In this document: positions 1 to 64,000 of the stretch, piece by piece | How the letters are laid out: each line of letters starts with the position of its first letter | How positions within the stretch are numbered: position 1 is the first letter of the stretch | Origin: Ruegeria conchae | GTDB lineage: Bacteria; Pseudomonadota; Alphaproteobacteria; Rhodobacterales; Rhodobacteraceae | NCBI RefSeq assembly: GCF_000192475.1 | Contig: NZ_AEYW01000001.1 | Span: 1 to 64,000, forward strand | Length of the DNA: 64,000 nucleotides | Reading direction: 5' to 3' | Position numbers and translations under genes: made by a program | Notes under the pieces: generated by a model | What the model saw: the letters and a program-made list of their open reading frames with translations, nothing else | Databases searched by the model: none | Told to the model about the DNA's origin: nothing

Positions 1-71
1 GTCGGCTTTACCGACTGGTGGGCGGCAGTTGCTCTGAAAGAGCAATGCGAGCCCACTCGGTTGAATTAAAG

Positions 72-101
72 AAGGCCGTCCTACATTGGGGCGGCCTTTT
101 T
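72..101 (+). terminator. Intrinsic terminator of the upstream gene
   Basis: A 10-bp stem (72-81 with 89-98, one G-U pair) has a 7-base loop and is followed by a run of five T. It ends whatever lies upstream of the window. Frame 1 is open from base 1 to a TAA at 67-69, so the first 69 bases could be the tail of a coding sequence, but 22 residues are too few to name. A second small hairpin sits at about 29-45. Confidence 0.75.
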
Positions 102-162
102 GATTTGTTGCAACAGTAGCCCAGAAGAAGAATGCCTCAGAAAGCGGCGTAATCGCAGGTTT

Positions 163-1155
163 TCACAATGTGGAATAATCGATGTTGAGATAAAGTAACT
201 CGCGACCGTCTTCGCTAAAGGTGGCTCTCACACCCATGCCATATGGTACTGCCTTTCGGATGCGGGCCAGCACGCCGGACGTTGGAAGGCGCGGGCCATT
301 TCTCTTGATCGACCATCCGCCATCCACCCGTAATGTGCCGTCACGGTTTTCGTATGGTTTGTTGGAACTGAATGTCTCACTCACCCGAAAGCCTTGAGCT
401 TCTAACCAAGATGCGGCATCGGCCACTCCACCCCATTCGTGTAACAATCTGAACATGCAAACCTTTGCGTCTCCAGTCGTCGAAATCATATCCCAATCCA
501 TTCGCAGTAATTCTTCGTGGTTTCCAGCATCGGCACCGGCCTCAAGGCAGGATTGTGTATCTGGAAACCTGTATGATGCGCGCACAACATCGCTGTTCAT
601 CCTGTGTGCAAATTGCAGCCGGAACTCCGGTTGACCAGTGTTCAGTGGCATCGCTGAAAAGTACAGTGCGGCGACGAGCGATTTCAGGAAATAGAGGAAT
701 ACGCCCAGTACGCAGAGTGCAATCGCCTTTTTGTGGAGTTTGGCATTCCAAAAACTGTGAGGTGGCCAGAGATACTCTTGCTTGATCTTCGGACTCTTCA
801 TCCACCGAAGTGTCATCAATCCCAGCGAGGCAAGAACTAGGAATGCACCTAGCAAAATGTAGGACAGGCCCATCGAAGCACCCAGAAGCAGTGCCATTGT
901 AAGTAGCACGGACCAAGTAGTTACTGATCCGTCTGGATAAATTATTCTGGGCCCTATGTAGAAAGTGAGAGCTGAACTCAAAAGGAGTGCTAGTGAAGCT
1001 AATCCAAACAACAGCCTCAGCCAAAAAAGCTGTATCCCGATTGCGTAGGTATAGTGGACGTTGGGATCGTCGTTAAACAGGTGTGCAATATCAAACGCAC
1101 CCACATGCAACAGAGCGGTTAGCGAAAGAGAACTGAAGAACAGGGGTGGTGACAA
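163..1155 (-). CDS. Hypothetical multi-pass membrane protein
   Basis: I do not recognise this 330-residue protein. The N-terminal half has about five hydrophobic segments, roughly residues 8-22, 42-68, 80-115 and 140-165. The C-terminal half, from about 175, is soluble and probably lies on one side of the membrane; it has four cysteines and a basic end. It is encoded opposite to the ribosomal genes, in the gap where tuf-rpsJ intergenic DNA is expected. Base composition is less GC-rich than in the neighbouring ribosomal genes, which may mean acquired DNA. Start and family are unconfirmed. Confidence 0.6.
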   Translation of the reverse strand: MSPPLFFSSLSLTALLHVGAFDIAHLFNDDPNVHYTYAIGIQLFWLRLLFGLASLALLLSSALTFYIGPRIIYPDGSVTTWSVLLTMALLLGASMGLSYILLGAFLVLASLGLMTLRWMKSPKIKQEYLWPPHSFWNAKLHKKAIALCVLGVFLYFLKSLVAALYFSAMPLNTGQPEFRLQFAHRMNSDVVRASYRFPDTQSCLEAGADAGNHEELLRMDWDMISTTGDAKVCMFRLLHEWGGVADAASWLEAQGFRVSETFSSNKPYENRDGTLRVDGGWSIKRNGPRLPTSGVLARIRKAVPYGMGVRATFSEDGRELLYLNIDYSTL

Positions 1156-1359
1156 AATGTAGAGTTTCTCACTGTTTCAGAAAAGCGAATGGGCGCAAAG
1201 TTGCCAGATGCTTAGTGTAAATGACGACACCATTTAGCGTTGTTTTCAAGTCCGGTATTCCCAACCATGAAGTGAAGAATTCAGTGCTTCGCGCCCATGG
1301 TGTTCTCGGTTTGATTTGAGTTTTCCTGCTGCTGTCTTGGAGAGAACCAACTTACCCCC
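1156..1359. other. Intergenic spacer before rpsJ
   Basis: No gene is supported in the spacer between the minus-strand membrane protein and the rpsJ promoter. Short open frames here have no good ribosome binding site and no recognisable product. Confidence 0.5.
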
Positions 1360-1388
1360 TTGCCAAACTCCACTCACCCCTGTAAGTC
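1360..1388 (+). promoter_or_regulatory. Putative sigma-70 promoter of the S10 operon
   Basis: TTGCCA at 1360-1365, a 17-base C/A-rich spacer, and TAAGTC at 1383-1388. The -35 hexamer and spacer style match the promoter found before rpmC (11347-11375), which supports both. The predicted leader before the rpsJ start is about 110 bases. Confidence 0.55.
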
Positions 1389-1412
1389 GCGCGAGTTCTC
1401 ACTAAGAACATC

Positions 1413-1434
1413 AAGGCGGGGTGATTCCCGCCTT
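1413..1434 (+). promoter_or_regulatory. Leader hairpin upstream of rpsJ
   Basis: A perfect 8-bp stem (aaggcggg / cccgcctt) with a 6-base loop and a short T-run lies inside the predicted rpsJ leader, 73 bases before the start codon. It resembles a weak terminator, so it may be an attenuation element. In gammaproteobacteria the S10 leader mediates L4 feedback; whether this one does is inference. Confidence 0.5.
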
Positions 1435-1507
1435 TTGGGTTCGATGAGGGTTGGCGATGCGCGTCTGTCCTCCTCTCAACCTCAACGCCTGATAAAAGGC
1501 TGTATCT

Positions 1508-1822
1508 ATGCAAAGCCAAAATATCCGTATTCGGCTGAAGGCATTTGACTATCGCGTTCTGGATGCCAGCACGCAAGAGATCGTCAACACTGCCAAGCGG
1601 ACCGGCGCGAACGTGCGCGGCCCGATCCCGCTGCCGAACAAGATTGAGAAGTTCACGGTTCTCCGTGGCCCTCACGTTGACAAGAAATCCCGCGACCAGT
1701 TCGAGATCCGTACGCACAAGCGTCTCTTGGACATCGTTGATCCGACCCCCCAGACCGTTGACGCGCTGATGAAGCTCGACCTCGCTGCTGGTGTGGACGT
1801 CGAGATCAAGCTGCAGTCGTAA
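1508..1822 (+). CDS. rpsJ: 30S ribosomal protein S10
   Basis: S10, 104 residues, the usual length. It is part of the 30S head and, in other bacteria, also the NusB partner in antitermination. The family motif GPIPLPNK is at residues 39-46 and the basic segment RTHKRLLDI follows at about 68-76. It is the first gene of the S10 operon, preceded by its own promoter and a leader hairpin. rplC follows after 18 bases. Confidence 0.98.
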
Positions 1823-1840
1823 GATCGGAGGGTATTATTT

Positions 1841-2566
1841 ATGCGCTCTGGTATTATCGCAAAAAAAGTTGGCATGACCCGCCTGTTCATGGAAGACGGC
1901 AAGCAGATTCCTGTGACCGTTCTTCATCTGGACAACCTGCAGGTTGTTGCGCAGCGCACCGCTGACAAAGACGGCTACACCGCCGTTCAGCTGGGCGCCG
2001 GTGCTGCCAAGGCAAAACGCACCTCGAAAGCCATGCGCGGTCACTACGCCGCTGCAAAGGTTGAGCCCAAGCGTAAGCTGGCCGAGTTCCGTGTCTCCGA
2101 AGATGGCCTGATCGATGTAGGTGCCGAGATTTCGGCAGAACACTTCCTGGAAGGTCAGAAAGTTGACGTTTCGGGTACCTCGATCGGTAAAGGCTTTGCC
2201 GGTGCGATGAAGCGTTGGAACTTTGGTGGTCTGCGCGCCTCGCACGGTGTTTCGATCAGCCACCGTTCGCACGGTTCGACCGGTCAGTGTCAGGACCCGG
2301 GCAAGGTGTTCAAAGGCAAGAAGATGGCCGGTCACATGGGTGCTGCCCGTGTTACCACCCAGAATCTGGAAGTTGTCAAAACCGACTCCGACCGGAACCT
2401 GGTCTTCATCAAAGGCGCCGTTCCCGGACCGAAATCGGGCTGGGTCACCGTCAAGGACGCCGTCAAGAAGAAAGCACCTGAAGGTCTGCCGTTCCCGGCA
2501 GCCGTAAAAGGTGCTGCAACTGAAGCACCTGCGGAAGAAGCTCCCGCGGAAGGTGGTGAAGCATGA
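1841..2566 (+). CDS. rplC: 50S ribosomal protein L3
   Basis: L3, 241 residues, binds 23S rRNA near the peptidyl-transferase centre early in 50S assembly. The diagnostic central region with [20 protein letters not shown] is at about residues 145-164. The last 20 or so residues form an Ala/Glu/Pro-rich acidic tail, a roseobacter trait not found in E. coli L3. A GGAGG site lies before the ATG. Its stop overlaps the rplD start by 4 bases. Confidence 0.98.
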
Positions 2567-3180
2567 AACTTGATGTAATCAAACTGGACGGCGGCAAAGC
2601 CGGCAACATCGAGCTGGATGCAGACCTGTTCGGCCTGGAGCCGCGCGCGGACATCCTGCACCGTGTGGTCCGTTGGCAGCGCAACAACGCGCAGGCCGGC
2701 ACCCACAAGGTGAAGACTCGTTCGGAAACCAGCTACTCGACCAAGAAGATCTATCGCCAGAAAGGCACCGGTGGCGCACGCCATGGTGACCGTAACGCGC
2801 CGATCTTCCGTGGTGGTGGTATCTACAAAGGCCCCGTGGTTCGTTCGCATGGTCACGACCTGCCCAAGAAGTTCCGCAAGCTTGGCCTGCGCCACGCTCT
2901 GTCGGCAAAAGCCAAGGCAGGTGAACTGGTCGTAATCGAGAACGCCGAAGCCGAAGGCAAGACCGCTGCTCTGGCCAAACAGGTTGCAAACCTGGGCTGG
3001 AAACGCGCTCTGGTCATCGACGGCGCGACCGTGAACGAAGGGTTCCTGAAAGCGTCCAAGAACATCGAAGGTCTGGATATCCTGCCGTCGATGGGCGCAA
3101 ACGTCTATGACATCCTCAAGCGTGACACCCTGGTGCTCACCAAAGCGGCTGTCGAAGCACTGGAGGCTCGTCTGAAATGA
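2563..3180 (+). CDS. rplD: 50S ribosomal protein L4
   Basis: L4, 205 residues, lines the peptide exit tunnel with an extended loop and is the autoregulator of the S10 operon in E. coli. The loop region with [20 protein letters not shown] is at about residues 62-81. It overlaps rplC upstream and rplW downstream by 4-base ATGA junctions, so translation of the three genes is probably coupled. Confidence 0.98.
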
Positions 3181-3473
3181 GCGCGAAGGCAGAACACTAC
3201 GACGTGATCCGCAAGCCGGTCATCACCGAAAAGTCGACCATGGCGTCCGAAAACGGCGCGGTTGTCTTTGAAGTGGCGATCGACAGCAACAAGCCGCAAA
3301 TCAAAGAGGCCGTTGAGGCTCTGTTTGGTGTGAAGGTCAAAGCGGTGAACACCACCGTGACCAAAGGCAAGGTCAAGCGGTTCCGCGGCCAGTTGGGCCG
3401 TCGCAAAGACGTCAAAAAAGCATATGTGACCCTGGAAGAGGGTAACACCATCGACGTGTCCACCGGTCTCTGA
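3177..3473 (+). CDS. rplW: 50S ribosomal protein L23
   Basis: L23, 98 residues, sits at the tunnel exit and docks trigger factor and SRP. The N-terminal [12 protein letters not shown] and the basic loop [20 protein letters not shown] are as expected. In most bacteria rplB follows directly; here a strong terminator and about 2.7 kb of foreign genes intervene. The last roughly 90 coding bases and the terminator are duplicated, in decayed form, at 4684-4829. Confidence 0.98.
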
Positions 3474-3502
3474 TCGAACCCGTCTTTGGAGAGATATGAA
3501 GG

Positions 3503-3526
3503 CCCCCGCGAAAGCGGGGGTTTTTT
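3503..3526 (+). terminator. Intrinsic terminator after rplW
   Basis: A 7-bp GC stem (cccccgc / gcggggg) closes a GAAA-type loop and is followed by TTTTTTC. It separates rpsJ-rplC-rplD-rplW from the inserted desaturase gene. A degraded copy exists at 4807-4829. Confidence 0.9.
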
Positions 3527-3641
3527 CTTTAGCAGCGACACAGAAAATTGAGCGCGGAACGATCGTGTTTTGAACAAATCGCTTGCTAAGTCGGGCCGGT
3601 AGTCTATCCGGTACCCAACAAACAAAAGATATGGCAGGCGT

Positions 3642-4676
3642 ATGGCAAACTTTTCTCACTCGACCCGGGAGAATCCGGATGTGACCGCGGCGCGGGATTG
3701 GGTGTCTACACTTGCCAAATACCGCGAACCGAACCAGTGGCGCAGTTCCTTTGAGCTGGGTGTCAGCATCATCCCCTTCTTTGCGCTTTGGACGCTGTCC
3801 TGGATGTCACTTTCGCTCAGCTATTGGCTGGCGTTTGGGATTTCGGCCCTCAATGCAGCCTTCCTGCTGCGGCTGTTTGCGATCCAGCATGATTGCGGGC
3901 ACGGGGCGTTCTTCAAAAACAGAACGGTCAGCGACTGGGTAGGACGCGCGATCGGAGTGCTGACGCTTACACCTTATGATGTCTGGCGCCGAACGCACTC
4001 GACGCATCACAACAGCTCGGGCAATCTGGACAAACGCGGCATGGGCGATGTCCATACCCTTACCGTGGCCGAGTATCAGGCGAAGACGCCAATGAACCGG
4101 TTCTGGTATCGCGTGTACCGCCACCCCATCACTCTGTTCGGGTTTGGCCCCGGCTATCTGTTCCTGTTTCAGAACCGCCTTCCACTTGGACTGACCGGCA
4201 AATTGCGGTTCTGGGTCAGCGCGATGGGCACAAACGTGGCCATTCTGGCTGCTTTGCTGGCTGTTTATTATTTTGGCGGCCTGATGCCGGTCTTGTTGAT
4301 TTTCCTGCCTTCGACCCTGATTGCCGCAACCGCAGGCGTATGGCTGTTCTACGTCCAGCACCAATTCGAGGACACGCACTGGGATTCCGATAAAGACTGG
4401 CAACTGCACGAGGCCGCCCTGCACGGAAGTTCCCACTACATCCTGCCCTCGGTGTTGCAGTGGTTCAGCGCCAATATCGGCATCCACCACGTGCACCATC
4501 TGTACAGCCGCATCCCGTTCTACCGCCTGACCGAAGTGCTGCGCGATCATGATGAATTGGCAAACAGCAACCAGATGACCATCCGAGAAAGCCTCGCCAA
4601 CGCGCGGCTGCACCTGTGGGATGAGAAGAGCCGTCGCCTGTTGTCCTTCGCCGAGGCTCGCGCGCTTCACGAGTAA
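3642..4676 (+). CDS. Membrane fatty-acid desaturase
   Basis: A 344-residue integral-membrane di-iron desaturase. The three histidine boxes are intact: HDCGH at 83-87, HSTHH at 119-123 and HHVHH at 282-286. Hydrophobic segments lie around 43-80 and 190-235. The protein should introduce a double bond into membrane acyl chains, resembling DesA-type acyl-lipid desaturases; regiospecificity cannot be read from sequence. The gene sits between rplW and rplB, where no such gene belongs in the canonical operon. It ends 8 bases before a decayed copy of the rplW 3' end. A weak TTGCTA-N16-TATCCG candidate promoter precedes it. Confidence 0.9.
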   Translation: MANFSHSTRENPDVTAARDWVSTLAKYREPNQWRSSFELGVSIIPFFALWTLSWMSLSLSYWLAFGISALNAAFLLRLFAIQHDCGHGAFFKNRTVSDWVGRAIGVLTLTPYDVWRRTHSTHHNSSGNLDKRGMGDVHTLTVAEYQAKTPMNRFWYRVYRHPITLFGFGPGYLFLFQNRLPLGLTGKLRFWVSAMGTNVAILAALLAVYYFGGLMPVLLIFLPSTLIAATAGVWLFYVQHQFEDTHWDSDKDWQLHEAALHGSSHYILPSVLQWFSANIGIHHVHHLYSRIPFYRLTEVLRDHDELANSNQMTIRESLANARLHLWDEKSRRLLSFAEARALHE

Positions 4677-4683
4677 TGGGTAG

Positions 4684-4777
4684 GCTCTGCGGCCAGCTGG
4701 GCCGTCGGTAAAGAGCAAAAAAGCACTTGTGACCCTGGAAGTGGGGAACACACATCATCGTGTCAACCGGTCTCTGA
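4684..4777 (+). pseudogene. Decayed duplicate of the rplW 3' end
   Basis: This stretch aligns to the rplW tail at 3385-3473 with substitutions and small indels that break the frame. A 23-base block (4766-4788 against 3462-3484) is identical and spans the TGA stop. The similarity continues through the spacer into a degraded terminator. It is non-coding and is a direct repeat flanking the desaturase gene. Confidence 0.85.
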
Positions 4778-4806
4778 TCGAACCCGTCATTGGCGAGAGG
4801 TAAAAG

Positions 4807-4829
4807 CCCCGCGATAGCAGGGTTTTTTT
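4807..4829 (+). terminator. Degraded terminator copy after the desaturase
   Basis: This is the second copy of the rplW terminator. The stem has lost a base pair (CCCCGC against GCAGGG, one C-A mismatch), while the loop GATA and a 7-T run remain. It may still terminate the desaturase transcript, giving the duplicated segment a use. Confidence 0.65.
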
Positions 4830-4875
4830 GTGCGCCAATGTGCGGTGCTAGCCTATGCAGGCAAACTGAGACCTT

Positions 4876-5382
4876 TCAGTCTGGACCGGCTTGATCCTGT
4901 TCCGCTTCGATGAATGTCCGCCATCCGTCGACCTTGCCAAAGGCGCGTAATCTTTCGTGCAGCATAGGGCCATAGATGGACCACATGCGTTTTCGTAAAT
5001 CCCGTCCCTTTCCGGTAACTTTCAGAACTTTTCCACGTCTATCACTATCAGATTCAATGAACTCCAACAATCCCTCCGCCATGAGCCGTTTGCTCAGATG
5101 GGACAGGTTCGACTGTTCGAATATGGTATCCTGAGCAAGCTCATACGGACGCAACTGACCCCCGTGCCGTTCAAGCGACCAAAGCACATCGTACCATTTT
5201 AAAGGTGGAAACCCGGCATCCTTTAGCGCCGCGCCGATGTCAGACTGGATGCGCCGGGTAGCCCGATTCATTGCGACCCAGATTTCTGTCTCAAATTCTG
5301 TTGGCAGATCGTTCTTCACAACTTCGTGTTTGCCTTGTTTCTGATTGCAGTCTTGGTCTGACTTAATTAGATGAAAATTCAT
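4876..5382 (-). CDS. MarR-family transcriptional regulator
   Basis: A 168-residue winged-helix regulator. The recognition region reads QDTIFEQSNLSHLSKRLMAEGLL at about residues 84-106, and the wing contains SDSDRRGK at 111-118. Dimerisation helices form both ends. It is transcribed divergently from the YceI gene with only 38 bases between start codons, and a palindrome overlaps its own start (5368-5385), so it probably represses itself and yceI. The ligand is unknown. The true start could be further in, because the palindrome covers the ATG and the ribosome binding site is weak. Confidence 0.85.
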   Translation of the reverse strand: MNFHLIKSDQDCNQKQGKHEVVKNDLPTEFETEIWVAMNRATRRIQSDIGAALKDAGFPPLKWYDVLWSLERHGGQLRPYELAQDTIFEQSNLSHLSKRLMAEGLLEFIESDSDRRGKVLKVTGKGRDLRKRMWSIYGPMLHERLRAFGKVDGWRTFIEAEQDQAGPD

Positions 5383-5385
5383 CTA
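5368..5385. promoter_or_regulatory. Palindrome, candidate MarR operator
   Basis: TAGATGAA-AA-TTCATCTA, perfect 8-base arms with a 2-base centre. It lies in the tight marR/yceI divergent interval and covers the annotated marR start codon. Size and position suit a MarR dimer. Confidence 0.55.
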
Positions 5386-5420
5386 CATTCCAGTGCCCAT
5401 CGGATGAAAGGAATACGAAT

Positions 5421-6002
5421 ATGACCTTTAAGTCTATGATTGCCGCCGCTGCCTTGACCGTTGTTGTAACACCGACCTTTGCGCAGACTTATAAAACCGA
5501 TCAGGGGCATACCGAAGTCAGGTTTGGTTGGAGCCACGCAGGTGTCTCGAACCAGCATGGCGAGTTCACCAAAGTAGACGGTGTGCTGGACCTGAATGCC
5601 GACGATGTGGAGGCCTCGACGCTGAACGTGACGATTGACACCAACAGCCTGGCTTCAGGGTTTGGGCCTTTGGATGATCACCTTAAGTCGGCTGATTTCT
5701 TCGAGGTCGAAACCTATCCCGAGATCACATTCATCAGCACCGAAATCAAGCGCACCGGAGATAGCACGGCAGATGTAACGGGAGACCTGACCATCCACGG
5801 CGTGACCAAGCCCGTGACCCTGAAGGCAACGCTGACCCATCAGGGCGAGCACCCGCTGGGCAGCGCCATCGAATATTACGCGGGTGATTGGGTGGCCTTT
5901 TCGGCAACGGGTGAGATCGATCATACGGAATTCGGTGTTGGACCATTCTCAACAGGGCCGATCACAATCATGATCGATACCGAGATGAAGGCAGATGGCT
6001 AA
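5421..6002 (+). CDS. YceI-family periplasmic lipid-binding protein
   Basis: A 193-residue exported protein. A signal peptide of about 21 residues ends in TPTFA before QTYKTDQGHTEV. The rest has the YceI lipocalin-like pattern, including DGVLDLNADDVEASTLNVTI and GDLTIHGVTKPVTLKATLT. Family members bind isoprenoid or amphipathic lipids in the periplasm. A GGAA ribosome binding site supports this ATG. It is the last gene of the first block inserted in the ribosomal operon, and its neighbour MarR is the likely regulator. Confidence 0.92.
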   Translation: MTFKSMIAAAALTVVVTPTFAQTYKTDQGHTEVRFGWSHAGVSNQHGEFTKVDGVLDLNADDVEASTLNVTIDTNSLASGFGPLDDHLKSADFFEVETYPEITFISTEIKRTGDSTADVTGDLTIHGVTKPVTLKATLTHQGEHPLGSAIEYYAGDWVAFSATGEIDHTEFGVGPFSTGPITIMIDTEMKADG

Positions 6003-6147
6003 AACCAACGCCAGCCGTATTGCAAGGATCAAAAAAGAAAGATTATGCAATCTTGGATGAAGGTGTAGACACCCACCCCCAACACTGCTAAACGCTCCCA
6101 ATCTTGCGGCCTCGGATTCGTTCCGGGGCCTCTGATATTTGTAACTG

Positions 6148-6211
6148 GGGACCTTCGGGGCCCTATACCCTTGGCACCTACGGGGGCCTATCACATAGCG
6201 GGGAAACCCCC
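6148..6211 (+). promoter_or_regulatory. Structured leader before rplB
   Basis: The 237-base gap between yceI and rplB has several GC-rich hairpins, including one closed by a UUCG tetraloop (6148-6163) and a GGGG-AAA-CCCC hairpin (about 6201-6211). Since yceI cuts rplB off from the rpsJ promoter, a promoter must lie here. The candidates I see, TTATGC-N17-TAGACA (about 6043-6071) or TTGGCA-N17-CATAGC (about 6171-6199), are weak. Confidence 0.35.
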
Positions 6212-6239
6212 TGCACTTGCTAAACGGAAGACAGAAAGC

Positions 6240-7082
6240 ATGGCACTCAAGTCGTACAAGCCGACGACGCCGGGCCAGCGCGGGCTGGTGCTGATCGACC
6301 GTTCGGAGCTTTGGAAAGGACGTCCGGTCAAGTCTCTCACTGAGGGTTTGACCAAATCGGGCGGCCGGAACAACACCGGACGGATCACTTCACGCCGCCG
6401 CGGCGGTGGCGCAAAGCGTCTCTACCGGATCGTTGACTTCAAACGGAATAAATTTGATGTCGCGGCAACCGTCGAACGGATCGAATATGACCCGAACCGG
6501 ACCGCATTCATCGCACTGGTAAAATACGAAGACGGTGAGCAGGCATATATCCTGGCTCCGCAGCGTCTGGCTGTTGGTGACAAAGTCGTGGCATCCGCCA
6601 AGGCCGACATCAAGCCGGGCAACGCAATGCCGTTCTCGGGCATGCCCATTGGTACCATCGTCCACAACATCGAGATGAAGCCCGGCAAAGGCGGTCAGAT
6701 CGCACGTGCGGCCGGTACTTACGCTCAGTTCGTTGGTCGCGATGGCGGCTACGCTCAGATCCGTCTGAGCTCGGGCGAGCTTCGCATGGTCCGTCAGGAA
6801 TGCATGGCCACCGTTGGTGCCGTGTCCAACCCCGACAACTCGAACCAGAACCTCGGTAAAGCCGGTCGTATGCGCCACAAAGGCGTTCGTCCGTCGGTTC
6901 GTGGTGTTGCAATGAACCCGATCGATCACCCGCACGGTGGTGGTGAAGGTCGTACCTCGGGTGGCCGTACGCCGGTTACACCGTGGGGTAAGGACACCAA
7001 GGGTAAGCGTACCCGCAACAAGAACAAAGCGTCCCAGAAGCTGATCATCCGCTCGCGGCACGCCAAGAAGAAGGGACGTTAA
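6240..7082 (+). CDS. rplB: 50S ribosomal protein L2
   Basis: L2, 280 residues from the ATG at 6240 ([15 protein letters not shown]). An upstream in-frame start at 6171 would add residues not seen in the family. It is needed for subunit joining and peptidyl transfer. The C-terminal signature [18 protein letters not shown] is at about residues 223-240 and carries the conserved catalytic-region histidine. It starts the second transcription block of the S10 operon; rpsS follows after 3 bases. Confidence 0.98.
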
Positions 7083-7085
7083 TTC

Positions 7086-7364
7086 ATGTCTCGCTCTGTT
7101 TGGAAGGGTCCTTTCGTCGATGCTTACGTGCTGAAAAAAGCCGAAGCAGCGCGCGAGTCGGGCCGCAACGAAGTCATCAAGATTTGGTCGCGTCGTTCCA
7201 CCATTCTGCCCCAGTTCGTGGGTCTGACCTTTGGTGTGTACAACGGCCATAAGCATATCCCCGTCAACGTCTCGGAAGACATGATCGGTCAGAAGTTCGG
7301 TGAATACTCGCCGACCCGGACCTATTACGGTCACGCCGCAGACAAAAAAGCGAAGCGGAAGTAA
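7086..7364 (+). CDS. rpsS: 30S ribosomal protein S19
   Basis: S19, 92 residues, in the 30S head contacting S13. It begins [12 protein letters not shown] as expected, and the signature ITVHNG-type region appears as [20 protein letters not shown] at about 47-66. It is packed between rplB and rplV with 3-base gaps. Confidence 0.98.
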
Positions 7365-7367
7365 GTC

Positions 7368-7748
7368 ATGGGCAAGGAAAAGAACCCCCGCCGCGTGGCC
7401 GAAAACGAAGCAATGGCGAAAACGCGCATGCTCCGTACCAGCCCGCAGAAACTGAACCTGGTTGCGCAGATGATCCGCGGCAAGAAAGTTGAGAAGGCTC
7501 TGACCGATCTGACTTTCTCGAACAAGCGTGTCGCGCAGGACGTCAAGAAGTGCCTGCAGTCTGCAATCGCCAACGCCGAGAACAACCACAACCTGGATGT
7601 CGACGAGTTGATCGTCGCCGAAGCCTGGGTTGGCAAGAACCTGGTCATGAAGCGCGGTCGCCCGCGGGCCCGTGGCCGTTTCGGGAAAATCCTGAAGCCG
7701 TTCTCGGAGATCACCATCAAGGTGCGTCAAGTTGAGGAGCAAGCCTAA
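7368..7748 (+). CDS. rplV: 50S ribosomal protein L22
   Basis: L22, 126 residues, whose beta-hairpin lines the exit tunnel. The conserved C-terminal [22 protein letters not shown] is present. The first 15 or so residues ([14 protein letters not shown]) extend beyond the E. coli protein; an internal Met at residue 15 (ATG at 7410) would give a shorter form. Its stop overlaps the rpsC start by 1 base. Confidence 0.97.
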
Positions 7749-8458
7749 TGGGTCATAAAGTCAATCCGATCGGCATGCGCCTGCAGGTCAACCGCACCTG
7801 GGACAGCCGTTGGTACGCAGATACCAAGGACTACGGTGATCTTCTTCTGGAAGATCTGAAAATCCGTGAGTTCATCAACAAAGAGTGCAAGCAGGCCGGT
7901 GTTGCCCGTGTGATCATCGAACGTCCGCACAAAAAGTGCCGCGTAACGATCCACACCGCACGTCCGGGTGTCATCATCGGCAAGAAAGGCGCGGACATTG
8001 AGGTTCTGCGCAAGAAAATTGCGCTGATGACCGACAGCGAACTGCACCTGAACATCGTCGAAGTGCGCAAGCCCGAGCTTGACGCGCAGCTGGTTGCCGA
8101 GTCCATCGCTCAGCAGCTAGAGCGCCGCGTCTCGTTCCGCCGCGCGATGAAGCGGTCGGTTCAGAACGCCATGCGTATGGGCGCCCTGGGTATCCGGGTG
8201 AACGTCGCTGGTCGTCTGGGCGGCGCTGAAATCGCACGGACCGAGTGGTATCGCGAAGGCCGCGTGCCTCTGCACACCCTGCGCGCCGACATCGATTACG
8301 CACATGCCGAAGCGATGACTCCCTACGGGATCATCGGGATCAAGGTCTGGATCTTCAAAGGTGAGATCATGGAACACGATCCGCAGGCACGTGACCGTAA
8401 AGCACAGGAACTCCAGGACGGCCCTGCACCTCGTGGTGCTGGTGGCGGTCGTCGCTAA
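7748..8458 (+). CDS. rpsC: 30S ribosomal protein S3
   Basis: S3, 236 residues, at the mRNA entry pore. The N-terminus [12 protein letters not shown] and the KH-domain GXXG-type loop [16 protein letters not shown] (about 75-90) are present, as is the C-terminal domain with [20 protein letters not shown]. The Gly/Arg-rich tail is typical of alphaproteobacteria. It overlaps rplV by one base; rplP follows after 12 bases. Confidence 0.98.
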
Positions 8459-8470
8459 GGAGGGAAAGAT

Positions 8471-8884
8471 ATGCTTCAACCAAAGCGTACTAAATTCCGC
8501 AAGATGCACAAAGGCCGGATCAAGGGTCTCGCCAAGGGCGGCTCTGATCTGAACTTTGGCACCTACGGCCTGAAAGCTCTTGAGCCTGAGCGTGTAACCG
8601 CACGCCAGATCGAAGCTGCACGTCGTGCCATGACGCGTCACATGAAGCGTCAGGGTCGTGTCTGGATCCGCATCTTCCCCGATACTCCGGTTACTGCAAA
8701 GCCGATCGAAGTTCGTATGGGTAAAGGTAAAGGTTCGGTCGACCGCTGGGCATGCAAGGTCAAGCCTGGCCGCGTGATGTTCGAGATCGACGGCGTCAAT
8801 GACGACATCGCCCGCGAGGCCCTGCGCCTGGCTGCGATGAAGCTGCCGATCAAGACCCGCGTTGTGATCCGCGAAGACTGGTAA
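8471..8884 (+). CDS. rplP: 50S ribosomal protein L16
   Basis: L16, 137 residues, beside the tRNA A and P sites. It begins [19 protein letters not shown] and contains the [18 protein letters not shown] region at about 81-98. AAGGAGG precedes the ATG. A strong terminator follows, so rpmC, normally the next gene, is separated by 2.6 kb of inserted genes. Confidence 0.98.
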
Positions 8885-8920
8885 GCGATCCGGGGGCAAC
8901 TCCGCTCGTGACAAAATCGA

Positions 8921-8953
8921 CCCCCGTCGGGACACCGGCGGGGGATTTCTTTT
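8921..8953 (+). terminator. Intrinsic terminator after rplP
   Basis: A 10-bp stem (8921-8930 with 8935-8944, one G-U pair) has a GACA loop and is followed by ATTTCTTTT. It ends the rplB-rplP transcript before the second inserted block. Confidence 0.85.
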
Positions 8954-9044
8954 GGCTCGACCGCTTTTGATGATGCAGGTCGCGAAAAAAGTCGACCTCA
9001 ACCCGCGAGGCCCTTAGGCTGCCCAATAGGAATGAGGGGGGCAT

Positions 9045-9593
9045 ATGGTGCAGCTACGCAAAAAGATGTTCATCAAAGAAGTCATAACCACCGACCAGCT
9101 GGGCCAGCCATGTGAGCCGATCAGTCGGGTTGCCGCGTTAGCGGTGATACAGAACCCTCTGGCTGGACGCTTCTCGGATGATCTTTCCGAGCTGTTTGAG
9201 ATCGGAATCCTTCTGGGCCCTAACCTTGCGGCTGATGCGCTCTCGCAACTGGACGGTGCGCCGGTGTCATATGGCAAGGCAGCGATCATCGGCATGAACG
9301 GCGACCTCGAGCAGGGCGGGGCGGTGATCCACCCCAAGCTCGGCGCTCCCATGCGCGCGGCAGTCGGCGGTGGTGAGGCGGTGATCCCCTCGAACGCCAA
9401 GCTGGGCGCACCGGGTTGCGCGATTGATCTGCCGCTGGGGCACAAGGACAATCCGTGGTCGTTCGATCATTTCGACACGATGACGCTAAACGTTCCAGAC
9501 GCGCCGAAACCGGATGAGATCGTGCTGTGCCTCGCCTATGCCGATGGCGGTCGTCCGATCCCGCGCTGTGGCAAAGGGCCCATCAAAAGCTAA
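9045..9593 (+). CDS. DUF1185 'amino acid synthesis' family protein
   Basis: A 182-residue protein that I place in the DUF1185 family (AA_synth domain), whose biochemical role is not established despite the family name. The Gly-rich stretch LGAPMRAAVGGGEAVIPSNA at about 101-120 and the closing AYADGGRPIPR are characteristic. No signal peptide or membrane segment. A GAGGGGG site precedes the ATG. It is the first gene of the block inserted between rplP and rpmC. Confidence 0.75.
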   Translation: MVQLRKKMFIKEVITTDQLGQPCEPISRVAALAVIQNPLAGRFSDDLSELFEIGILLGPNLAADALSQLDGAPVSYGKAAIIGMNGDLEQGGAVIHPKLGAPMRAAVGGGEAVIPSNAKLGAPGCAIDLPLGHKDNPWSFDHFDTMTLNVPDAPKPDEIVLCLAYADGGRPIPRCGKGPIKS

Positions 9594-9633
9594 GCGTCTG
9601 GTCTTGCCGAAAGGGCTGGGGTATTCCCGGCCC

Positions 9634-10254
9634 ATGACACAGATTGAATCACTCTTCGTTACCCGTCTCTACCGCGCGTCCCTGTCCGAGTTCGATCCCA
9701 AGATCGACGCTGAGGAACTGGAAAGCTCTTGCCTTGTCATTGCCGAGGATGATGAGGCCGGGCAGGAATGGTGCGAGGAAAACGGCTATCCCGGTTACAC
9801 CAGTTATGCCTCGCTGACCGATCTGCCTTGGCGCTTTCCGATCTTCGCTGATCTGGTTACGGCGCTGGATCAGCACGTCGCCGCCTTTGCCAAGGATCTG
9901 GAGTTCGATCTGGGCGAGGGAGAGCTTAAGTTGGAAGACCTCTGGATCAACATCCTGCCCGAAGGCGGCATGCATTCCAGCCACTTGCATCCGCACAGCG
10001 TGATCTCGGGCACGACTTATGTGGCGATGCCTGAAGGGGCGAGTGCGTTGAAGCTCGAAGATCCGCGTTCTGGCCGTATGATGGCCGCACCGACACGGTT
10101 GAAAGGCGGGCGGCGGGATTTGCAGCCGTTCATTTACATGAAGCCTCAGGTGGGCGACGTTCTGCTATGGGAAAGCTGGCTGCGCCACGAGGTGCCGATG
10201 AACATGGCCGAGGATGAGCGGATTTCGGTGAGTTTTAATTATAAGTGGGAGTGA
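9634..10254 (+). CDS. Putative 2OG-Fe(II) oxygenase (TIGR02466-like)
   Basis: 206 residues from ATG 9634. The longer reading frame from 9514 would run back into the preceding gene. The region HSSHLHPHSVISGTTYVAMP at about residues 114-133 resembles the conserved metal-site region of the TIGR02466 group of putative 2-oxoglutarate/Fe(II) oxygenases, and WLRHEVPMN near 183-191 supplies a second His. Substrate unknown. It follows the DUF1185 gene by 40 bases, so they are probably co-transcribed. Confidence 0.7.
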   Translation: MTQIESLFVTRLYRASLSEFDPKIDAEELESSCLVIAEDDEAGQEWCEENGYPGYTSYASLTDLPWRFPIFADLVTALDQHVAAFAKDLEFDLGEGELKLEDLWINILPEGGMHSSHLHPHSVISGTTYVAMPEGASALKLEDPRSGRMMAAPTRLKGGRRDLQPFIYMKPQVGDVLLWESWLRHEVPMNMAEDERISVSFNYKWE

Positions 10255-10471
10255 TGGCGCAGCAATCTGTCAGAACCCTGATCAACCACGATTCACATTG
10301 ATCTGTCGATTAGCCTTGCAATGCGACCGAACATGACCCATGTGAGGCACGCTTACGTTTTTCTTTTTCGACCACTGTCTCCCGATATTCGGCGTTCAGT
10401 CTCTCGATCCAGACCGACCACGCCGCGCTGTCGCAATCCTGCGGACAGCAATTTATTAGGAGACTACGGAT

Positions 10472-10678
10472 ATGGCCAATGGCACCGTAAAATGGTTCAA
10501 CACAACTAAAGGTTTTGGCTTCATCGCACCTGAGACTGGTGGCAAAGACGTGTTTGTACACATCTCTGCTGTCGAGCGCTCGGGTCTGACCGGCCTGGCC
10601 GACGACCAGAAAGTAACATTCGACATCGAGCCCGGCCGTGACGGTCGCGAGTCGGCTGTGAACATCGCTCTGGCGTAA
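10472..10678 (+). CDS. Cold-shock protein, CspA family
   Basis: A 68-residue single cold-shock domain with both RNA-binding motifs, KGFGFI (13-18) and VFVHIS (27-32). Such proteins melt mRNA secondary structure. The gene has a long upstream gap (10255-10471), consistent with the long leaders of csp genes, a TAGGAGA site before the ATG, and its own terminator at 10704. It lies in the cargo between rplP and rpmC. Confidence 0.95.
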   Translation: MANGTVKWFNTTKGFGFIAPETGGKDVFVHISAVERSGLTGLADDQKVTFDIEPGRDGRESAVNIALA

Positions 10679-10703
10679 GTCACTCAGACTTAGACGGTTG
10701 AAG

Positions 10704-10734
10704 ACGCGGTCTCGTGCAAACGGGGCCGCGTTTT
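10704..10734 (+). terminator. Intrinsic terminator after the cold-shock gene
   Basis: An 11-bp stem (acgcggtctcg with cggggccgcgt, two G-U pairs) has a short loop and ends in TTTT. It also shows that the reading frame opening at 10714 cannot be the true start of the next gene. Confidence 0.8.
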
Positions 10735-10872
10735 GCGTTTCCAAGCTCCATGAAACAATTCTGGACGGGGTACGAAACTTCGTTGGCAGAATCCGTCAAA
10801 TCTCAATGTGAGAAACCAGAAGCCAGCTCATTTTCTATCCTGTATCCTGCGTGGATAACGGAGGTATCAAGT

Positions 10873-11298
10873 ATGAAAGAAGCAGAGCGGGTGGTTCGCC
10901 AATTCCATGAAAGCTGGGGCATGCGCGATCCTGATCGTGGCGCTGAAGTGATTGCTGAAGATTGCCAGTTCGAAGATGTTGCTCGGGACGAAAAGCAGCT
11001 TGGAAAGTTGGCGTATAAAGAGGACTACGAGCGTTGGCGAACGGCATTCCCAGATGGAGAATGCATTGTGGACAATGTAATCGTCAGCGATTGCGGTGAA
11101 TGGGCAATCGTAGAGTTCCACAATAACGGAACCCACACTGGTGTTCTGCATTCAAGCCTCGGTGACTTCGAACCAACCGGAAAGCGTTACGAAGTGCGCT
11201 ATTGCTCAGTAATGCGGGTAGTGGGCGGTATGGTTGTCGAGGGACGAGACTATTACGACAGCGCCACTATTGCACGGCATTTAGGCTTGGTGAAATAG
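10873..11298 (+). CDS. SnoaL-like / NTF2-fold protein
   Basis: 141 residues from ATG 10873, chosen because AACGGAGG stands just before it and the longer frame starts inside a terminator. The pattern VRQFHESWGMRDPDRGAEVIAEDCQFED, then a central YERWRTAFPDGE-type segment and a C-terminal EGRDYYDSATIARHLGL, matches SnoaL-like polyketide-cyclase/ester-cyclase proteins of the NTF2 fold. Substrate unknown; catalytic function is not implied. It is the last gene of the second inserted block. Confidence 0.75.
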   Translation: MKEAERVVRQFHESWGMRDPDRGAEVIAEDCQFEDVARDEKQLGKLAYKEDYERWRTAFPDGECIVDNVIVSDCGEWAIVEFHNNGTHTGVLHSSLGDFEPTGKRYEVRYCSVMRVVGGMVVEGRDYYDSATIARHLGLVK

Positions 11299-11346
11299 GC
11301 AACGACTTTTGCGTGAGGGTGGGCGAAGTTTTTTCTAAACTTTCCC

Positions 11347-11375
11347 TTGCCACCCACCCCCTATCCCACTATAGA
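11347..11375 (+). promoter_or_regulatory. Sigma-70 promoter for rpmC-rpsQ and downstream
   Basis: TTGCCA at 11347-11352, a 17-base C-rich spacer, and TATAGA at 11370-11375, close to the consensus spacing and -10. It restarts ribosomal transcription after the second cargo block. The initial transcript would include a small hairpin around 11387-11412 and about 110 bases of leader. Confidence 0.75.
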
Positions 11376-11493
11376 GCGGCATCTTGCGATCTCCCGGCCT
11401 AGTCGGGCGATTCGTATGTCTATCATTCATCCACCAGGTCAAAGGTGACCCGTGTACGGGGCCTTCTGGTGTTTTGAGCAAAGGAAAAAGGCG

Positions 11494-11700
11494 ATGAACG
11501 CCCAAGAACTGCGTGACAAGACCCCGGACCAGCTCCGCGAGGAACTGGCCAACCTGAAGAAAGAGAGCTTTAACCTGCGCTTTCAACAGGCAACCGGTCA
11601 GCTGGAAAACACAGCCGGCATCAAAGCGGCCCGCCGCAATGCTGCCCGTGTCAAAACCATTCTGAACGAAAAGGCCGCTGCTGCGGCATCCGAGGAGTAA
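11494..11700 (+). CDS. rpmC: 50S ribosomal protein L29
   Basis: L29, 68 residues from ATG 11494; the open frame extends to 11452 but [14 protein letters not shown] is the family start and a GGAAAAAGG site precedes it. A two-helix protein at the tunnel exit. The conserved [20 protein letters not shown] segment is at about 21-40. The Ala/Glu tail is longer than in E. coli. Confidence 0.97.
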
Positions 11701-11704
11701 TCAG

Positions 11705-11935
11705 ATGCCCAAGCGTATCCTGCAAGGCACCGTGACCAGCGACGCCAACGAACAGACCGTAACCGTATCCGTCGAGCGCCGCTTTACGCATCCGGTTCTG
11801 AAGAAAACCATCCGTAAGTCCAAGAAATACCGGGCTCACGATGAAAAGAACGCCTTCAAGGTCGGTGACTCAGTTCGCATCATCGAATGCGCACCGAAAT
11901 CGAAGACGAAACGTTGGGAGGTTCTGGAGGCGTAA
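11705..11935 (+). CDS. rpsQ: 30S ribosomal protein S17
   Basis: S17, 76 residues, an OB-fold primary 16S binder. Hallmarks are [21 protein letters not shown] and [19 protein letters not shown]. It follows rpmC after 4 bases. Confidence 0.97.
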
Positions 11936-11936
11936 G

Positions 11937-11971
11937 CCCCCAGGACTTTTCATTTGTCGAAACCCTGGGGG
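11937..11971 (+). promoter_or_regulatory. Intergenic hairpin between rpsQ and rplN
   Basis: An 8-bp stem (cccccagg / cctggggg) with a 19-base loop occupies the 75-base rpsQ-rplN gap. There is no T-run, so it is more likely an mRNA structure or processing site than a terminator. Confidence 0.5.
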
Positions 11972-12010
11972 ATTTAACGAGACCAGCCCCCACAGGTCGG
12001 GAGAAACCAC

Positions 12011-12379
12011 ATGATCCAGATGCAGACCAATCTGGATGTCGCTGACAACTCCGGCGCACGCCGAGTTCAGTGCATCAAGGTCCTGGGTGGTTCCAAGCGT
12101 AAATACGCCTCCGTTGGCGACATCATTGTCGTCTCGGTGAAGGAAGCCATCCCGCGCGGTCGCGTAAAGAAAGGTGACGTCCGTAAGGCCGTCGTCGTAC
12201 GCACCGCCAAGGAAGTCCGTCGCGAAGACGGCACCGCGATCCGTTTCGATCGCAACGCCGCCGTCATCCTGAACAACAACAATGAGCCCGTAGGTACCCG
12301 TATCTTTGGCCCCGTTGTTCGCGAACTGCGCGGCAAGAACTTCATGAAAATCATCTCGCTGGCTCCGGAGGTGCTGTAA
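12011..12379 (+). CDS. rplN: 50S ribosomal protein L14
   Basis: L14, 122 residues, at the intersubunit bridge to 16S r[23 protein letters not shown] and the C-terminal [11 protein letters not shown] are as expected. A GGGAG site precedes the ATG. rplX follows after 2 bases. Confidence 0.98.
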
Positions 12380-12381
12380 TC

Positions 12382-12693
12382 ATGGCTGCTAAACTCCGCA
12401 AAGGCGACAAGGTCGTCGTGCTGGCCGGCAAGGACAAGGGCAAAGAGGGAACTATCACCTCGGTTGACCCGAAAGCCGGTAAAGCTGTTGTCGACGGCAT
12501 CAACATCGCCATCCGCCACACCCGTCAGTCGCAAACCTCGCAAGGTGGTCGCCTGCCTCAGGCAAACCCGATCGAGCTGTCGAACCTGGCACTGCTGGAC
12601 AAAAACGGCAAAGCAACTCGCGTTGGCTTCCGCATGGAAGGCGACAAGAAGGTGCGCTTCGCCAAGACCACGGGGGACGTGATCGATGCTTGA
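12382..12693 (+). CDS. rplX: 50S ribosomal protein L24
   Basis: L24, 103 residues, an assembly initiator with an N-terminal KOW motif ([20 protein letters not shown], about 6-25). The frame ends 8 bases inside the rplE start, so the two are probably translationally coupled. Confidence 0.97.
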
Positions 12694-13246
12694 TACCGCA
12701 AACTATACCCCGCGTCTGAAAGCTCAGTACGCTGAAACAATCCGTGCCGCTCTGAAAGAAGAGTTCGGCTACAAGAACGACATGCAGCTGCCTAAGCTGG
12801 AAAAAATCGTTCTGAACATTGGTTGTGGTGCTGAGGCCGTCAAAGACTCGAAGAAAGCGAAAGCTGCTGTCGAGGATCTGACTGCGATTGCTGGCCAGAA
12901 GGCCGTTGCAACCAAGGCGAAGAAGTCGATCGCGGGTTTCCGCGTCCGTGAAGACATGCCGCTGGGTGCGAAAGTGACCCTGCGCGGTGACCGGATGTAC
13001 GAATTCCTGGATCGTTTGATCACTATCGCGATGCCTCGCGTTCGTGACTTCCGCGGTGTTAAGCCGTCTTTCGATGGTCGTGGCAACTTTGCCATGGGCA
13101 TGAAAGAGCACATCGTGTTCCCGGAAATCGACTTCGACAAGGTCGACGAGGTCTGGGGCCTGGATATCGTAATTGCCACCACAGCGAAAACCGACGCTGA
13201 AGCAAAGGCATTGTTGAAAGCATTCAACATGCCGTTCAACGCGTAA
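12686..13246 (+). CDS. rplE: 50S ribosomal protein L5
   Basis: L5, 186 residues, binds 5S rRNA and the P-site t[18 protein letters not shown] (about 33-47) and the [20 protein letters not shown] stretch are conserved. It overlaps rplX by 8 bases; rpsN follows after 19 bases with a GGGAGG site. Confidence 0.98.
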
Positions 13247-13265
13247 GCGCCGGGAGGATTGAGAC

Positions 13266-13571
13266 ATGGCTAAAAAAGCAATGATCGAACGCGAGAAGAA
13301 GCGCGAACGCCTGGTGGCCAAATATGCCGCAAAGCGTGCCGAGCTGAAAGAAATCGCGAATGACGAGAGCAAGCCGATGGAAGAGCGTTTCAAAGCGCGT
13401 CTGAAACTGGCGAAACTGCCGCGCAACAGCTCGGCTACCCGTCTGCACAACCGTTGTCAGCTGACCGGTCGTCCTCACGCTTACTACCGTAAGCTGAAGG
13501 TCAGCCGTATCGCGCTGCGCGAGCTGGGTTCTGCTGGTCAGATCCCCGGCATGGTGAAATCGAGCTGGTAA
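13266..13571 (+). CDS. rpsN: 30S ribosomal protein S14 (zinc-free type)
   Basis: S14, 101 residues, the long form without the CXXC zinc motifs of the short form. The C-terminal [18 protein letters not shown]-like region is at about 60-78 and it ends in GMVKSSW. It is located in the 30S head. Confidence 0.98.
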
Positions 13572-13584
13572 GGGAGACATAGAT

Positions 13585-13977
13585 ATGAATGATCCTATCG
13601 GCGATATGCTCACCCGTATCCGCAACGCGCAAATGCGCGGCAAGTCCACCGTTTCCACCCCGGCTTCCAAGCTGCGCGGTTGGGTTCTGGACGTGCTGGC
13701 GGACGAAGGTTACATCCGTGGCTACGAAGCGACGACCGGTGAAAACGGTCATCCGGCCATCGAAATCAGCCTGAAATACTACGAAGGCACCCCTGTTATT
13801 CGCGAACTGAAGCGGGTCTCAAAACCCGGTCGTCGCGTATACATGGGCGTCAATGACATCCCGCAGGTCCGTCAGGGTCTGGGCGTGTCGATTGTCAGCA
13901 CTCCGAAAGGTGTGATGTCGGACGCAAACGCTCGCTCCAACAATGTTGGCGGCGAAGTGCTCTGCACCGTCTTCTAA
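13585..13977 (+). CDS. rpsH: 30S ribosomal protein S8
   Basis: S8, 130 residues, a central-domain 16S binder and the spc-operon translational repressor in E. coli. It starts [20 protein letters not shown]. The C-terminal [16 protein letters not shown] and GGEVLCTVF blocks are conserved. Confidence 0.98.
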
Positions 13978-13989
13978 GGAGGTCTGTCA

Positions 13990-14523
13990 ATGTCTCGTAT
14001 TGGTAAAAAACCGGTCGAGCTGCCCAGCGGCGTTTCCGCCTCTGTGTCGGGTCAGACCATCGAAGTGAAAGGTCCGAAAGGCACCCGTAGCTTCACCGCA
14101 ACCGATGACGTAACGCTGTCGGTCGAAGACAACGTTGTGCAGATCAACCCTCGTGGGATGTCCAAGCGCGCGCGCCAACAGTGGGGCATGAGCCGCACTA
14201 TGGTTGCCAATCTTGTTGAAGGCGTGACAAACGGCTTCAAAAAAGAGCTGGAAATCCAGGGTGTTGGTTACCGTGCACAGATGCAGGGCAACACCCTGAA
14301 GCTGAACCTCGGTTACAGCCACGATGTTGATTTCACTGCTCCGGAAGGTGTCACCATCACCGCGCCGAAGCAGACCGAGATCGTTGTGGAAGGTATCGAC
14401 CAGCAGCAGGTGGGCGAAGTCGCGGCGAAAATCCGCGAATGGCGCCGTCCCGAGCCGTACAAAGGCAAGGGCATCCGCTATAAGGGCGAGTTCATCTTCC
14501 GCAAGGAAGGCAAGAAGAAGTAA
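13990..14523 (+). CDS. rplF: 50S ribosomal protein L6
   Basis: L6, 177 residues, two alpha/beta domains near the factor-binding centre. [15 protein letters not shown] opens it, and the C-terminal signature [16 protein letters not shown] is at about 151-166. AAGGAGG precedes the ATG. Confidence 0.98.
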
Positions 14524-14534
14524 GGACGCAAACA

Positions 14535-14894
14535 ATGGCAAACAGCAAAAGAACCCTGTTTCTGAAGCGCCGCCTGCGCGTTCGGAACAAACTTCGCAAG
14601 GTCAACGCGGGTCGTCCGCGTCTGTCCGTACACCGTTCAAACAAGAACATCTCTGTTCAGTTGATCGACGACGTACGTGGCGTGACCCTGGCATCTGCCT
14701 CGACCCTGGAAAAAGATCTGGGTGTTGTCGGCAAGAACAACGTCGAAGCGGCCACGAAAGTGGGCGCGGCCATCGCCGAGCGTGCCAAGAAGGCAGGCGT
14801 CGAAGAGGCCTATTTCGATCGTGGCGGCTTCCTGTTCCACGGCAAGGTGAAGGCAGTTGCCGACGCCGCGCGTGAAGGTGGTCTGAAGATCTAA
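14535..14894 (+). CDS. rplR: 50S ribosomal protein L18
   Basis: L18, 119 residues, binds 5S rRNA with L5. The [20 protein letters not shown] segment is at about 28-47, and the C-terminal [22 protein letters not shown] is conserved. A 116-base gap with GC-rich hairpins separates it from rpsE. Confidence 0.98.
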
Positions 14895-15010
14895 GACCTG
14901 CGGGCGGGTTTCGATCCGCCCCGATGATCCGGGGGCCTCGGCGACAGTCGGGGCTCACTTGGATTGAAGGAAACGGCGCCGTAAGCGCCACATGAGAAAA
15001 GGGATGCCAA

Positions 15011-15580
15011 ATGGCAGAACGTGAAAACCGTCGGGGCCGTGGCCGCGACCGTGAAGAAGCACCGGAATTTGCAGATCGTCTGGTCGCAATCAACCGCGTG
15101 TCGAAAACCGTAAAAGGTGGTAAGCGCTTTGGCTTCGCCGCTCTGGTGGTTGTCGGCGATCAGAAAGGCCGCGTCGGCTTTGGTAAGGGTAAAGCGAAAG
15201 AAGTACCTGAGGCCATCCGCAAGGCGACTGAACAAGCCAAGCGTCAGATGATCCGCGTGCAACTGCGCGAAGGTCGGACCCTGCACCACGATATCGAAGG
15301 CCGTCACGGCGCTGGTAAAGTGGTTATGCGCACCGCGCCTGAAGGCACCGGTATCATCGCCGGTGGTCCGATGCGTGCTGTGTTCGAAATGCTAGGCGTC
15401 AAGGACGTTGTTTCCAAGTCGCTGGGCTCGCAGAACCCGTACAACATGATCCGCGCTACCATCAACGGCCTGCAGAAAGAGCAGAGCCCGCGTTCGGTTG
15501 CCGCACGTCGTGGCAAGAAGGTTGCCGACATCCTGCCCAAGCGGGAAGAAGCACCAGCTGCTGCTGAAGCAGAAGCATAA
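15011..15580 (+). CDS. rpsE: 30S ribosomal protein S5
   Basis: S5, 189 residues, a helicase and fidelity protein at the mRNA entry. The RNA-binding domain reads [21 protein letters not shown] (about 36-56), followed by [13 protein letters not shown]. The Glu/Ala C-terminal tail (PAAAEAEA) is an alphaproteobacterial extension like that on L3. rpmD follows after 12 bases. Confidence 0.98.
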
Positions 15581-15592
15581 GGAGAGCGACCC

Positions 15593-15781
15593 ATGGCAAA
15601 AACCATCGTCGTCAAACAGATCGGTTCGCCGATCCGTCGCCCCGCTGAACAGCGCGCAACCCTGATCGGCCTGGGCCTGAACAAGATGCACAAAACCCGC
15701 GAGCTGGAAGACACACCTTCGGTCCGCGGCATGGTCAACAAGATCCCGCATCTGGTTGAGATCATCGAAGAGCGCGGCTGA
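15593..15781 (+). CDS. rpmD: 50S ribosomal protein L30
   Basis: L30, 62 residues, a normal length. [20 protein letters not shown] and [20 protein letters not shown] are the family core. It is followed by a strong terminator; rplO, usually adjacent, is 4.8 kb away after the third inserted block. Confidence 0.97.
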
Positions 15782-15804
15782 GCGCGATTTCTTTGTGGAA
15801 TAAG

Positions 15805-15836
15805 AACGCCCCCGACCGGATCGGGGGCGTTTTTTA
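15805..15836 (+). terminator. Intrinsic terminator after rpmD
   Basis: An 11-bp perfect stem (aacgcccccga / tcgggggcgtt) with a 5-base loop and a T-run. It ends the transcript that covers rplN-rpmD. Confidence 0.92.
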
Positions 15837-15920
15837 TATTCCGGCCACCTAACCATCGAACTGGTTCTGGGTTTTCGTATCATCAATCCCACGGTTTGCG
15901 CTGAACTGGCGCAGAGACCC

Positions 15921-17459
15921 GTGAATCCCAAAAGTAACATTGATTTTGAAAAAATGACGCAGATTGAGCTCAAGAGCAGTAAATTTCAAAACGGGTTTGG
16001 CTTTGCGGTGCTGGCCTGTATCTGCATCGTCATCACCGCGGCGTACTGGCACGCGCAGAACCTCGGCGGCGGGGATCTGTGGCGCTATGACGAGTTTTAT
16101 ACCCATGACCGAACCCTGGGTTTTGCGGCGTTTCAGGACTGGTTTACAGTTTACAGCCTTGGCAAACCCTCACTCGAAAAGCCGCCCCTGCAATATTGGA
16201 TGTCCGCGGGCCTGATCCAGGCAGGTCTGACCGATCTGATCGCGCTGCGCATACCCTCTCTGATCTTTGCAGCCGGAGCGATGATAGCCACCGCAGCGCT
16301 CGCCTATGTTATGTTTCCGCGTCAGGTTTGGCTGATGCCGATCTCGGTGTTGCTGTTGTCCACATCCGATCAATTCTGGCAATATTCAACCTCGGCGATG
16401 CTGGATGCGGGTGCGGTTTTTTTTGTAACGCTTGGTGTATTGTCGTTGTTCTTGTCGCTCAAGAACCCACGCTATTGGCCGACTTTCCCGATTACTGTTT
16501 TTCTGGCCGGTTTGCAGAAGGGTCCGACACCGTTGGGGTTTCTGCTGATCGCTCTGATTGGTGTGGCGCTGACCTCGCGGTTCCATGGGGACAAACTGCG
16601 AGACATCGCCCGGAATCGACGTTTTCAGTACTCGGTTCTCGCTGCATTTTTCCTTGGGTTCATCTGGCAGATTTTCCAGCATGCAAAATATTGGGGGCAG
16701 GATAGGCTCAGCGGGTCGATCGAGGGTGAGATGATCAACCGCTTCATCCCCGAAAACCTGGAGTTCGTGTCTAGAACCATCTCCGGTTTCGACACGCTGA
16801 TACTGTATGACGAGCCCGTGATACGGCTGGCCGGTCTGGCAGGTCTACTGATGATTCCGTTCATCTACAGGACATCGGCCTATTTCGCCATGTCCTCGAT
16901 CGCGGTCCTGTTTGTTTTGATCATGATCCTTGCCCAAGACAGCGTGTATGACCGCTATACACTCACGATCTTGCCTTTGTTGTGCGTCGGCGCGGCATGG
17001 TTGATCTTCTACATCTGCCGACGCCCTGTAATCGGATGCGTTGCAGCGGTTCTGGTTGTTGTTGCACTGGGCGGTCCGCTGCGACCGGTCGAGGTTCTGG
17101 CGCAATCGAAGTCGCGGGACTACGGCATGCCCATCGCCGAGATCCTTGGGCAATTAAACGACAGCTTTGAATCTGGTGAGACGGCAATCTTCTGCAGGAT
17201 CGAAAATCGGAACTTCCCCCGTGGCGCGGTGCACGTTCATGCGCCCAAGGCCGGACCGGGGCAGCATATCTATCTGCGCAGCGTGGACTCGCTTACACGC
17301 GACATGCGCAAATACAAGGGCGGGCGGATACGTGGCCTGTGTCTGAAATCTGAGATCGACCTGCTCAGTCCGCATTTCGAGGGTGTAACAACCGAACCTG
17401 TGGGTGGCGGCTTTCATATTTGGACGGCTTCCCGTTATCGCCAGGCAATCTCCGAATGA
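15921..17459 (+). CDS. GT39/ArnT-like membrane glycosyltransferase
   Basis: A 512-residue multi-pass protein with about 11 hydrophobic segments from residue 25 to 390, then a soluble C-terminal domain. The first periplasmic loop carries LWRYDEFYTHDR (about 53-64) and GKPSLEKPPLQYW (about 80-92). These are the acidic metal-binding and K-P-P-x-x-Y-W features of dolichyl/undecaprenyl-phosphate-sugar transferases such as ArnT, which add a sugar to lipid A, protein or another envelope acceptor. The acceptor here is unknown. The start is uncertain: GTG 15921, or ATG 15954 (MTQIELKSSK). Confidence 0.8.
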   Translation: MNPKSNIDFEKMTQIELKSSKFQNGFGFAVLACICIVITAAYWHAQNLGGGDLWRYDEFYTHDRTLGFAAFQDWFTVYSLGKPSLEKPPLQYWMSAGLIQAGLTDLIALRIPSLIFAAGAMIATAALAYVMFPRQVWLMPISVLLLSTSDQFWQYSTSAMLDAGAVFFVTLGVLSLFLSLKNPRYWPTFPITVFLAGLQKGPTPLGFLLIALIGVALTSRFHGDKLRDIARNRRFQYSVLAAFFLGFIWQIFQHAKYWGQDRLSGSIEGEMINRFIPENLEFVSRTISGFDTLILYDEPVIRLAGLAGLLMIPFIYRTSAYFAMSSIAVLFVLIMILAQDSVYDRYTLTILPLLCVGAAWLIFYICRRPVIGCVAAVLVVVALGGPLRPVEVLAQSKSRDYGMPIAEILGQLNDSFESGETAIFCRIENRNFPRGAVHVHAPKAGPGQHIYLRSVDSLTRDMRKYKGGRIRGLCLKSEIDLLSPHFEGVTTEPVGGGFHIWTASRYRQAISE

Positions 17460-17965
17460 TAAGGCATAACCGCCAATACATTCGGCACCTGCGCCGTTTG
17501 CCTGTGCACCATCTCTTTGCAGGCCGAGCTGCCCTCGGATCGTCTGCCCGTGGCGTGAGTACACCTAATCAACCCACACACCGAAGCACCGCACACGACT
17601 AATATCCATGATGATGACGGTTACATTTCATCAGAACGATAGTTTGATTGACACCTATTCTGTGCACGCCTCGGTCAATTCCTGCCAAGTGGATTGAGTG
17701 CGCTCCAAGGTCGCCAGACTAATAATTCACTGGGCGAACCGATAAAAAAGGAGATTTCTCGGAACTTCGATAACCTTAGGAAATCAAGCGTTTTAAGCAG
17801 AAAACTTTGATGAACACGGTTAATTGTGCACGAAAAACACTCAATGTTAATTGAATATGAACGATGTGTTCAAATGGTGTTTAATAGCTTTCGGGCAAAC
17901 TCTCTCTGCAAGTCAGGGTTGAAGACGATTCGACCAAAGAGTCTTTGTTGAGAAGGGACCGAGAA
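17460..17965. other. Intergenic, AT-rich, no gene recognised
   Basis: About 500 bases of AT-rich DNA precede the TadE-like gene. A TTGACA at 17648-17653 has no matching -10 at normal spacing. Short repeats of TTAATTG occur around 17820-17855. I see no RNA gene or supported coding sequence; it probably holds the promoter for the TadE/TadG pair. Confidence 0.5.
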
Positions 17966-18454
17966 ATGGCTGAAACTGCAAACCAAGGTGCAGTTTGTGA
18001 AGTAGCTAGTGTAAAAAGTTGTTCAATGTCAAAACTGTACGAAAAAATAATTTCTAACTCAAAGCGGCGCATGTCGAAATTCCGGAACTGCGAGTCTGGC
18101 TCTTTCACTGTTGAGGCTATGATCTGGATTCCGATGTTCTTTTTCTTGATGATTTTCGCCTTAAATGTCTCGATGGTTTTTGTGCAGGAATCATTAATTT
18201 TGCGCGTTGTCCAAACGGTATCGAGAGAGCACTCACTGGGTCTTTACCGCGACGATGCAGAAGCAGAACTCGATTTATCGAACCAGCTCTCGCACCTAGG
18301 TGCCAATGTCACCGTTGATGTGTCAAAATCTTTCAAGATGGCGACTGCATCAGTGCAAGTTCCAGCAGTTGATCTGATGCCAATGCAGTTCTTACGCAAT
18401 ACATTCAGCGGAGTTGAGATCGACGTAACAAGCAACCATCTCGTGGAGTTTTGA
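17966..18454 (+). CDS. TadE-like pseudopilin
   Basis: 162 residues from ATG 17966, chosen because AAGGGA precedes it; later ATGs at 18027 and 18072 are also possible. After a basic N-terminal region comes ESGSFTVEAMIWIPMFFFLM at about residues 44-63 and then a hydrophobic helix, the type IV pseudopilin pattern with Glu at position 5 of the mature chain. The rest is a short periplasmic domain. It is followed 1 base later by a TadG-like gene. Tad pseudopilins support Flp pilus assembly, but no tadA/B/C or flp genes are in this window. The DNA is visibly more AT-rich than in its neighbours. Confidence 0.75.
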   Translation: MAETANQGAVCEVASVKSCSMSKLYEKIISNSKRRMSKFRNCESGSFTVEAMIWIPMFFFLMIFALNVSMVFVQESLILRVVQTVSREHSLGLYRDDAEAELDLSNQLSHLGANVTVDVSKSFKMATASVQVPAVDLMPMQFLRNTFSGVEIDVTSNHLVEF

Positions 18455-18455
18455 G

Positions 18456-19787
18456 ATGAAACTCTCTGAACATCTCGCCAGTTTTTTCCTGAGTGACGAA
18501 GACGGATCGGCAACAATTCTGTCTCTGTACTTTTGCATTATATTGGTGGTCTTGGGGGGGTTAGCGATCGATTTCCAAAAGCGCCAAGCCGATAATCAAA
18601 GGCTGCAGAACGCGGCGGATTCTTCCGCTCATGCGGCGTTGTTGGCGCGTCAGACCAAGAGTGCCACGGACGCAAGGGCAGAGGGCCTTGCTGTACTGAC
18701 CAAGATGTTGCCCAGAACAAATATGGATACTGCGGTAAGATCAGCCGATTTCACATTTGGAACTTGGGATTTTGATAAGCGCACTTTTGTATCATCGCCC
18801 GTCGCGACCGAAGCCGTGCACGTCTATGCGGGAATGACGCAGGACCGAGGCAATCCAACTCTGAACTTCATTTTGTCTATAATTGGTTTTGACAGCTTTG
18901 ATGTGGCTAGCGAAGCAATCTATGCCATGAAGCTCAAGCCATGTTCGTATCAAGGTCTCTTGGCTCAAGGGCCCCTTACAGTTGATTCCCAGAACTTCTA
19001 TGGGCCTGGCTTTTGTATGCATTCCAACCAATATGTCAGTCTGAGGTCGAATAACTATTTCACGCCGGACAACTATGATGCAAATATCATGGGTGCCAAG
19101 GTCTCGATGCCTCATGCTGAAGATCTTCGGCTTCCTGATTCAGGCTTTGCGACAAACGCAAACCTTGAACATGCACGGACCGAAGGTTGGTACGATTTTT
19201 CCTCACTTAGCCAAATTCCTACGATCATCGACGAATTGACGACAGGCACCAGTGCGTTTACGCCTTCGACCGTTACCGAAGTGGCGGAAGATACGATTTC
19301 TGTAATGGAGATACGCCCTGAAGATATCACTTCCGGAAAGGCCTACAAGCATTCATGCTCAGGTGGCACTATTACGTTCAAGTCGGGTACTTATGAGAAC
19401 TTCTCGATGGTAACCGATTGCAAAATCGAGTTTTCCTCGAACGTTGTGTTGGGGGATGCAACGATTGCCACAACCAACACGTCCGCACAATCTGTCTATT
19501 CGCATTCAGCATTACAGATGGGCAAGGATGACGACTGCGCGCCGGGCGGCGAAGCCAGCATTATCAGTATGGGCGGGTTTTATGCCAACGCAAACTTTTC
19601 TTCCTATGGTGGAACAGTCTGGACAGAGGGTGACATCTATTTTCATGCCAGAGCCAAGAAGATCGAAGGCATTACCATGAAGTCTTTGGGTTCTATTACC
19701 GGCACCTCGGAAGCAGAGATGAGAGTGTGTGATACCACCCCCATTTGGGAAGAATATGCCGAGTATGGGCCGCGTCTCGTAAGATAA
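18456..19787 (+). CDS. TadG-like pilus-assembly/envelope protein
   Basis: 443 residues. An N-terminal segment DEDGSATILSLYFCIILVVL at about 14-33 is the Tad-domain pseudopilin-like anchor, followed by QKRQADNQRLQNAADSSAHA (about 46-65). In TadG proteins this Q/N-rich A-A-D stretch follows the TM helix. The large C-terminal region is predicted periplasmic, with several Cys (for example SCSGGTI and VTDCKI) that may form disulfides. Its gene starts one base after the TadE-like gene, so they form an operon. It is inside the third block interrupting the spc operon. Confidence 0.75.
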   Translation: MKLSEHLASFFLSDEDGSATILSLYFCIILVVLGGLAIDFQKRQADNQRLQNAADSSAHAALLARQTKSATDARAEGLAVLTKMLPRTNMDTAVRSADFTFGTWDFDKRTFVSSPVATEAVHVYAGMTQDRGNPTLNFILSIIGFDSFDVASEAIYAMKLKPCSYQGLLAQGPLTVDSQNFYGPGFCMHSNQYVSLRSNNYFTPDNYDANIMGAKVSMPHAEDLRLPDSGFATNANLEHARTEGWYDFSSLSQIPTIIDELTTGTSAFTPSTVTEVAEDTISVMEIRPEDITSGKAYKHSCSGGTITFKSGTYENFSMVTDCKIEFSSNVVLGDATIATTNTSAQSVYSHSALQMGKDDDCAPGGEASIISMGGFYANANFSSYGGTVWTEGDIYFHARAKKIEGITMKSLGSITGTSEAEMRVCDTTPIWEEYAEYGPRLVR

Positions 19788-20167
19788 AGATACAAGCCCA
19801 GGAATGGATCGCAATTAGGATATTCAGTCTGGGCTCAATCACATTTCGACGGGTGCGAATTGTGTACAGTATTTTCGTAACCAAGCCCTGACATTTAAGC
19901 CCTGACATTAAGGTCGCAGAACAAAGATGGCAGCTCGCATTGTCTGTAGACGACGGCTAATGCGAACCGGTGCTGTGAGCGCAACAAATGGCAGCCAAAT
20001 TGCGCAATAAGTATCAAACTCGTCCCGCCATTCAGTTTTTGCATACCGGCTAGACCAAAACGCGCGTTGTTAGCGATATCGAGCGCGCCTATCTCCCCCT
20101 TGTCCAATGAAGGAACAAATCAAGTGACATCGGGGAATACGCCCCGACATTCGAAAGGAATAAAGAT
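19788..20167. other. Intergenic before the DUF1127 gene
   Basis: 380 bases with no supported gene. It contains a two-copy 14-bp tandem repeat (19883-19910) and, at the end, an AAAGGAA site for the DUF1127 gene. Confidence 0.5.
19883..19910 (+). repeat. 14-bp tandem direct repeat, two copies
   Basis: AAGCCCTGACATTT is followed directly by AAGCCCTGACATTA; only the last base differs. It lies in non-coding DNA. Replication slippage is the simplest origin; an iterated regulator site is possible. Confidence 0.8.
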
Positions 20168-20383
20168 ATGGCACATACAGCTACACTGACACATGGCGGC
20201 TTCAACCTGAGCACCCGTATTGCGAACTTTATCGAGCGCGTAAAAGAAAACCGCGCCCGAGCGACCGAATACAACCGCACCTATACCGAGCTTCAGCGTC
20301 TGACCAACCGCGAACTGGATGATATCGGTATTCGTCGCTGCGATATCGCGGATATCGCGCGCGAGCATGCCTACTGCGGGTAA
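20168..20383 (+). CDS. DUF1127 (YjiS-like) small protein
   Basis: 71 residues. The C-terminal half reads NRTYTELQRLTNRELDDIGI then RRCDIADIARE, the DUF1127 helix-turn pattern (L-x-x-L-x-D-R/E-x-L-x-D-I-G-I/L-x-R-x-D-I). Small Arg-rich DUF1127 proteins in Rhodobacterales have been linked to RNA turnover and stress or phosphate responses. The gene has a good ribosome binding site and its own strong terminator, so it is probably an independent highly expressed unit. Confidence 0.88.
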   Translation: MAHTATLTHGGFNLSTRIANFIERVKENRARATEYNRTYTELQRLTNRELDDIGIRRCDIADIAREHAYCG

Positions 20384-20404
20384 CACCCCTACCACTCACC
20401 GTTG

Positions 20405-20433
20405 AAGAGGCGCCAATATGGCGCCTCTTTTGG
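20405..20433 (+). terminator. Intrinsic terminator after the DUF1127 gene
   Basis: A perfect 10-bp stem (aagaggcgcc / ggcgcctctt), AATAT loop, and a T-run. Confidence 0.92.
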
Positions 20434-20458
20434 TATTGAGGGTGTGATTGATCAATAC

Positions 20459-20487
20459 TTGCAACTGAGCGTGCAACGCTGTAGAGC
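20459..20487 (+). promoter_or_regulatory. Putative promoter for rplO-secY-adk
   Basis: TTGCAA at 20459-20464, 17 bases, TAGAGC at 20482-20487. It lies between the DUF1127 terminator and rplO, where transcription has to restart. The layout matches those before rpsJ and rpmC. Confidence 0.55.
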
Positions 20488-20583
20488 GCTCCGGTGGATT
20501 CCCATCCACGAGAATCAAAACCAAGAAATGCCGTGGTTGGCCCATCACGCTTCGGGGGTCACATCCGGCTAAGGAGAAGCGAT

Positions 20584-21057
20584 ATGAAACTGCACGAATT
20601 GCGCGACAACCCAGGCGCCGCACCGAAACGCACCCGCGTTGGCCGTGGTCCCGGTTCCGGCAAAGGTAAAATGGGTGGCCGTGGTATCAAAGGCCAGAAA
20701 TCCCGTTCGGGTGTGGCCATCAATGGCTACGAAGGCGGCCAGATGCCGCTGTACCAGCGCCTGCCCAAGCGTGGCTTCAACAAGCCGAACCGCAAGGAAT
20801 TCGCCGTTATCAATCTGGGCCTGATCCAGAAATTCGTCGACGCCGGCAAGTTGGACGCCAAAGCTGCGATCACCGAGGACGCGCTGGTTGCCTCCGGTCT
20901 GGTTCGTCGCAAGCTGGACGGTGTCCGCGTTCTGGCCAAAGGTGAGATCAGCGCCAAAGTGAACTTGGAAGTAACCGGTGCGTCGAAAGCTGCTGTTGAG
21001 GCGGTTGAGAAAGCGGGCGGCTCACTTACGGTCACAAAAGCGGCTGCGGCAGAGTAA
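20584..21057 (+). CDS. rplO: 50S ribosomal protein L15
   Basis: L15, 157 residues from ATG 20584 with an AAGGAGAAG site; the frame is open further upstream but the family starts [12 protein letters not shown]. The Gly/Lys-rich region [20 protein letters not shown] is at about 20-39. It is the first gene after the third inserted block. Confidence 0.97.
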
Positions 21058-21065
21058 GCGCTTGT

Positions 21066-21149
21066 GAGCGGGCCAAGACCCGCTTACATAGACCACAGAG
21101 TTTTCCAAGACGCCGCCCGAGCCGGAAAACGGTTCCGGGCGGTGTTTTC
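21066..21149 (+). promoter_or_regulatory. Two hairpins, second terminator-like, between rplO and secY
   Basis: The first is AGCGGG-CCAAGA-CCCGCT at about 21066-21083. The second has a 9-bp stem (cgccgcccg 21111-21119 with cgggcggtg 21136-21144, one G-U), an inner CCG/CGG pairing and GTTTTCA after it. The second looks like a leaky terminator or attenuator that would lower secY-adk expression relative to rplO. Confidence 0.6.
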
Positions 21150-21166
21150 ATAAGAGAGACCGATTT

Positions 21167-22531
21167 ATGGTATCAGCAGCAGAACAAATGGCAGCCAACA
21201 CAAGCTGGGCTGCCCTTGGTAAAGCCACCGATCTGCGCAACCGCATCCTGTTCACGCTTGCATTGCTGATCGTCTATCGTCTGGGCACCTTCATTCCGGT
21301 GCCTGGCATTGACGGTGCAGCCCTGCGCGAGTTCATGGAGCAGGCGGGGCAGGGCATCGGCGGCATGATTTCGATGTTCACCGGCGGGGCGCTGGGACGG
21401 ATGGGTATCTTTGCCCTCGGCATCATGCCCTACATTTCGGCCTCGATCATCGTACAGCTGCTGACATCGATGGTTCCCGCACTTGAGCAACTCAAGAAAG
21501 AGGGCGAGCAGGGCCGCAAAAAGATCAACCAATACACCCGTTTCGGCACCGTGGCTCTGGCCACCGTTCAGGCTTATGGTCTGGCCGTTTCGCTGGAATC
21601 GGGTGATCTGGCCACTGATCCGGGTCTGTTCTTCCGTATGTCGACCATGATCACTCTGGTCGGCGGTACCATGTTCCTGATGTGGCTGGGTGAGCAGATC
21701 ACTGCACGCGGCATCGGCAACGGTATCTCTCTGATCATCTTCGTCGGCATTATCGCCGAGGTTCCGGCTGCTCTGGCGCAGTTCTTTGCCAGTGGCCGCA
21801 GTGGCGCGATCAGCCCTGCCGTGATCGTTGGTGTAATCATCATGGTCATCGCCGTGATCACCTTTGTGGTGTTTATGGAGCGGGCTCTGCGCAAGATCCA
21901 CATCCAATACCCGCGCCGTCAGGCCGGTATGAAAGTCTATGAAGGCGGCTCCAGCCATCTGCCGGTCAAAGTGAACCCGGCGGGCGTGATCCCGGCGATC
22001 TTTGCAAGCTCGCTGCTGCTGCTGCCGGTAACGATCTCGACTTTCTCGTCGGGTGCCACAAATGGCCCGGTCATGTCGTGGCTGCTGGCGAACTTCGGTC
22101 CCGGTCAGCCGCTGTACCTGCTGTTTTTCGCGTCGATGATCGTGTTCTTCGCCTATTTCTACACGTTCAACGTGTCGTTCAAGCCGGACGATGTGGCGGA
22201 CAACCTGAAAAAGCAGAACGGTTTTGTACCGGGTATCCGTCCAGGCAAGAAAACCTCCGAGTATCTGGAATACGTGGTCAACCGCGTTCTGGTGCTGGGT
22301 TCGGCCTATCTGGCCGCCGTCTGTCTGTTGCCTGAAATTCTACGGGGCCAGTTTGCCATTCCGTTCTATTTCGGCGGCACCTCGGTTCTGATTATCGTCT
22401 CTGTGACCATGGACACCATCCAACAGGTCCAGAGCCACCTGCTGGCGCATCAATACGAAGGGCTGATTGAAAAGTCCCAACTGCGCGGCAAAGGCAAGAA
22501 ACGCGGCAGAAAGGGAGCTGCTCGTCGATGA
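21167..22531 (+). CDS. secY: Protein translocase subunit SecY
   Basis: SecY, 454 residues, the pore of the Sec translocon with ten predicted membrane spans. Typical features are [12 protein letters not shown] at about 39-50, [20 protein letters not shown] in TM2 (about 71-90), and the cytoplasmic C5 loop around [16 protein letters not shown]. It overlaps adk by a 4-base ATGA, the usual spc arrangement. Confidence 0.98.
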
Positions 22532-23172
22532 ACATCATTCTTCTCGGCCCCCCGGGGGCAGGCAAAGGAACGCAGGCGCGTCACCTGGTTGAAACCCGCG
22601 GTATGGTGCAGCTGAGCACCGGAGACATGTTGCGTGAGGCCAAAACCTCGGGCACGGAAATGGGCCAGAAGGTTGCTGCGATCATGGACGCGGGCAAGCT
22701 GGTCACCGATGAGATCGTGATTGGCCTGATCGAAGAGAAACTGACCACCGAAAAAGGTGCCGGTTTCATCTTTGACGGCTTCCCCCGCACGCTGGCGCAA
22801 GCCGACGCGCTGTCGGCTCTGCTGACCAAGCTGGGCCAGTCGCTGCATACGGTGATCGAGATGCGTGTGGACGATGACGCGCTGGTGGGCCGGATCACGG
22901 CGCGGTCAACCTGCGGCGGATGTGGTGAGGTCTATAACGACAACACCAAGCCAATCCCGGCAGATGGCAAATGCACCAATTGCGGCAAGGAAAATGAATT
23001 CGTCCGTCGCGCCGACGACAACGAAGACAGCCTGCGCACGCGGTTGATGGAATACTACAAGAAGACCTCTCCGCTGATTGGCTATTACTACGCCAAAGGC
23101 GATCTGCGCCCGGTGAACGGACTGGCGGATATCAAGGAAGTCACGGCGTCGATTGAGGCCGTATTGGGCTGA
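22528..23172 (+). CDS. adk: Adenylate kinase with zinc-type LID
   Basis: Adenylate kinase, 214 residues: ATP + AMP to 2 ADP. The P-loop GPPGAGKGT is at 7-15, and [10 protein letters not shown] at about 82-91 is the AMP-site signature. The LID carries C-X2-C-X16-C-X2-C (CGGC ... CTNC, about residues 130-153), all four cysteines present. Family knowledge says this binds structural zinc, unlike the E. coli hydrogen-bonded LID. It is coupled to secY by overlap. Confidence 0.97.
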
Positions 23173-23186
23173 GCGTCAGGCATTCT

Positions 23187-23390
23187 GTGTTCTGGAATAC
23201 GTACAATAAGAACTCACTGTGGTTTATAATTGGATTGCCAGTGGGTCTTATTTTAGGCGTATTGCTAGGGGCGATCAGCACAGTTGGTTTAGGTGGGTTG
23301 AACACTCACATGGATTTTTGCAACGACCAAACCAGTAAGCACTTCATCTTCGATCAATACGTCAGAGAGAAGGTTTGTTGGCCAGATTGA
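23187..23390 (+). CDS. Possible small membrane protein between adk and rpsM
   Basis: A 67-residue frame from GTG 23187. One hydrophobic helix, roughly residues 11-34 (LWFIIGLPVGLILGVLLGAI), is followed by a short tail with two Cys. The GTG has no strong ribosome binding site. A 9-bp perfect hairpin starts at the base after the stop. The DNA is AT-richer than in adk and rpsM. I recognise no family; it could be a chance frame. Confidence 0.35.
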   Translation: MFWNTYNKNSLWFIIGLPVGLILGVLLGAISTVGLGGLNTHMDFCNDQTSKHFIFDQYVREKVCWPD

Positions 23391-23463
23391 ATATGGGCTT
23401 GACGGCGCTGCCAAAAGCCCATATCGACCCCCATCCCTAAAGGGAATCAAGATCGCATGGGGG
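23391..23463 (+). promoter_or_regulatory. Two hairpins upstream of rpsM
   Basis: ATATGGGCT (23391-23399) pairs perfectly with AGCCCATAT (23416-23424). CCCCCAT (23428-23434) pairs with ATGGGGG (23457-23463), with a CCCT-AA-AGGG inner hairpin. Neither has a T-run. They may be rpsM leader structure or the site of S4-type alpha-operon control; the latter is inference. Confidence 0.5.
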
Positions 23464-23585
23464 ATTCGTCCCAAATGCCCCGACCACCTCGAATAATACT
23501 GGACCCTCTGGCGTCACTGCCACGGTCAAGTGTTGTGAAAAAAGGTTCCGGAGCTACGGAACCGCAACAAAAAGGAAAGTGACAC

Positions 23586-23954
23586 GTGGCACGTATTGCC
23601 GGCGTAAACATCCCGACTGCAAAGCGGGTACCAATCGCCCTCACATATATCACCGGTATCGGAAACACCTCGGCCAAAGCGATCTGCGAAGCCGTAGGTA
23701 TCGAAACGCACCGTCGCGTCAACGAACTGTCCGACGCCGAAGTTCTGGCCATCCGCGAGCACATCGATGCAAACTTCACCGTTGAAGGTGACCTGCGTCG
23801 TGAAGTTCAGATGAACGTCAAGCGCCTGATGGACCTGGGCTGCTATCGCGGTCTGCGTCACCGCCGCAACCTGCCGGTTCGCGGTCAGCGTACCCACACC
23901 AATGCTCGTACTCGCAAAGGCCCCGCAAAGGCCATTGCCGGTAAGAAGAAATAA
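23586..23954 (+). CDS. rpsM: 30S ribosomal protein S13
   Basis: S13, 122 residues, contacts tRNA and the 50S bridge. [20 protein letters not shown] and the C-terminal [20 protein letters not shown]-type stretch are conserved. AAAGGAAAGTG precedes the start. It opens the alpha operon rpsM-rpsK-rpoA-rplQ. rpsD is absent, as is common in this class. Confidence 0.98.
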
Positions 23955-23969
23955 GGGAGGGTCTGACCG

Positions 23970-24359
23970 ATGGCACGCGATAAGACTCGCATCAAGCGCA
24001 AAGAGCGCAAGAACATCGCATCGGGCGTTGCCCATGTGAACTCGACCTTCAACAACACCAAGATCCTGATCTCGGACGTACAGGGTAACGCCATTTCGTG
24101 GTCGTCTGCCGGTACCATGGGTTTCAAAGGATCGCGGAAATCGACACCCTACGCCGCTCAGATGGCTGCAGAAGACGCAGGCAAAAAGGCGCAGGACCAT
24201 GGCGTCAAGACGCTGGAAGTCGAAGTTCAGGGCCCCGGTTCGGGTCGTGAATCGGCTCTGCGCGCACTGGCTGCAGTGGGCTTCAACATCACGTCGATCC
24301 GCGACGTGACCCCGATTGCTCACAATGGTTGCCGCCCGCCGAAGCGCCGCCGCGTCTAA
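23970..24359 (+). CDS. rpsK: 30S ribosomal protein S11
   Basis: S11, 129 residues, on the 30S platform. [20 protein letters not shown] is at about 19-38, and the C-terminal signature [20 protein letters not shown] lies near 105-124. A GGGAGGG site precedes it. Confidence 0.98.
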
Positions 24360-24374
24360 GCGATTTTGAATTGA

Positions 24375-24405
24375 GCTGGGGCCAGTGTATTTGCGCGGCC
24401 CCAGC
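24375..24405 (+). promoter_or_regulatory. Hairpin between rpsK and rpoA
   Basis: A perfect 9-bp stem (gctggggcc / ggccccagc) with a 13-base loop and no immediate T-run. It may be an mRNA processing or stabilising element separating ribosomal from polymerase message. Confidence 0.55.
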
Positions 24406-24474
24406 ACGTCATTTTGAACCTCGGGCGTCTGCACCTTGTTGGTCATGGGGCGCGGACAGGAATGGAGGGATTAC

Positions 24475-25491
24475 ATGATCCACAAGAATTGGGCAGAATT
24501 GATCAAGCCGACCCAGCTTGACGGCAAGCCGGGCAACGACCCCGCACGTCAGGCCACTTTGGTCGCCGAACCACTGGAGCGTGGCTTTGGCCTGACTCTG
24601 GGCAACGCGCTGCGCCGCGTTCTGATGAGCTCTCTGCAAGGCGCGGCCATCACCAGCGTTCAGATCGACAACGTCCTGCACGAGTTCAGCTCGGTCGCGG
24701 GCGTTCGTGAAGACGTCACCGACATCATCCTGAACCTCAAGGGTGTATCGCTGCGTATGGAAGTCGAAGGCCCCAAGCGCCTGTCGATCAATGCCAAAGG
24801 CCCCGCAGTTGTCACCGCAGGCGACATCAGCGAAAGCGCCGGTATCGAGGTTCTGAACCGCGATCACGTTATCTGCCACCTCGACGATGGCGCTGACCTG
24901 TTCATGGAACTGACCGTCAACACCGGCAAGGGTTACGTCTCGGCTGAGAAGAACAAGCCAGAAGATGCGCCCATCGGCCTGATTCCGATCGACGCGATCT
25001 ATTCGCCGGTCAAAAAGGTCGCCTATGACGTGCAGCCGACCCGTGAAGGTCAGGTTCTGGACTATGACAAGCTGACCCTGAAGATCGACACCGACGGTTC
25101 GATCACACCGGAAGACGCGCTGGCCTTTGCCGCACGCATCCTGCAGGACCAGCTGTCGATCTTCGTCAACTTTGACGAGCCGGAATCGGCTGGCCGCCAG
25201 GACGAAGACGATGGTCTGGAGTTCAACCCGCTGCTGCTGAAGAAGGTCGACGAGCTGGAGCTGTCGGTCCGTTCGGCAAACTGCCTGAAAAACGACAACA
25301 TTGTTTACATCGGCGATCTGATCCAGAAGACCGAAGCCGAGATGCTGCGCACTCCAAACTTCGGTCGCAAGTCGCTGAACGAGATCAAGGAAGTGCTGTC
25401 CGGCATGGGTCTGCACCTCGGCATGGATGTCGAGGATTGGCCGCCCGACAACATCGAAGATCTGGCGAAGAAATTCGAAGACGCGTTCTAA
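24475..25491 (+). CDS. rpoA: RNA polymerase alpha subunit
   Basis: RpoA, 338 residues from ATG 24475 ([12 protein letters not shown]) with a GGAGGG site; the frame is open from 24436 but the extra residues are not family-like. The N-terminal dimerisation domain includes [20 protein letters not shown] (about 37-56). The C-terminal domain, DNA/UP-element and activator binding, spans about 255-325 with [17 protein letters not shown]. Confidence 0.98.
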
Positions 25492-25609
25492 GCGCGTCTT
25501 CCCAAATGCCCGGGCTGCCGGGGACCATATGGGCACTTCCGCCCCAAGGAGAGCCGGTGACACGCATCGCCGGCCAGACAAAGCAAAACGCGAAAGAAGG
25601 AACTAGAAA

Positions 25610-26029
25610 ATGCGTCACGCACGTGGTTACCGCCGCCTGAACCGTACTCATGAGCACCGCAAGGCTCTGTTTGCGAACATGGCTGGCTCGCTCATCGAGC
25701 ATGAGCAAATCAAGACAACTCTGCCCAAGGCAAAAGAACTGCGCCCGATCATCGAAAAGCTGGTCACTCTGGGCAAGCGCGGCGACCTGCACGCCCGCCG
25801 TCAGGCCGCTTCGCAGCTGAAAGAAGACAAAGACGTCGCAAAGCTGTTCGAAGTTCTGGGCCCCCGCTACGCCGAGCGTCAGGGCGGCTATGTCCGCATC
25901 CTGAAAGCTGGCTTCCGCTATGGTGACATGGCTCCGATGGCGATCATCGAATTCGTTGATCGTGACGTCGATGCCAAAGGCGCTGCTGACAAAGCGCGTG
26001 TTGCTGCTGAAGAGGCTGCAGACGAATAA
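25610..26029 (+). CDS. rplQ: 50S ribosomal protein L17
   Basis: L17, 139 residues. [20 protein letters not shown] and the [20 protein letters not shown] segment are conserved. A GAAGG site precedes the ATG. It is the last gene of the superoperon and is followed by a terminator. Confidence 0.98.
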
Positions 26030-26055
26030 TAAATTCTGACCATATGGTCGGAAAT

Positions 26056-26089
26056 AAACCTCCGCCCGGGCAACCGTGCGGAGGTTTTT
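26056..26089 (+). terminator. Intrinsic terminator after rplQ
   Basis: A 10-bp stem (aaacctccgc / gcggaggttt) with a 12-base loop and a T-run. It ends the alpha operon. Confidence 0.88.
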
Positions 26090-26236
26090 CTGTTCTGAGG
26101 TTTAGATACGGGTATTATCGGCCACGCCTATGCCTGCAGTGTGTTGACTAAGCTAGTCGCGGTCGCACAGTTCATCGGCTCTTGCATTCATGGCGCGGGC
26201 TTCGCATATCTTCGATCATTCCTGATTGGAGGTCAC

Positions 26237-27622
26237 ATGATCCGCAGTATTCTAGTGATAAGCCTGATGGTGGTAGCTGCGACTGCCTCAGCCGAAACGC
26301 GCGTGCCCCAATCACAGGCCGAGATTGGACTGGGTTTTGCCCCGGTGGTTCGGAAAGCTGCCCCGGCAGTGGTAAATATCTATGCCAAGATCATACGGGA
26401 AGGTCGAACCAATTCGCTGTTCTCAGACCCGTTCTTTCAGGACTTCTTTGGTCGGGGGTTTGGGGAGCCCCGTCAACGTATTCAGAACTCGCTGGGATCG
26501 GGCGTCGTTTTGTCGGAAGACGGCTATGTCGTGTCCAATTATCACGTGGTTGGGACAGCCACCGAGATACGGGTGGTGACCACGGACCGTCGTGAGTATT
26601 CGGCCAAGGTTGTGCTCGGCGATAAGGAAAGCGATATTGCCATCCTGCGGCTGGAGGAGGCGGGCGAGCTACCTTTTCTGCATCTGCGCGACTCCGATCA
26701 CGTAGAAGTAGGTGAACTGGCGCTTGCGATCGGGAACCCGTTTGGGGTCGGGCAAACTGTGTCTTCAGGGATAATCTCGGGATTGGCGCGGACCGGTACA
26801 GCCACCGGTAATGCACGTGGATATTTCATCCAAACCGATGCGGCGATCAATCCCGGTAATTCCGGTGGTGCTCTGATCGATGTGAATGGGGATTTGATCG
26901 GCATCAATACTTCGATTCTGACCCGGTCGGGAGGGTCAAACGGTATCGGATTTGCAATTCCGGCGAATTTGGTGGCGGAATTTCTACGTCAGGCGCGGGC
27001 AGGGAATGAAAGCTTCGTCAGCCCTTGGGCCGGTATGGCCGGTCAGAACATGAGCGCGGATATTGCTGAGTCTTTAGGATTGGTCATCCCGATGGGCGTT
27101 GTGGTGTCGGACCTTCATGCGCTTAGTCCGCTGGCCGAAGCGGGCTTGCGGGTAGGCGATGTAGTCACTCATGTGGATGGGGATGAGGTGAATTCTCCAG
27201 CCGAGATGAAGTTTCGCATGGTGGTTGCCGGGGTGGGCGGCAAATCCGTGCTGACACGGCTACGGGGTGAGGAGCGTGCTGATATCGAAGTCGCATTGAT
27301 CCGAGCGCCCGAAACGCCTGCCGCGAACGAGACGACTTTGGGCGAAGATACCGCGCTGCCGGGGCTTATAGTCTCCGGGGTCAATCCGGCGGTCATTGTG
27401 CGCCTCGGATTGAAGCTGTCTCAAACAGGTGTTGTTGTCGTCGATCCCGGACAATACGGCGCGCGGGCGGGCTTGCGTGCAGGGGATGTGCTTGAGGTTA
27501 TTAACGGCGGCAAGATTGACGTGCCAGAAGATGTTGTTCAGGTTCTGACCGACCCGGGTCGCCGGGTTCAGGTTCAAATTGAACGCGGTGGGCGGACAAT
27601 CTCATTGCGGTTCCGGATGTGA
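26237..27622 (+). CDS. DegP/HtrA-type periplasmic serine protease
   Basis: 461 residues from ATG 26237 (TTGGAGG site); the frame opens at 26141 but the signal peptide MIRSILVISLMVVAATASA begins here. The trypsin-like domain has the full triad: His103 (NYHVVG), Asp133 (ESDIAIL) and Ser209 (NPGNSGGAL). Two PDZ domains follow at about 285-370 and 390-455. It should degrade or chaperone misfolded envelope proteins. DegP, DegQ and DegS types cannot be separated with certainty; two PDZ domains favour DegP/DegQ. Confidence 0.92.
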   Translation: MIRSILVISLMVVAATASAETRVPQSQAEIGLGFAPVVRKAAPAVVNIYAKIIREGRTNSLFSDPFFQDFFGRGFGEPRQRIQNSLGSGVVLSEDGYVVSNYHVVGTATEIRVVTTDRREYSAKVVLGDKESDIAILRLEEAGELPFLHLRDSDHVEVGELALAIGNPFGVGQTVSSGIISGLARTGTATGNARGYFIQTDAAINPGNSGGALIDVNGDLIGINTSILTRSGGSNGIGFAIPANLVAEFLRQARAGNESFVSPWAGMAGQNMSADIAESLGLVIPMGVVVSDLHALSPLAEAGLRVGDVVTHVDGDEVNSPAEMKFRMVVAGVGGKSVLTRLRGEERADIEVALIRAPETPAANETTLGEDTALPGLIVSGVNPAVIVRLGLKLSQTGVVVVDPGQYGARAGLRAGDVLEVINGGKIDVPEDVVQVLTDPGRRVQVQIERGGRTISLRFRM

Positions 27623-27625
27623 TCC

Positions 27626-28939
27626 GTGAATGATCTGTTTGATACTGGGTCGAGCGAACCCACGGCTTCGCCGCACAGACCGCTAGCAGATCGGTTGCGT
27701 CCGCAATCCTTATCCGAGGTGATCGGGCAGGAACAAGTGTTGGGCCAGGATGCTCCGTTGGGGGTGATGCTGGCTTCTGGAAGCCTGTCGAGCCTGATCT
27801 TTTGGGGGCCTCCGGGCGTAGGTAAGACGACAATTGCCCGGTTGCTCGCGCAGGAAACTGATCTACGTTTCGTACAGATCAGTGCTATCTTTACCGGTGT
27901 TCCGGATCTGAAGAAGGTGTTCGAAGCCGCCAAGATCCGCCGCCGGAACGGGCAGGGCACTTTGCTGTTCGTTGACGAAATCCATCGCTTCAACAAAGCC
28001 CAACAGGACGGGTTTCTGCCGCATATGGAAGACGGCACGATCCTTCTGGTCGGCGCGACCACCGAAAACCCGTCCTTCGAATTGAACGCAGCGGTGCTCA
28101 GCCGATCTCAGGTGCTGGTGCTGGAACGTCTCAGCCTCGCTGATCTTGAACGCTTGACCCAACGGGCCGAGAAAGAGCTGGACCGTGCCTTGCCCCTAAC
28201 CCCTGCGGCGCGCGAAGCGCTGCAGGAAATGGCGGATGGCGACGGGCGCGCACTATTGAACCTGATCGAACAGGTTACCGCTTGGACCGTGGAAACCGCA
28301 CTGGATTCTGATGCGCTGTCGACGCGTTTGATGCGACGGGCAGCGAAATACGATAAATCGGGGGACGAGCACTACAACCTTATTTCGGCCCTGCACAAAT
28401 CTGTGCGTGGATCGGATCCGGACGCGGCGCTCTATTGGTTCGCGCGGATGCTGACAGGGGGTGAAGACCCGCGCTATCTGGCACGCCGGATCACGCGAAT
28501 GGCGGTCGAGGATATCGGTCTGGCCGATCCGCAGGCGCAATCAATCTGTCTTCATAGCTGGGAAACCTACGAACGGCTGGGCTCGCCCGAGGGCGAATTG
28601 GCACTCGCACAAGCGTTGGTGTATCTGGCGCTCGCTCCAAAATCGAACGGGGCTTATGTGGGGTACAAGGCAGCGATGCGGTTGGCAAAACAATCGGGCA
28701 GTGAACCGCCGCCCAAACATATTCTTAACGCACCGACATCGCTGATGAAGGATCAGGGGTATGGGGCAGGTTACGCCTATGACCACGATGCCGAAGATGG
28801 ATTCTCGGGTCAGAACTATTTCCCAGATGATATGAAGCGCCCGGTTCTCTATCAGCCGGTCGAGCGCGGTTTTGAACGAGAACTAAAAAAACGGTTGGAA
28901 TACTTTGCCAAACTGAGAACGCAGCGCAATCCGGGCTAG
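27626..28939 (+). CDS. rarA: Replication-associated recombination protein A
   Basis: 437-residue AAA+ ATPase (MgsA/RarA), clamp-loader-like, acting at stalled forks. Walker A GPPGVGKTT is at about 53-61, Walker B LFVDEIHRFN at about 113-122, sensor 1 GATTENPSF near 144-152, and the conserved C-terminal tetramerisation region with ALYWFARMLTGGEDPRYLAR follows. It uses a GTG start 4 bases after the protease stop, suggesting co-transcription. Confidence 0.95.
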   Translation: MNDLFDTGSSEPTASPHRPLADRLRPQSLSEVIGQEQVLGQDAPLGVMLASGSLSSLIFWGPPGVGKTTIARLLAQETDLRFVQISAIFTGVPDLKKVFEAAKIRRRNGQGTLLFVDEIHRFNKAQQDGFLPHMEDGTILLVGATTENPSFELNAAVLSRSQVLVLERLSLADLERLTQRAEKELDRALPLTPAAREALQEMADGDGRALLNLIEQVTAWTVETALDSDALSTRLMRRAAKYDKSGDEHYNLISALHKSVRGSDPDAALYWFARMLTGGEDPRYLARRITRMAVEDIGLADPQAQSICLHSWETYERLGSPEGELALAQALVYLALAPKSNGAYVGYKAAMRLAKQSGSEPPPKHILNAPTSLMKDQGYGAGYAYDHDAEDGFSGQNYFPDDMKRPVLYQPVERGFERELKKRLEYFAKLRTQRNPG

Positions 28940-29043
28940 GCTTGACTCTGCACCCGATGCGCGCGACAGACGCGCATGATTTCTAAGGCACTGAAACCAG
29001 CACAATCCGGGCGGATCAGCCGCGCGGAAAAAGGGGCAATGGC

Positions 29044-30087
29044 ATGAGCGGCGTACAGGTGATCACCGTAGCAGAGGGCGATGGCGACCAGCGGTTGGAT
29101 CGTTGGCTGCGCCGGCTGTTTCCCCATGTCAGCCAAGGCCGGATCGAGAAGATGTGTCGCAAGGGTGAGCTGCGCGTTGATGGCGGGCGGGTCAAAGCTG
29201 CGACTCGATTGGAGGTCGGGCAGTCCGTGCGTGTGCCCCCGCTACCGGATGCGGACCATAAGCCGGCAGTCGTAAAGCACCGTGTCTCGGACGCCGACGC
29301 AAAGATGATCCAGTCTTGCGTGATCTATAAGGACGATCACGTGCTGGCGCTGAACAAACCACATGGGCTGCCGGTGCAGGGCGGAAGCGGTCAGACGCGC
29401 CATGTGGACAGCCTGTCAGAAGCGTTGCGCTTTGGGTACGATGAGAACCCGCGCCTTGTGCATCGGTTGGATAAGGACACATCAGGGGTGCTATTGATGG
29501 CCCGCACGCGCGAAGCCGCCAAGGGGCTGACCGCAGCGTTCCGGCATCGCAACACCCAAAAGATTTATTGGGCGCTCGTTGCAGGGGTGCCGACGCCTTA
29601 TCTGGGAGAGATCAAGACCGGTCTGGTCAAGGCTCCGGGGCATGGCAAACAGGGCGAAGGCGAGAAGATGATCGCTGTTCATCCGAGCGAAGTGAACGAC
29701 ACGCCTGGCGCAAAACGCGCGCATACGCTCTATGCCACGCTCTATCGTGTGGCGGGCCGGGCCGCATGGGTTGCGATGGAGCCGGTAACCGGCCGAACAC
29801 ATCAGCTGCGTGCGCATATGGCAGCAATCGGCCACCCTATCATCGGAGATGGAAAATACGGTGGCTCGGGACAGGAAAACCTCGGCGATGGTTGGGGGGC
29901 TCAGCTGGGCGGCATCATCAGCAAGAAACTTCATCTGCACGCCCGCAGCCTGTCATTTGAGCATCCGGAAACACGAAAACCCATCACGATCACAGCCCCA
30001 TTGCCAGACCACATGAAGCACAGTTGGGATACACTTGGTTGGACTGAGGATCTGGCATCCGACGATCCGTTCGAGCAGCTGCGATGA
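29044..30087 (+). CDS. RluC/RluD-family 23S rRNA pseudouridine synthase
   Basis: 347 residues. An N-terminal S4 RNA-binding domain (RLDRWLRRLFPHVSQGRIEK, about 16-35) is followed by the synthase domain with the catalytic motif HRLDKDTSGVLLMAR at about 140-154, the Asp being the nucleophile. Length and the HRLDKDTSG motif favour RluC (23S positions 955/2504/2580) over RluD, but the target is inferred. Its stop overlaps the HAD gene by 4 bases. Confidence 0.9.
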   Translation: MSGVQVITVAEGDGDQRLDRWLRRLFPHVSQGRIEKMCRKGELRVDGGRVKAATRLEVGQSVRVPPLPDADHKPAVVKHRVSDADAKMIQSCVIYKDDHVLALNKPHGLPVQGGSGQTRHVDSLSEALRFGYDENPRLVHRLDKDTSGVLLMARTREAAKGLTAAFRHRNTQKIYWALVAGVPTPYLGEIKTGLVKAPGHGKQGEGEKMIAVHPSEVNDTPGAKRAHTLYATLYRVAGRAAWVAMEPVTGRTHQLRAHMAAIGHPIIGDGKYGGSGQENLGDGWGAQLGGIISKKLHLHARSLSFEHPETRKPITITAPLPDHMKHSWDTLGWTEDLASDDPFEQLR

Positions 30088-30755
30088 GTGCGCCCTTACG
30101 GCTGGTTTTGTTCGACGTGGATGGCACGCTTGTCGACAGTCAGGGCGCCATCGTGTCGGCGATGACTGCCAGCTTTCAGGCGCAGTCTTTGCCGGTGCCG
30201 AGCCGAAACGCAATCCTGTCCATCGTTGGCTTGTCTCTGCCCCATGCGATGGCACGTCTTGCGTCAGATCAGTCAGATCTGGTGCAGAACGCGCTGGTTG
30301 ATGGCTACAAACAGGCCTATCACGCGCAACGGTTAGAGCAGGGCGCAGCCAGCTCTCCGCTTTATCCAGGCGCTCGGGAAGTAATTCAGGCACTCCATGA
30401 TATGCCCGAGGTGCTGCTGGGCGTTGCGACCGGGAAATCCAAGCGTGGACTGGATGCGCTGCTAGAGGCGCATGGGTTGGAGCAGCATTTCATCACTCGG
30501 CAGGTGGCCGATCATCACCCGTCAAAACCGCATCCATCGATGATCGAAACCGCGCTGGCTGAAACCGGCGTGGGGGCCGCTCATTCGGTCATGGTAGGCG
30601 ATACCAGTTTTGACATGGAAATGGCTGCTGCCGCGCAGGTCGCAGGGATCGGAGTAAGCTGGGGATACCATGATCGATCAGCCCTGAGCACTGCCCAATA
30701 CGTGATCGAGAGCTTCGAAGAATTGCCAGTGACACTGGCCAACATCTGGGACTGA
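30084..30755 (+). CDS. HAD-superfamily hydrolase, phosphoglycolate-phosphatase-like
   Basis: 223-residue subclass IA HAD phosphatase. Motif I FDVDGTLVDS is at about 9-18, motif II GVATGKSKRGLD near 113-124, and motif III/IV HPSMIETA then MVGDTSFDMEMA at about 172-183. The substrate is probably a small phosphorylated metabolite. It overlaps the pseudouridine synthase gene by 4 bases and is followed 5 bases later by the ATP12 gene. Confidence 0.88.
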   Translation: MSAPLRLVLFDVDGTLVDSQGAIVSAMTASFQAQSLPVPSRNAILSIVGLSLPHAMARLASDQSDLVQNALVDGYKQAYHAQRLEQGAASSPLYPGAREVIQALHDMPEVLLGVATGKSKRGLDALLEAHGLEQHFITRQVADHHPSKPHPSMIETALAETGVGAAHSVMVGDTSFDMEMAAAAQVAGIGVSWGYHDRSALSTAQYVIESFEELPVTLANIWD

Positions 30756-30760
30756 AAAAT

Positions 30761-31468
30761 ATGAGCGACTGGAAACCAAAACGCTTCTGGACGTCAGGCG
30801 CAGTCGTTGAGATCGACAACGGTTACACGGTTGCGCTGGATGGTCGTCGTGTCAAGACACCGGCAAAAGCTGCGCTGGTCCTTCCCACGCATGCCATGGC
30901 GCAGGCCATTGCCGATGAATGGGATGCGCAGGAAAAAGAGGTCGATCCGACCACGATGCCTTTCACCCGTTCGGCCAACGCGGCGATCGACAATGTGCAG
31001 CATCAGCATGGTGAGGTTGCTGATATGCTAGCAGATTATGGCGATTCGGATTTGTTATGCTATCGGGCGACTCACCCCGAGGCTTTGCAAAACCGGCAGG
31101 CAAACGATTGGGACCCTGCTTTGGATTGGGCTGCCGACGCGCTGGGCGCACGTTTAATTTCGCGCGTGGGCGTGGTGCATCATCCGCAAGACACCGAAAC
31201 ACTGCAAACGTTGCGCAACCGGGTACACGCGCTCAATGCCTTTCAATTGGCGGCGTTTCACGATCTTGTCAGTCTGTCCGGATCATTGATTCTTGGATTT
31301 GCTGCGGCTTTGGATTGGCGAGCGCCAGATGAGATCTGGCATATTTCCCGATTGGATGAGCTGTGGCAGATCGAACAGTGGGGTCATGATGACGAAGCAC
31401 ACGCTGCAGCCGAAGTAAAAAAAGCAGCGTTTTTGCATGCCAAGCGTTTCTTCGACATCTCGATCTGA
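30761..31468 (+). CDS. ATP12 family F1-ATPase assembly chaperone
   Basis: 235 residues. WKPKRFWTSGAVVEIDNGYT (about 4-23) with LDGRRVKTPAKAALVLPT and ADEWDAQEKEVDPTTMPFTR are the ATP12 hallmarks. ATP12 binds the F1 alpha subunit during ATP synthase assembly in mitochondria; bacterial homologues are essentially alphaproteobacterial. That supports the taxonomic call. It is the last gene of the five-gene set that begins with the protease. Confidence 0.92.
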   Translation: MSDWKPKRFWTSGAVVEIDNGYTVALDGRRVKTPAKAALVLPTHAMAQAIADEWDAQEKEVDPTTMPFTRSANAAIDNVQHQHGEVADMLADYGDSDLLCYRATHPEALQNRQANDWDPALDWAADALGARLISRVGVVHHPQDTETLQTLRNRVHALNAFQLAAFHDLVSLSGSLILGFAAALDWRAPDEIWHISRLDELWQIEQWGHDDEAHAAAEVKKAAFLHAKRFFDISI

Positions 31469-31478
31469 GACTTTTTGA

Positions 31479-31507
31479 GCTCAAATCGTGATTTTGAGCC
31501 CCTTTTT
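31479..31507 (+). terminator. Probable terminator after the ATP12 gene
   Basis: A 7-bp stem (gctcaaa / tttgagc) with a 7-base loop, followed by CCCC and a T5 run. Moderate strength. Confidence 0.6.
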
Positions 31508-31675
31508 GCCCAAATTGATCAATCGTTTTCCCTGATCCAGCCCTTGACGTTTGTTGATGAATACGCCCAAACTCGGGCCACTAAAGGGGAGACACCTTTT
31601 GGGTAACCTTTCTGGCGCGTATAGTGCCGGATCGAACCGTCCCATAAAGGGATGGAAAATCAGGAAGAGGTAAAA

Positions 31676-32695
31676 ATGAAAAAATCCGTAATCTTGGGCA
31701 TGGCAACCATTGCCGGCCTGGCTGCTGGCGCAGCTGCGGCGGGGACTGTTGACGATGTCAAAGCACGCGGCAAGCTGAACTGCGGTGTGACCACCGGTCT
31801 GGTCGGCTTTGCTGCACCCGACGCAAATGGCGAATGGCAGGGCTTTGACGTCTCACTGTGCCGTGCTGTTGCAGCCGCTGTACTGGGCGATGCAAGCGCT
31901 GTTGAATTTGTTCCGACCACCGGCAAGACTCGCTTTACCGCGCTGGCTTCGGGTGAGATCGACATGCTGGCTCGTAACACCACTTGGACATTCAGCCGCG
32001 ACGTAGACCTGAAGTTCGAATTCGTCGGCGTGAACTACTACGACGGTCAGGGCTTTATGGTTCCCAAAGCACTGGGCGTAAGCTCGGCCAAGGAACTGGA
32101 CGGCGCAACCGTGTGCATCCAGACCGGCACCACAACCGAGCTGAACCTGGCGGACTTCTTCCGCTCGAACAACATCAGCTATGAGCCGGTTCCGATCGAA
32201 ACCAACGCCGAAGCACAACAGCAGTATCTAGCTGGCGCATGTGACGTTTACACCACCGACGCATCGGGTCTGGCCGCAACACGTGCCACGTTCGAAAACC
32301 CTGGTGACCACGTCCTGCTGCCCGAAATCATCTCGAAAGAGCCTCTGGGCCCGCTGGTCCGTCACGGCGATCACGAGTGGGGCGACGTTGTCCGCTGGAC
32401 TCTGAACGCTCTGGTTTCGGCTGAAGAGCTGGGCGTGACCTCGGCCAATATCGATGAGCTGAGCGCCGGCGCAGGTGACAACCCTGAAGTGAACCGTCTG
32501 CTGGGTACCGAAGGTACTCTGGGCGAAATGCTGGGTCTGGACGCTGACTGGGCCGCCAAGGCGATTAAAGCTGGTGGTAACTATGGCGAAGTCTTCGCCA
32601 AGAACATCGGTGAAGAAACTCCGATTGGTCTGGCTCGCGGCCTGAACGCACAGTGGACCGAAGGTGGCTTGCTGTATTCGCCGCCGTTCCGCTAA
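31676..32695 (+). CDS. aapJ: General L-amino-acid ABC transporter, binding protein
   Basis: 339 residues from ATG 31676 (GGAAGAGG site); an ATG at 31652 in the same frame is less likely because the signal peptide begins MKKSVILGMATIAGLAAGAA. Family 3 periplasmic binding protein with GKLNCGVTTGLVGFAAPDAN at about 32-51. AapJ-type proteins bind a wide range of L-amino acids. First gene of aapJQMP; a hairpin at 32707 probably boosts its level over the permease genes. Confidence 0.95.
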   Translation: MKKSVILGMATIAGLAAGAAAAGTVDDVKARGKLNCGVTTGLVGFAAPDANGEWQGFDVSLCRAVAAAVLGDASAVEFVPTTGKTRFTALASGEIDMLARNTTWTFSRDVDLKFEFVGVNYYDGQGFMVPKALGVSSAKELDGATVCIQTGTTTELNLADFFRSNNISYEPVPIETNAEAQQQYLAGACDVYTTDASGLAATRATFENPGDHVLLPEIISKEPLGPLVRHGDHEWGDVVRWTLNALVSAEELGVTSANIDELSAGAGDNPEVNRLLGTEGTLGEMLGLDADWAAKAIKAGGNYGEVFAKNIGEETPIGLARGLNAQWTEGGLLYSPPFR

Positions 32696-32706
32696 AATCC
32701 ATTGGA

Positions 32707-32734
32707 AAGGGCGCAGGGCAACCTGCGCCCTTTT
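32707..32734 (+). promoter_or_regulatory. Hairpin between aapJ and aapQ
   Basis: A perfect 11-bp stem (aagggcgcagg / cctgcgccctt), GCAA loop, followed by TTCTC. It resembles the attenuating or 3'-stabilising hairpins found after binding-protein genes, which leave the SBP in excess over the membrane subunits. Confidence 0.75.
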
Positions 32735-32818
32735 CTCATCAGAATGCTACGAGTTGCTCAAGAGTGGGGAGAACCCCGCCGACAATGAAGCGCTCGAAAA
32801 GCACGGGGATTCCTAAAT

Positions 32819-34051
32819 ATGTCAACTATGACTGACCCACCGAAAGCTGACTTTCGGTTGTCTATGCTCATAAACGACACCCGCTATCGCTCACTGACAT
32901 TTCAGGTGATTGCGGCCGTCGTTATTGCGCTTTCCATCTGGTATCTTGGCAACAACCTGATCCAGAACCTCAGGGCCGCTGGCCTCAACATTTCCTACAC
33001 ATTTCTGGGCGACGCTTCGGGGTATGACATTAACCAGCGTTTGATTGAATATGACAGCCAGTCTTCGCATGGGCGCGCCGCTATTGTTGGAATTCTCAAT
33101 ACGCTGCTTGTCGCTGTTCTGGCCTGTGTTACAGCCACGGTGTTTGGTGTGATAGCGGGCGTATTGCGTCTGTCGAACAACTGGCTCGTGTCAAAGTTGA
33201 TGGCCGTCTATGTCGAGATCTTCCGGAACATCCCGGTCCTGATCTGGATCATCATCATCTTCACCATCATGACGGCAGTATTGCCAGGGCCCAGAGCCTT
33301 CCGCGGCGATAACCCAACATCCAGCATGTTGTTTGACTTGTTCGCTTTCACCAACCGTGGTGTCTATATCCCGCGTCCGGAATTCGCCAATGGCTTGTTC
33401 AGCGCCACAATTTTGAATTGGGTTGTGGTGATCGTGTTTTTGGTCGGTTCTTGGTTTGCGTCTCGCGAAATTGAAAAACGCGCCACGCTGAAGCAGGAAC
33501 AAACTGGTGAGCGTCCGAAAACCGGCCTTGTGAAACTGGCCGTTTGGCTGGTGCCTTTTGCTCTGCTGATGGCGGTGATGGGTCTGACTTGGAACATTCC
33601 CGAGCTGAAGGGCTTTAACTTCAGCGGTGGTATCAAAATCGGTGGCCCGCTGATCGCTTTGTGGTTTGCCTTGTCGATTTATACCGGTGCCTTCATCGCG
33701 GAAAACGTTCGCGCGGGTATTCAGGCGATCTCGAAAGGTCAAACCGAAGCTGCAGCTGCACTGGGTTTGCGCCCCGGGCGGATCATGAATCTGGTGATCC
33801 TGCCGCAAGCGCTGCGGGTGATCATCCCGCCGCTGATTTCGCAGTATCTGAACATCACCAAGAACTCGTCGCTGGCGATTGCCGTGGGCTATGCGGATAT
33901 TACCGCGACGTTGGGTGGCATCACGCTGAACCAGACCGGTCGTGCGATCGAGTGTGTTCTGTTGCTGATGCTGTTCTATCTGACCGCTTCGCTGCTGATC
34001 TCAATGGTGATGAACGTCTACAACGCATCCGTCAAGTTGAAGGAGCGCTGA
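32819..34051 (+). CDS. aapQ: General L-amino-acid ABC transporter permease AapQ
   Basis: 410-residue inner-membrane permease, longer than ordinary HisQ/M-type subunits as is usual for AapQ. The EAA-type motif is EAAAALGLRPGRIMNLVILP at about 305-324. The first TM is near 27-45. aapM follows after 3 bases. Confidence 0.95.
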   Translation: MSTMTDPPKADFRLSMLINDTRYRSLTFQVIAAVVIALSIWYLGNNLIQNLRAAGLNISYTFLGDASGYDINQRLIEYDSQSSHGRAAIVGILNTLLVAVLACVTATVFGVIAGVLRLSNNWLVSKLMAVYVEIFRNIPVLIWIIIIFTIMTAVLPGPRAFRGDNPTSSMLFDLFAFTNRGVYIPRPEFANGLFSATILNWVVVIVFLVGSWFASREIEKRATLKQEQTGERPKTGLVKLAVWLVPFALLMAVMGLTWNIPELKGFNFSGGIKIGGPLIALWFALSIYTGAFIAENVRAGIQAISKGQTEAAAALGLRPGRIMNLVILPQALRVIIPPLISQYLNITKNSSLAIAVGYADITATLGGITLNQTGRAIECVLLLMLFYLTASLLISMVMNVYNASVKLKER

Positions 34052-34054
34052 GCC

Positions 34055-35353
34055 ATGGCTGATCAAACAACAAACCCGATCGCCTTTGTGGCCGATGGCA
34101 CCATTCCTCCGTCACCACCACCTGCGAACCAGACGGGTATTGTGAAGTGGCTGCGAGAGAATCTTTTCTCAGGCGCGACCAATACAATCCTGACTGTCCT
34201 GTCGCTGTTGTTGATCTATGTGCTTCTAAAAAACACGTTGCCATGGATCATGAATGGAGTGTGGAACGCGAATTCGCTTGCGGAATGCCGAGAGATTCTC
34301 GCCGGTAAAACAGGTGCGTGTTTCGCGGTTCTGACCGAACGCTGGCCTCAGCTTATCTACGGGTTCAAATACCCCACCGATGCGTATTGGCGGCCTAATC
34401 TGGCATTCGTACTGATGCTTGCGGCGGTTGCACCGGTCCTGTTCTTCGACCTACCGCGCAAACTACTGATCTTTACAGCCCTCTATCCCTTTATTGCCTT
34501 CTGGCTGATATGGGGTGGCACGATCTTGGTACCTTTTGTTGCCCTACTTGGCTGCGTTGCTGCGGGTGCTGTCTTTCAGAAGCTCGGGAAGAACAGTTTT
34601 GCCGCTGGATTTTTCGGGGCCATTATCGTTGCTTTGGTTGTCTGGAAGCTTGGCGGTGCTTTGATCCCAGAGGACGCGTCCGAAGGGGCATGGCTTTCAG
34701 CTGTTCCCAGCCGCGATCTAGGTGGCTTCATGCTCAACATGATGCTGGGCTTGGCCTGCGTTTCGTTGTCTGTCCCGTTAGGGATCGCACTTGCGCTGGG
34801 CCGTCAGTCGAACATGCCGCTGATCAAGTGGGTCTGCGTCATCTTCATCGAATTCATCCGTGGTGTGCCTTTGATCACACTGCTGTTTGTGGCTTCGGTG
34901 ATGCTGTCGTATTTCTTCCCGCCTGACAGCACGGTCGACCTGTTCCTGCGCGTTGTGATCATGATCACCATGTTCTCTGCCGCGTATATCGCCGAGGTGA
35001 TCCGCGGTGGTCTTGCAGCGCTTCCACGTGGACAGTACGAGGCAGCAGACAGTCTTGGTTTGGATTACCCGCAGGCGATGCGGCTTATCATCCTGCCGCA
35101 GGCATTGAAGATATCGATCCCCGGTATCGTGAACGTGGCCGTGGGCTTGTTCAAGGACACCACACTGGTTTCGGTCATCTCAATGTTCGATCTCGTGGGC
35201 ATGATCCGGGGTCCCATCCTGGCGTCGACCGAATGGAACGGCGTTTATTGGGAGCTTCTGGGCTTTGCAGCGCTTCTGTTCTTCGTCGTCTGCTACGGCA
35301 TCTCTCAATATTCCCAGTGGCTCGAGCGTCGCCTTGCCACGGATCATCATTAA
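34055..35353 (+). CDS. aapM: General L-amino-acid ABC transporter permease AapM
   Basis: 432-residue permease paired with AapQ. The C-terminal half carries GGLAALPRGQYEAADSLGLD followed by YPQAMRLIILPQALKISIPG (EAA loop, about 315-350). A long N-terminal part with extra hydrophobic segments is typical of AapM. It is followed 12 bases later by aapP. Confidence 0.95.
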   Translation: MADQTTNPIAFVADGTIPPSPPPANQTGIVKWLRENLFSGATNTILTVLSLLLIYVLLKNTLPWIMNGVWNANSLAECREILAGKTGACFAVLTERWPQLIYGFKYPTDAYWRPNLAFVLMLAAVAPVLFFDLPRKLLIFTALYPFIAFWLIWGGTILVPFVALLGCVAAGAVFQKLGKNSFAAGFFGAIIVALVVWKLGGALIPEDASEGAWLSAVPSRDLGGFMLNMMLGLACVSLSVPLGIALALGRQSNMPLIKWVCVIFIEFIRGVPLITLLFVASVMLSYFFPPDSTVDLFLRVVIMITMFSAAYIAEVIRGGLAALPRGQYEAADSLGLDYPQAMRLIILPQALKISIPGIVNVAVGLFKDTTLVSVISMFDLVGMIRGPILASTEWNGVYWELLGFAALLFFVVCYGISQYSQWLERRLATDHH

Positions 35354-35365
35354 GGAGTTCAACAT

Positions 35366-36157
35366 ATGTCTGAACTTGCAATTGACCGCGAAATCGACCG
35401 CACCAAGATGCAGGTGAGCGACGAGGTCGCCATCGAAATCAACAACATGAACAAGTGGTACGGGTCCTTCCACGTACTGCGCGACATCAATCTGACCGTC
35501 AATCAGGGCGAGCGGATCGTGATCGCGGGGCCGTCCGGGTCGGGTAAGTCCACCCTGATCCGCTGCTTGAACGCGCTGGAAGAGCACCAGCAAGGCACGA
35601 TTGTCGTGGATGGGACGGAACTGTCGAATGACCTCAAGAACATCGACAAGATCCGGTCCGAGGTTGGCATGGTGTTCCAGCACTTCAACCTGTTCCCGCA
35701 TCTGACCATTCTGGAAAACTGCACGCTGGCACCGATCTGGGTACGTAAAACGCCCAAGAAAGAAGCCGAAGAACGCGCGATGCATTTCCTGGAAAAGGTG
35801 AAGATCCCGGATCAGGCGCTGAAATATCCCGGTCAGCTATCCGGTGGTCAGCAGCAGCGTGTGGCGATTGCCCGCTCGCTGTGTATGATGCCGCGGATCA
35901 TGTTGTTCGATGAACCGACATCGGCGCTGGACCCCGAGATGATCAAAGAGGTGCTCGACACCATGATCGAACTGGCCGAGGAAGGCATGACCATGCTGTG
36001 TGTGACCCACGAGATGGGTTTTGCACGTCAGGTTGCCAACCGTGTGATCTTTATGGACGCAGGCCAGATCGTGGAACAGAACGAACCGGAAGAGTTCTTC
36101 AACAACCCTCAGAGCGAGCGGACCAAACTGTTCCTAAGCCAAATTCTGGGTCATTGA
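35366..36157 (+). CDS. aapP: General L-amino-acid ABC transporter ATPase
   Basis: 263-residue ATPase. Walker [10 protein letters not shown] is at about 53-61, the signature LSGGQQQR near 157-164, and Walker [15 protein letters not shown] near 176-189. It energises AapQM. An AAGGAG site precedes the ATG. Last gene of the operon. Confidence 0.97.
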
Positions 36158-36176
36158 ACCGAGACCAGAAGATCAG

Positions 36177-36202
36177 AAAGGCGGGGTTACCCCGCCTTTT
36201 TT
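36177..36202. terminator. Terminator after aapP, probably bidirectional
   Basis: A 10-bp stem (aaaggcgggg / ccccgccttt) with a 3-base loop, T-rich on the plus strand and A-rich before it, so it can serve both aapP and the convergent SixA-like gene ending at 36201. Confidence 0.85.
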
Positions 36203-36698
36203 ATTCCAGCAATTCGCGTGGGATTGTAAATCCAAGAACTTCACCACTTCCCCAACGAACCGAAGTCCAATCTGGTGCTTCAAAGTGGATAACAGTCGTT
36301 GCGCCAGTCGGATAATCGTAGAATCGCGGATGGTTCGGGGCTTGGCGTACTAATCGATCTGCAAACTCTGCAATACCGGGATTATGGCCTAGCATGAGCA
36401 CGGTCTTTGCCGAAGCCGACAAAAGCGCCTCAAACATTTGATCGGGCCCGGCAAGGTAGAGGCCGGGGGTAAAGGACAGCTTTGATGCGCTTAGCCCCAA
36501 CCGGTTCCATGTCTCCCGCGTGCGTTGTGCTGTTGAGCTGAGGACTTCATCTGGTAACCAACCATTGCTTTGTAACCAGCGGCCGATCGCAGGAGCCGAC
36601 CTTCGTCCGCGTTTGTTTAGTGGCCGGTAGTGATCTTGGGCAAACGGATCTTGCCAACTGGATTTCGCATGGCGGGTCAGAATCAGAGTTCGGGTCAT
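36201..36698 (-). CDS. SixA-like histidine phosphatase
   Basis: 165 residues from the ATG at 36698 (MTRTLILTRHAKSSW), which overlaps the stop of the ferredoxin-like gene by 4 bases; the longer frame to 36788 is inside that gene. The RHAKSSW motif holds the phosphohistidine His, and MLGHNPGIAEFAD (about 108-120) holds the second catalytic His. SixA in E. coli acts on phosphorelay or PTS phosphohistidine; the target here is unknown. Confidence 0.85.
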   Translation of the reverse strand: MTRTLILTRHAKSSWQDPFAQDHYRPLNKRGRRSAPAIGRWLQSNGWLPDEVLSSTAQRTRETWNRLGLSASKLSFTPGLYLAGPDQMFEALLSASAKTVLMLGHNPGIAEFADRLVRQAPNHPRFYDYPTGATTVIHFEAPDWTSVRWGSGEVLGFTIPRELLE

Positions 36699-37351
36699 GA
36701 TCGAAAAAAGGCGTTCATGTGATGCGCCGACTGTTCGGGTTGACGCTCGGCACCTGCGCTGACAGGGCAGGCGCGCCGCGCGATACACCCATCGTTCAGG
36801 CAGTCTTGTCCAGCTTCAGTACCCAGATATCCTTTGCAGGCGGCCACATCGTAGAAGCTGTGCGTATTCAGCGCTTCTACCGGACAGGTGGTCGCGCAAG
36901 GGGCGGGGCATTCAACACATGGAGATTCCTGTAAGTTGTGCGGGATCGTAAATTCCCCAGTGAAATGCAAAGCACCACGGAATGAAATCATCATTCCCAC
37001 AGTATCGTGCACCAGTGCCCCTACCGGGCTGCTGAACGTGCGCCCGGAGTTTAGTGCCCAATCAATGAATGGCGCGTAAGGTGGGCCGCCAAACGGATAG
37101 TGTGCTGCGGCTGACAGGTCCTGTGCCAGTTCACCAATAACTCGCTTTGACCACCGGTCTACAGGATCGGGTTGACCATCCCTCCACTCAGGCGATGCAG
37201 CCAGAGTGGGCCAGAACGCTCCTGCCGTCCCCAGCAGGATCAATGTCCCACCGTCCAGTTGTTTGGCTCCCGACACGCGCGGATGTTGTGCACCCATAAC
37301 TATCAGCCCAACCTGAGTGGCTGCTCGTTCGACATTGGCGTAGGTCATCGA
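36695..37351 (-). CDS. Ferredoxin-like cysteine-rich protein
   Basis: 218 residues from the ATG at 37351, which overlaps the stop of the sterol-desaturase-family gene (ATGA); earlier in-frame ATGs at 37381 and 37480 lie within that gene. The C-terminal part has clustered Cys (CVECPAPCATTCPVEAL, then C-X11-C near CKGYLGTEAGQDC and CIARRACPV). This suggests one or two iron-sulfur clusters, with a general resemblance to the ferredoxin portion of QueG-like proteins. Electron partner unknown; the adjacent di-iron oxygenase-type gene is an obvious candidate. Confidence 0.7.
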   Translation of the reverse strand, partial: SMTYANVERAATQVGLIVMGAQHPRVSGAKQLDGGTLILLGTAGAFWPTLAASPEWRDGQPDPVDRWSKRVIGELAQDLSAAAHYPFGGPPYAPFIDWALNSGRTFSSPVGALVHDTVGMMISFRGALHFTGEFTIPHNLQESPCVECPAPCATTCPVEALNTHSFYDVAACKGYLGTEAGQDCLNDGCIARRACPVSAGAERQPEQSAHHMNAFFRS

Positions 37352-38157
37352 CGGCGAAAGGGCAGAACCAGGCTCCATCCCAGTTTTGTTGGTCGATCGT
37401 CCTGCCATTCCAATCCCACGCTCATTTGTTCGTGCCCGTCCCGAGGTTGTGCAATGTAAGTCCCCAGCATTCGGTCCCAATTAGACAGTGCAAAGCCATA
37501 ATTGCTGTCATGTTCTGTTCGGAACACCGAATGATGTACGCGATGCATATCGGGTGTCACAAGAACCCTACGTACCACAGCGTCAACAGCAAGGGGGAGC
37601 TTCAAGTTTGAATGATTGAACAACGCTGTGCCATTAAGAAGGATCTCAAACAGGATCACAGCCAGGGCGCTGGCGCCGAGCAGATAGATTAGCCCGATTT
37701 TCAGGATCATGGACAACGCGATTTCAACAGGGTGAAAGCGGACTGCAGTAGTGACGTCCATGTCTCGGTCGGCGTGATGCACACGATGTAGCCGCCAAAG
37801 GATTGGCACCTTGTGGGTAATCAGATGCTGTAGCCAGATTGCAAAGTCCAGAATCAGCAAACACAGAATAAGCTCAACCCACCCTGGCCAAGCGAGCCAA
37901 TTAAAAACGCCCAATCCATTTTTCCCAGCATCAATGGCAGCGCCAACTGCCAATAAGGGCAACCCAATCGCCATAGTCCTGAGCATCAGTGTGTTCAAAA
38001 CAGTGATTGATAGATTGGTTAGCCACCGATTTTTTCGCGGACAAGTTCGTAAGCGTTTTGGCGCAATTGTCTCTGCCGCCGCAAACACAACAAACAGGAT
38101 CAAAAACACGCTTAGGCGAAATAGGGGCTCGTTCTCCATACATTCACAATCGAGCAT
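37345..38157 (-). CDS. Sterol desaturase / fatty-acid hydroxylase family protein
   Basis: 270-residue membrane protein with histidine motifs of the fatty-acid-hydroxylase superfamily: QHLITHKVP (about 109-117), LHRVHHADRDMD (about 123-134), and DMHRVHHSVFR (about 207-217), expected to bind two irons. Four or so hydrophobic segments. It heads a trio with a ferredoxin-like gene and SixA, each joined by a 4-base overlap. The substrate could be a carotenoid, hopanoid or lipid; sequence alone does not tell. Confidence 0.87.
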   Translation of the reverse strand: MLDCECMENEPLFRLSVFLILFVVFAAAETIAPKRLRTCPRKNRWLTNLSITVLNTLMLRTMAIGLPLLAVGAAIDAGKNGLGVFNWLAWPGWVELILCLLILDFAIWLQHLITHKVPILWRLHRVHHADRDMDVTTAVRFHPVEIALSMILKIGLIYLLGASALAVILFEILLNGTALFNHSNLKLPLAVDAVVRRVLVTPDMHRVHHSVFRTEHDSNYGFALSNWDRMLGTYIAQPRDGHEQMSVGLEWQDDRPTKLGWSLVLPFRRR

Positions 38158-38196
38158 GTTAATGCCCGGTGCAAGATGTCGAAGATCACTATGGCG

Positions 38197-39060
38197 TTAA
38201 TCCGGGCGGATCAGGGATCCGGCACCGTGTTCCGTAAACAGTTCGAGCAACACCGCATTTGGCGCGCGCCCGTCCAGTATTACCACTGCCCGAACACCGC
38301 TATGCAGCGCGTCCAACGCGGTTTCTGTTTTGGGGATCATTCCACCCGCGATAGTGCCTTCCAGCGTCATCTCACGGATCTGACCGGCTTTCAGTTCGGT
38401 CACGACCTCTCCGGCGGCATTCTTGACGCCCGAAACATCGGTAAGCAGCAGAAGGCGATCTGCCTTAAGTGCCGAGGCAATCGCGCCAGCCGCGGTGTCG
38501 CCGTTGACGTTGAACGTTTCACCATTCTGGCCCGCACCAAGCGGGGCAATCACGGGGATCACGTCATGTGAGAACAGGTCATGCAGAACCTTTGGGTTCA
38601 TCTTGGACGGTGAGCCCACAAATCCCAGCGATGGATCGGTCTGATCGCAAACCATCAGGTTTGCATCCTTGCCCGACAAACCCACAGCCGAGCCGCCCTG
38701 ACCGTTGATCGCCTGTACGATACGCTTGTTTACAAGGCCGGACAGAACCATCTCGACCACCTCAACAGTGGCTTTGTCAGTCACACGCTTGCCGCCGACA
38801 AATTCGGACTGAATGTCTAGCTTGCCCAGCATGGCGTTGATCATAGGACCGCCGCCATGCACTACGACGGGGTTTACACCGACTTGCCGCATCAGAACAA
38901 CGTCGCGCGCAAAGCTTTCCATCGCCTCGTCGCTGCCCATGGCGTGCCCACCCAGCTTGATAACAACGATGGCCCCGTCATAGCGCTGCAGGTAGGGCAG
39001 GGCGCTGTTCAAGGTGGCTGCGGTGGCGATCCAATCCCGATTCATATCTCTTGTCTTCAT
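38197..39060 (-). CDS. argB: Acetylglutamate kinase
   Basis: 287 residues from the ATG at 39060 ([17 protein letters not shown]). Second step of arginine synthesis: phosphorylates N-acetylglutamate. [10 protein letters not shown] (about 33-42) and [14 protein letters not shown] (about 64-77) are the amino-acid-kinase glycine-rich sites. It lies 60 bases downstream of engB on the minus strand. Confidence 0.96.
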
Positions 39061-39120
39061 GGCTGAGGTCCCTCTGGGCACCCGTGTTAGGGTCTTTGCG
39101 CGGTGCTGCCAAGAGCCAAG

Positions 39121-39774
39121 CTATTCCAGATGCGCGATGATCGAGCGCAGGGTGGGAATTCCGTCGCCTTTTTCGGATGATGTTAACACGATCTCGGGGA
39201 AGGCTGCGGGGTGTTTGGCAAGCGCGCTGCGTACTTGCTGCAGCACCTTCTCGCGGTCGTTGGCTTTTACCTTGTCGGCTTTGGTCAGAACGCATTGAAA
39301 CGTGACAGCGCTGGTGTCCAGCAGCTTCATAATCTCTGCGTCGACCGGCTTTACCCCGTGGCGCGAGTCGATCAGCACAAAGGCGCGGCGCAGGGTTTGA
39401 CGGCCGCTGAGATATTTTTTCAGCAACCGCTGCCACTTTTCGACGACCTTGACCGGCGCATTGGCGTAACCATATCCCGGCAGGTCAACCAAATAGAGCT
39501 CAAGTCCTTGAGTGAAAAAGTTGATCTCTTGTGTGCGGCCCGGCGTGTTTGATGCACGTGCCAGCCCTTTGGTCCCAGTCAGCGCGTTGATTAAGCTGGA
39601 CTTGCCCACGTTTGAACGCCCTGCGAAGCAGACTTCCAGCCGGTCAGGTGCGGGCAGGCCGTCCATGGCGACCACGCCTTTGACGAACTCGGATGGTCCG
39701 GCAAACAGTTTGCGCCCGGTTTCTGTTGCGAATGCGTCAGGGGATTCGACCAATGGAAAACGAAGAGCGGTCAC
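39121..39774 (-). CDS. engB: Ribosome biogenesis GTPase EngB (YihA/YsxC)
   Basis: 217-residue P-loop GTPase for 50S assembly. G1 GRSNVGKSS is at about 52-60, G3 DLPGYG near 98-103, and G4 TKADK near 165-169. The start overlaps the MOSC gene stop by 4 bases. Confidence 0.95.
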   Translation of the reverse strand: MTALRFPLVESPDAFATETGRKLFAGPSEFVKGVVAMDGLPAPDRLEVCFAGRSNVGKSSLINALTGTKGLARASNTPGRTQEINFFTQGLELYLVDLPGYGYANAPVKVVEKWQRLLKKYLSGRQTLRRAFVLIDSRHGVKPVDAEIMKLLDTSAVTFQCVLTKADKVKANDREKVLQQVRSALAKHPAAFPEIVLTSSEKGDGIPTLRSIIAHLE

Positions 39775-40508
39775 AGTACCTGTACCTCGTCGCCGGGGCG
39801 GATGCTGCCGCCTTGCAGAACCTCAGCGTAGACCCCGAAATCCTGATGATTCCAATTGCCGAGCGCACCCAGCGTATCGGCATCGCGTTCACCCGTCTCG
39901 GGGTTGGCCGTCGTGGCCAAACAACGCGTTATGCGTTCACGGATGTGAAAGATCACCTCGCCAATTCGTATATTGCGGCCCAGCCAGTCGAATTCCTCCC
40001 ACAGTGGCAGGCCATCGAACCAGATGTTGCCACGCCAACGTGCAATCGAAAGATCACGGCCCAATTTCTGCTCGACCGCACGGTGCGAGGCCATATTGCA
40101 CAGGCTGATCGATGGGAAATCGCTATCGGTCATCCCGCGACCGGGAACGCGGATGATGCGGGCCGAGGCGGCCCGGTCTGTCGGCATCAGTGGCCTCACC
40201 CAGTGCAGAAATTTGTCTTGTTGCGTGTCGGGCTCAAAACTCAGATCGGGGCGGTTGGGATGGCGCAGCGTGACCGTGTCACCCTGTAGATGCGCTGAGA
40301 TTGCCATCAACTGAGGAGCCTTCGCGCCGCGGCTGAAATTGTTGCAGGGTACCCATTCCGACCCATCCGCTTTGGACGCCTCATGCGCAACCGCCCAAAT
40401 ACGATCCCCGGGCATGGTCTGCCCGGGGGTCATGGTGATGTGATCAAGGCTTTCGCGCCCGTGACTTTTTATCGGGTGCCGCCACAAAGCGGTTACTGTT
40501 CCGCTCAT
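39771..40508 (-). CDS. MOSC-domain protein
   Basis: 245 residues. The N-terminal beta-barrel signature GTVTALWRHPIKSHGRESL is at about 3-21, followed by the MOSC domain with ISLCNMASHRAVEQKLGRDL and RWRGNIWFDGLPLWEE. MOSC proteins carry sulfur or bind molybdenum cofactor. It overlaps yidC upstream and engB downstream by 4 bases each, an arrangement I recognise from other alphaproteobacteria. Confidence 0.87.
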   Translation of the reverse strand: MSGTVTALWRHPIKSHGRESLDHITMTPGQTMPGDRIWAVAHEASKADGSEWVPCNNFSRGAKAPQLMAISAHLQGDTVTLRHPNRPDLSFEPDTQQDKFLHWVRPLMPTDRAASARIIRVPGRGMTDSDFPSISLCNMASHRAVEQKLGRDLSIARWRGNIWFDGLPLWEEFDWLGRNIRIGEVIFHIRERITRCLATTANPETGERDADTLGALGNWNHQDFGVYAEVLQGGSIRPGDEVQVL

Positions 40509-42328
40509 TTGTCATCCGTCTTTGGGGTGCGCTTGAAGCCAGACTTGATGTTTCCGAATACGTCAGGTTTGTAGCCTTGACTGCGCATGATCAGATACTG
40601 CTGGGTGAATGTGATCGTGTTGTTCGCGATCCAGTACACCACCAGCCCGCTGGCAAAGCTGCCCAGCATGAACATGAACACCCAAGGCATCCAGGCAAAG
40701 ATCATCGCCTGCGTCGCATCGGTTGGTGCCGGGTTCAGCTTTTGCTGCAGCCACATCGAGATACCCAGCAACAGCGGCAGGATGCCGATGAAGATCAGCG
40801 CCATGAACGTTTCCGGTTGTGGGCCAGCCCAGGGCAACAGGCCGAACAGGTTCATGATGGAGGTCGGATCCGGCGCGCTGAGGTCCTGGAACGGGCCAAA
40901 CCAGGGGGCTTGGCGCAGTTCGATGGTGACGAAGATCACCTTGTATAGCGAGAAGAAGATCGGAATCTGCATCAGGATTGGTAAACAGCCAGCGGCCGGG
41001 TTTACCTTTTCCTTCTTGTAAAGCTCCATCATGCCTTGCTGCATCTTCTGGCGGTCGTCTCCTGCGGCTTCTTTCAACGCCTCCATCTGCGGCTGCAGTT
41101 CCTTCATTTTCGCCATCGAGACGTAGGATTTGAAGGCCAGCGGGAAGAGGATTGCCTTAATGATCAAGGTCAGGCCGATGATGGACCAGCCCATATTGCC
41201 GATCAGAGCATTGATATTGTGCAGCAGCCAGAAGATCGGCTTGGTCAGAAAGAAGAACCAGCCCCAGTCGATGCTGTCGATGAATTTCTGCACGCCTTCA
41301 GCCTGATATTCACGAATGGCTTCCCATTCCTTGGCACCGGCGAACAGGCGGGTCGTGACCTCGGCGGTTTCACCTGGGGCGACAGTCAGTGTCGACAGGA
41401 CCGTCTCGGTCTGATAAATTTTGCGGCGCGAGTCGTATTTGGCGGCTGCTTTGAAAGCTGACCCGGGTTCGGGGATCAGTGTAGTCATCCAGTAATGGTC
41501 GGTAAATCCGATCCATCCATCTTCCTTGACCTGATAGACCTCGGCCTGGGCCCTTTCATTCGGGTTGATATCGAAATCGCGGACATCGCCATAATCGACC
41601 TCGGACAGTGTGCCATCCGACATGCCAATCACGCCTTCATGCAAGATGAAGAAATTCTTCAGGCCCGGAAGATCGCCATCTTCGCCAATACCGTGCCGGG
41701 CGAGAATGCCATAAGGGGCCATGCCCACCTCGGACTGGGTCGAGTTTTCGACCGATTGGGTCACGGTGAACATGTAGTCCTGATCGACCGAGATGATCCG
41801 GCGGAAGGTCAGGCCATTGCCGTTGTCCCAGGCAAGCGTGATGGGGCTGTCGACACCCAGTTTCTCTCCCTGCTCCAATGTCCATAGTGTATTGGGGCCG
41901 GGAACGTCCGCACCTGCCAGGCCCGCGCCTGGGGCCCAGCCATAAATGGCGTAATATGCTGATTCCGACCCGACCGGAGACAGCAATTCGACAATGGGCG
42001 CTCCTTCTTCGATCGAAACCTTGTAGTCTTTCAAGAACAGCTCATCGATCCGCCCGCCCGACAGGGACAGGCTGCCCTCCAGGCGGGGCGTGTCGATTTG
42101 CACCCGAGGGGCTTGTTCCTCTGGCAGAGTCTCTTCGGTGGTTGCGGTTGCTTCACCAACAGTGCTGGTGGCACTGGGTGTCTGCACCTCGTCCCCTTCA
42201 AGGGCGGTAATTTCAGCCTCTTCCTGTGTCACCGATGGTTCGGGCGGTGGAAACAAGACGAACCAGACAAGGATCACCAAAAAGCTGAGCGCGGTTGCAA
42301 GGATGAGGTTCTTATTCTGATCGTCCAT
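40505..42328 (-). CDS. yidC: Membrane protein insertase YidC
   Basis: 607 residues from the ATG at 42328 (MDDQNKNLILATALSFLVIL); the frame extends to 42373 but the added residues are not family-like. The N-terminal TM is followed by a large periplasmic domain of about 300 residues, then the five-TM insertase core with MGWSIIGLTLIIKAILFPLA and NPAAGCLPILMQIPIFFSLY. It inserts membrane proteins with or without SecYEG. Confidence 0.97.
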   Translation of the reverse strand: MDDQNKNLILATALSFLVILVWFVLFPPPEPSVTQEEAEITALEGDEVQTPSATSTVGEATATTEETLPEEQAPRVQIDTPRLEGSLSLSGGRIDELFLKDYKVSIEEGAPIVELLSPVGSESAYYAIYGWAPGAGLAGADVPGPNTLWTLEQGEKLGVDSPITLAWDNGNGLTFRRIISVDQDYMFTVTQSVENSTQSEVGMAPYGILARHGIGEDGDLPGLKNFFILHEGVIGMSDGTLSEVDYGDVRDFDINPNERAQAEVYQVKEDGWIGFTDHYWMTTLIPEPGSAFKAAAKYDSRRKIYQTETVLSTLTVAPGETAEVTTRLFAGAKEWEAIREYQAEGVQKFIDSIDWGWFFFLTKPIFWLLHNINALIGNMGWSIIGLTLIIKAILFPLAFKSYVSMAKMKELQPQMEALKEAAGDDRQKMQQGMMELYKKEKVNPAAGCLPILMQIPIFFSLYKVIFVTIELRQAPWFGPFQDLSAPDPTSIMNLFGLLPWAGPQPETFMALIFIGILPLLLGISMWLQQKLNPAPTDATQAMIFAWMPWVFMFMLGSFASGLVVYWIANNTITFTQQYLIMRSQGYKPDVFGNIKSGFKRTPKTDDK

Positions 42329-42454
42329 CGGGGACAGCCACCTTGAGCAGTGAAACACACCCGGTGGGTTCAACAGAGTGCAGCCCCAAAGGTCAAGCGG
42401 AATCGCCTCATAAATCGCCGCAGTAACGGATTTGGCGCAATGAAATGACCGATT

Positions 42455-43996
42455 TCATCCCATTTTGCCGCCGATCCTGGGCGCGCCTTTAAGCTGATTA
42501 CGATGGGCAGTGATCCATTGCATCGTCTGTTCGAACGGCATCGGTTTGGCAATCCCGAACCCCTGCACGTGATTGCTGCCCAACTGTGCCATCAATGCGT
42601 GTTCACCCGGGGTTTCGACACCTTCCGCAAGAGTCTCAAGATTCAACCTTTCAGCCATCGTCAGAATCGCGCTGACAAGCTGCTGCTGACTGGGATCCTG
42701 GTCGGATTTTGCCACAAAGGTCCGGTCGATCTTGATGCGCGAAACGTCAAATCGTTTGATTGACGCGATCGAGGCATGACCGGTTCCAAAATCATCCAGA
42801 TCGATACAACACCCAAGAGCCGCCATGCCTGTCACGTTTCTCGTTATCACGTCATCGGGTCGGCGCGAGAACACGGTTTCCAGAATCTCGACCGCCAATC
42901 TGTCTGGTGTCAGTTCAAACTGGTCCAGTTCCCACTTCAATCGATCAATCAGGTTGGGATTGCGAAGTTCATCAGACGAGAAATTGATACCTATCCGAGG
43001 AATGATAGCATCGGCGCTATCCCAAGTGCGCAAGGCCTCGAAGGCGTGGTGGCGCATGACCTGACCCAACCGCTCCATCAGTTCGGCTTGTTCTGCGAAG
43101 GGCAAGAATACCTGAGGGCCAAGCACACCTTTGCCAGGATGCTCCCACCGTGCCAGCGCTTCGAACCCGGTTATGTTGCCAGTTTCAGTTGACACTTGAG
43201 GCTGGAACCAGGGCCGGATTTCCCCATTGTCCAATGCAGCCTCGAACTCTTTGCGCAAGTTGGCTCGAACCAGAGATCGCCGGCGGGTTCCCTTTGAATA
43301 GGCGCGGATTGTTGAAGGCCCGTTTCTCTGGGCCTCGGCAAGGGCAGCCGTGGCGGCCCCTATCCATTCATCAGCTTCAGCCTGGCGCAGATCCGACAGC
43401 AGACAAAACCCGATCGAGCAGGACTGATACACGCCAACTCCGTTTAACAAGAGCGGTTCTTCGACGGCGCTTTGCAGGCGGCCTGACATTTGAATGCAGG
43501 CTTCGAGATCCAGATGCGGTGAGGGATTAAGACCAATCAAAAACCGATTCTGGTCAATCTGGCAAAAGATGTCCTGATTGCGAATGATCGAAAGAACGCG
43601 ATCGCGGAATTGTTGTTTCGCATGATCGGCTGCGGCCTGCCCGTGCAGATCCAGAAGGTCGGCAAAATCGTCCAGAGCTATAGCGATGCAGGCGGCATTC
43701 TCGCCTCGGCTACGCGCTGACTCATTCAAAATCTGCAGTTCGGATTGAAAAACATTATGAGTCACCAGGCCGCTGGGGCGCATTCCCGCGCTATGGGCGG
43801 TGTAGGATCGGCTGCCCCATATTCCGGTTGCGGCAAACATAAGCGGCAGGCCAAGCGCCGCCATGAAAAGGGCACGTTCACCACCCAACCAGAACGCTGC
43901 CAGACAGATGGCTGGCAAAAAGGCCAGGACCTGTGGTCCGGTCAGGATAACTCGCAACAGATCGAGATATTTATCAACAAAGAGAAATTTCCGCAT
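42455..43996 (-). CDS. EAL phosphodiesterase with degenerate GGDEF domain
   Basis: 513 residues from the ATG at 43996 (MRKFLFVDKYL); another ATG at 44023. Two N-terminal TM helices (about 18-60), then a GGDEF-fold whose active-site loop reads CQIDQNRF rather than GGDEF, so it should not make c-di-GMP. The EAL domain retains its catalytic set: GFEALARW, INFSSDEL, EILETVF, LDDFGTGHAS, KIDRTFV and AEGVE. A functional c-di-GMP phosphodiesterase is expected. It lies between ttcA and yidC. Confidence 0.88.
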   Translation of the reverse strand: MRKFLFVDKYLDLLRVILTGPQVLAFLPAICLAAFWLGGERALFMAALGLPLMFAATGIWGSRSYTAHSAGMRPSGLVTHNVFQSELQILNESARSRGENAACIAIALDDFADLLDLHGQAAADHAKQQFRDRVLSIIRNQDIFCQIDQNRFLIGLNPSPHLDLEACIQMSGRLQSAVEEPLLLNGVGVYQSCSIGFCLLSDLRQAEADEWIGAATAALAEAQRNGPSTIRAYSKGTRRRSLVRANLRKEFEAALDNGEIRPWFQPQVSTETGNITGFEALARWEHPGKGVLGPQVFLPFAEQAELMERLGQVMRHHAFEALRTWDSADAIIPRIGINFSSDELRNPNLIDRLKWELDQFELTPDRLAVEILETVFSRRPDDVITRNVTGMAALGCCIDLDDFGTGHASIASIKRFDVSRIKIDRTFVAKSDQDPSQQQLVSAILTMAERLNLETLAEGVETPGEHALMAQLGSNHVQGFGIAKPMPFEQTMQWITAHRNQLKGAPRIGGKMG

Positions 43997-44066
43997 CGGT
44001 TTTACGGCCTTTGGCTTGGGCAAGGATCGCGCAGGCCAACCGTAGGAAATCTATCTGAGTCACTCG

Positions 44067-44951
44067 TTAACGCAACTTGGGAATTTCCGCCGAATTTTCG
44101 TCGTTTTGAATCTGTCCGGTCGAAAGGTTCATAAAATCAAAAAGTTTCGGGTCAAGCAGGTGCGACGGTCTGGCATTTGTCAGCGCCCGGAACATCACCT
44201 GACGTCGCCCTGGCGCATTTTTTTCCCACTGGTCCAAAATCTGTTTGACCTGTTGACGTTGCAGCCCGTCCTGGCTGCCGCACAAATCACATGGGATGAT
44301 GGGATAGTTCATCGCCTTTGCAAATTTCTCGCAATCCGCCTCGGCCACATGAGCGAGGGGGCGATAGACAAACAGATCCCCCTCTTCATTGACCAGTTTG
44401 GGCGGCATGGTCGCAAGACGGCCCCCGTGGAACAGGTTCATGAAAAAGGTCTCAAGAATATCGTCGCGGTGATGGCCCAGCACGACTGCTGAACACCCTT
44501 CTTCGCGCGCGATGCGATAGAGGTTGCCCCTCCGTAAACGCGAGCACAGAGCGCAATAGGTGCGGCCCTGGGGGACCTTATCCACCACAATCGAATAAGT
44601 ATCCTGATATTCGATCCGATGCGGCACTCCCATGCGTTCGAGGAACTCGGGAAGAACAGTGGCCGGGAAACCCGGCTGACCCTGATCCAAATTGCAGGCC
44701 AGCAAATCGACAGGCAGCAGCCCGCGCCATTTTAGTTCGTGGAGCACTGCCAGAAGGGTATAGCTGTCCTTGCCGCCCGACAGACAAACCAACCACCGGG
44801 GCGTTTTTCCATCATTGGTGCGGTCCACCATCCCGTATTGATCAATGGCCTCACGCGTCTGACGCACAATGCGTTTGCGCAGTTTCTTAAACTCGGTGGT
44901 CGAGGGCGCCCCGGCAAAGAGCGGATGGATATCGTCAGCTTCGTCGAACAT
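44067..44951 (-). CDS. ttcA: tRNA 2-thiocytidine synthetase TtcA
   Basis: 294 residues. The PP-loop SGGKDS at 58-63 activates C32 of tRNA. Cys133/Cys136 (YCALCSRL) and Cys221/Cys224 (CDLCGSQ) are the cysteine pairs that hold the Fe-S cluster and handle sulfur. It is on the minus strand after yidD, separated by 44 bases, and 70 bases from the EAL gene. Confidence 0.95.
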
Positions 44952-44995
44952 GGGGCGGGCCTATCGCAGTTGAGTGAACCGGGCAAGGGTGAGCG

Positions 44996-45223
44996 TTATT
45001 CGTCGTCGGGAACCGGATCATATCCATCGCTGCCCCATGGATGGCAGCGTCCAATGCGCCGCGCAGCCAGCCATGTGCCCTTGATGGGGCCATGTTTTTC
45101 CAGCGCCTCCAGCGCGTAGGCCGAACAGGTTGGTTGGTACCGGCAATTGAAACCAACCCATGGGCTGAAGATCAGCCGATAGGCCCGGATCGGCAGGGCG
45201 AGGATATGGGCAAACAGGGTCAT
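44996..45223 (-). CDS. yidD: Membrane protein insertion efficiency factor YidD
   Basis: 75 residues. [20 protein letters not shown] and [20 protein letters not shown] are the family core, with the conserved Cys pair. It overlaps the rnpA stop by 4 bases. Confidence 0.95.
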
Positions 45224-45648
45224 TTGGCGCCATGCACTTTGCGCAGGGCAAAGCGCAGATCATCTTTCAGTGCCTCAAAGGGCCGGGCGGCAGTGACCTC
45301 GGCACGGCCGATTAGGACGTAATCCCACCCTTCGCGTCCCTGAATGGGAAGAACTGCCCGCGCGGCCTCGCGCAATCGGCGCTTGGCGCGGTTGCGGGCC
45401 ACGGCGTTGCCGACTTTCTTGGAACAGGTAAATCCGACGCGAATACCCGTCGCTTCATCCGTGCCGCGTTTTCGCGCTTGCACCATCATCGAGGCGGTGC
45501 CATGCCGTTTCGCCCGCGCTGCTTTAAGAAAATCAGAGCGATTCTGCAGAACAGTCAAAATTTCATGCGCGCAAACGGACGCCGCCGGGGGCTTGACCCT
45601 CGGCTGGTTTGTACCATCCTCAGGGGCCTCCGGCGGCGTCACGTTCAT
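45220..45648 (-). CDS. rnpA: Ribonuclease P protein component
   Basis: 142 residues. The RNR-type signature [15 protein letters not shown] is at about 84-98, with [12 protein letters not shown] just before. The N-terminus has an extra 30-residue Pro/Ala-rich part before [18 protein letters not shown], as in some roseobacters; a later start cannot be excluded. It is between rpmH (19-base gap) and yidD (overlap). Confidence 0.93.
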
Positions 45649-45667
45649 AACCTGATCAGTGAGCGGT

Positions 45668-45802
45668 TTACGCGCTCAGCGATTTGCGGCCACGTGCGCG
45701 GCGCGCGTTCAGGATTTTGCGGCCGGCTTTGGTAGCCATGCGCGCGCGGAAACCGTGGCGGCGTTTGCGAACCAGGTTCGAAGGCTGATAGGTGCGTTTC
45801 AT
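45668..45802 (-). CDS. rpmH: 50S ribosomal protein L34
   Basis: 44 residues: starts [18 protein letters not shown] and ends GRKSLSA; the full L34 pattern. A GGAGACGGAGCG stretch precedes the ATG. First gene of rpmH-rnpA-yidD, with a promoter at 45872-45900. Confidence 0.97.
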
Positions 45803-45871
45803 CGCTCCGTCTCCAATCTATAGCGGTCGGGTGCGGCGCGGATTCGCCTGGCCCTAGTGTTCGAAGCCCGT

Positions 45872-45900
45872 CCTCTACTGGGTCACGGGAGTTAAGTCAA
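45872..45900 (-). promoter_or_regulatory. Putative promoter of rpmH-rnpA-yidD
   Basis: On the minus strand, TTGACT (45900-45895), 17 bases, TAGAGG (45877-45872). Leader of about 65 bases. The -10 resembles that before rplO (TAGAGC). Confidence 0.6.
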
Positions 45901-46099
45901 ACCCCTAGGTGGGGGTTTCGCCGCCTTTTGCAACAATTCTGTAACCGGCACCAGCAAAAGGTTTCAAGTCGCAGGTATTATTGCCCGAATTCGTCACATT
46001 CCGGGCCATAAACATCAACGCCGCGTGAGGTCCCTGTTGTGCGGGCCCAAGGCATCGCATGTTGGTGCCAGAATGAAACGCACCAAACCGGACACTGTA

Positions 46100-46831
46100 A
46101 TGAGTGATACAACTCAGACCCCGCGCAGCGGACCTGCGCGTCATATCCCTTTGCTGGTGATTCTCGTAGTCGCTGCGGTGGGTTTCTTTACCTTGGGCGA
46201 TTACCTGACATTTGAGACCTTGCGCGACAACCGCGAGGCGCTTTTGGCGTGGCGGGATGCCAACTATTTGGCGATGGTTGCTGCCTTTATTGGCATTTAC
46301 ATCGTGATCGTGGCCTTCTCATTGCCCGGAGCTGCGGTGGCATCGATGACCGGGGGCTTCCTGTTTGGTCTCTTCGCCGGGACCGTGTTCAATGTTGTTG
46401 CAGCTACGATCGGGGCCTCAGCCATCTTCCTTGCAGCGCGCTGGGGGTTGGGCGAGTCACTCACGGCGCGGCTGGAATCCTCGGAAGGGACGGTCAAGAA
46501 ACTGAAAGACGGCCTGCGTGAGAATGAGATCTCGGTTCTCTTCCTGTTGCGCCTGGTGCCTGTGGTGCCGTTCTTCGTGGCCAATCTGGTGCCTGCATTG
46601 GTTGGCGTGAAATTTCGGAACTTCCTGATCACGACTGCGCTGGGCATTATCCCAGGCGGCATCGTCTATACTTGGATTGGCGTCGGGCTCGGGGGTGTAT
46701 TTGACCGGGGTGAGACGCCGGATGTTTCGTTGCTGTGGGAGCCGTTTGTCATGGGGCCCATCATCGGCTTGTGTGTTCTGGCGGCGCTGCCGATTTTTAT
46801 CAAATCCCTCCGTGGCCGAAAGGACACTTGA
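46100..46831 (+). CDS. TVP38/TMEM64 family membrane protein
   Basis: 243 residues from ATG 46100; ATG 46073 in the same frame is also possible and neither has a strong ribosome binding site. The VTT/DedA-like region runs FSLPGAAVASMTGGFLFGLF (about 74-93) through FLLRLVPVVPFFVANLVPAL (about 148-167), with re-entrant hydrophobic segments. Function in bacteria is unsettled; a lipid-scramblase or transporter role is proposed for the VTT fold. The FAD oxidoreductase gene starts 3 bases after it. Confidence 0.85.
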   Translation: MSDTTQTPRSGPARHIPLLVILVVAAVGFFTLGDYLTFETLRDNREALLAWRDANYLAMVAAFIGIYIVIVAFSLPGAAVASMTGGFLFGLFAGTVFNVVAATIGASAIFLAARWGLGESLTARLESSEGTVKKLKDGLRENEISVLFLLRLVPVVPFFVANLVPALVGVKFRNFLITTALGIIPGGIVYTWIGVGLGGVFDRGETPDVSLLWEPFVMGPIIGLCVLAALPIFIKSLRGRKDT

Positions 46832-46834
46832 TTC

Positions 46835-48253
46835 ATGCAAGAGTTAAAGACCGATATCCTGGTGATCGGTGCCGGGTCGGGCGGATTGTCTGTGGCGGCC
46901 GGGGCCAGCCAGATGGGGGCGGATGTCGTCCTGCTGGAGGGGCACAAGATGGGCGGCGACTGCCTGAACTTTGGCTGCGTTCCCTCCAAGGCCCTGATTG
47001 CCAGCGGTAAGGCGGCACATGGGCAAGCACACGCTTCGGTCTATGGGGTCGCGGACGTGGTGCCACAGGTCGACTATGCCGCTGCAAAGGATCATGTGCA
47101 TGACGTGATCGCTCAGATCGAACCGATGGACAGTCAGGTGCGTTTCGAGGGTTTTGGTGTCAAGGTAATCCGGGAATACGGTAGCTTTATATCGCCAACA
47201 CAGGTTCAGGCTGGCGATCACCTGATCACAGCCCGCCGCGTTGTTGTGGCCACCGGGTCTTCGCCGCTGGTGCCACCATTGCCGGGTCTGGATCAGGTCA
47301 CCTATTTTACCAATGAGACTATCTTCGACCTGCGCGACAAGCCCGCGCATCTGCTGATCATCGGTGGCGGCCCGATCGGCATGGAGATGGCGCAGGCGCA
47401 TATCCGTCTGGGCTGTAAGGTCACGGTGATAGAAGGCCTAAAGGCGCTGGGCAAAGACGACCCCGAAGCCGCAACCATCGTGTTGGACAGCCTGAAGGCG
47501 GAAGGCGTCGCGATTCATGAAAACGCCATGGTAGCTCAGATCAGAGACAATGCGGGTGCCATAGAGGTCGTGACCGAGAATGGAGAGATTCACGCTGGTT
47601 CACATTTACTGCTTGCCGTTGGGCGCAAGGCCAACGTTGATCGCCTAAATCTTGAAGCTGCCGGGATTGAGCGTACTCGCACCGGTATCAAGGTCGACGA
47701 CACACTGCGAACGACCAACCGCAAGGTCTATGCTATCGGAGATGTCGCAGGTGGTCTGCAATTTACCCATGTGGCAGGCTATCAGGCGGGGGTTATCATT
47801 CGCTCAGCCCTGTTCGGGTTACCGTCAAAGGCGAAGACAGCACATATCCCCTGGGCGACATATACCGACCCGGAACTGGCACAGGTGGGGCTCAGCGAAG
47901 CGCAAGCGCGTGCCCAACACGGAGACGCTGTGGAAATTGCCCGTTTCGATTATCACCATAATGACCGGGCGATTTCCGAACGGAAAACGAAAGGCTTTAT
48001 CAAGGTGATGGTAGTTAAAAGTCGCCCCGTCGGTGCAACAATCGTAGGGCACCAAGCCGGTGAACTGATCAACTTGTGGTCCCTGGCACTCGCAAATAAC
48101 CTAAAGATGGGGCAGATCGCTGCCATGGTCTCGCCCTATCCGACGATTGGAGAGCTTAACAAACGGGTGGCGGGTGCCTATTTCACGCCAAGGCTGTTTG
48201 AGAATCAAACGGTTAAGAAAGTGGTCAGATTCGTCCAGCGCTGGATTCCCTGA
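46835..48253 (+). CDS. FAD/NAD(P)-dependent disulfide oxidoreductase
   Basis: 472 residues, class I pyridine-nucleotide disulfide oxidoreductase. FAD site GAGSGG at 12-17, redox pair Cys43/Cys48 in GGDCLNFGCVPSKALI, NAD site GGGPIGMEMA near 176-185, and C-terminal dimerisation domain with SPYPTIGELNK. It lacks the N-terminal heavy-metal domain and the C-terminal Cys pair of MerA, so mercuric reduction is not supported. Co-located with a TVP38-like gene, as in several proteobacteria and cyanobacteria; substrate unknown. Confidence 0.88.
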   Translation: MQELKTDILVIGAGSGGLSVAAGASQMGADVVLLEGHKMGGDCLNFGCVPSKALIASGKAAHGQAHASVYGVADVVPQVDYAAAKDHVHDVIAQIEPMDSQVRFEGFGVKVIREYGSFISPTQVQAGDHLITARRVVVATGSSPLVPPLPGLDQVTYFTNETIFDLRDKPAHLLIIGGGPIGMEMAQAHIRLGCKVTVIEGLKALGKDDPEAATIVLDSLKAEGVAIHENAMVAQIRDNAGAIEVVTENGEIHAGSHLLLAVGRKANVDRLNLEAAGIERTRTGIKVDDTLRTTNRKVYAIGDVAGGLQFTHVAGYQAGVIIRSALFGLPSKAKTAHIPWATYTDPELAQVGLSEAQARAQHGDAVEIARFDYHHNDRAISERKTKGFIKVMVVKSRPVGATIVGHQAGELINLWSLALANNLKMGQIAAMVSPYPTIGELNKRVAGAYFTPRLFENQTVKKVVRFVQRWIP

Positions 48254-48271
48254 CCTAAGGAGGAGCGCAAA

Positions 48272-49654
48272 GTGAACTCGCTGTCGGGCCGATTTCTGAT
48301 CCTGACGACGGTCTTCGTGATGTTGGCCGAAGTTCTGATCTTTGTGCCATCGATCGCGCGCTTTCGTGAAGATTTCCTGCTGAACCGGCTCGAGCGAGCC
48401 CAGATCGCTTCGCTGGCGTTGCTGGCTGATGATATGCTGGCCGACGAGCTTGAGGCAGAACTGCTGGTCAATGCGGGCGTTTACAACGTCGTGCTGCGCC
48501 GCGACGAAGTGCGCCAGCTCATGCTGTCTTCACCCATCCCGGATCGGATCTCCAAAACCTTCGATCTGCGCGATGCCAGCGCCTGGGTGCTGATCCGCGA
48601 CGCGACTCTGCGGCTGTTTACGCCCGAAAACGAGGTCATTCGCGTTCTAGGCGCGCCAGTTAAGGATGCTGGCCTGCTGATAGAAGTAACAATGGATAGC
48701 GACCCGTTACGAATGGCGATGACGGATTACGGGCTTCGCATTTTGGGCCTGTCCTTTGTGATTTCTATCATTACCGCCTCATTCCTGTTTCTTGCCGTGC
48801 GCGTGGTTCTGGTACGCCCGATCAAAAGTGTGGTCGGCTATATGCAACGCTACGCGAGCGCACCCGAGGACGCGCGCGGAATTATCTCACCCAATTCCAA
48901 GGTGACGGAACTGCGCGAAGCCGAAGAGGCATTGCAGATGCTTCAAACTGATCTGACACAAGCCTTGAAGCAACGCGAACGCCTGGCGCAATTGGGAGGT
49001 GCGGTGGCTAAGGTTAGTCATGATTTGCGCAACATTCTGACTTCGGCCCAGCTGTTTACCGACCGGATTGAGGCGAGTAATGACCCGCTGGTGGCTCGTA
49101 TGGCGCCAAAACTTGTCAATTCGATCACCCGCGCCGTCTCATTATGCGAAAGCACACTGGCCTTTGGTCGCGCGGAGGAGCCCGCTCCGACACTGACCAT
49201 GTTGCGCCTGCGTGAGATTGCCGAGGATGTTGCCACCAGCGAGAGGCTGGCGCTGGCGAATGCCTGTGTCGAGATCGTGAATGAAGTGCCCGAAGATCTT
49301 GTTGTCCGTGCTGACCCCGAGCAGATTTTCAGGGTCATTTTGAACCTCGTACGCAATGCACGACAGGCGCTGTCTACTTCTGGAAAACCGGGCCGCATTT
49401 CTGTAAACGCCTCCGAGCAGGAAAAGGATTGGTGTATCGAAATCAGCGATACGGGCCCTGGTCTTCCGCCAAAGGCCCAAGAGAATCTGTTTACACCCTT
49501 TCAGGGGGGGGTGCGTAAAGGCGGCTCGGGTTTAGGATTGGCCATCTCACAAGAGTTGGTGCGTGGACATGGCGGGGAGTTGTTTCTGAAAACCACCGGA
49601 CCCGAGGGAACAACCTTTGAAATAAGGCTCCCACGTGGTGATATGACTTTTTGA
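48272..49654 (+). CDS. Sensor histidine kinase (orphan)
   Basis: 460 residues, GTG start with a TAAGGAGGAG site. TM1 at about 8-28, a sensor region to about 150, TM2 at about 156-180, then HAMP. His250 in VSHDLRN is the phosphorylation site. ATPase motifs are NLVRNARQAL (N box), DTGPGLPP (G1) and GGSGLGLAIS (G2). No response regulator gene adjoins it. It is 18 bases behind the oxidoreductase gene, so probably in one transcript. Confidence 0.9.
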   Translation: MNSLSGRFLILTTVFVMLAEVLIFVPSIARFREDFLLNRLERAQIASLALLADDMLADELEAELLVNAGVYNVVLRRDEVRQLMLSSPIPDRISKTFDLRDASAWVLIRDATLRLFTPENEVIRVLGAPVKDAGLLIEVTMDSDPLRMAMTDYGLRILGLSFVISIITASFLFLAVRVVLVRPIKSVVGYMQRYASAPEDARGIISPNSKVTELREAEEALQMLQTDLTQALKQRERLAQLGGAVAKVSHDLRNILTSAQLFTDRIEASNDPLVARMAPKLVNSITRAVSLCESTLAFGRAEEPAPTLTMLRLREIAEDVATSERLALANACVEIVNEVPEDLVVRADPEQIFRVILNLVRNARQALSTSGKPGRISVNASEQEKDWCIEISDTGPGLPPKAQENLFTPFQGGVRKGGSGLGLAISQELVRGHGGELFLKTTGPEGTTFEIRLPRGDMTF

Positions 49655-49718
49655 AGTTTTTTTAAAGAATCGGCTTGCACGCCCGTGGCCTCAGGTCTAA
49701 ATACCGCCTCACCAACGC

Positions 49719-49795
49719 GGACCGATAGCTCAGCTGGATAGAGTACTTGACTACGAATCAAGGGGTCGGGGGTTCGAATCCTCCTCGGTCCGCCA
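49719..49795 (+). tRNA. tRNA-Arg (anticodon ACG)
   Basis: 77 bases including encoded CCA. The acceptor stem GGACCGA pairs with TCGGTCC, discriminator G. The anticodon stem CTTGA/TCAAG encloses loop CTACGAA (anticodon ACG at 49753-49755). The T-arm has GGTTCGAATCC. It reads CGN arginine codons after A-to-I editing at the wobble base. Confidence 0.97.
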
Positions 49796-50438
49796 CTTGG
49801 TACTTGTTGGACGTCAGACGAATTTGACCTTTGCGTCATAAACTGACCCAACACCCCCTTGTCATACTCCCACAGACTGTTTCGTTTGATCTGACTTCCC
49901 TTCCGGAAATCAGGGCTGATTTGCAGATCAGACGGCGAAGCCGCCTGTTCCTGTTGATCTGCCACGTGGCGAACGCGGGAGGGGGCGAGGCAATGCTATT
50001 CGACAGGGGTGACCAGCTCATAGAACTAGCAGTCGCGGCACCTTATTTCCGCAAGCTCATACGTCACGAGGCCCTGGACGAAGATTGGTTGGATCAACAT
50101 GTTGATCTGCTTTGCAGTATCGCGAAAACCAATTCCGGGCAGTGACCATCGCCGTTCTTCGCAATCAAAGCGACCAGCAACGGACGCGAGATTACGGCAG
50201 AGCATCAAATCATGATCAATAGCATGCCCAGCCAGTTCCTAATAACGGCTGCTCTAAATGGTCTTAGCAAACGTTTGCTATGATCGTCCGCCGAGGTTTG
50301 CAAAGTCTGCTTTCTACACAATAGCAGCCGTTTGTGGTGTCCGGTGCTGTAGCGCTGCTGGACCACCGCAATATATGCACAAATCCTACTATCTAAAACA
50401 AAATGCGCCGGCGACCGATGCCGCCAGCGCATTCCGCG
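49796..50438. other. Intergenic region downstream of tRNA-Arg
   Basis: About 640 bases with no gene I can support. A 104-codon plus-strand frame (49831-50145) and a 64-codon frame (50258-50452) exist but have no recognisable product or clear ribosome binding site. A 16-base perfect palindrome lies at 50265-50280. This is a plausible integration or decay zone beside a tRNA, though I found no integrase gene and no repeated tRNA 3' end. Confidence 0.45.
50265..50280. promoter_or_regulatory. 16-bp perfect palindrome, LacI-family-operator-like
   Basis: TAGCAAACGTTTGCTA is a perfect palindrome with a central CG, as in PurR/LacI-type operators (consensus core GCAAACGTTTGC). No convincing gene starts next to it and no LacI regulator is in the window. 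Confidence 0.45.
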
Positions 50439-51857
50439 TCATTGGGTTATGATTTCCGGTCCCATGAACGTGTTGGGGAGGAAGGTCGACAGGAACGGAA
50501 CGTAAGTGACGATGATCAGGAACACGAACAGCACGGCCAGGAACGGAAGGGCTGCCTTGACCACGCTCATCATCGGCATTCCGGCAACGCCCGAGGTTAC
50601 GAAGAGGTTCAGGCCCACCGGCGGGGTGATCATACCGATCTCCATGTTCACTACCATGATGATGCCCAGATGGATCGGATCGATGCCCAGCTCGATAGCG
50701 ATGGGAAAGACCAGGGGTGCCACGATGACCAAGAGGCCCGATGGTTCCATGAACTGCCCACCGATCAGCAGGATGATGTTGACGACCACAAGGAACATCA
50801 CGGGCCCAAAGCCTGCCGACAACATCGCATTAGCGACCTGCTGCGGGATTTGCTCGTCCGTTAGCACATGTTTCAGGATCAGCGCATTGGCGATTACAAA
50901 CAGCAGGGTGATCGTCAGTTTGCCAGCATCAAACAAGGTCTTTTGAGTGTCCGGATGCACAATCGCGGTGACGATCGCCCAAGGCTTGCTCCTAAGGGGA
51001 ATGCGCGGGCCGGCGGGCGCGTCCTCGATCACCGCAGCGGCTGACAGGCTGCGGGTTTTGGGGGCCGCCAGTGGTCCCATGTCTTTGTAGACGAAGGTGG
51101 CGATGAAGAAGGCGTAGACAGCGGCCACAGCGGCGGCTTCTGTGGGGGTGAAGATGCCACCATAGATACCGCCCAGAATGATCACGATCAGGAACAGACC
51201 CCAACCGGCCTCGCGGCCCGACTGGAAAACTTCGCCCCAACCCTTCCACTCGCCCTTGGGCAGGTTCTTGATCTTGGCGATGACAAAGATGGTGACCATC
51301 AGCATAAGGCCGGCCAGCAACCCCGGAATGACCCCTGCAAGGAACATCCGACCCACCGACACCTCGACCGAGGCGGCATAGACCACCATCACGATGGAGG
51401 GTGGGATCAGGATGCCGAGCGTACCGGCGTTACAAATCACACCGGCAGCGAATTCCTTGGAATACCCGACCTGCCGCATACCGGTGATTACAATTGTACC
51501 GATGGCAACCACCGTGGCAGGCGACGAACCAGACAGCGCGGCAAACAGCATGCAGGCAAACACGCCAGCAATGGCGAGGCCGCCCGGGAAATGGCCGACA
51601 CATGCAATTGAAAAACGGATGATCCGCCGCGCCACACCGCCGGTTGTCATGAAGGACGAAGCCAGAATGAAGAACGGAATCGCCAGCAAGGTAAAGTGGC
51701 CTTCAAATGCGGCAAACAAGGTTTGCGCGACCGAGGCCAGCGAACTGTCGGAAAACCACAGCAGGAATAGAATCGAGGACATCCCAAGCGAGATTGCAAT
51801 CGGGACGCCGATCATCAGGAAGCCGATGACCATGGCAAAGAGAAGGACGGTTTCCAT
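50439..51857 (-). CDS. dctM: TRAP transporter large permease DctM
   Basis: 472-residue large membrane subunit of a TRAP transporter. The DctM pattern includes FAALSGSSPATVVAIGTIVI and LGILIPPSIVMVVYAASVEV, and the C-terminal MEIGMITPPVGLNLFVTSGV. A cytoplasmic insert of about 60 residues around 255-310 makes it longer than the usual 425-440. Its start overlaps the dctQ stop by 1 base. Confidence 0.93.
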   Translation of the reverse strand: METVLLFAMVIGFLMIGVPIAISLGMSSILFLLWFSDSSLASVAQTLFAAFEGHFTLLAIPFFILASSFMTTGGVARRIIRFSIACVGHFPGGLAIAGVFACMLFAALSGSSPATVVAIGTIVITGMRQVGYSKEFAAGVICNAGTLGILIPPSIVMVVYAASVEVSVGRMFLAGVIPGLLAGLMLMVTIFVIAKIKNLPKGEWKGWGEVFQSGREAGWGLFLIVIILGGIYGGIFTPTEAAAVAAVYAFFIATFVYKDMGPLAAPKTRSLSAAAVIEDAPAGPRIPLRSKPWAIVTAIVHPDTQKTLFDAGKLTITLLFVIANALILKHVLTDEQIPQQVANAMLSAGFGPVMFLVVVNIILLIGGQFMEPSGLLVIVAPLVFPIAIELGIDPIHLGIIMVVNMEIGMITPPVGLNLFVTSGVAGMPMMSVVKAALPFLAVLFVFLIIVTYVPFLSTFLPNTFMGPEIITQ

Positions 51858-52522
51858 TATTTCGCCTCCGCGTTCTGGGCTTCAATTTCGGCCAGTTCTT
51901 CTTCAACCTCGTGGCTGGCCACGAGCCGATCCGCCTTTCCGTTCAGGATGCTGAATGTCGCCTGAACAAACCGCAGGAACAGCAACGCCATCGAGATCGG
52001 CAGCACGATGTAAGGCAGAAAACGCGGGATTTTTTCGTAGGCTTCTCCTTCGTTAAAGGCGCCTGCCATCCAGGCAAGGATACCGGGCATCGGGATGTCA
52101 TTGGTCTCGTACCAGCCCTTTTCGCGATAATCCTGCTCGAACCCGAGCGGGAACCAGCGCCCTTCGGTGGCGGGCAGGTTGGCGAAGTTGGCCCAGTAGT
52201 CCCAAGATCCCTTCAGCATAAGAAATGAGAAGGCGACACATACAGCGGCAGCGGCCAGCGCCAGCCGTTTCCGGGCGTTGCCGTGCACCATGTTCACCAT
52301 CAGATCGACCCCCAGATGCGCGTGTTTTTTCACCGCGTAGGAAGCCCCCAGCAGAACCAGCCAGGCGAACAGGAAAACCGTCATCTCCAACGCCCAAAGG
52401 ATATTTGAGTTAAAGACATATCTGGCAACGACATTGGCAAATGTCAGTGCGGTCATCAGACCCAGAATGAAGGCGATCAAAACCTCTTCGATCCGGTCCA
52501 TGAGCGAGTGATTGTTGGTCAT
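51857..52522 (-). CDS. dctQ: TRAP transporter small permease DctQ
   Basis: 221 residues from the ATG at 52522, which has a strong GGGAGGGAGGG site; the frame extends to 52537. Four-TM small subunit with NSNILWALEMTVFLFAWLVL near 36-55. The extra loop of about 50 residues between TM3 and TM4 matches the longer DctQ of C4-dicarboxylate systems. It sits between dctP and dctM. Confidence 0.92.
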   Translation of the reverse strand: MTNNHSLMDRIEEVLIAFILGLMTALTFANVVARYVFNSNILWALEMTVFLFAWLVLLGASYAVKKHAHLGVDLMVNMVHGNARKRLALAAAAVCVAFSFLMLKGSWDYWANFANLPATEGRWFPLGFEQDYREKGWYETNDIPMPGILAWMAGAFNEGEAYEKIPRFLPYIVLPISMALLFLRFVQATFSILNGKADRLVASHEVEEELAEIEAQNAEAK

Positions 52523-52539
52523 AGCCCTCCCTCCCAACA

Positions 52540-52578
52540 GCCGTTTTCAGGAAAACGGCAGGCAGGATTGTCCTGCCC
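52540..52578 (-). promoter_or_regulatory. Hairpins between dctP and dctQ
   Basis: Two stems in the 70-base gap: GGCAGGA/TCCTGCC (52561-52577) and a perfect 9-bp GCCGTTTTC/GAAAACGGC (52540-52559). They probably stabilise the dctP message or lower permease expression, like the hairpin after aapJ. Confidence 0.65.
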
Positions 52579-52592
52579 GCCGATGGTGTGGC

Positions 52593-53594
52593 TCAGAAGC
52601 CAGAGTTGATCTGAACCGCCGCGTCGAGGGAGTCTTGACCGATATCGCCCGTGAATTGCTCCCATACCGGCTGCATGGCGGTGACCCATGCCTGACGCTC
52701 GTCATCCGTCAGGGTGCGGATGGTGCCGCCCGCGTCCAGGATCGCCTGACGGTTCTTTTGATTGACCTCATAGGATTCCGAGTTCCGGGTGGCTGTAACC
52801 TCGTCCAGAATGGTCAGGAACTGCTCGCGTACTGCGGGGTCCAGACTGTCCAACCAGTCCACTGAAGCCACCACCAGATAGTCGATGATGCCGTGATTGG
52901 TCTCGGTAATGCCGTCCTGCACCTCGAAGAATTTCTTGCCGTAGATGTTGGACCAGACGTTTTCCTGCCCGTCGACAACACCCTGCTGTAGCGCGCCGTA
53001 GACCTCCGAGAACGCCATCTTCTGAGGGCTTCCTCCAATTGCTTCCATCTGCGCGACCAGCACGTCCGAGGACATAACCCGGAATTTCAACCCATCCGCG
53101 TCGGCCGGTGTAACCAGCGGAACATTGGCCGACATCTGTTTCATGCCGTTGTGCCAGAAGGTCAGCCCCTGAAGGCCGCGACGCTGCATCGAATCCAGCA
53201 GGGCTTGCCCGGCGTCCGAGGTTTGGAAGGCATCGACCGCCTCGATGTTCTTGAACAGGAACGGCAGGTCGAAGATGCGGAATTTCTTGGTGAATTTCTC
53301 GAATTTGGACAGTGAAGGCGCGGCCAGTTGCACGTCACCCTGCAACATGGCCTCGAGCACTTTGTCGTCATTGTAGAGGGTCGAGTTCGGAAAAACCTCC
53401 ATGCAGGCTTTTCCGTCCATTTCTTCGTTGATGCGCTGTTCCAGCAGCGTCGCTGCGATGCCTTTGGGGTGTTTGTCGGTATTGGTAACATGGCTGAACT
53501 TGATGACGACTTCGCCTGGATCACAGGCGGCAAATGCGGAACCCGCACCAGTAACGAGCGCAACAACCAGGCTTGATGTCTTCCAGAATTTCAT
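52593..53594 (-). CDS. dctP: TRAP transporter substrate-binding protein DctP
   Basis: 333 residues. Signal peptide MKFWKTSSLVVALVTGAGSA then FAACDPGEVVIKFSHVTNTD. The TRAP carboxylate-binding Arg falls in GLKFRVMSSDVL (about 170-181), and the GALQQGVVDGQENVWSNIYG region at about 205-224 is diagnostic. Length and partners fit a C4-dicarboxylate-type system; the actual ligand is unproven. It is transcribed away from the hydrolase-leuCD operon. Confidence 0.92.
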   Translation of the reverse strand: MKFWKTSSLVVALVTGAGSAFAACDPGEVVIKFSHVTNTDKHPKGIAATLLEQRINEEMDGKACMEVFPNSTLYNDDKVLEAMLQGDVQLAAPSLSKFEKFTKKFRIFDLPFLFKNIEAVDAFQTSDAGQALLDSMQRRGLQGLTFWHNGMKQMSANVPLVTPADADGLKFRVMSSDVLVAQMEAIGGSPQKMAFSEVYGALQQGVVDGQENVWSNIYGKKFFEVQDGITETNHGIIDYLVVASVDWLDSLDPAVREQFLTILDEVTATRNSESYEVNQKNRQAILDAGGTIRTLTDDERQAWVTAMQPVWEQFTGDIGQDSLDAAVQINSGF

Positions 53595-53683
53595 AGCTTC
53601 CTCCCGTTCTGTCAGGCCGGTCTGACCCGATCAAAGATGCTGAGCGAGAGTACATGCTTGGGCGGCGATGATTTTTCGGAAGA

Positions 53684-53706
53684 ATTGATCAGTATATTCG
53701 ATCAAT
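53684..53706. promoter_or_regulatory. Inverted repeat in the dctP / hydrolase divergent region
   Basis: ATTGATC, 9 bases, GATCAAT: perfect 7-base arms. The T-N11-A spacing inside it fits a LysR-type site. It lies between two divergent operons, with two LysR genes downstream at 56683 and 57760. Confidence 0.5.
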
Positions 53707-53763
53707 ATCGGTGTAAAAGTCGGGTATCGTGAATAACAACCCATTTTCGCGGAGCGCTCCGGT

Positions 53764-54669
53764 ATGTTTCTGGATTTCGAGGAACTGACTCTGAAAGTCG
53801 GTGAGCAGAAGATTTTTGTTCGTCACGGGGGCGACCCTGGCAATCCGGGTCTTTTGTTGTTGCACGGCTATCCGCAGACATCGGCCATGTGGCATGCGGT
53901 TGCCCCGCAGCTCACAGATCAGTTCCATGTCATCTGTCCTGACCTTCGCGGATATGGTCGGTCGTCCAAACCCGCCTCAGATGATCGGCATATGCCCTAT
54001 TCGAAACGCGAAATGGCAAAGGACATGGTCTCAGTCATGTCTCAGATGGGGCATGAGTCGTTTCTGGTCGGTGCCCATGATCGCGGTGCGCGCGTTACTC
54101 ATCGAATGGCTCTGGATCATCCGCAGAATGTCCAGGCGATGGTCTTGTTGGACATCGCGCCGACGCGTGAAATGTATCGCGACACCTCAAAGGAATTCGC
54201 CACCGCCTATTGGCACTGGTTCTTTCTGATTCAGAAACACCCTATCCCGGAACAGATCATCGGCAATGATCCCGCGCAGTTCTGGAAACTGAAGTGCTTC
54301 AATCAAGCCAAGGGCGAAAACCCTTTTATCGCTTCAGCCCTCGACGAATACATCGCCGCCTTCAGCACACCCGAGGGCGTGCACGCCTCGTGCGAGGACT
54401 ACCGCGCTGCGGCGACCATCGACATCGAACATGACGATCAGGACGACGGGGGGAAGGTCGAACAACCGCTGATGGTCCTATGGGCCAAGCGTGGGGTGAT
54501 CGAGACCTGCTTTGATGCGAAGGCGCTCTGGCAGGAGCGAGCGCTCCGGGTCGAGGGCGAGGCCGTCGACGCCACGCACTACATGGCCGAAGAGATCCCG
54601 GACGAAATAGCCAGCCGAATGCGCGCATTTTTCCTGCGCCAGATCGAACAGAAGGATGCTGCCGAATGA
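53764..54669 (+). CDS. Haloacetate (fluoroacetate) dehalogenase-like hydrolase
   Basis: 301-residue alpha/beta hydrolase. All residues that I know as functional in fluoroacetate dehalogenase (RPA1163) have counterparts at matching spacing: nucleophile Asp106 with carboxylate-binding Arg107 and Arg110 (HDRGAR), Asp130 (LLDIAPT), halide-site His151 and Trp152 (AYWHWFF), Tyr213 (EDYRAAA) and catalytic His272 (DATHYMAEE). It should hydrolyse a 2-haloacid, or a related substrate, to the hydroxyacid. The stop overlaps the LeuC-type gene by 4 bases, so the two enzymes are made together. Confidence 0.85.
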   Translation: MFLDFEELTLKVGEQKIFVRHGGDPGNPGLLLLHGYPQTSAMWHAVAPQLTDQFHVICPDLRGYGRSSKPASDDRHMPYSKREMAKDMVSVMSQMGHESFLVGAHDRGARVTHRMALDHPQNVQAMVLLDIAPTREMYRDTSKEFATAYWHWFFLIQKHPIPEQIIGNDPAQFWKLKCFNQAKGENPFIASALDEYIAAFSTPEGVHASCEDYRAAATIDIEHDDQDDGGKVEQPLMVLWAKRGVIETCFDAKALWQERALRVEGEAVDATHYMAEEIPDEIASRMRAFFLRQIEQKDAAE

Positions 54670-56060
54670 GCAGGACGCTTTACGACAAACTGGTGGACGC
54701 ACATAAGGTCTGCGATCTGCCGGACGGCGACATGCTGATCTATGTCGATTTCCACATCATGAATGAATACACCAGCCCGCAGGCCTTTTCCGGGCTGGAT
54801 CAGAAAGGGCTTTCCGTTTGGCGGCCCGAGGCTCATCTGTCGGTAGTCGATCACGTGAATGCCACACGGCAGCGCGATCCGCATGATGCAGCGTCTAAGC
54901 TGCTGATCGACAATCTGGAGGCCAATTGCAAAAAGCACAACATCGCCTTCTACGGCCTGGGCGACCGCCGCCAGGGGATCGAACATGTTGTTGTCCCTGA
55001 ACAAGGGCTTGTCGCACCGGGGATGTTGATCGCCTGCGGCGACAGTCATACCACCACGTACGGGGCCTTCGGAGCGCTCGGTTTTGGCATCGGTACGTCC
55101 GAGGTTGAACATGTGCTGGCAACGCAAACCCTGCGCTATAAGCGGCTGAAGACCATGCTGGTCAATATCGATGGCGATCTCGCCCCCGGTGCGACCGCCA
55201 AGGATATCATCATGAAGGTGGTTCAGGTGGTCGGCGCGGGCGGCGCCAATGGCTATGCCGTCGAGTTCTCCGGGTCGGCCATCCGCTCACAGGAAATGTC
55301 CGGGCGGATGACGATTTGCAATATGGCGGTCGAGTTGGGAGGACGGGCCGCCTTGATTGGAGCCGACGAAAAGGCGCTTGAGAAAATAAAGGCACGCGCG
55401 CATAGCGGCACGCTGGATTTTGGTGGTCTGGAGTGGAACTCGGACCCCGGCGCAGAGTATGATACGGTGTTCGAGATCAACGCCGCCGATATTGCCCCGA
55501 TTGTCAGTTGGGGCACCAGCCCGGATCAGTCGGTTCCTGTCGACGGCTCAGTCCCAGCTGAGACCGAGGGGATGACGCCCAAGGCTCGCGAAGCGCTAAA
55601 CCGGGCTCTGGGCTATATGGGCTTGAAAGCGGGTCAGGCGATGACCGATATCGAAATCGACAGCGCCTTTATCGGATCTTGCACCAACAGCCGCATCGAG
55701 GATCTGCGCGCTGCAGCCTCAATCCTGAAAGGAAAAAAGGTCGCAGGATCGGTCAATGCCATCGTTGTGCCCGGTTCGACCTATACTCGCCTGCAGGCCG
55801 AGTCTGAGGGGATCGACCGGGTGTTTAAGGAAGCAGGCTTTGACTGGCGCCCTGAAAGCGGCTGTTCGATGTGCCTTGCGATGAATGACGATATTGCCAT
55901 GGATGGCGAACGGATTGCGTCCTCGACCAACCGCAATTTCGAAGGTCGGCAGGGCCGCGGGGCTCGCACCCACTTGATGAGCCCGGAGATGGTGGCCGCC
56001 GCCGCCATTCATGGCCGTATCGCGGATGTCCGTGAGTTTCTGAGCGAAGGAGCGGAATAA
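54666..56060 (+). CDS. LeuC-type aconitase-family large subunit (divergent)
   Basis: 464 residues. Fe-S ligands Cys339 (FIGSCTNSR), Cys400 and Cys403 (SGCSMCLAMN). GDSHTTTYGAFGALGFGIGT at about 125-144 is the active-site region. The N-terminus differs from the biosynthetic enzyme as I remember it: FHIMNEYTSPQAF and VDHVNAT (60-67) replace the usual RHLVHEVTSPQAF and DHNVPT. Annotated by family as 3-isopropylmalate dehydratase large subunit, but its setting (dehalogenase, TRAP, LysR) points to a catabolic hydro-lyase. leuD-like starts 1 base after it. Confidence 0.87.
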   Translation: MSRTLYDKLVDAHKVCDLPDGDMLIYVDFHIMNEYTSPQAFSGLDQKGLSVWRPEAHLSVVDHVNATRQRDPHDAASKLLIDNLEANCKKHNIAFYGLGDRRQGIEHVVVPEQGLVAPGMLIACGDSHTTTYGAFGALGFGIGTSEVEHVLATQTLRYKRLKTMLVNIDGDLAPGATAKDIIMKVVQVVGAGGANGYAVEFSGSAIRSQEMSGRMTICNMAVELGGRAALIGADEKALEKIKARAHSGTLDFGGLEWNSDPGAEYDTVFEINAADIAPIVSWGTSPDQSVPVDGSVPAETEGMTPKAREALNRALGYMGLKAGQAMTDIEIDSAFIGSCTNSRIEDLRAAASILKGKKVAGSVNAIVVPGSTYTRLQAESEGIDRVFKEAGFDWRPESGCSMCLAMNDDIAMDGERIASSTNRNFEGRQGRGARTHLMSPEMVAAAAIHGRIADVREFLSEGAE

Positions 56061-56061
56061 G

Positions 56062-56667
56062 ATGCCAAAAACTGTTCACGGGCTGGCCGCCGCCCTGCCG
56101 CTTGCCAATGTCGATACCGATGTGATCATGCCTAAACGCTTTCTGATAACGATCACACGCGAAGGGCTGGCGGATGGCACATTCGCCGATCTGCGCTTTC
56201 ACGACGATGAAACGCCGCGAGCGGATTTTGTGCTGAACACCCATCCCTGGCACGAGGCCAGAATACTGGTTGTCGGCGATAATTTCGGCTGCGGCTCCAG
56301 CCGGGAACACGCGGTTTGGGGACTGGTTCAACTGGGTATTCGGGGCATCATCGGCACAAGCTTTGCGGGCATTTTCTACGACAATGCGCGCAAGAATGGC
56401 CTTGCCTTGCCCATTGTCAGTCCCGAGGTGCGAGATCAGTTGATGCTAGCGGCGTCCCATGAGGATGGTGCTAACTATACGATTGATGTCGAAAACCGGG
56501 TCATCAAACACGGAGAGGCAGAGCTGCCATTTGAAATGGATGACGCGACACAGACCGCCCATCTTGAGGGCCGCGACGACACCTTGAACTCGCTGGAATT
56601 CGCGGACGCGATCCGGAAATTTGAGAGCAGGTTAGGTGAACGGCAACGGGTGCGTGTCATACAGTAG
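56062..56667 (+). CDS. LeuD-type aconitase-family small subunit
   Basis: 201 residues, the swivelling small subunit that partners the LeuC-type protein. NVDTDVIMPKRFLITITREG is at about 17-36, and GDNFGCGSSREHAVWGL at about 73-89 is the substrate-loop signature. It is only 1 base after the large subunit. The substrate is not readable from sequence; isopropylmalate, citramalate/citraconate and dimethylmalate are all known for this family. Confidence 0.87.
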   Translation: MPKTVHGLAAALPLANVDTDVIMPKRFLITITREGLADGTFADLRFHDDETPRADFVLNTHPWHEARILVVGDNFGCGSSREHAVWGLVQLGIRGIIGTSFAGIFYDNARKNGLALPIVSPEVRDQLMLAASHEDGANYTIDVENRVIKHGEAELPFEMDDATQTAHLEGRDDTLNSLEFADAIRKFESRLGERQRVRVIQ

Positions 56668-56682
56668 TTAGGACAAGTTGAC

Positions 56683-57594
56683 TTGGAACTTCGCCAACTT
56701 CAGTGCTTTGTGGCAGTCGCCGAAGAACTGCATTTTCGAAAGGCAGGCGAACGCCTCGGCCTTAGTCAGCCAGCCTTGTCCGACCGAATTTCCGCCTTGG
56801 AGCACGAGTTGGGCTTTGCTCTGTTCTTTCGGACAACCCGGCAGGTTAGCCTAACGCAAGCGGGGTCCGAATTCCTGCGCGACACCAAACGGATACTGGC
56901 GGATATCGACAAATCTGTTTCCAAAGCCCGACACACAGCCGACAGTGGGCTGAAGACTTTGCGGGTTAGCGGCGTTGACGAGGCGATCTCGATGCTGTTG
57001 CCTCCTGCGCTGATGGAATTCCGAAAACGGCAACCTTCAGTGCATGTGGACATTCTGGAAATTTCGTCTTCGGACCACCATACGCAAGAGCTTGCAAATC
57101 ACCGCACCGACATCGCGTTTGTCCGCCAGCCTCCTGAAGACGAGTTTCTGAAGGCAGATCTTTTGTACCAGCAGGGTGCCGTCGTGGTCTTGCCTTCCGC
57201 GTCGGAACTTGCAGGTCGGGAATCGCTGTCAGCGGCGGATATTAGGGATCACCCGATTATTGGGTTTCCCAAACATGCCCGCCCGATCCTTCACGACCTG
57301 CTCTGGAGCAGCTATCGAGCCCATGGGTGGCAACCGGACATCGCCTGCGAAGTCATAGACAAGTCCACCATGCTGCAGCTGGTGGCGCACGGGGTTGGCA
57401 TCGGGCTGGCACCTGCATGGATCCGCGCTCTTGCTCCCCCGCAATTGAGTTGCATTCCGTATCAAACGGACGGCCAGAGCATCGAACTCTACGTCGCGCG
57501 ACGGGCGGCGGGAAACTCGAAAATGGTGGACGAGTTCGTGGATGTAGTCAAAGACGTATCTTCGCGACTGTACACCGCCGGGACGTGTCAGTGA
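56683..57594 (+). CDS. LysR-family regulator
   Basis: 303 residues, TTG start at 56683 (MELRQLQCFVAVAEELHF). The winged HTH spans about 1-60 with LGLSQPALSDRISALEHELG, and the effector domain covers about 90-295. It follows the LeuD-type gene by 15 bases on the same strand, so it probably belongs to that operon, and is a candidate regulator of the divergent dctPQM. Confidence 0.88.
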   Translation: MELRQLQCFVAVAEELHFRKAGERLGLSQPALSDRISALEHELGFALFFRTTRQVSLTQAGSEFLRDTKRILADIDKSVSKARHTADSGLKTLRVSGVDEAISMLLPPALMEFRKRQPSVHVDILEISSSDHHTQELANHRTDIAFVRQPPEDEFLKADLLYQQGAVVVLPSASELAGRESLSAADIRDHPIIGFPKHARPILHDLLWSSYRAHGWQPDIACEVIDKSTMLQLVAHGVGIGLAPAWIRALAPPQLSCIPYQTDGQSIELYVARRAAGNSKMVDEFVDVVKDVSSRLYTAGTCQ

Positions 57595-57759
57595 CAAGAG
57601 CCCAACGTTGTCTGGGCCCATGCAGAGAAGTTGTGCGAAACCGTGATGCGGACCAGCTGTTATCTGGCCAATTGTTCGAAACCAGGTACATGACCTTTAG
57701 CGATCATCGGGATAGGACGTCGCGAAGGGCTGTTTGGAACCCATCACGATTTCATGCGA

Positions 57760-58683
57760 CTAACTCGTTAGCGTCGCTTTCCATTGCGGCGCTTCCACCG
57801 CTTCAATCGTCAGCTCAATACAAAGCTGACGCACGGCTTCAAAGGCAAAAGTCGCCGGACGATCACTTAATTCTCCAATAAAGAGCGTGCGATTGAGTTT
57901 TGGCTTGATAATCGGACGCGTCGTCAATGTGCCCGCGTCAATGTGTTCTTTCAGGATAAACTCGGTACCCACGATGCAACCGATGCCAGACAGAAGGGAT
58001 CCGCTGATTGCGGAGATCGAGTTTATTTGGAACTGCGCGTTCTCTTCGATCCGCCTGAGTAGGGAAGGGTCGTCCATCACAGCTCGGGTGTACAGGCCTT
58101 GGCGAAGAATTATCAACGGTAAGTCCAGCAGTGCCTCAAAACTGATTGCATCGGTTCCACCGATAACATCTGGCCGACCCACCAGAACCAACTCCTCTTC
58201 CAAGACCGGTTGGAACCTGAAACGCGCGTCAGGAAGTTGGTTGTAGGTTAGGGTCAAATCGACCTCCGAAGACGCAAGCTGTTGGGCGGTAGACCCGGAA
58301 AAGATCTCAGAAAGATGCAGGCGTAGGTTCGGATAGTCTTGTGAAACACGCTGTACCAGAGGCACGCCAATAGCTTTGACAGCCGAATGCGCAAAGCCAA
58401 CCGAAATCTCACCCGCGACCTCATTCTCAGTTTCTCGGATATCGGTGCTGGCGGCTTGCATGGATCGCAGGATCGCACGCGCGTGTTCATATAATCGAGC
58501 ACCAGATGCTGTCGGCCGCACGCCCCTTGGCAATCTCTCAAATAGCTGCGTACCAAGTTCGGCTTCGAGATTGGACAGATGCCTGCTTAATGCAGACACA
58601 GCGACCCTTTCCCGATCAGCAGCACGAGCCAACGCGCCTTCCTCAAAGATCGCAGCAAAGTATCGGAGTTGCCTGCTGTCCAT
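57760..58683 (-). CDS. LysR-family regulator
   Basis: 307 residues. HTH at about 1-60 (MDSRQLRYFAAIFEEGALAR, then VSALSRHLSNLEAELG), effector domain to the C-terminus. It is divergent from the CoA-transferase gene, the classic LysR arrangement, so it likely controls the CoA-transferase/lyase/TRAP operon. A palindrome lies immediately upstream of its start codon. Confidence 0.9.
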   Translation of the reverse strand: MDSRQLRYFAAIFEEGALARAADRERVAVSALSRHLSNLEAELGTQLFERLPRGVRPTASGARLYEHARAILRSMQAASTDIRETENEVAGEISVGFAHSAVKAIGVPLVQRVSQDYPNLRLHLSEIFSGSTAQQLASSEVDLTLTYNQLPDARFRFQPVLEEELVLVGRPDVIGGTDAISFEALLDLPLIILRQGLYTRAVMDDPSLLRRIEENAQFQINSISAISGSLLSGIGCIVGTEFILKEHIDAGTLTTRPIIKPKLNRTLFIGELSDRPATFAFEAVRQLCIELTIEAVEAPQWKATLTS

Positions 58684-58704
58684 GCTTTCTCAATATCAGA
58701 AAGC
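58684..58704. promoter_or_regulatory. Palindrome upstream of LysR / CoA-transferase
   Basis: GCTTTCT, 7 bases, AGAAAGC: perfect 7-base arms, beginning at the base next to the lysR start codon. It may be an operator for autoregulation or an RNA hairpin hiding the lysR ribosome binding site. Confidence 0.45.
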
Positions 58705-58781
58705 AGCCTTATTAACATTGAAATATTGCAAAGCATTCCGATCGGGTAGCTTTGGTTAACGCAAGTCCAACCGGAGCATAC

Positions 58782-59975
58782 ATGGTGTCAGACGATTTCA
58801 GGCCTTTGCGGGGCATCCGCGTCGTTGAAATGACCCACATGATTATGGGGCCAAGTTGCGGCCAGATCCTTGCCTATCTTGGTGCTGACGTGATCAAGGT
58901 TGAGCCCCCTGCGGGGGACAAAACCCGGCACCTGACCGGAATGGGGCGGGGGTTCTTCCCAAGTTTCAATCGCGGCAAGCGTTCAATTACCTTAGATTTA
59001 AAGTCCGAGGCCGGAACGTCGGCGCTGGATCAGCTTCTGGCAACCGCCGATATTTTCGTTGAGAACTTCCGCGACCAGTCACTTGCCAAGATGGGATTTG
59101 CGCCCTCCGCGTTGCGAGGTAAGTACCCCAATTTGATCATCGCATCCTGCAAGGGCTTCCTGCATGGCCCCTATCAGGACCGAACGGCAATGGACGAGGT
59201 CGTTCAGATGATGACCGGAATGGCCTATATGACTGGCCCAACGGGTCGTCCCTTGCGCATTGGCTCTTCTGCAAATGACATCATGGGTGGGGTCTTCGGC
59301 GCTCTTGCAGTTCTCGGCGCGTTGTTGGAGCGGCAAGAATCCGGAGAGGGTCGGACGATACGCATTGGCCTGTTCGAGAATTGCCTGATGCTTGTCATGC
59401 AACACATGGTGCAATTCGATCTGGACGGACACGAACCGGCCCCTATGCCCGAGCGGGAATTTTCCTGGCCGGTCTACGACATCTTCGACACGCGGGACAA
59501 TCGTCAGATCTTTGTGGGTGCTGTCACTGAGGGCCATTGGCAAATATTGTGCAAAGCAATCAGCTTAGAGCATTTGCTGGAGGATAACCGGCTTCAGACA
59601 AAGATGGGCCAGATCGAAGCGCGGAACTGGACACTTCCCCTTTTTGCAGAAGCAATCGGCAAACGCGATTTTCCTGAACTGATCGAGATTTTTGAAGCTT
59701 CGGGCATTCCCTTTTCGCCTATCAATCGTCCCGCCGATATGTATCAGGATCCACATGTCCTGCGCCCCGGCGGTCTGCAACTCTCACACGACGCTGGTGG
59801 GCAGGTGTTCCGGGCTCCGGGTTTGCCCATCGAAGTTGATGGCGGGATTCCACATCCGGTTTCACTCAATGTCGCAGATGTCGGCGATGACACTGACACC
59901 GTGCTTTCAGAGCTTGGCCTGTCACCTTCGGAAATATCGGCTGCAAGTGGCGCGGCGGATAGGAATTCAACGTGA
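58782..59975 (+). CDS. CaiB/BaiF (family III) CoA-transferase
   Basis: 397 residues from ATG 58782 with a GGAG site; the frame is open from 58752. The family core is GIRVVEMTHMIMGPSCGQIL (11-30), LGADVIKVEPPAGD (about 33-46) and NRGKRSITLDLKS (about 63-75). The catalytic Asp is Asp138 in TAMDEVVQ. It moves CoA from a donor such as succinyl- or acetyl-CoA to an organic acid. The next gene, a lyase of the HMG-CoA lyase family, starts within its stop, so its product is probably the lyase substrate. Confidence 0.92.
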   Translation: MVSDDFRPLRGIRVVEMTHMIMGPSCGQILAYLGADVIKVEPPAGDKTRHLTGMGRGFFPSFNRGKRSITLDLKSEAGTSALDQLLATADIFVENFRDQSLAKMGFAPSALRGKYPNLIIASCKGFLHGPYQDRTAMDEVVQMMTGMAYMTGPTGRPLRIGSSANDIMGGVFGALAVLGALLERQESGEGRTIRIGLFENCLMLVMQHMVQFDLDGHEPAPMPEREFSWPVYDIFDTRDNRQIFVGAVTEGHWQILCKAISLEHLLEDNRLQTKMGQIEARNWTLPLFAEAIGKRDFPELIEIFEASGIPFSPINRPADMYQDPHVLRPGGLQLSHDAGGQVFRAPGLPIEVDGGIPHPVSLNVADVGDDTDTVLSELGLSPSEISAASGAADRNST

Positions 59976-60916
59976 CTCGCCTGTCAGAAATATACCCACC
60001 CGACAGGGTCGTATTGCGGGAAGTCGGATTGCGCGACGGTCTGCAGATGGTCCAACGATATCCCTCAACGGCAGCGAAGGCCGAATGGTTGCGCCGTGAA
60101 AGAGCCGCGGGTGTTCGGCACTTTGAGATTGGCTCTTTCCTTCCGGCAAAAGCTATGCCGCAATTCGCTGATGTTCGGGACATCAGCGACATTTGCCGCA
60201 GCCTTAACGTCCATTCGGCAGCGCTTGCCTTGAATGATCGCGGCGCGACGGACGCGGTTCAAACTCCGGTCGGCGAAATCGTCACAGTGGTCTCGTCGAC
60301 CGAGGAACATAGCCAGGCAAACGCACGTCGTACACGTGAGGAAGCAATTGCTCTGGTTGGTAAAACCGTTGAACTGGCAAGAGGCTCAGAAACATCACCT
60401 TTGGTACAGGTCGGCATCGCCATGGCGTTCGGTTGCTCGATTGCTGGCAAAGTCGACCCGGACGATGTGGTGCGCATCGCGGCCGCATGCTCGGAGGCGG
60501 GTGTGGACATGATCGGTCTTGCAGACACAGTCGGATTTGCGGGTCCAGATCAGGTGCAAGACCTTGTTGAACGTGTGAAAAACGAACTGGGCGACGTTGC
60601 GCTGAGCATTCACCTGCACGACACAAGGGGAATGGGGATCGCCAATGCGTCTGCCGCCCTCGACGCTGGCATCCGGGTGATCGATGGCTCGCTGGCGGGG
60701 CTCGGGGGCTGCCCCTTTGCCCCAGGCGCAACAGGGAACGTGGTATTCGAGGACCTTGTATATCTCTGTGAACGCAAAGGTTTTGCAACCGGCATCGACT
60801 TGGAAAAGCTGATGTCTGTGCGAGAGGTCGCCGCGTCTGAAATGCCTGACGAACAGCTCTTCGGTGCGTTGTCACGAGCCGGAGCACCGCGTCACATCAA
60901 CTGGCGCGCCCGATAA
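59972..60916 (+). CDS. HMG-CoA lyase family acyl-CoA lyase
   Basis: 314 residues, GTG start overlapping the CoA-transferase stop by 4 bases. DRE-TIM barrel with VVLREVGLRDGLQMV (13-27), metal-site HLHDTRGMG (214-222) and the loop GGCPFAPGATGN (245-256) holding catalytic Cys247. It should cleave a 3-hydroxy-3-methyl-acyl-CoA: HMG-CoA to acetyl-CoA plus acetoacetate, or citramalyl-CoA to acetyl-CoA plus pyruvate. The pairing with a CaiB/BaiF enzyme recalls the succinyl-CoA:citramalate CoA-transferase and (R)-citramalyl-CoA lyase of Chloroflexus. Confidence 0.9.
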   Translation: MTRLSEIYPPDRVVLREVGLRDGLQMVQRYPSTAAKAEWLRRERAAGVRHFEIGSFLPAKAMPQFADVRDISDICRSLNVHSAALALNDRGATDAVQTPVGEIVTVVSSTEEHSQANARRTREEAIALVGKTVELARGSETSPLVQVGIAMAFGCSIAGKVDPDDVVRIAAACSEAGVDMIGLADTVGFAGPDQVQDLVERVKNELGDVALSIHLHDTRGMGIANASAALDAGIRVIDGSLAGLGGCPFAPGATGNVVFEDLVYLCERKGFATGIDLEKLMSVREVAASEMPDEQLFGALSRAGAPRHINWRAR

Positions 60917-60944
60917 ACAACAAGATGACAGAGTGGAGGAGAAC

Positions 60945-61943
60945 ATGAACATTTTCAGAACTGCCACGGCAGCGCTACTGGCCGCAACGACCCTAAGCAG
61001 CGCGGCCTATGCCGAAGCAACCGAGATGCGCTGCAGCCACCAGTTGCCACCTGCGCACCATATCGCAAAGGTCATCGACCAATGGGCCGAAGAGATTGAG
61101 ACCCTGTCGAACGGAGAAATCGACGTTCAAATCTTTGGTGCCAACAGCCTTGTAGGCGCGCGTGAGAACATTGCATCGGTGGCCAAAGGCAACATTGAAT
61201 GCGCGTTCTCGATCAACCCGCAATGGGGTAAAACCCTGCCGATCATGAACGTGACACTGAAGCCTTATGCCGTCACTGATCCGGAGACGCTTGCCGCTTG
61301 GCCGGATAGCGAAGCGGCTGCGTTTCTGGATCAGAAGCTGCTTGAAAAAGGTGTGCAGAACGCGGTCTGGCTGTTCACAACACGGATGACAGCTTTGACG
61401 TCGAAGGGATCGCCGCTGGTCAATCCGGAAGATTTCGAAGGTGTGAAGATAAGGGGCCTGAACCCGGTGGCGGATGAGGGGCTTGTCGCAATGGGGGCCG
61501 CGCCTTCAGCGATGTCTGGCTCGAAAGTGTACGAAGCGCTCTCAACTGGAGTGATCGATGCGGGCATGACCGATATCGCCGCCGCCTATTCGCGCAAATA
61601 TTTTGAAGTCCAGGACCACGTGACGGTGGTCCCGCTGTTTAGTGTGTTCTTCCACGGCTACCTTAACCCGGCTTGGTTTGATGGTCTGACGGATGCACAG
61701 AAGGCCGCAATAGCCGAGGCGGGAGCCAAAGCGGCAGAATGGGCAGTTGCCGCGTCCGAAGAAGCATCTGCCGCTGCACCCGAGCAGCTGGCTGACAATG
61801 GCATGAAGGTGCATTTCCAGACGCCTGAGGAAGAAGCTGCCTGGAAAGAGTTAATGGTACCGGCTTTCGACAAATCGTTTGGCGACGCAACCGGTGAGGA
61901 CGGCGTCAAACTGCTTGAGCTGGTCGGTCAAATTTCGAACTGA
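60945..61943 (+). CDS. TRAP transporter substrate-binding protein
   Basis: 332 residues from ATG 60945 (GGAGGAG site). Signal peptide of about 23 residues ending SSAAYA before EATEMRCSHQLPPAHH. The DctP-type ligand region GVKIRGLNPVADEGLVAMGA is at about 166-185, and ALSTGVIDAGMTDIAAAYSR near 195-214. It belongs to a different subfamily from the DctP at 52593. It feeds the DctQM pair just downstream, so the acid it binds is probably the CoA-transferase substrate or its precursor. Confidence 0.9.
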   Translation: MNIFRTATAALLAATTLSSAAYAEATEMRCSHQLPPAHHIAKVIDQWAEEIETLSNGEIDVQIFGANSLVGARENIASVAKGNIECAFSINPQWGKTLPIMNVTLKPYAVTDPETLAAWPDSEAAAFLDQKLLEKGVQNAVWLFTTRMTALTSKGSPLVNPEDFEGVKIRGLNPVADEGLVAMGAAPSAMSGSKVYEALSTGVIDAGMTDIAAAYSRKYFEVQDHVTVVPLFSVFFHGYLNPAWFDGLTDAQKAAIAEAGAKAAEWAVAASEEASAAAPEQLADNGMKVHFQTPEEEAAWKELMVPAFDKSFGDATGEDGVKLLELVGQISN

Positions 61944-61944
61944 C

Positions 61945-62475
61945 ATGAAGCAGGATCATGAAATTGACACCTCTGAGGCCTTGCCGGTCTCAGGGGTGGA
62001 GCGCGCGGTGCGTCTGGTTACGCTATCTGGGGCAGGTATCGCCGCATTGCTGGTGCTCGTCGTATTCGGGGTCGTGAGCTACAGCGTCTTCATGCGCTAT
62101 ATCCTTGGCACACCAATTACTTTTTCCGATGAGCTCAACGGCTTTATCGTCGTGGCAATGGTTGCCCTCGGAGCGGGAGAGGTCCTTTTGCGCGGCGAAC
62201 ATTTCGGGGTCGACCTGCTGACTGAGCGTGCTGGTCCTCGAACTCAATGGTTGGTCGAGATTTGGGGGATGATAGGTGTGATCCTGGTCGCTGCGGCTAT
62301 TCTCTACAGCGCGGTGATTATGGTGCAGTTCTCATACGATTTCGGTATTTATTCAGATGGATATCTGAGCGTCCAGATGTGGATTCCGCAAGGCTTTCTA
62401 CTTATCGGCATGATCATTCTGATTCTTGCGGCGCTGGCTCGCATTTTCACGCTTCTGACGGTTCGCCGACTATGA
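61945..62475 (+). CDS. TRAP transporter small permease
   Basis: 176 residues from ATG 61945, one base after the binding-protein stop. Four TM helices; TM1-2 region VFGVVSYSVFMRYILGTPIT is at about 40-59. The stop overlaps the large-permease start by 4 bases. Confidence 0.88.
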   Translation: MKQDHEIDTSEALPVSGVERAVRLVTLSGAGIAALLVLVVFGVVSYSVFMRYILGTPITFSDELNGFIVVAMVALGAGEVLLRGEHFGVDLLTERAGPRTQWLVEIWGMIGVILVAAAILYSAVIMVQFSYDFGIYSDGYLSVQMWIPQGFLLIGMIILILAALARIFTLLTVRRL

Positions 62476-63758
62476 TGACGTTTTTGATTTTGGCCGGGCT
62501 GATTGTCCTCTTGCTCACCGGGATGCCAATCTTTGCCGGGCTTGGGCTGACCTCGCTGATCATAATGATGCTGACAGAAGGCAACGTGAACAGCGCGGCC
62601 GATACGGTTTTTGCCAAACTGAACAACGGCCTTTTGACGGCCATACCGATGTTTGCCTTCATGGCGCACGTGATGATCCGTGCTGGCGTGGTTAAGGATC
62701 TTTACGATGCAGCAAATGCGATTGTCGGCCATTTGCGTGGTGGTCTTGGGGTCGCCACGATCCTCTCCTGCACCATTTTCGCAGCCATTTCCGGTTCGTC
62801 TGTTGCCACGGCGCTTACTATTGGTTCGACGGCCATCCCGCAGATGAAGCGCTTCAACTACAGCCCGAGCTATTCATACGGTGTGATTGCAGCGGGCGGT
62901 ACGCTCGGGATTTTAATCCCTCCCTCTGGACCTCTTATTCTCTATGCCATCGTAACCGAGGCTTCGATCGGAGCTCTTTTCCTGGCCGGGTTGGTGCCGG
63001 GTATCATGATGGCTGTCATTTTCGCGATCTGGGCGATGGTCAGCGCAGGGTTTGGGGGCGCAGTAGTTTCCCAACCATTTGCAGGCATGGGCGTGATCTG
63101 GGCACGTATGAGGCAATCGATCTGGGCCTTGTTGATGCCACCGGTGGTATTGGGCGGGATCTACCTCGGAATTTTTACGGCCACTGAAGCCGCTTCTATT
63201 GGCTGCCTATATGCTCTGTTCATCAGCGTAGTGGTTTACCGCAATTTCGGTCTGCACGACCTTTGGGTGACCGCGTTTGAGACAGTGCGCACAACGGCGA
63301 TGCTGTTCATGATCCTCGCTTCTGCGGCGCTGTTTGGTCACGCCGTAACCATCATTCGCCTGCCCATCGAGATCGTCGAACAAGTGACGGCAATCGGCCT
63401 CAGCCCCGCCATGTTCGTCGTAGCCGTTATGCTGCTCATTCTGGTGCTGGGCATGTTTTTGGAGACCATATCGATCATCCTGATTACGACGCCAATCGTT
63501 TTTCCTGTCATGCTGGCATTGGGGATCGACCCGATATGGTACGGCATCCTGCTAATGATCAATCTCGAACTGGCGCTGATCACACCTCCTGTCGGGATGA
63601 ACCTCTTCGTTATCAAAGGTATTGCGAAAGCCCCTTTGTCGGAGGTCATTCGCGGAGCCTTGCCCTATGCCGCGCTAATGCTACTGGGCCTGCTCCTGGT
63701 CTTTGCAATCCCACCTTTGTCCACGTGGCTTCCCGAGGCGGCGGGGTTCGGCGGCTAA
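62472..63758 (+). CDS. TRAP transporter large permease
   Basis: 428 residues from ATG 62472, which overlaps the small-permease stop (ATGA); the long frame upstream is out of family. DctM core with FAAISGSSVATALTIGSTAI, LGILIPPSGPLILYAIVTEA and the C-terminal LELALITPPVGMNLFVIKGI. A normal-length DctM, about 45 residues shorter than the one at 50439. Last gene of the CoA-transferase operon. Confidence 0.92.
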   Translation: MMTFLILAGLIVLLLTGMPIFAGLGLTSLIIMMLTEGNVNSAADTVFAKLNNGLLTAIPMFAFMAHVMIRAGVVKDLYDAANAIVGHLRGGLGVATILSCTIFAAISGSSVATALTIGSTAIPQMKRFNYSPSYSYGVIAAGGTLGILIPPSGPLILYAIVTEASIGALFLAGLVPGIMMAVIFAIWAMVSAGFGGAVVSQPFAGMGVIWARMRQSIWALLMPPVVLGGIYLGIFTATEAASIGCLYALFISVVVYRNFGLHDLWVTAFETVRTTAMLFMILASAALFGHAVTIIRLPIEIVEQVTAIGLSPAMFVVAVMLLILVLGMFLETISIILITTPIVFPVMLALGIDPIWYGILLMINLELALITPPVGMNLFVIKGIAKAPLSEVIRGALPYAALMLLGLLLVFAIPPLSTWLPEAAGFGG

Positions 63759-64000
63759 GAAACGCGTTTTGGAAAGCCCTTGGGCACTACCCTCCCACGT
63801 CTCAACAGGATAGGACCCCGTGGTTGACACCCGTTCAGCGATGTTCGCAGTTTGTCATCGTATTATCAAACATCCAATGGTTGCGGAATCTGACGTTCGT
63901 TATGTCGCTCTCCGTCAACCGCAAATCGGACAACGCTGACCATTTCAGTGCTTGCTTCAAAGCTAGGTTTCGGAAATTGAATGCGAGACGCAACAATGTC
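63759..64000. other. End of window, no gene recognised
   Basis: No terminator or gene is clear in the last 242 bases. A GTG-started frame of 39 codons (about 63821-63940) has no recognisable product. Confidence 0.4.

Follow-up and report, generated by a model that had tools for sequence, protein, structure and literature searches.

A putative LysR-controlled operon of Ruegeria conchae for the uptake, CoA activation and cleavage of a C5 2-hydroxydicarboxylate, possibly (R)-citramalate

In this study, we analyzed by computation a 64,000-nucleotide stretch of Ruegeria conchae DNA (the window) and describe in it a six-gene unit that, on balance and judging from sequence, we read as a catabolic operon under LysR control whose substrate is a C5 2-hydroxydicarboxylate. 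This acid, most likely (R)-citramalate, would be taken up, charged with CoA and cleaved to acetyl-CoA and pyruvate. A TRAP system would import the acid, its presumed ligand; a class III CoA-transferase would move CoA onto it, with succinyl-CoA or acetyl-CoA as the presumed donor; and an enzyme of the HMGL family would split (R)-citramalyl-CoA into acetyl-CoA and pyruvate in a metal-dependent retro-Claisen reaction. Control of the operon by the LysR-type protein is likewise presumed, as are the substrate and its stereochemistry.

The unit spans positions 57760 to 63758. At its core lie a gene for a class III (CaiB/BaiF) CoA-transferase, the proposed succinyl-CoA:(R)-citramalate CoA-transferase (58782-59975, plus strand; PF02515, 335 bits), and a gene for an HMGL-family lyase, the proposed (R)-citramalyl-CoA lyase (59972-60916, plus strand; PF00682, 171 bits). 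Both are intact and, as the original prediction had it, they overlap by four bases (GTGA, at 59972-59975). Its further claim, that a TRAP transporter follows in the same direction, held as well: all three subunits are encoded on the plus strand, namely the solute-binding protein DctP (60945-61943; PF03480), the small permease DctQ (61945-62475; PF04290) and the large permease DctM (62472-63758, starting at 62472 or 62475; PF06808; TIGR00786, 384 bits against a cut-off of 268). Also part of the unit, and overlooked earlier, is a LysR-type regulator gene divergent from the operon (57760-58683, minus strand; PF03466/PF00126), and directly upstream of its start codon a LysR-box-like palindrome, TTCT-N7-AGAA, can be read from the sequence (58687-58701). 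The unit seems to end at 63758, because the next plausible genes, read by eye, lie on the opposite strand and look unrelated (epimerase-like, sugar ABC transporter).

The arrangement recurs in other genomes. Our comparison covered 108 loci, counting the window; at least two genomes are in it twice (L042/L090 and L044/L098), many loci come from closely related Bradyrhizobium, and some are cut short or near-duplicates. The CaiB gene adjoins the lyase gene in 105 of the 108, and the full set of divergent LysR, CaiB, lyase and TRAP genes is present in 54; of the remaining loci, 23 have LysR without TRAP, 3 have TRAP without LysR and 25 have neither. Since, in addition, the exact 4-base overlap is found in 81 of 106 pairs measured, the arrangement exceeds chance, and this conserved synteny supports the logic of uptake, activation and cleavage that had been proposed for the genes. 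Across 59 loci, the identities of CaiB and lyase are correlated with r = 0.83, and none of 2000 permutations gave more than 0.137. The LysR gene is divergent and fewer than 400 bases from CaiB in 77 of the 105 loci that have the pair, and the palindrome TTC-N9-GAA occurs in 68 of these 77 intergenic regions, where 200 shuffles gave no more than 6, with the strict form TTCT-N7-AGAA in 31 (no more than 2 in shuffles). Among the best 80 loci, the nearest named relative is that of Ruegeria sp. 2205SS24-7, whose lyase is 96% identical. Within the family, the distribution of the lyase is patchy, as it is found at E 1e-60 or better in 27 of 295 genomes, our own included, and a genome of the same genus (G043) has none at that threshold. 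In Bradyrhizobium loci, the pair stands without TRAP genes, and reading the neighbors by eye we recognized no recurrent one as a further catabolic step, as one would anticipate for a route ending in acetyl-CoA and pyruvate.

The specificity of the flanking steps can be read from the proteins only in outline. The product of 58782-59975 combines the PF02515 domain with an Asp in the motif TAMDEVVQ that is conserved in 59 of 59 aligned sequences and that we take to be the active-site Asp of class III CoA-transferases; seven NCBIfam models matched it, and none of the named types (succinate-glutarate, formyl-CoA, mesaconate, carnitine) passed its cut-off, the best reaching 205 bits against 750. In DctP, R170 is invariant in an alignment of 18 sequences and is presumably, by analogy, the carboxylate-binding Arg; among the 50 fold matches shown (Z 29.8-33.5), no single ligand stands out.

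The original prediction had named as an alternative the catabolism of HMG (meglutol), which would be converted to HMG-CoA and then to acetyl-CoA and acetoacetate. Several observations speak for it: the lyase has the family and the fold, its AlphaFold2 model (pLDDT 93.7) finding human HMG-CoA lyase as its best match in the PDB (2cw6; Z 40.3, rmsd 1.8 over 293 residues); the PDB kin of the CoA-transferase include, beside YfdE, human SUGCT, deposited as succinate-hydroxymethylglutarate CoA-transferase; and many relatives of the lyase are publicly annotated as hydroxymethylglutaryl-CoA lyase, the name under which 6NDS from Acinetobacter baumannii was deposited. Compared with the HMG-CoA lyases of leucine degradation (human HMGCL, Pseudomonas aeruginosa 2FTP and the paralog in its own genome), the window lyase indeed shares the fold and the residues R41, D42, N138, D204, H233, H235, C266 and N275 (human numbering), which are kept in every row aligned, together with the metal ligands, the catalytic Arg and Asp and the Cys loop. 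It differs, however, at two positions, where Q146 and G148 replace human R165 and Y167. These positions share one strand of the barrel, modeled as window residues 144-150, and we assume from the disease-variant literature that both residues are important for HMG binding; literature searches on R165Q/Y167C and on HMG-CoA lyase structure returned nothing usable. Homologs of the leucine-cluster paralog conserve R165 and Y167, as do the enzymes of human, P. aeruginosa and B. subtilis. Canonical HMG-CoA lyases were picked by similarity to that paralog, which had matches in 79 of 100 genomes; the best 30 loci and three PDB chains were used, 1YDN being left out. Both residues are present in all 33 of these distinct sequences and absent from all 106 distinct lyases of the window clade, from which we infer that the two residues define the HMG-CoA lyase family.

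The genome, moreover, encodes a separate HMG-CoA lyase. Its other full HMGL homolog (C11:237939, 36% identical to the window lyase) adjoins biotin carboxylase, carboxyl transferase and enoyl-CoA hydratase genes, neighbors as expected for methylcrotonyl-CoA carboxylase in a cluster of the leucine-degradation type, whereas the window lyase has no carboxylase neighbors. Against the curated cut-off of 246 bits for HMG-CoA lyase (NCBIfam PRK05692), the paralog scores 454.8 and the window lyase, in a narrow miss, 239.2. None of the unit's six genes is an acetoacetate-activating one. These points disfavor HMG catabolism, which we now consider improbable; the window lyase is routinely labeled a leucine-breakdown enzyme but is probably not that enzyme.

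The loss of R165 and Y167 would argue against HMG, not specifically for citramalate. In groups assigned by gene context, neither residue is found in 36 HMGL-CaiB, 4 LeuCD-linked, 17 enoyl-CoA-hydratase-linked and 12 other sequences, the last being rows without clear context, 6NDS among them; because the hydratase-linked and unclassified lyases lack both, and some of them probably use other substrates, the signature is probably not confined to one acid. Lyases of the hydratase-linked context, in which an enoyl-CoA hydratase gene adjoins, usually together with an acyl-CoA dehydrogenase gene, were seen at L221, L222, L227, L229, L236, L239-L241, L243, L245, L260, L267 and L269-L271. That such lineages also lack the two residues would suit a reading in which the window lyase cleaves a different branched 3-hydroxyacyl-CoA arising from the breakdown of a larger compound, but we give this reading little credence: the window unit contains no beta-oxidation genes, and the window clade, most members of which have a regulator of their own and many a transporter as well, forms a single branch (SH-aLRT 100) within a 73-row group separate from the canonical lyases, in a tree built by a quick search from 87 of the 208 distinct sequences. 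One sequence, L208, lacks R165 and Y167 yet falls among the canonical lyases, on a long branch with support 81.

A further reading keeps the same chemistry and changes the acid: another C4-C5 hydroxydicarboxylate might be cleaved, either 3-methylmalate to propionyl-CoA and glyoxylate or D-malate to acetyl-CoA and glyoxylate. This we regard as rather unlikely, if still worth attention, given that 6NDS is described in its entry title, our source for the ligand, as a complex with CoA and 3-methylmalate. The A. baumannii enzyme resembles the window lyase in that it lacks R165 and Y167 and in that its relatives, in four of four loci examined, adjoin a CaiB gene with a LysR-type gene close by. Unlike the window lyase, it sits on a separate tree branch, with an MFS gene downstream in two of the four loci and no TRAP genes as a set immediately behind the pair; in one locus of its branch (L313), an aconitase-family gene lies about 3 kb from CaiB. 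A literature search covering few subscription papers found nothing that combines even two of 6NDS, HMG-CoA lyase and Acinetobacter baumannii. The other-acid reading draws further on amidase-type genes (isochorismatase or CN_hydrolase) near the LeuCD-linked relatives described below, which suggest maleamate-like precursors; against it, none of the six genes in the unit handles glyoxylate or propionyl-CoA.

For (R)-citramalate, the preferred substrate, the more distant relatives of the pair provide an indirect argument. IPMI-type enzymes interconvert citraconate and (R)-citramalate, and LeuCD-like or aconitase-family genes lie within the fetched stretch in 7 of 60 loci (L213-L272), namely L233, L235, L237, L238, L255, L256 and L265. 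In three of these, from two genomes (L233, L235 and L237), LeuC, LeuD, CaiB and lyase genes stand in a row; near the lyases of L255 and L265 we saw no CaiB gene. On Roseomonas plasmids (L141:7974-12235 and L156:6974-11220), a polypeptide fusing HMGL and CoA-transferase, its domains tested for one of them, is followed by an aconitase-family protein, and L256, from another class of the same phylum, carries an aconitase-family gene 62% identical to the Roseomonas one, with a LysR gene, divergent from lyase-CaiB. When LeuC copies were compared in six genomes, picked for linkage already seen there, the copy lying no more than about 10 kb from the lyase was, in five genomes, either the L233 one itself or a protein sharing 62-85% identity with it, and their other LeuC copies were 46-52% identical to that of L233. 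Isochorismatase-family (amidase-like) genes occur within about 6 kb of the lyases in L235, L255 and L265, stretches that also hold LeuCD-type genes, and hint at maleamate-like precursors. The LeuCD- and aconitase-linked relatives are, where measured, 41-45% identical to the window lyase and fall outside its clade; these links would favor substrates of the malate/citramalate type, an argument that extends to the window by kinship rather than directly.

The window itself holds LeuC/LeuD genes (54666-56667), which we considered as part of the unit and rejected. They belong to a second module (50439-57594) of divergent TRAP genes (M, Q and P; 50439-53594, minus strand), an alpha/beta hydrolase, the LeuC/LeuD-like hydro-lyase and a LysR gene. 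This module is conserved in seven of the seven other genomes found, none of which has the lyase at the threshold used, and in none of 97 close loci of the pair does LeuCD occur in the flanking sequence that was fetched, which for some loci was short. The LeuC of the second module is a paralog, 52% identical, of the other LeuC of the genome. An apparent in-frame TGA in the LeuC of two genomes (L148 and L151) was not confirmed, that of L151 being the gene's own stop.

Taken as a whole, the earlier suggestion of a citramalate-like pair is supported by the conserved synteny, the missing HMG-type residues, the 3-methylmalate-bound relative and the LeuCD-linked relatives, and the exact substrate stands as a proposal. 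We count against citramalate the placement of L208, the deposition of 6NDS as an HMG-CoA lyase and the small share of loci with LeuCD or aconitase links, and likewise the lack of LeuCD in the flanks of the 97 close loci, the TRAP fold matches that point to no one ligand and the same-genus genome G043 without the lyase at the threshold used. In published work, citramalate, solute-binding and TRAP transporter occur together in one article (PMC12016538), as do citraconate and TRAP transporter in two others; a search that covered few subscription papers found nothing combining HMG-CoA lyase, CaiB and TRAP transporter. As for a source of the acid, passages on Roseobacter denitrificans, of the Roseobacter clade, state that it makes citramalate for isoleucine (PMC2749216), and the best 10 of 93 papers on diatoms and exometabolomes contain no occurrence of the word.

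Tentatively, and at slightly less than even odds, we propose more generally that many proteobacterial "HMG-CoA lyases" without R165 and Y167 are citramalyl-CoA or methylmalyl-CoA lyases coupled to a CoA-transferase. They would then make up a widespread, unrecognized pathway for branched C5 dicarboxylates that can be entered in two ways, by direct TRAP import, the case of the window, or through a dedicated enzyme of the LeuCD type that hydrates citraconate or maleate. If this is right, a two-residue signature would separate the HMG-CoA lyases of the leucine pathway from the CoA-transferase-coupled group and so correct a common annotation, and a route by which Alphaproteobacteria of sea and soil use (R)-citramalate would become directly testable.

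(R)-citramalyl-CoA lyase (EC 4.1.3.46) is an HMGL-family protein encoded with a CoA-transferase, an arrangement also found in the window pair, and this lyase and the (R)-citramalate CoA-transferase have reportedly been characterized from Chloroflexus. The two enzymes of the (R)-citramalate route to acetyl-CoA and pyruvate are named in passages of a review (PMC8307300); passages of the Chloroflexus genome paper name only an (S)-type lyase (PMC3150298), and the (S)-route is, from its passages, the subject of another article (PMC4682846). With the Ict-Ich-Ccl pathway of itaconate degradation, the window unit would share CoA transfer followed by citramalyl-CoA cleavage, but the itaconate route passes through (S)-citramalyl-CoA according to the abstract of PMC12290011, and none of the six genes identified from 57760 to 63758 encodes an itaconyl-CoA hydratase. 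The Chloroflexus-type pair, likened here by enzyme names rather than by sequence, has in common with the proposed function of the window pair a CoA-transferase and a lyase that link citramalate with acetyl-CoA and pyruvate; the window pair differs in being accompanied by a TRAP transporter and a LysR-type regulator.
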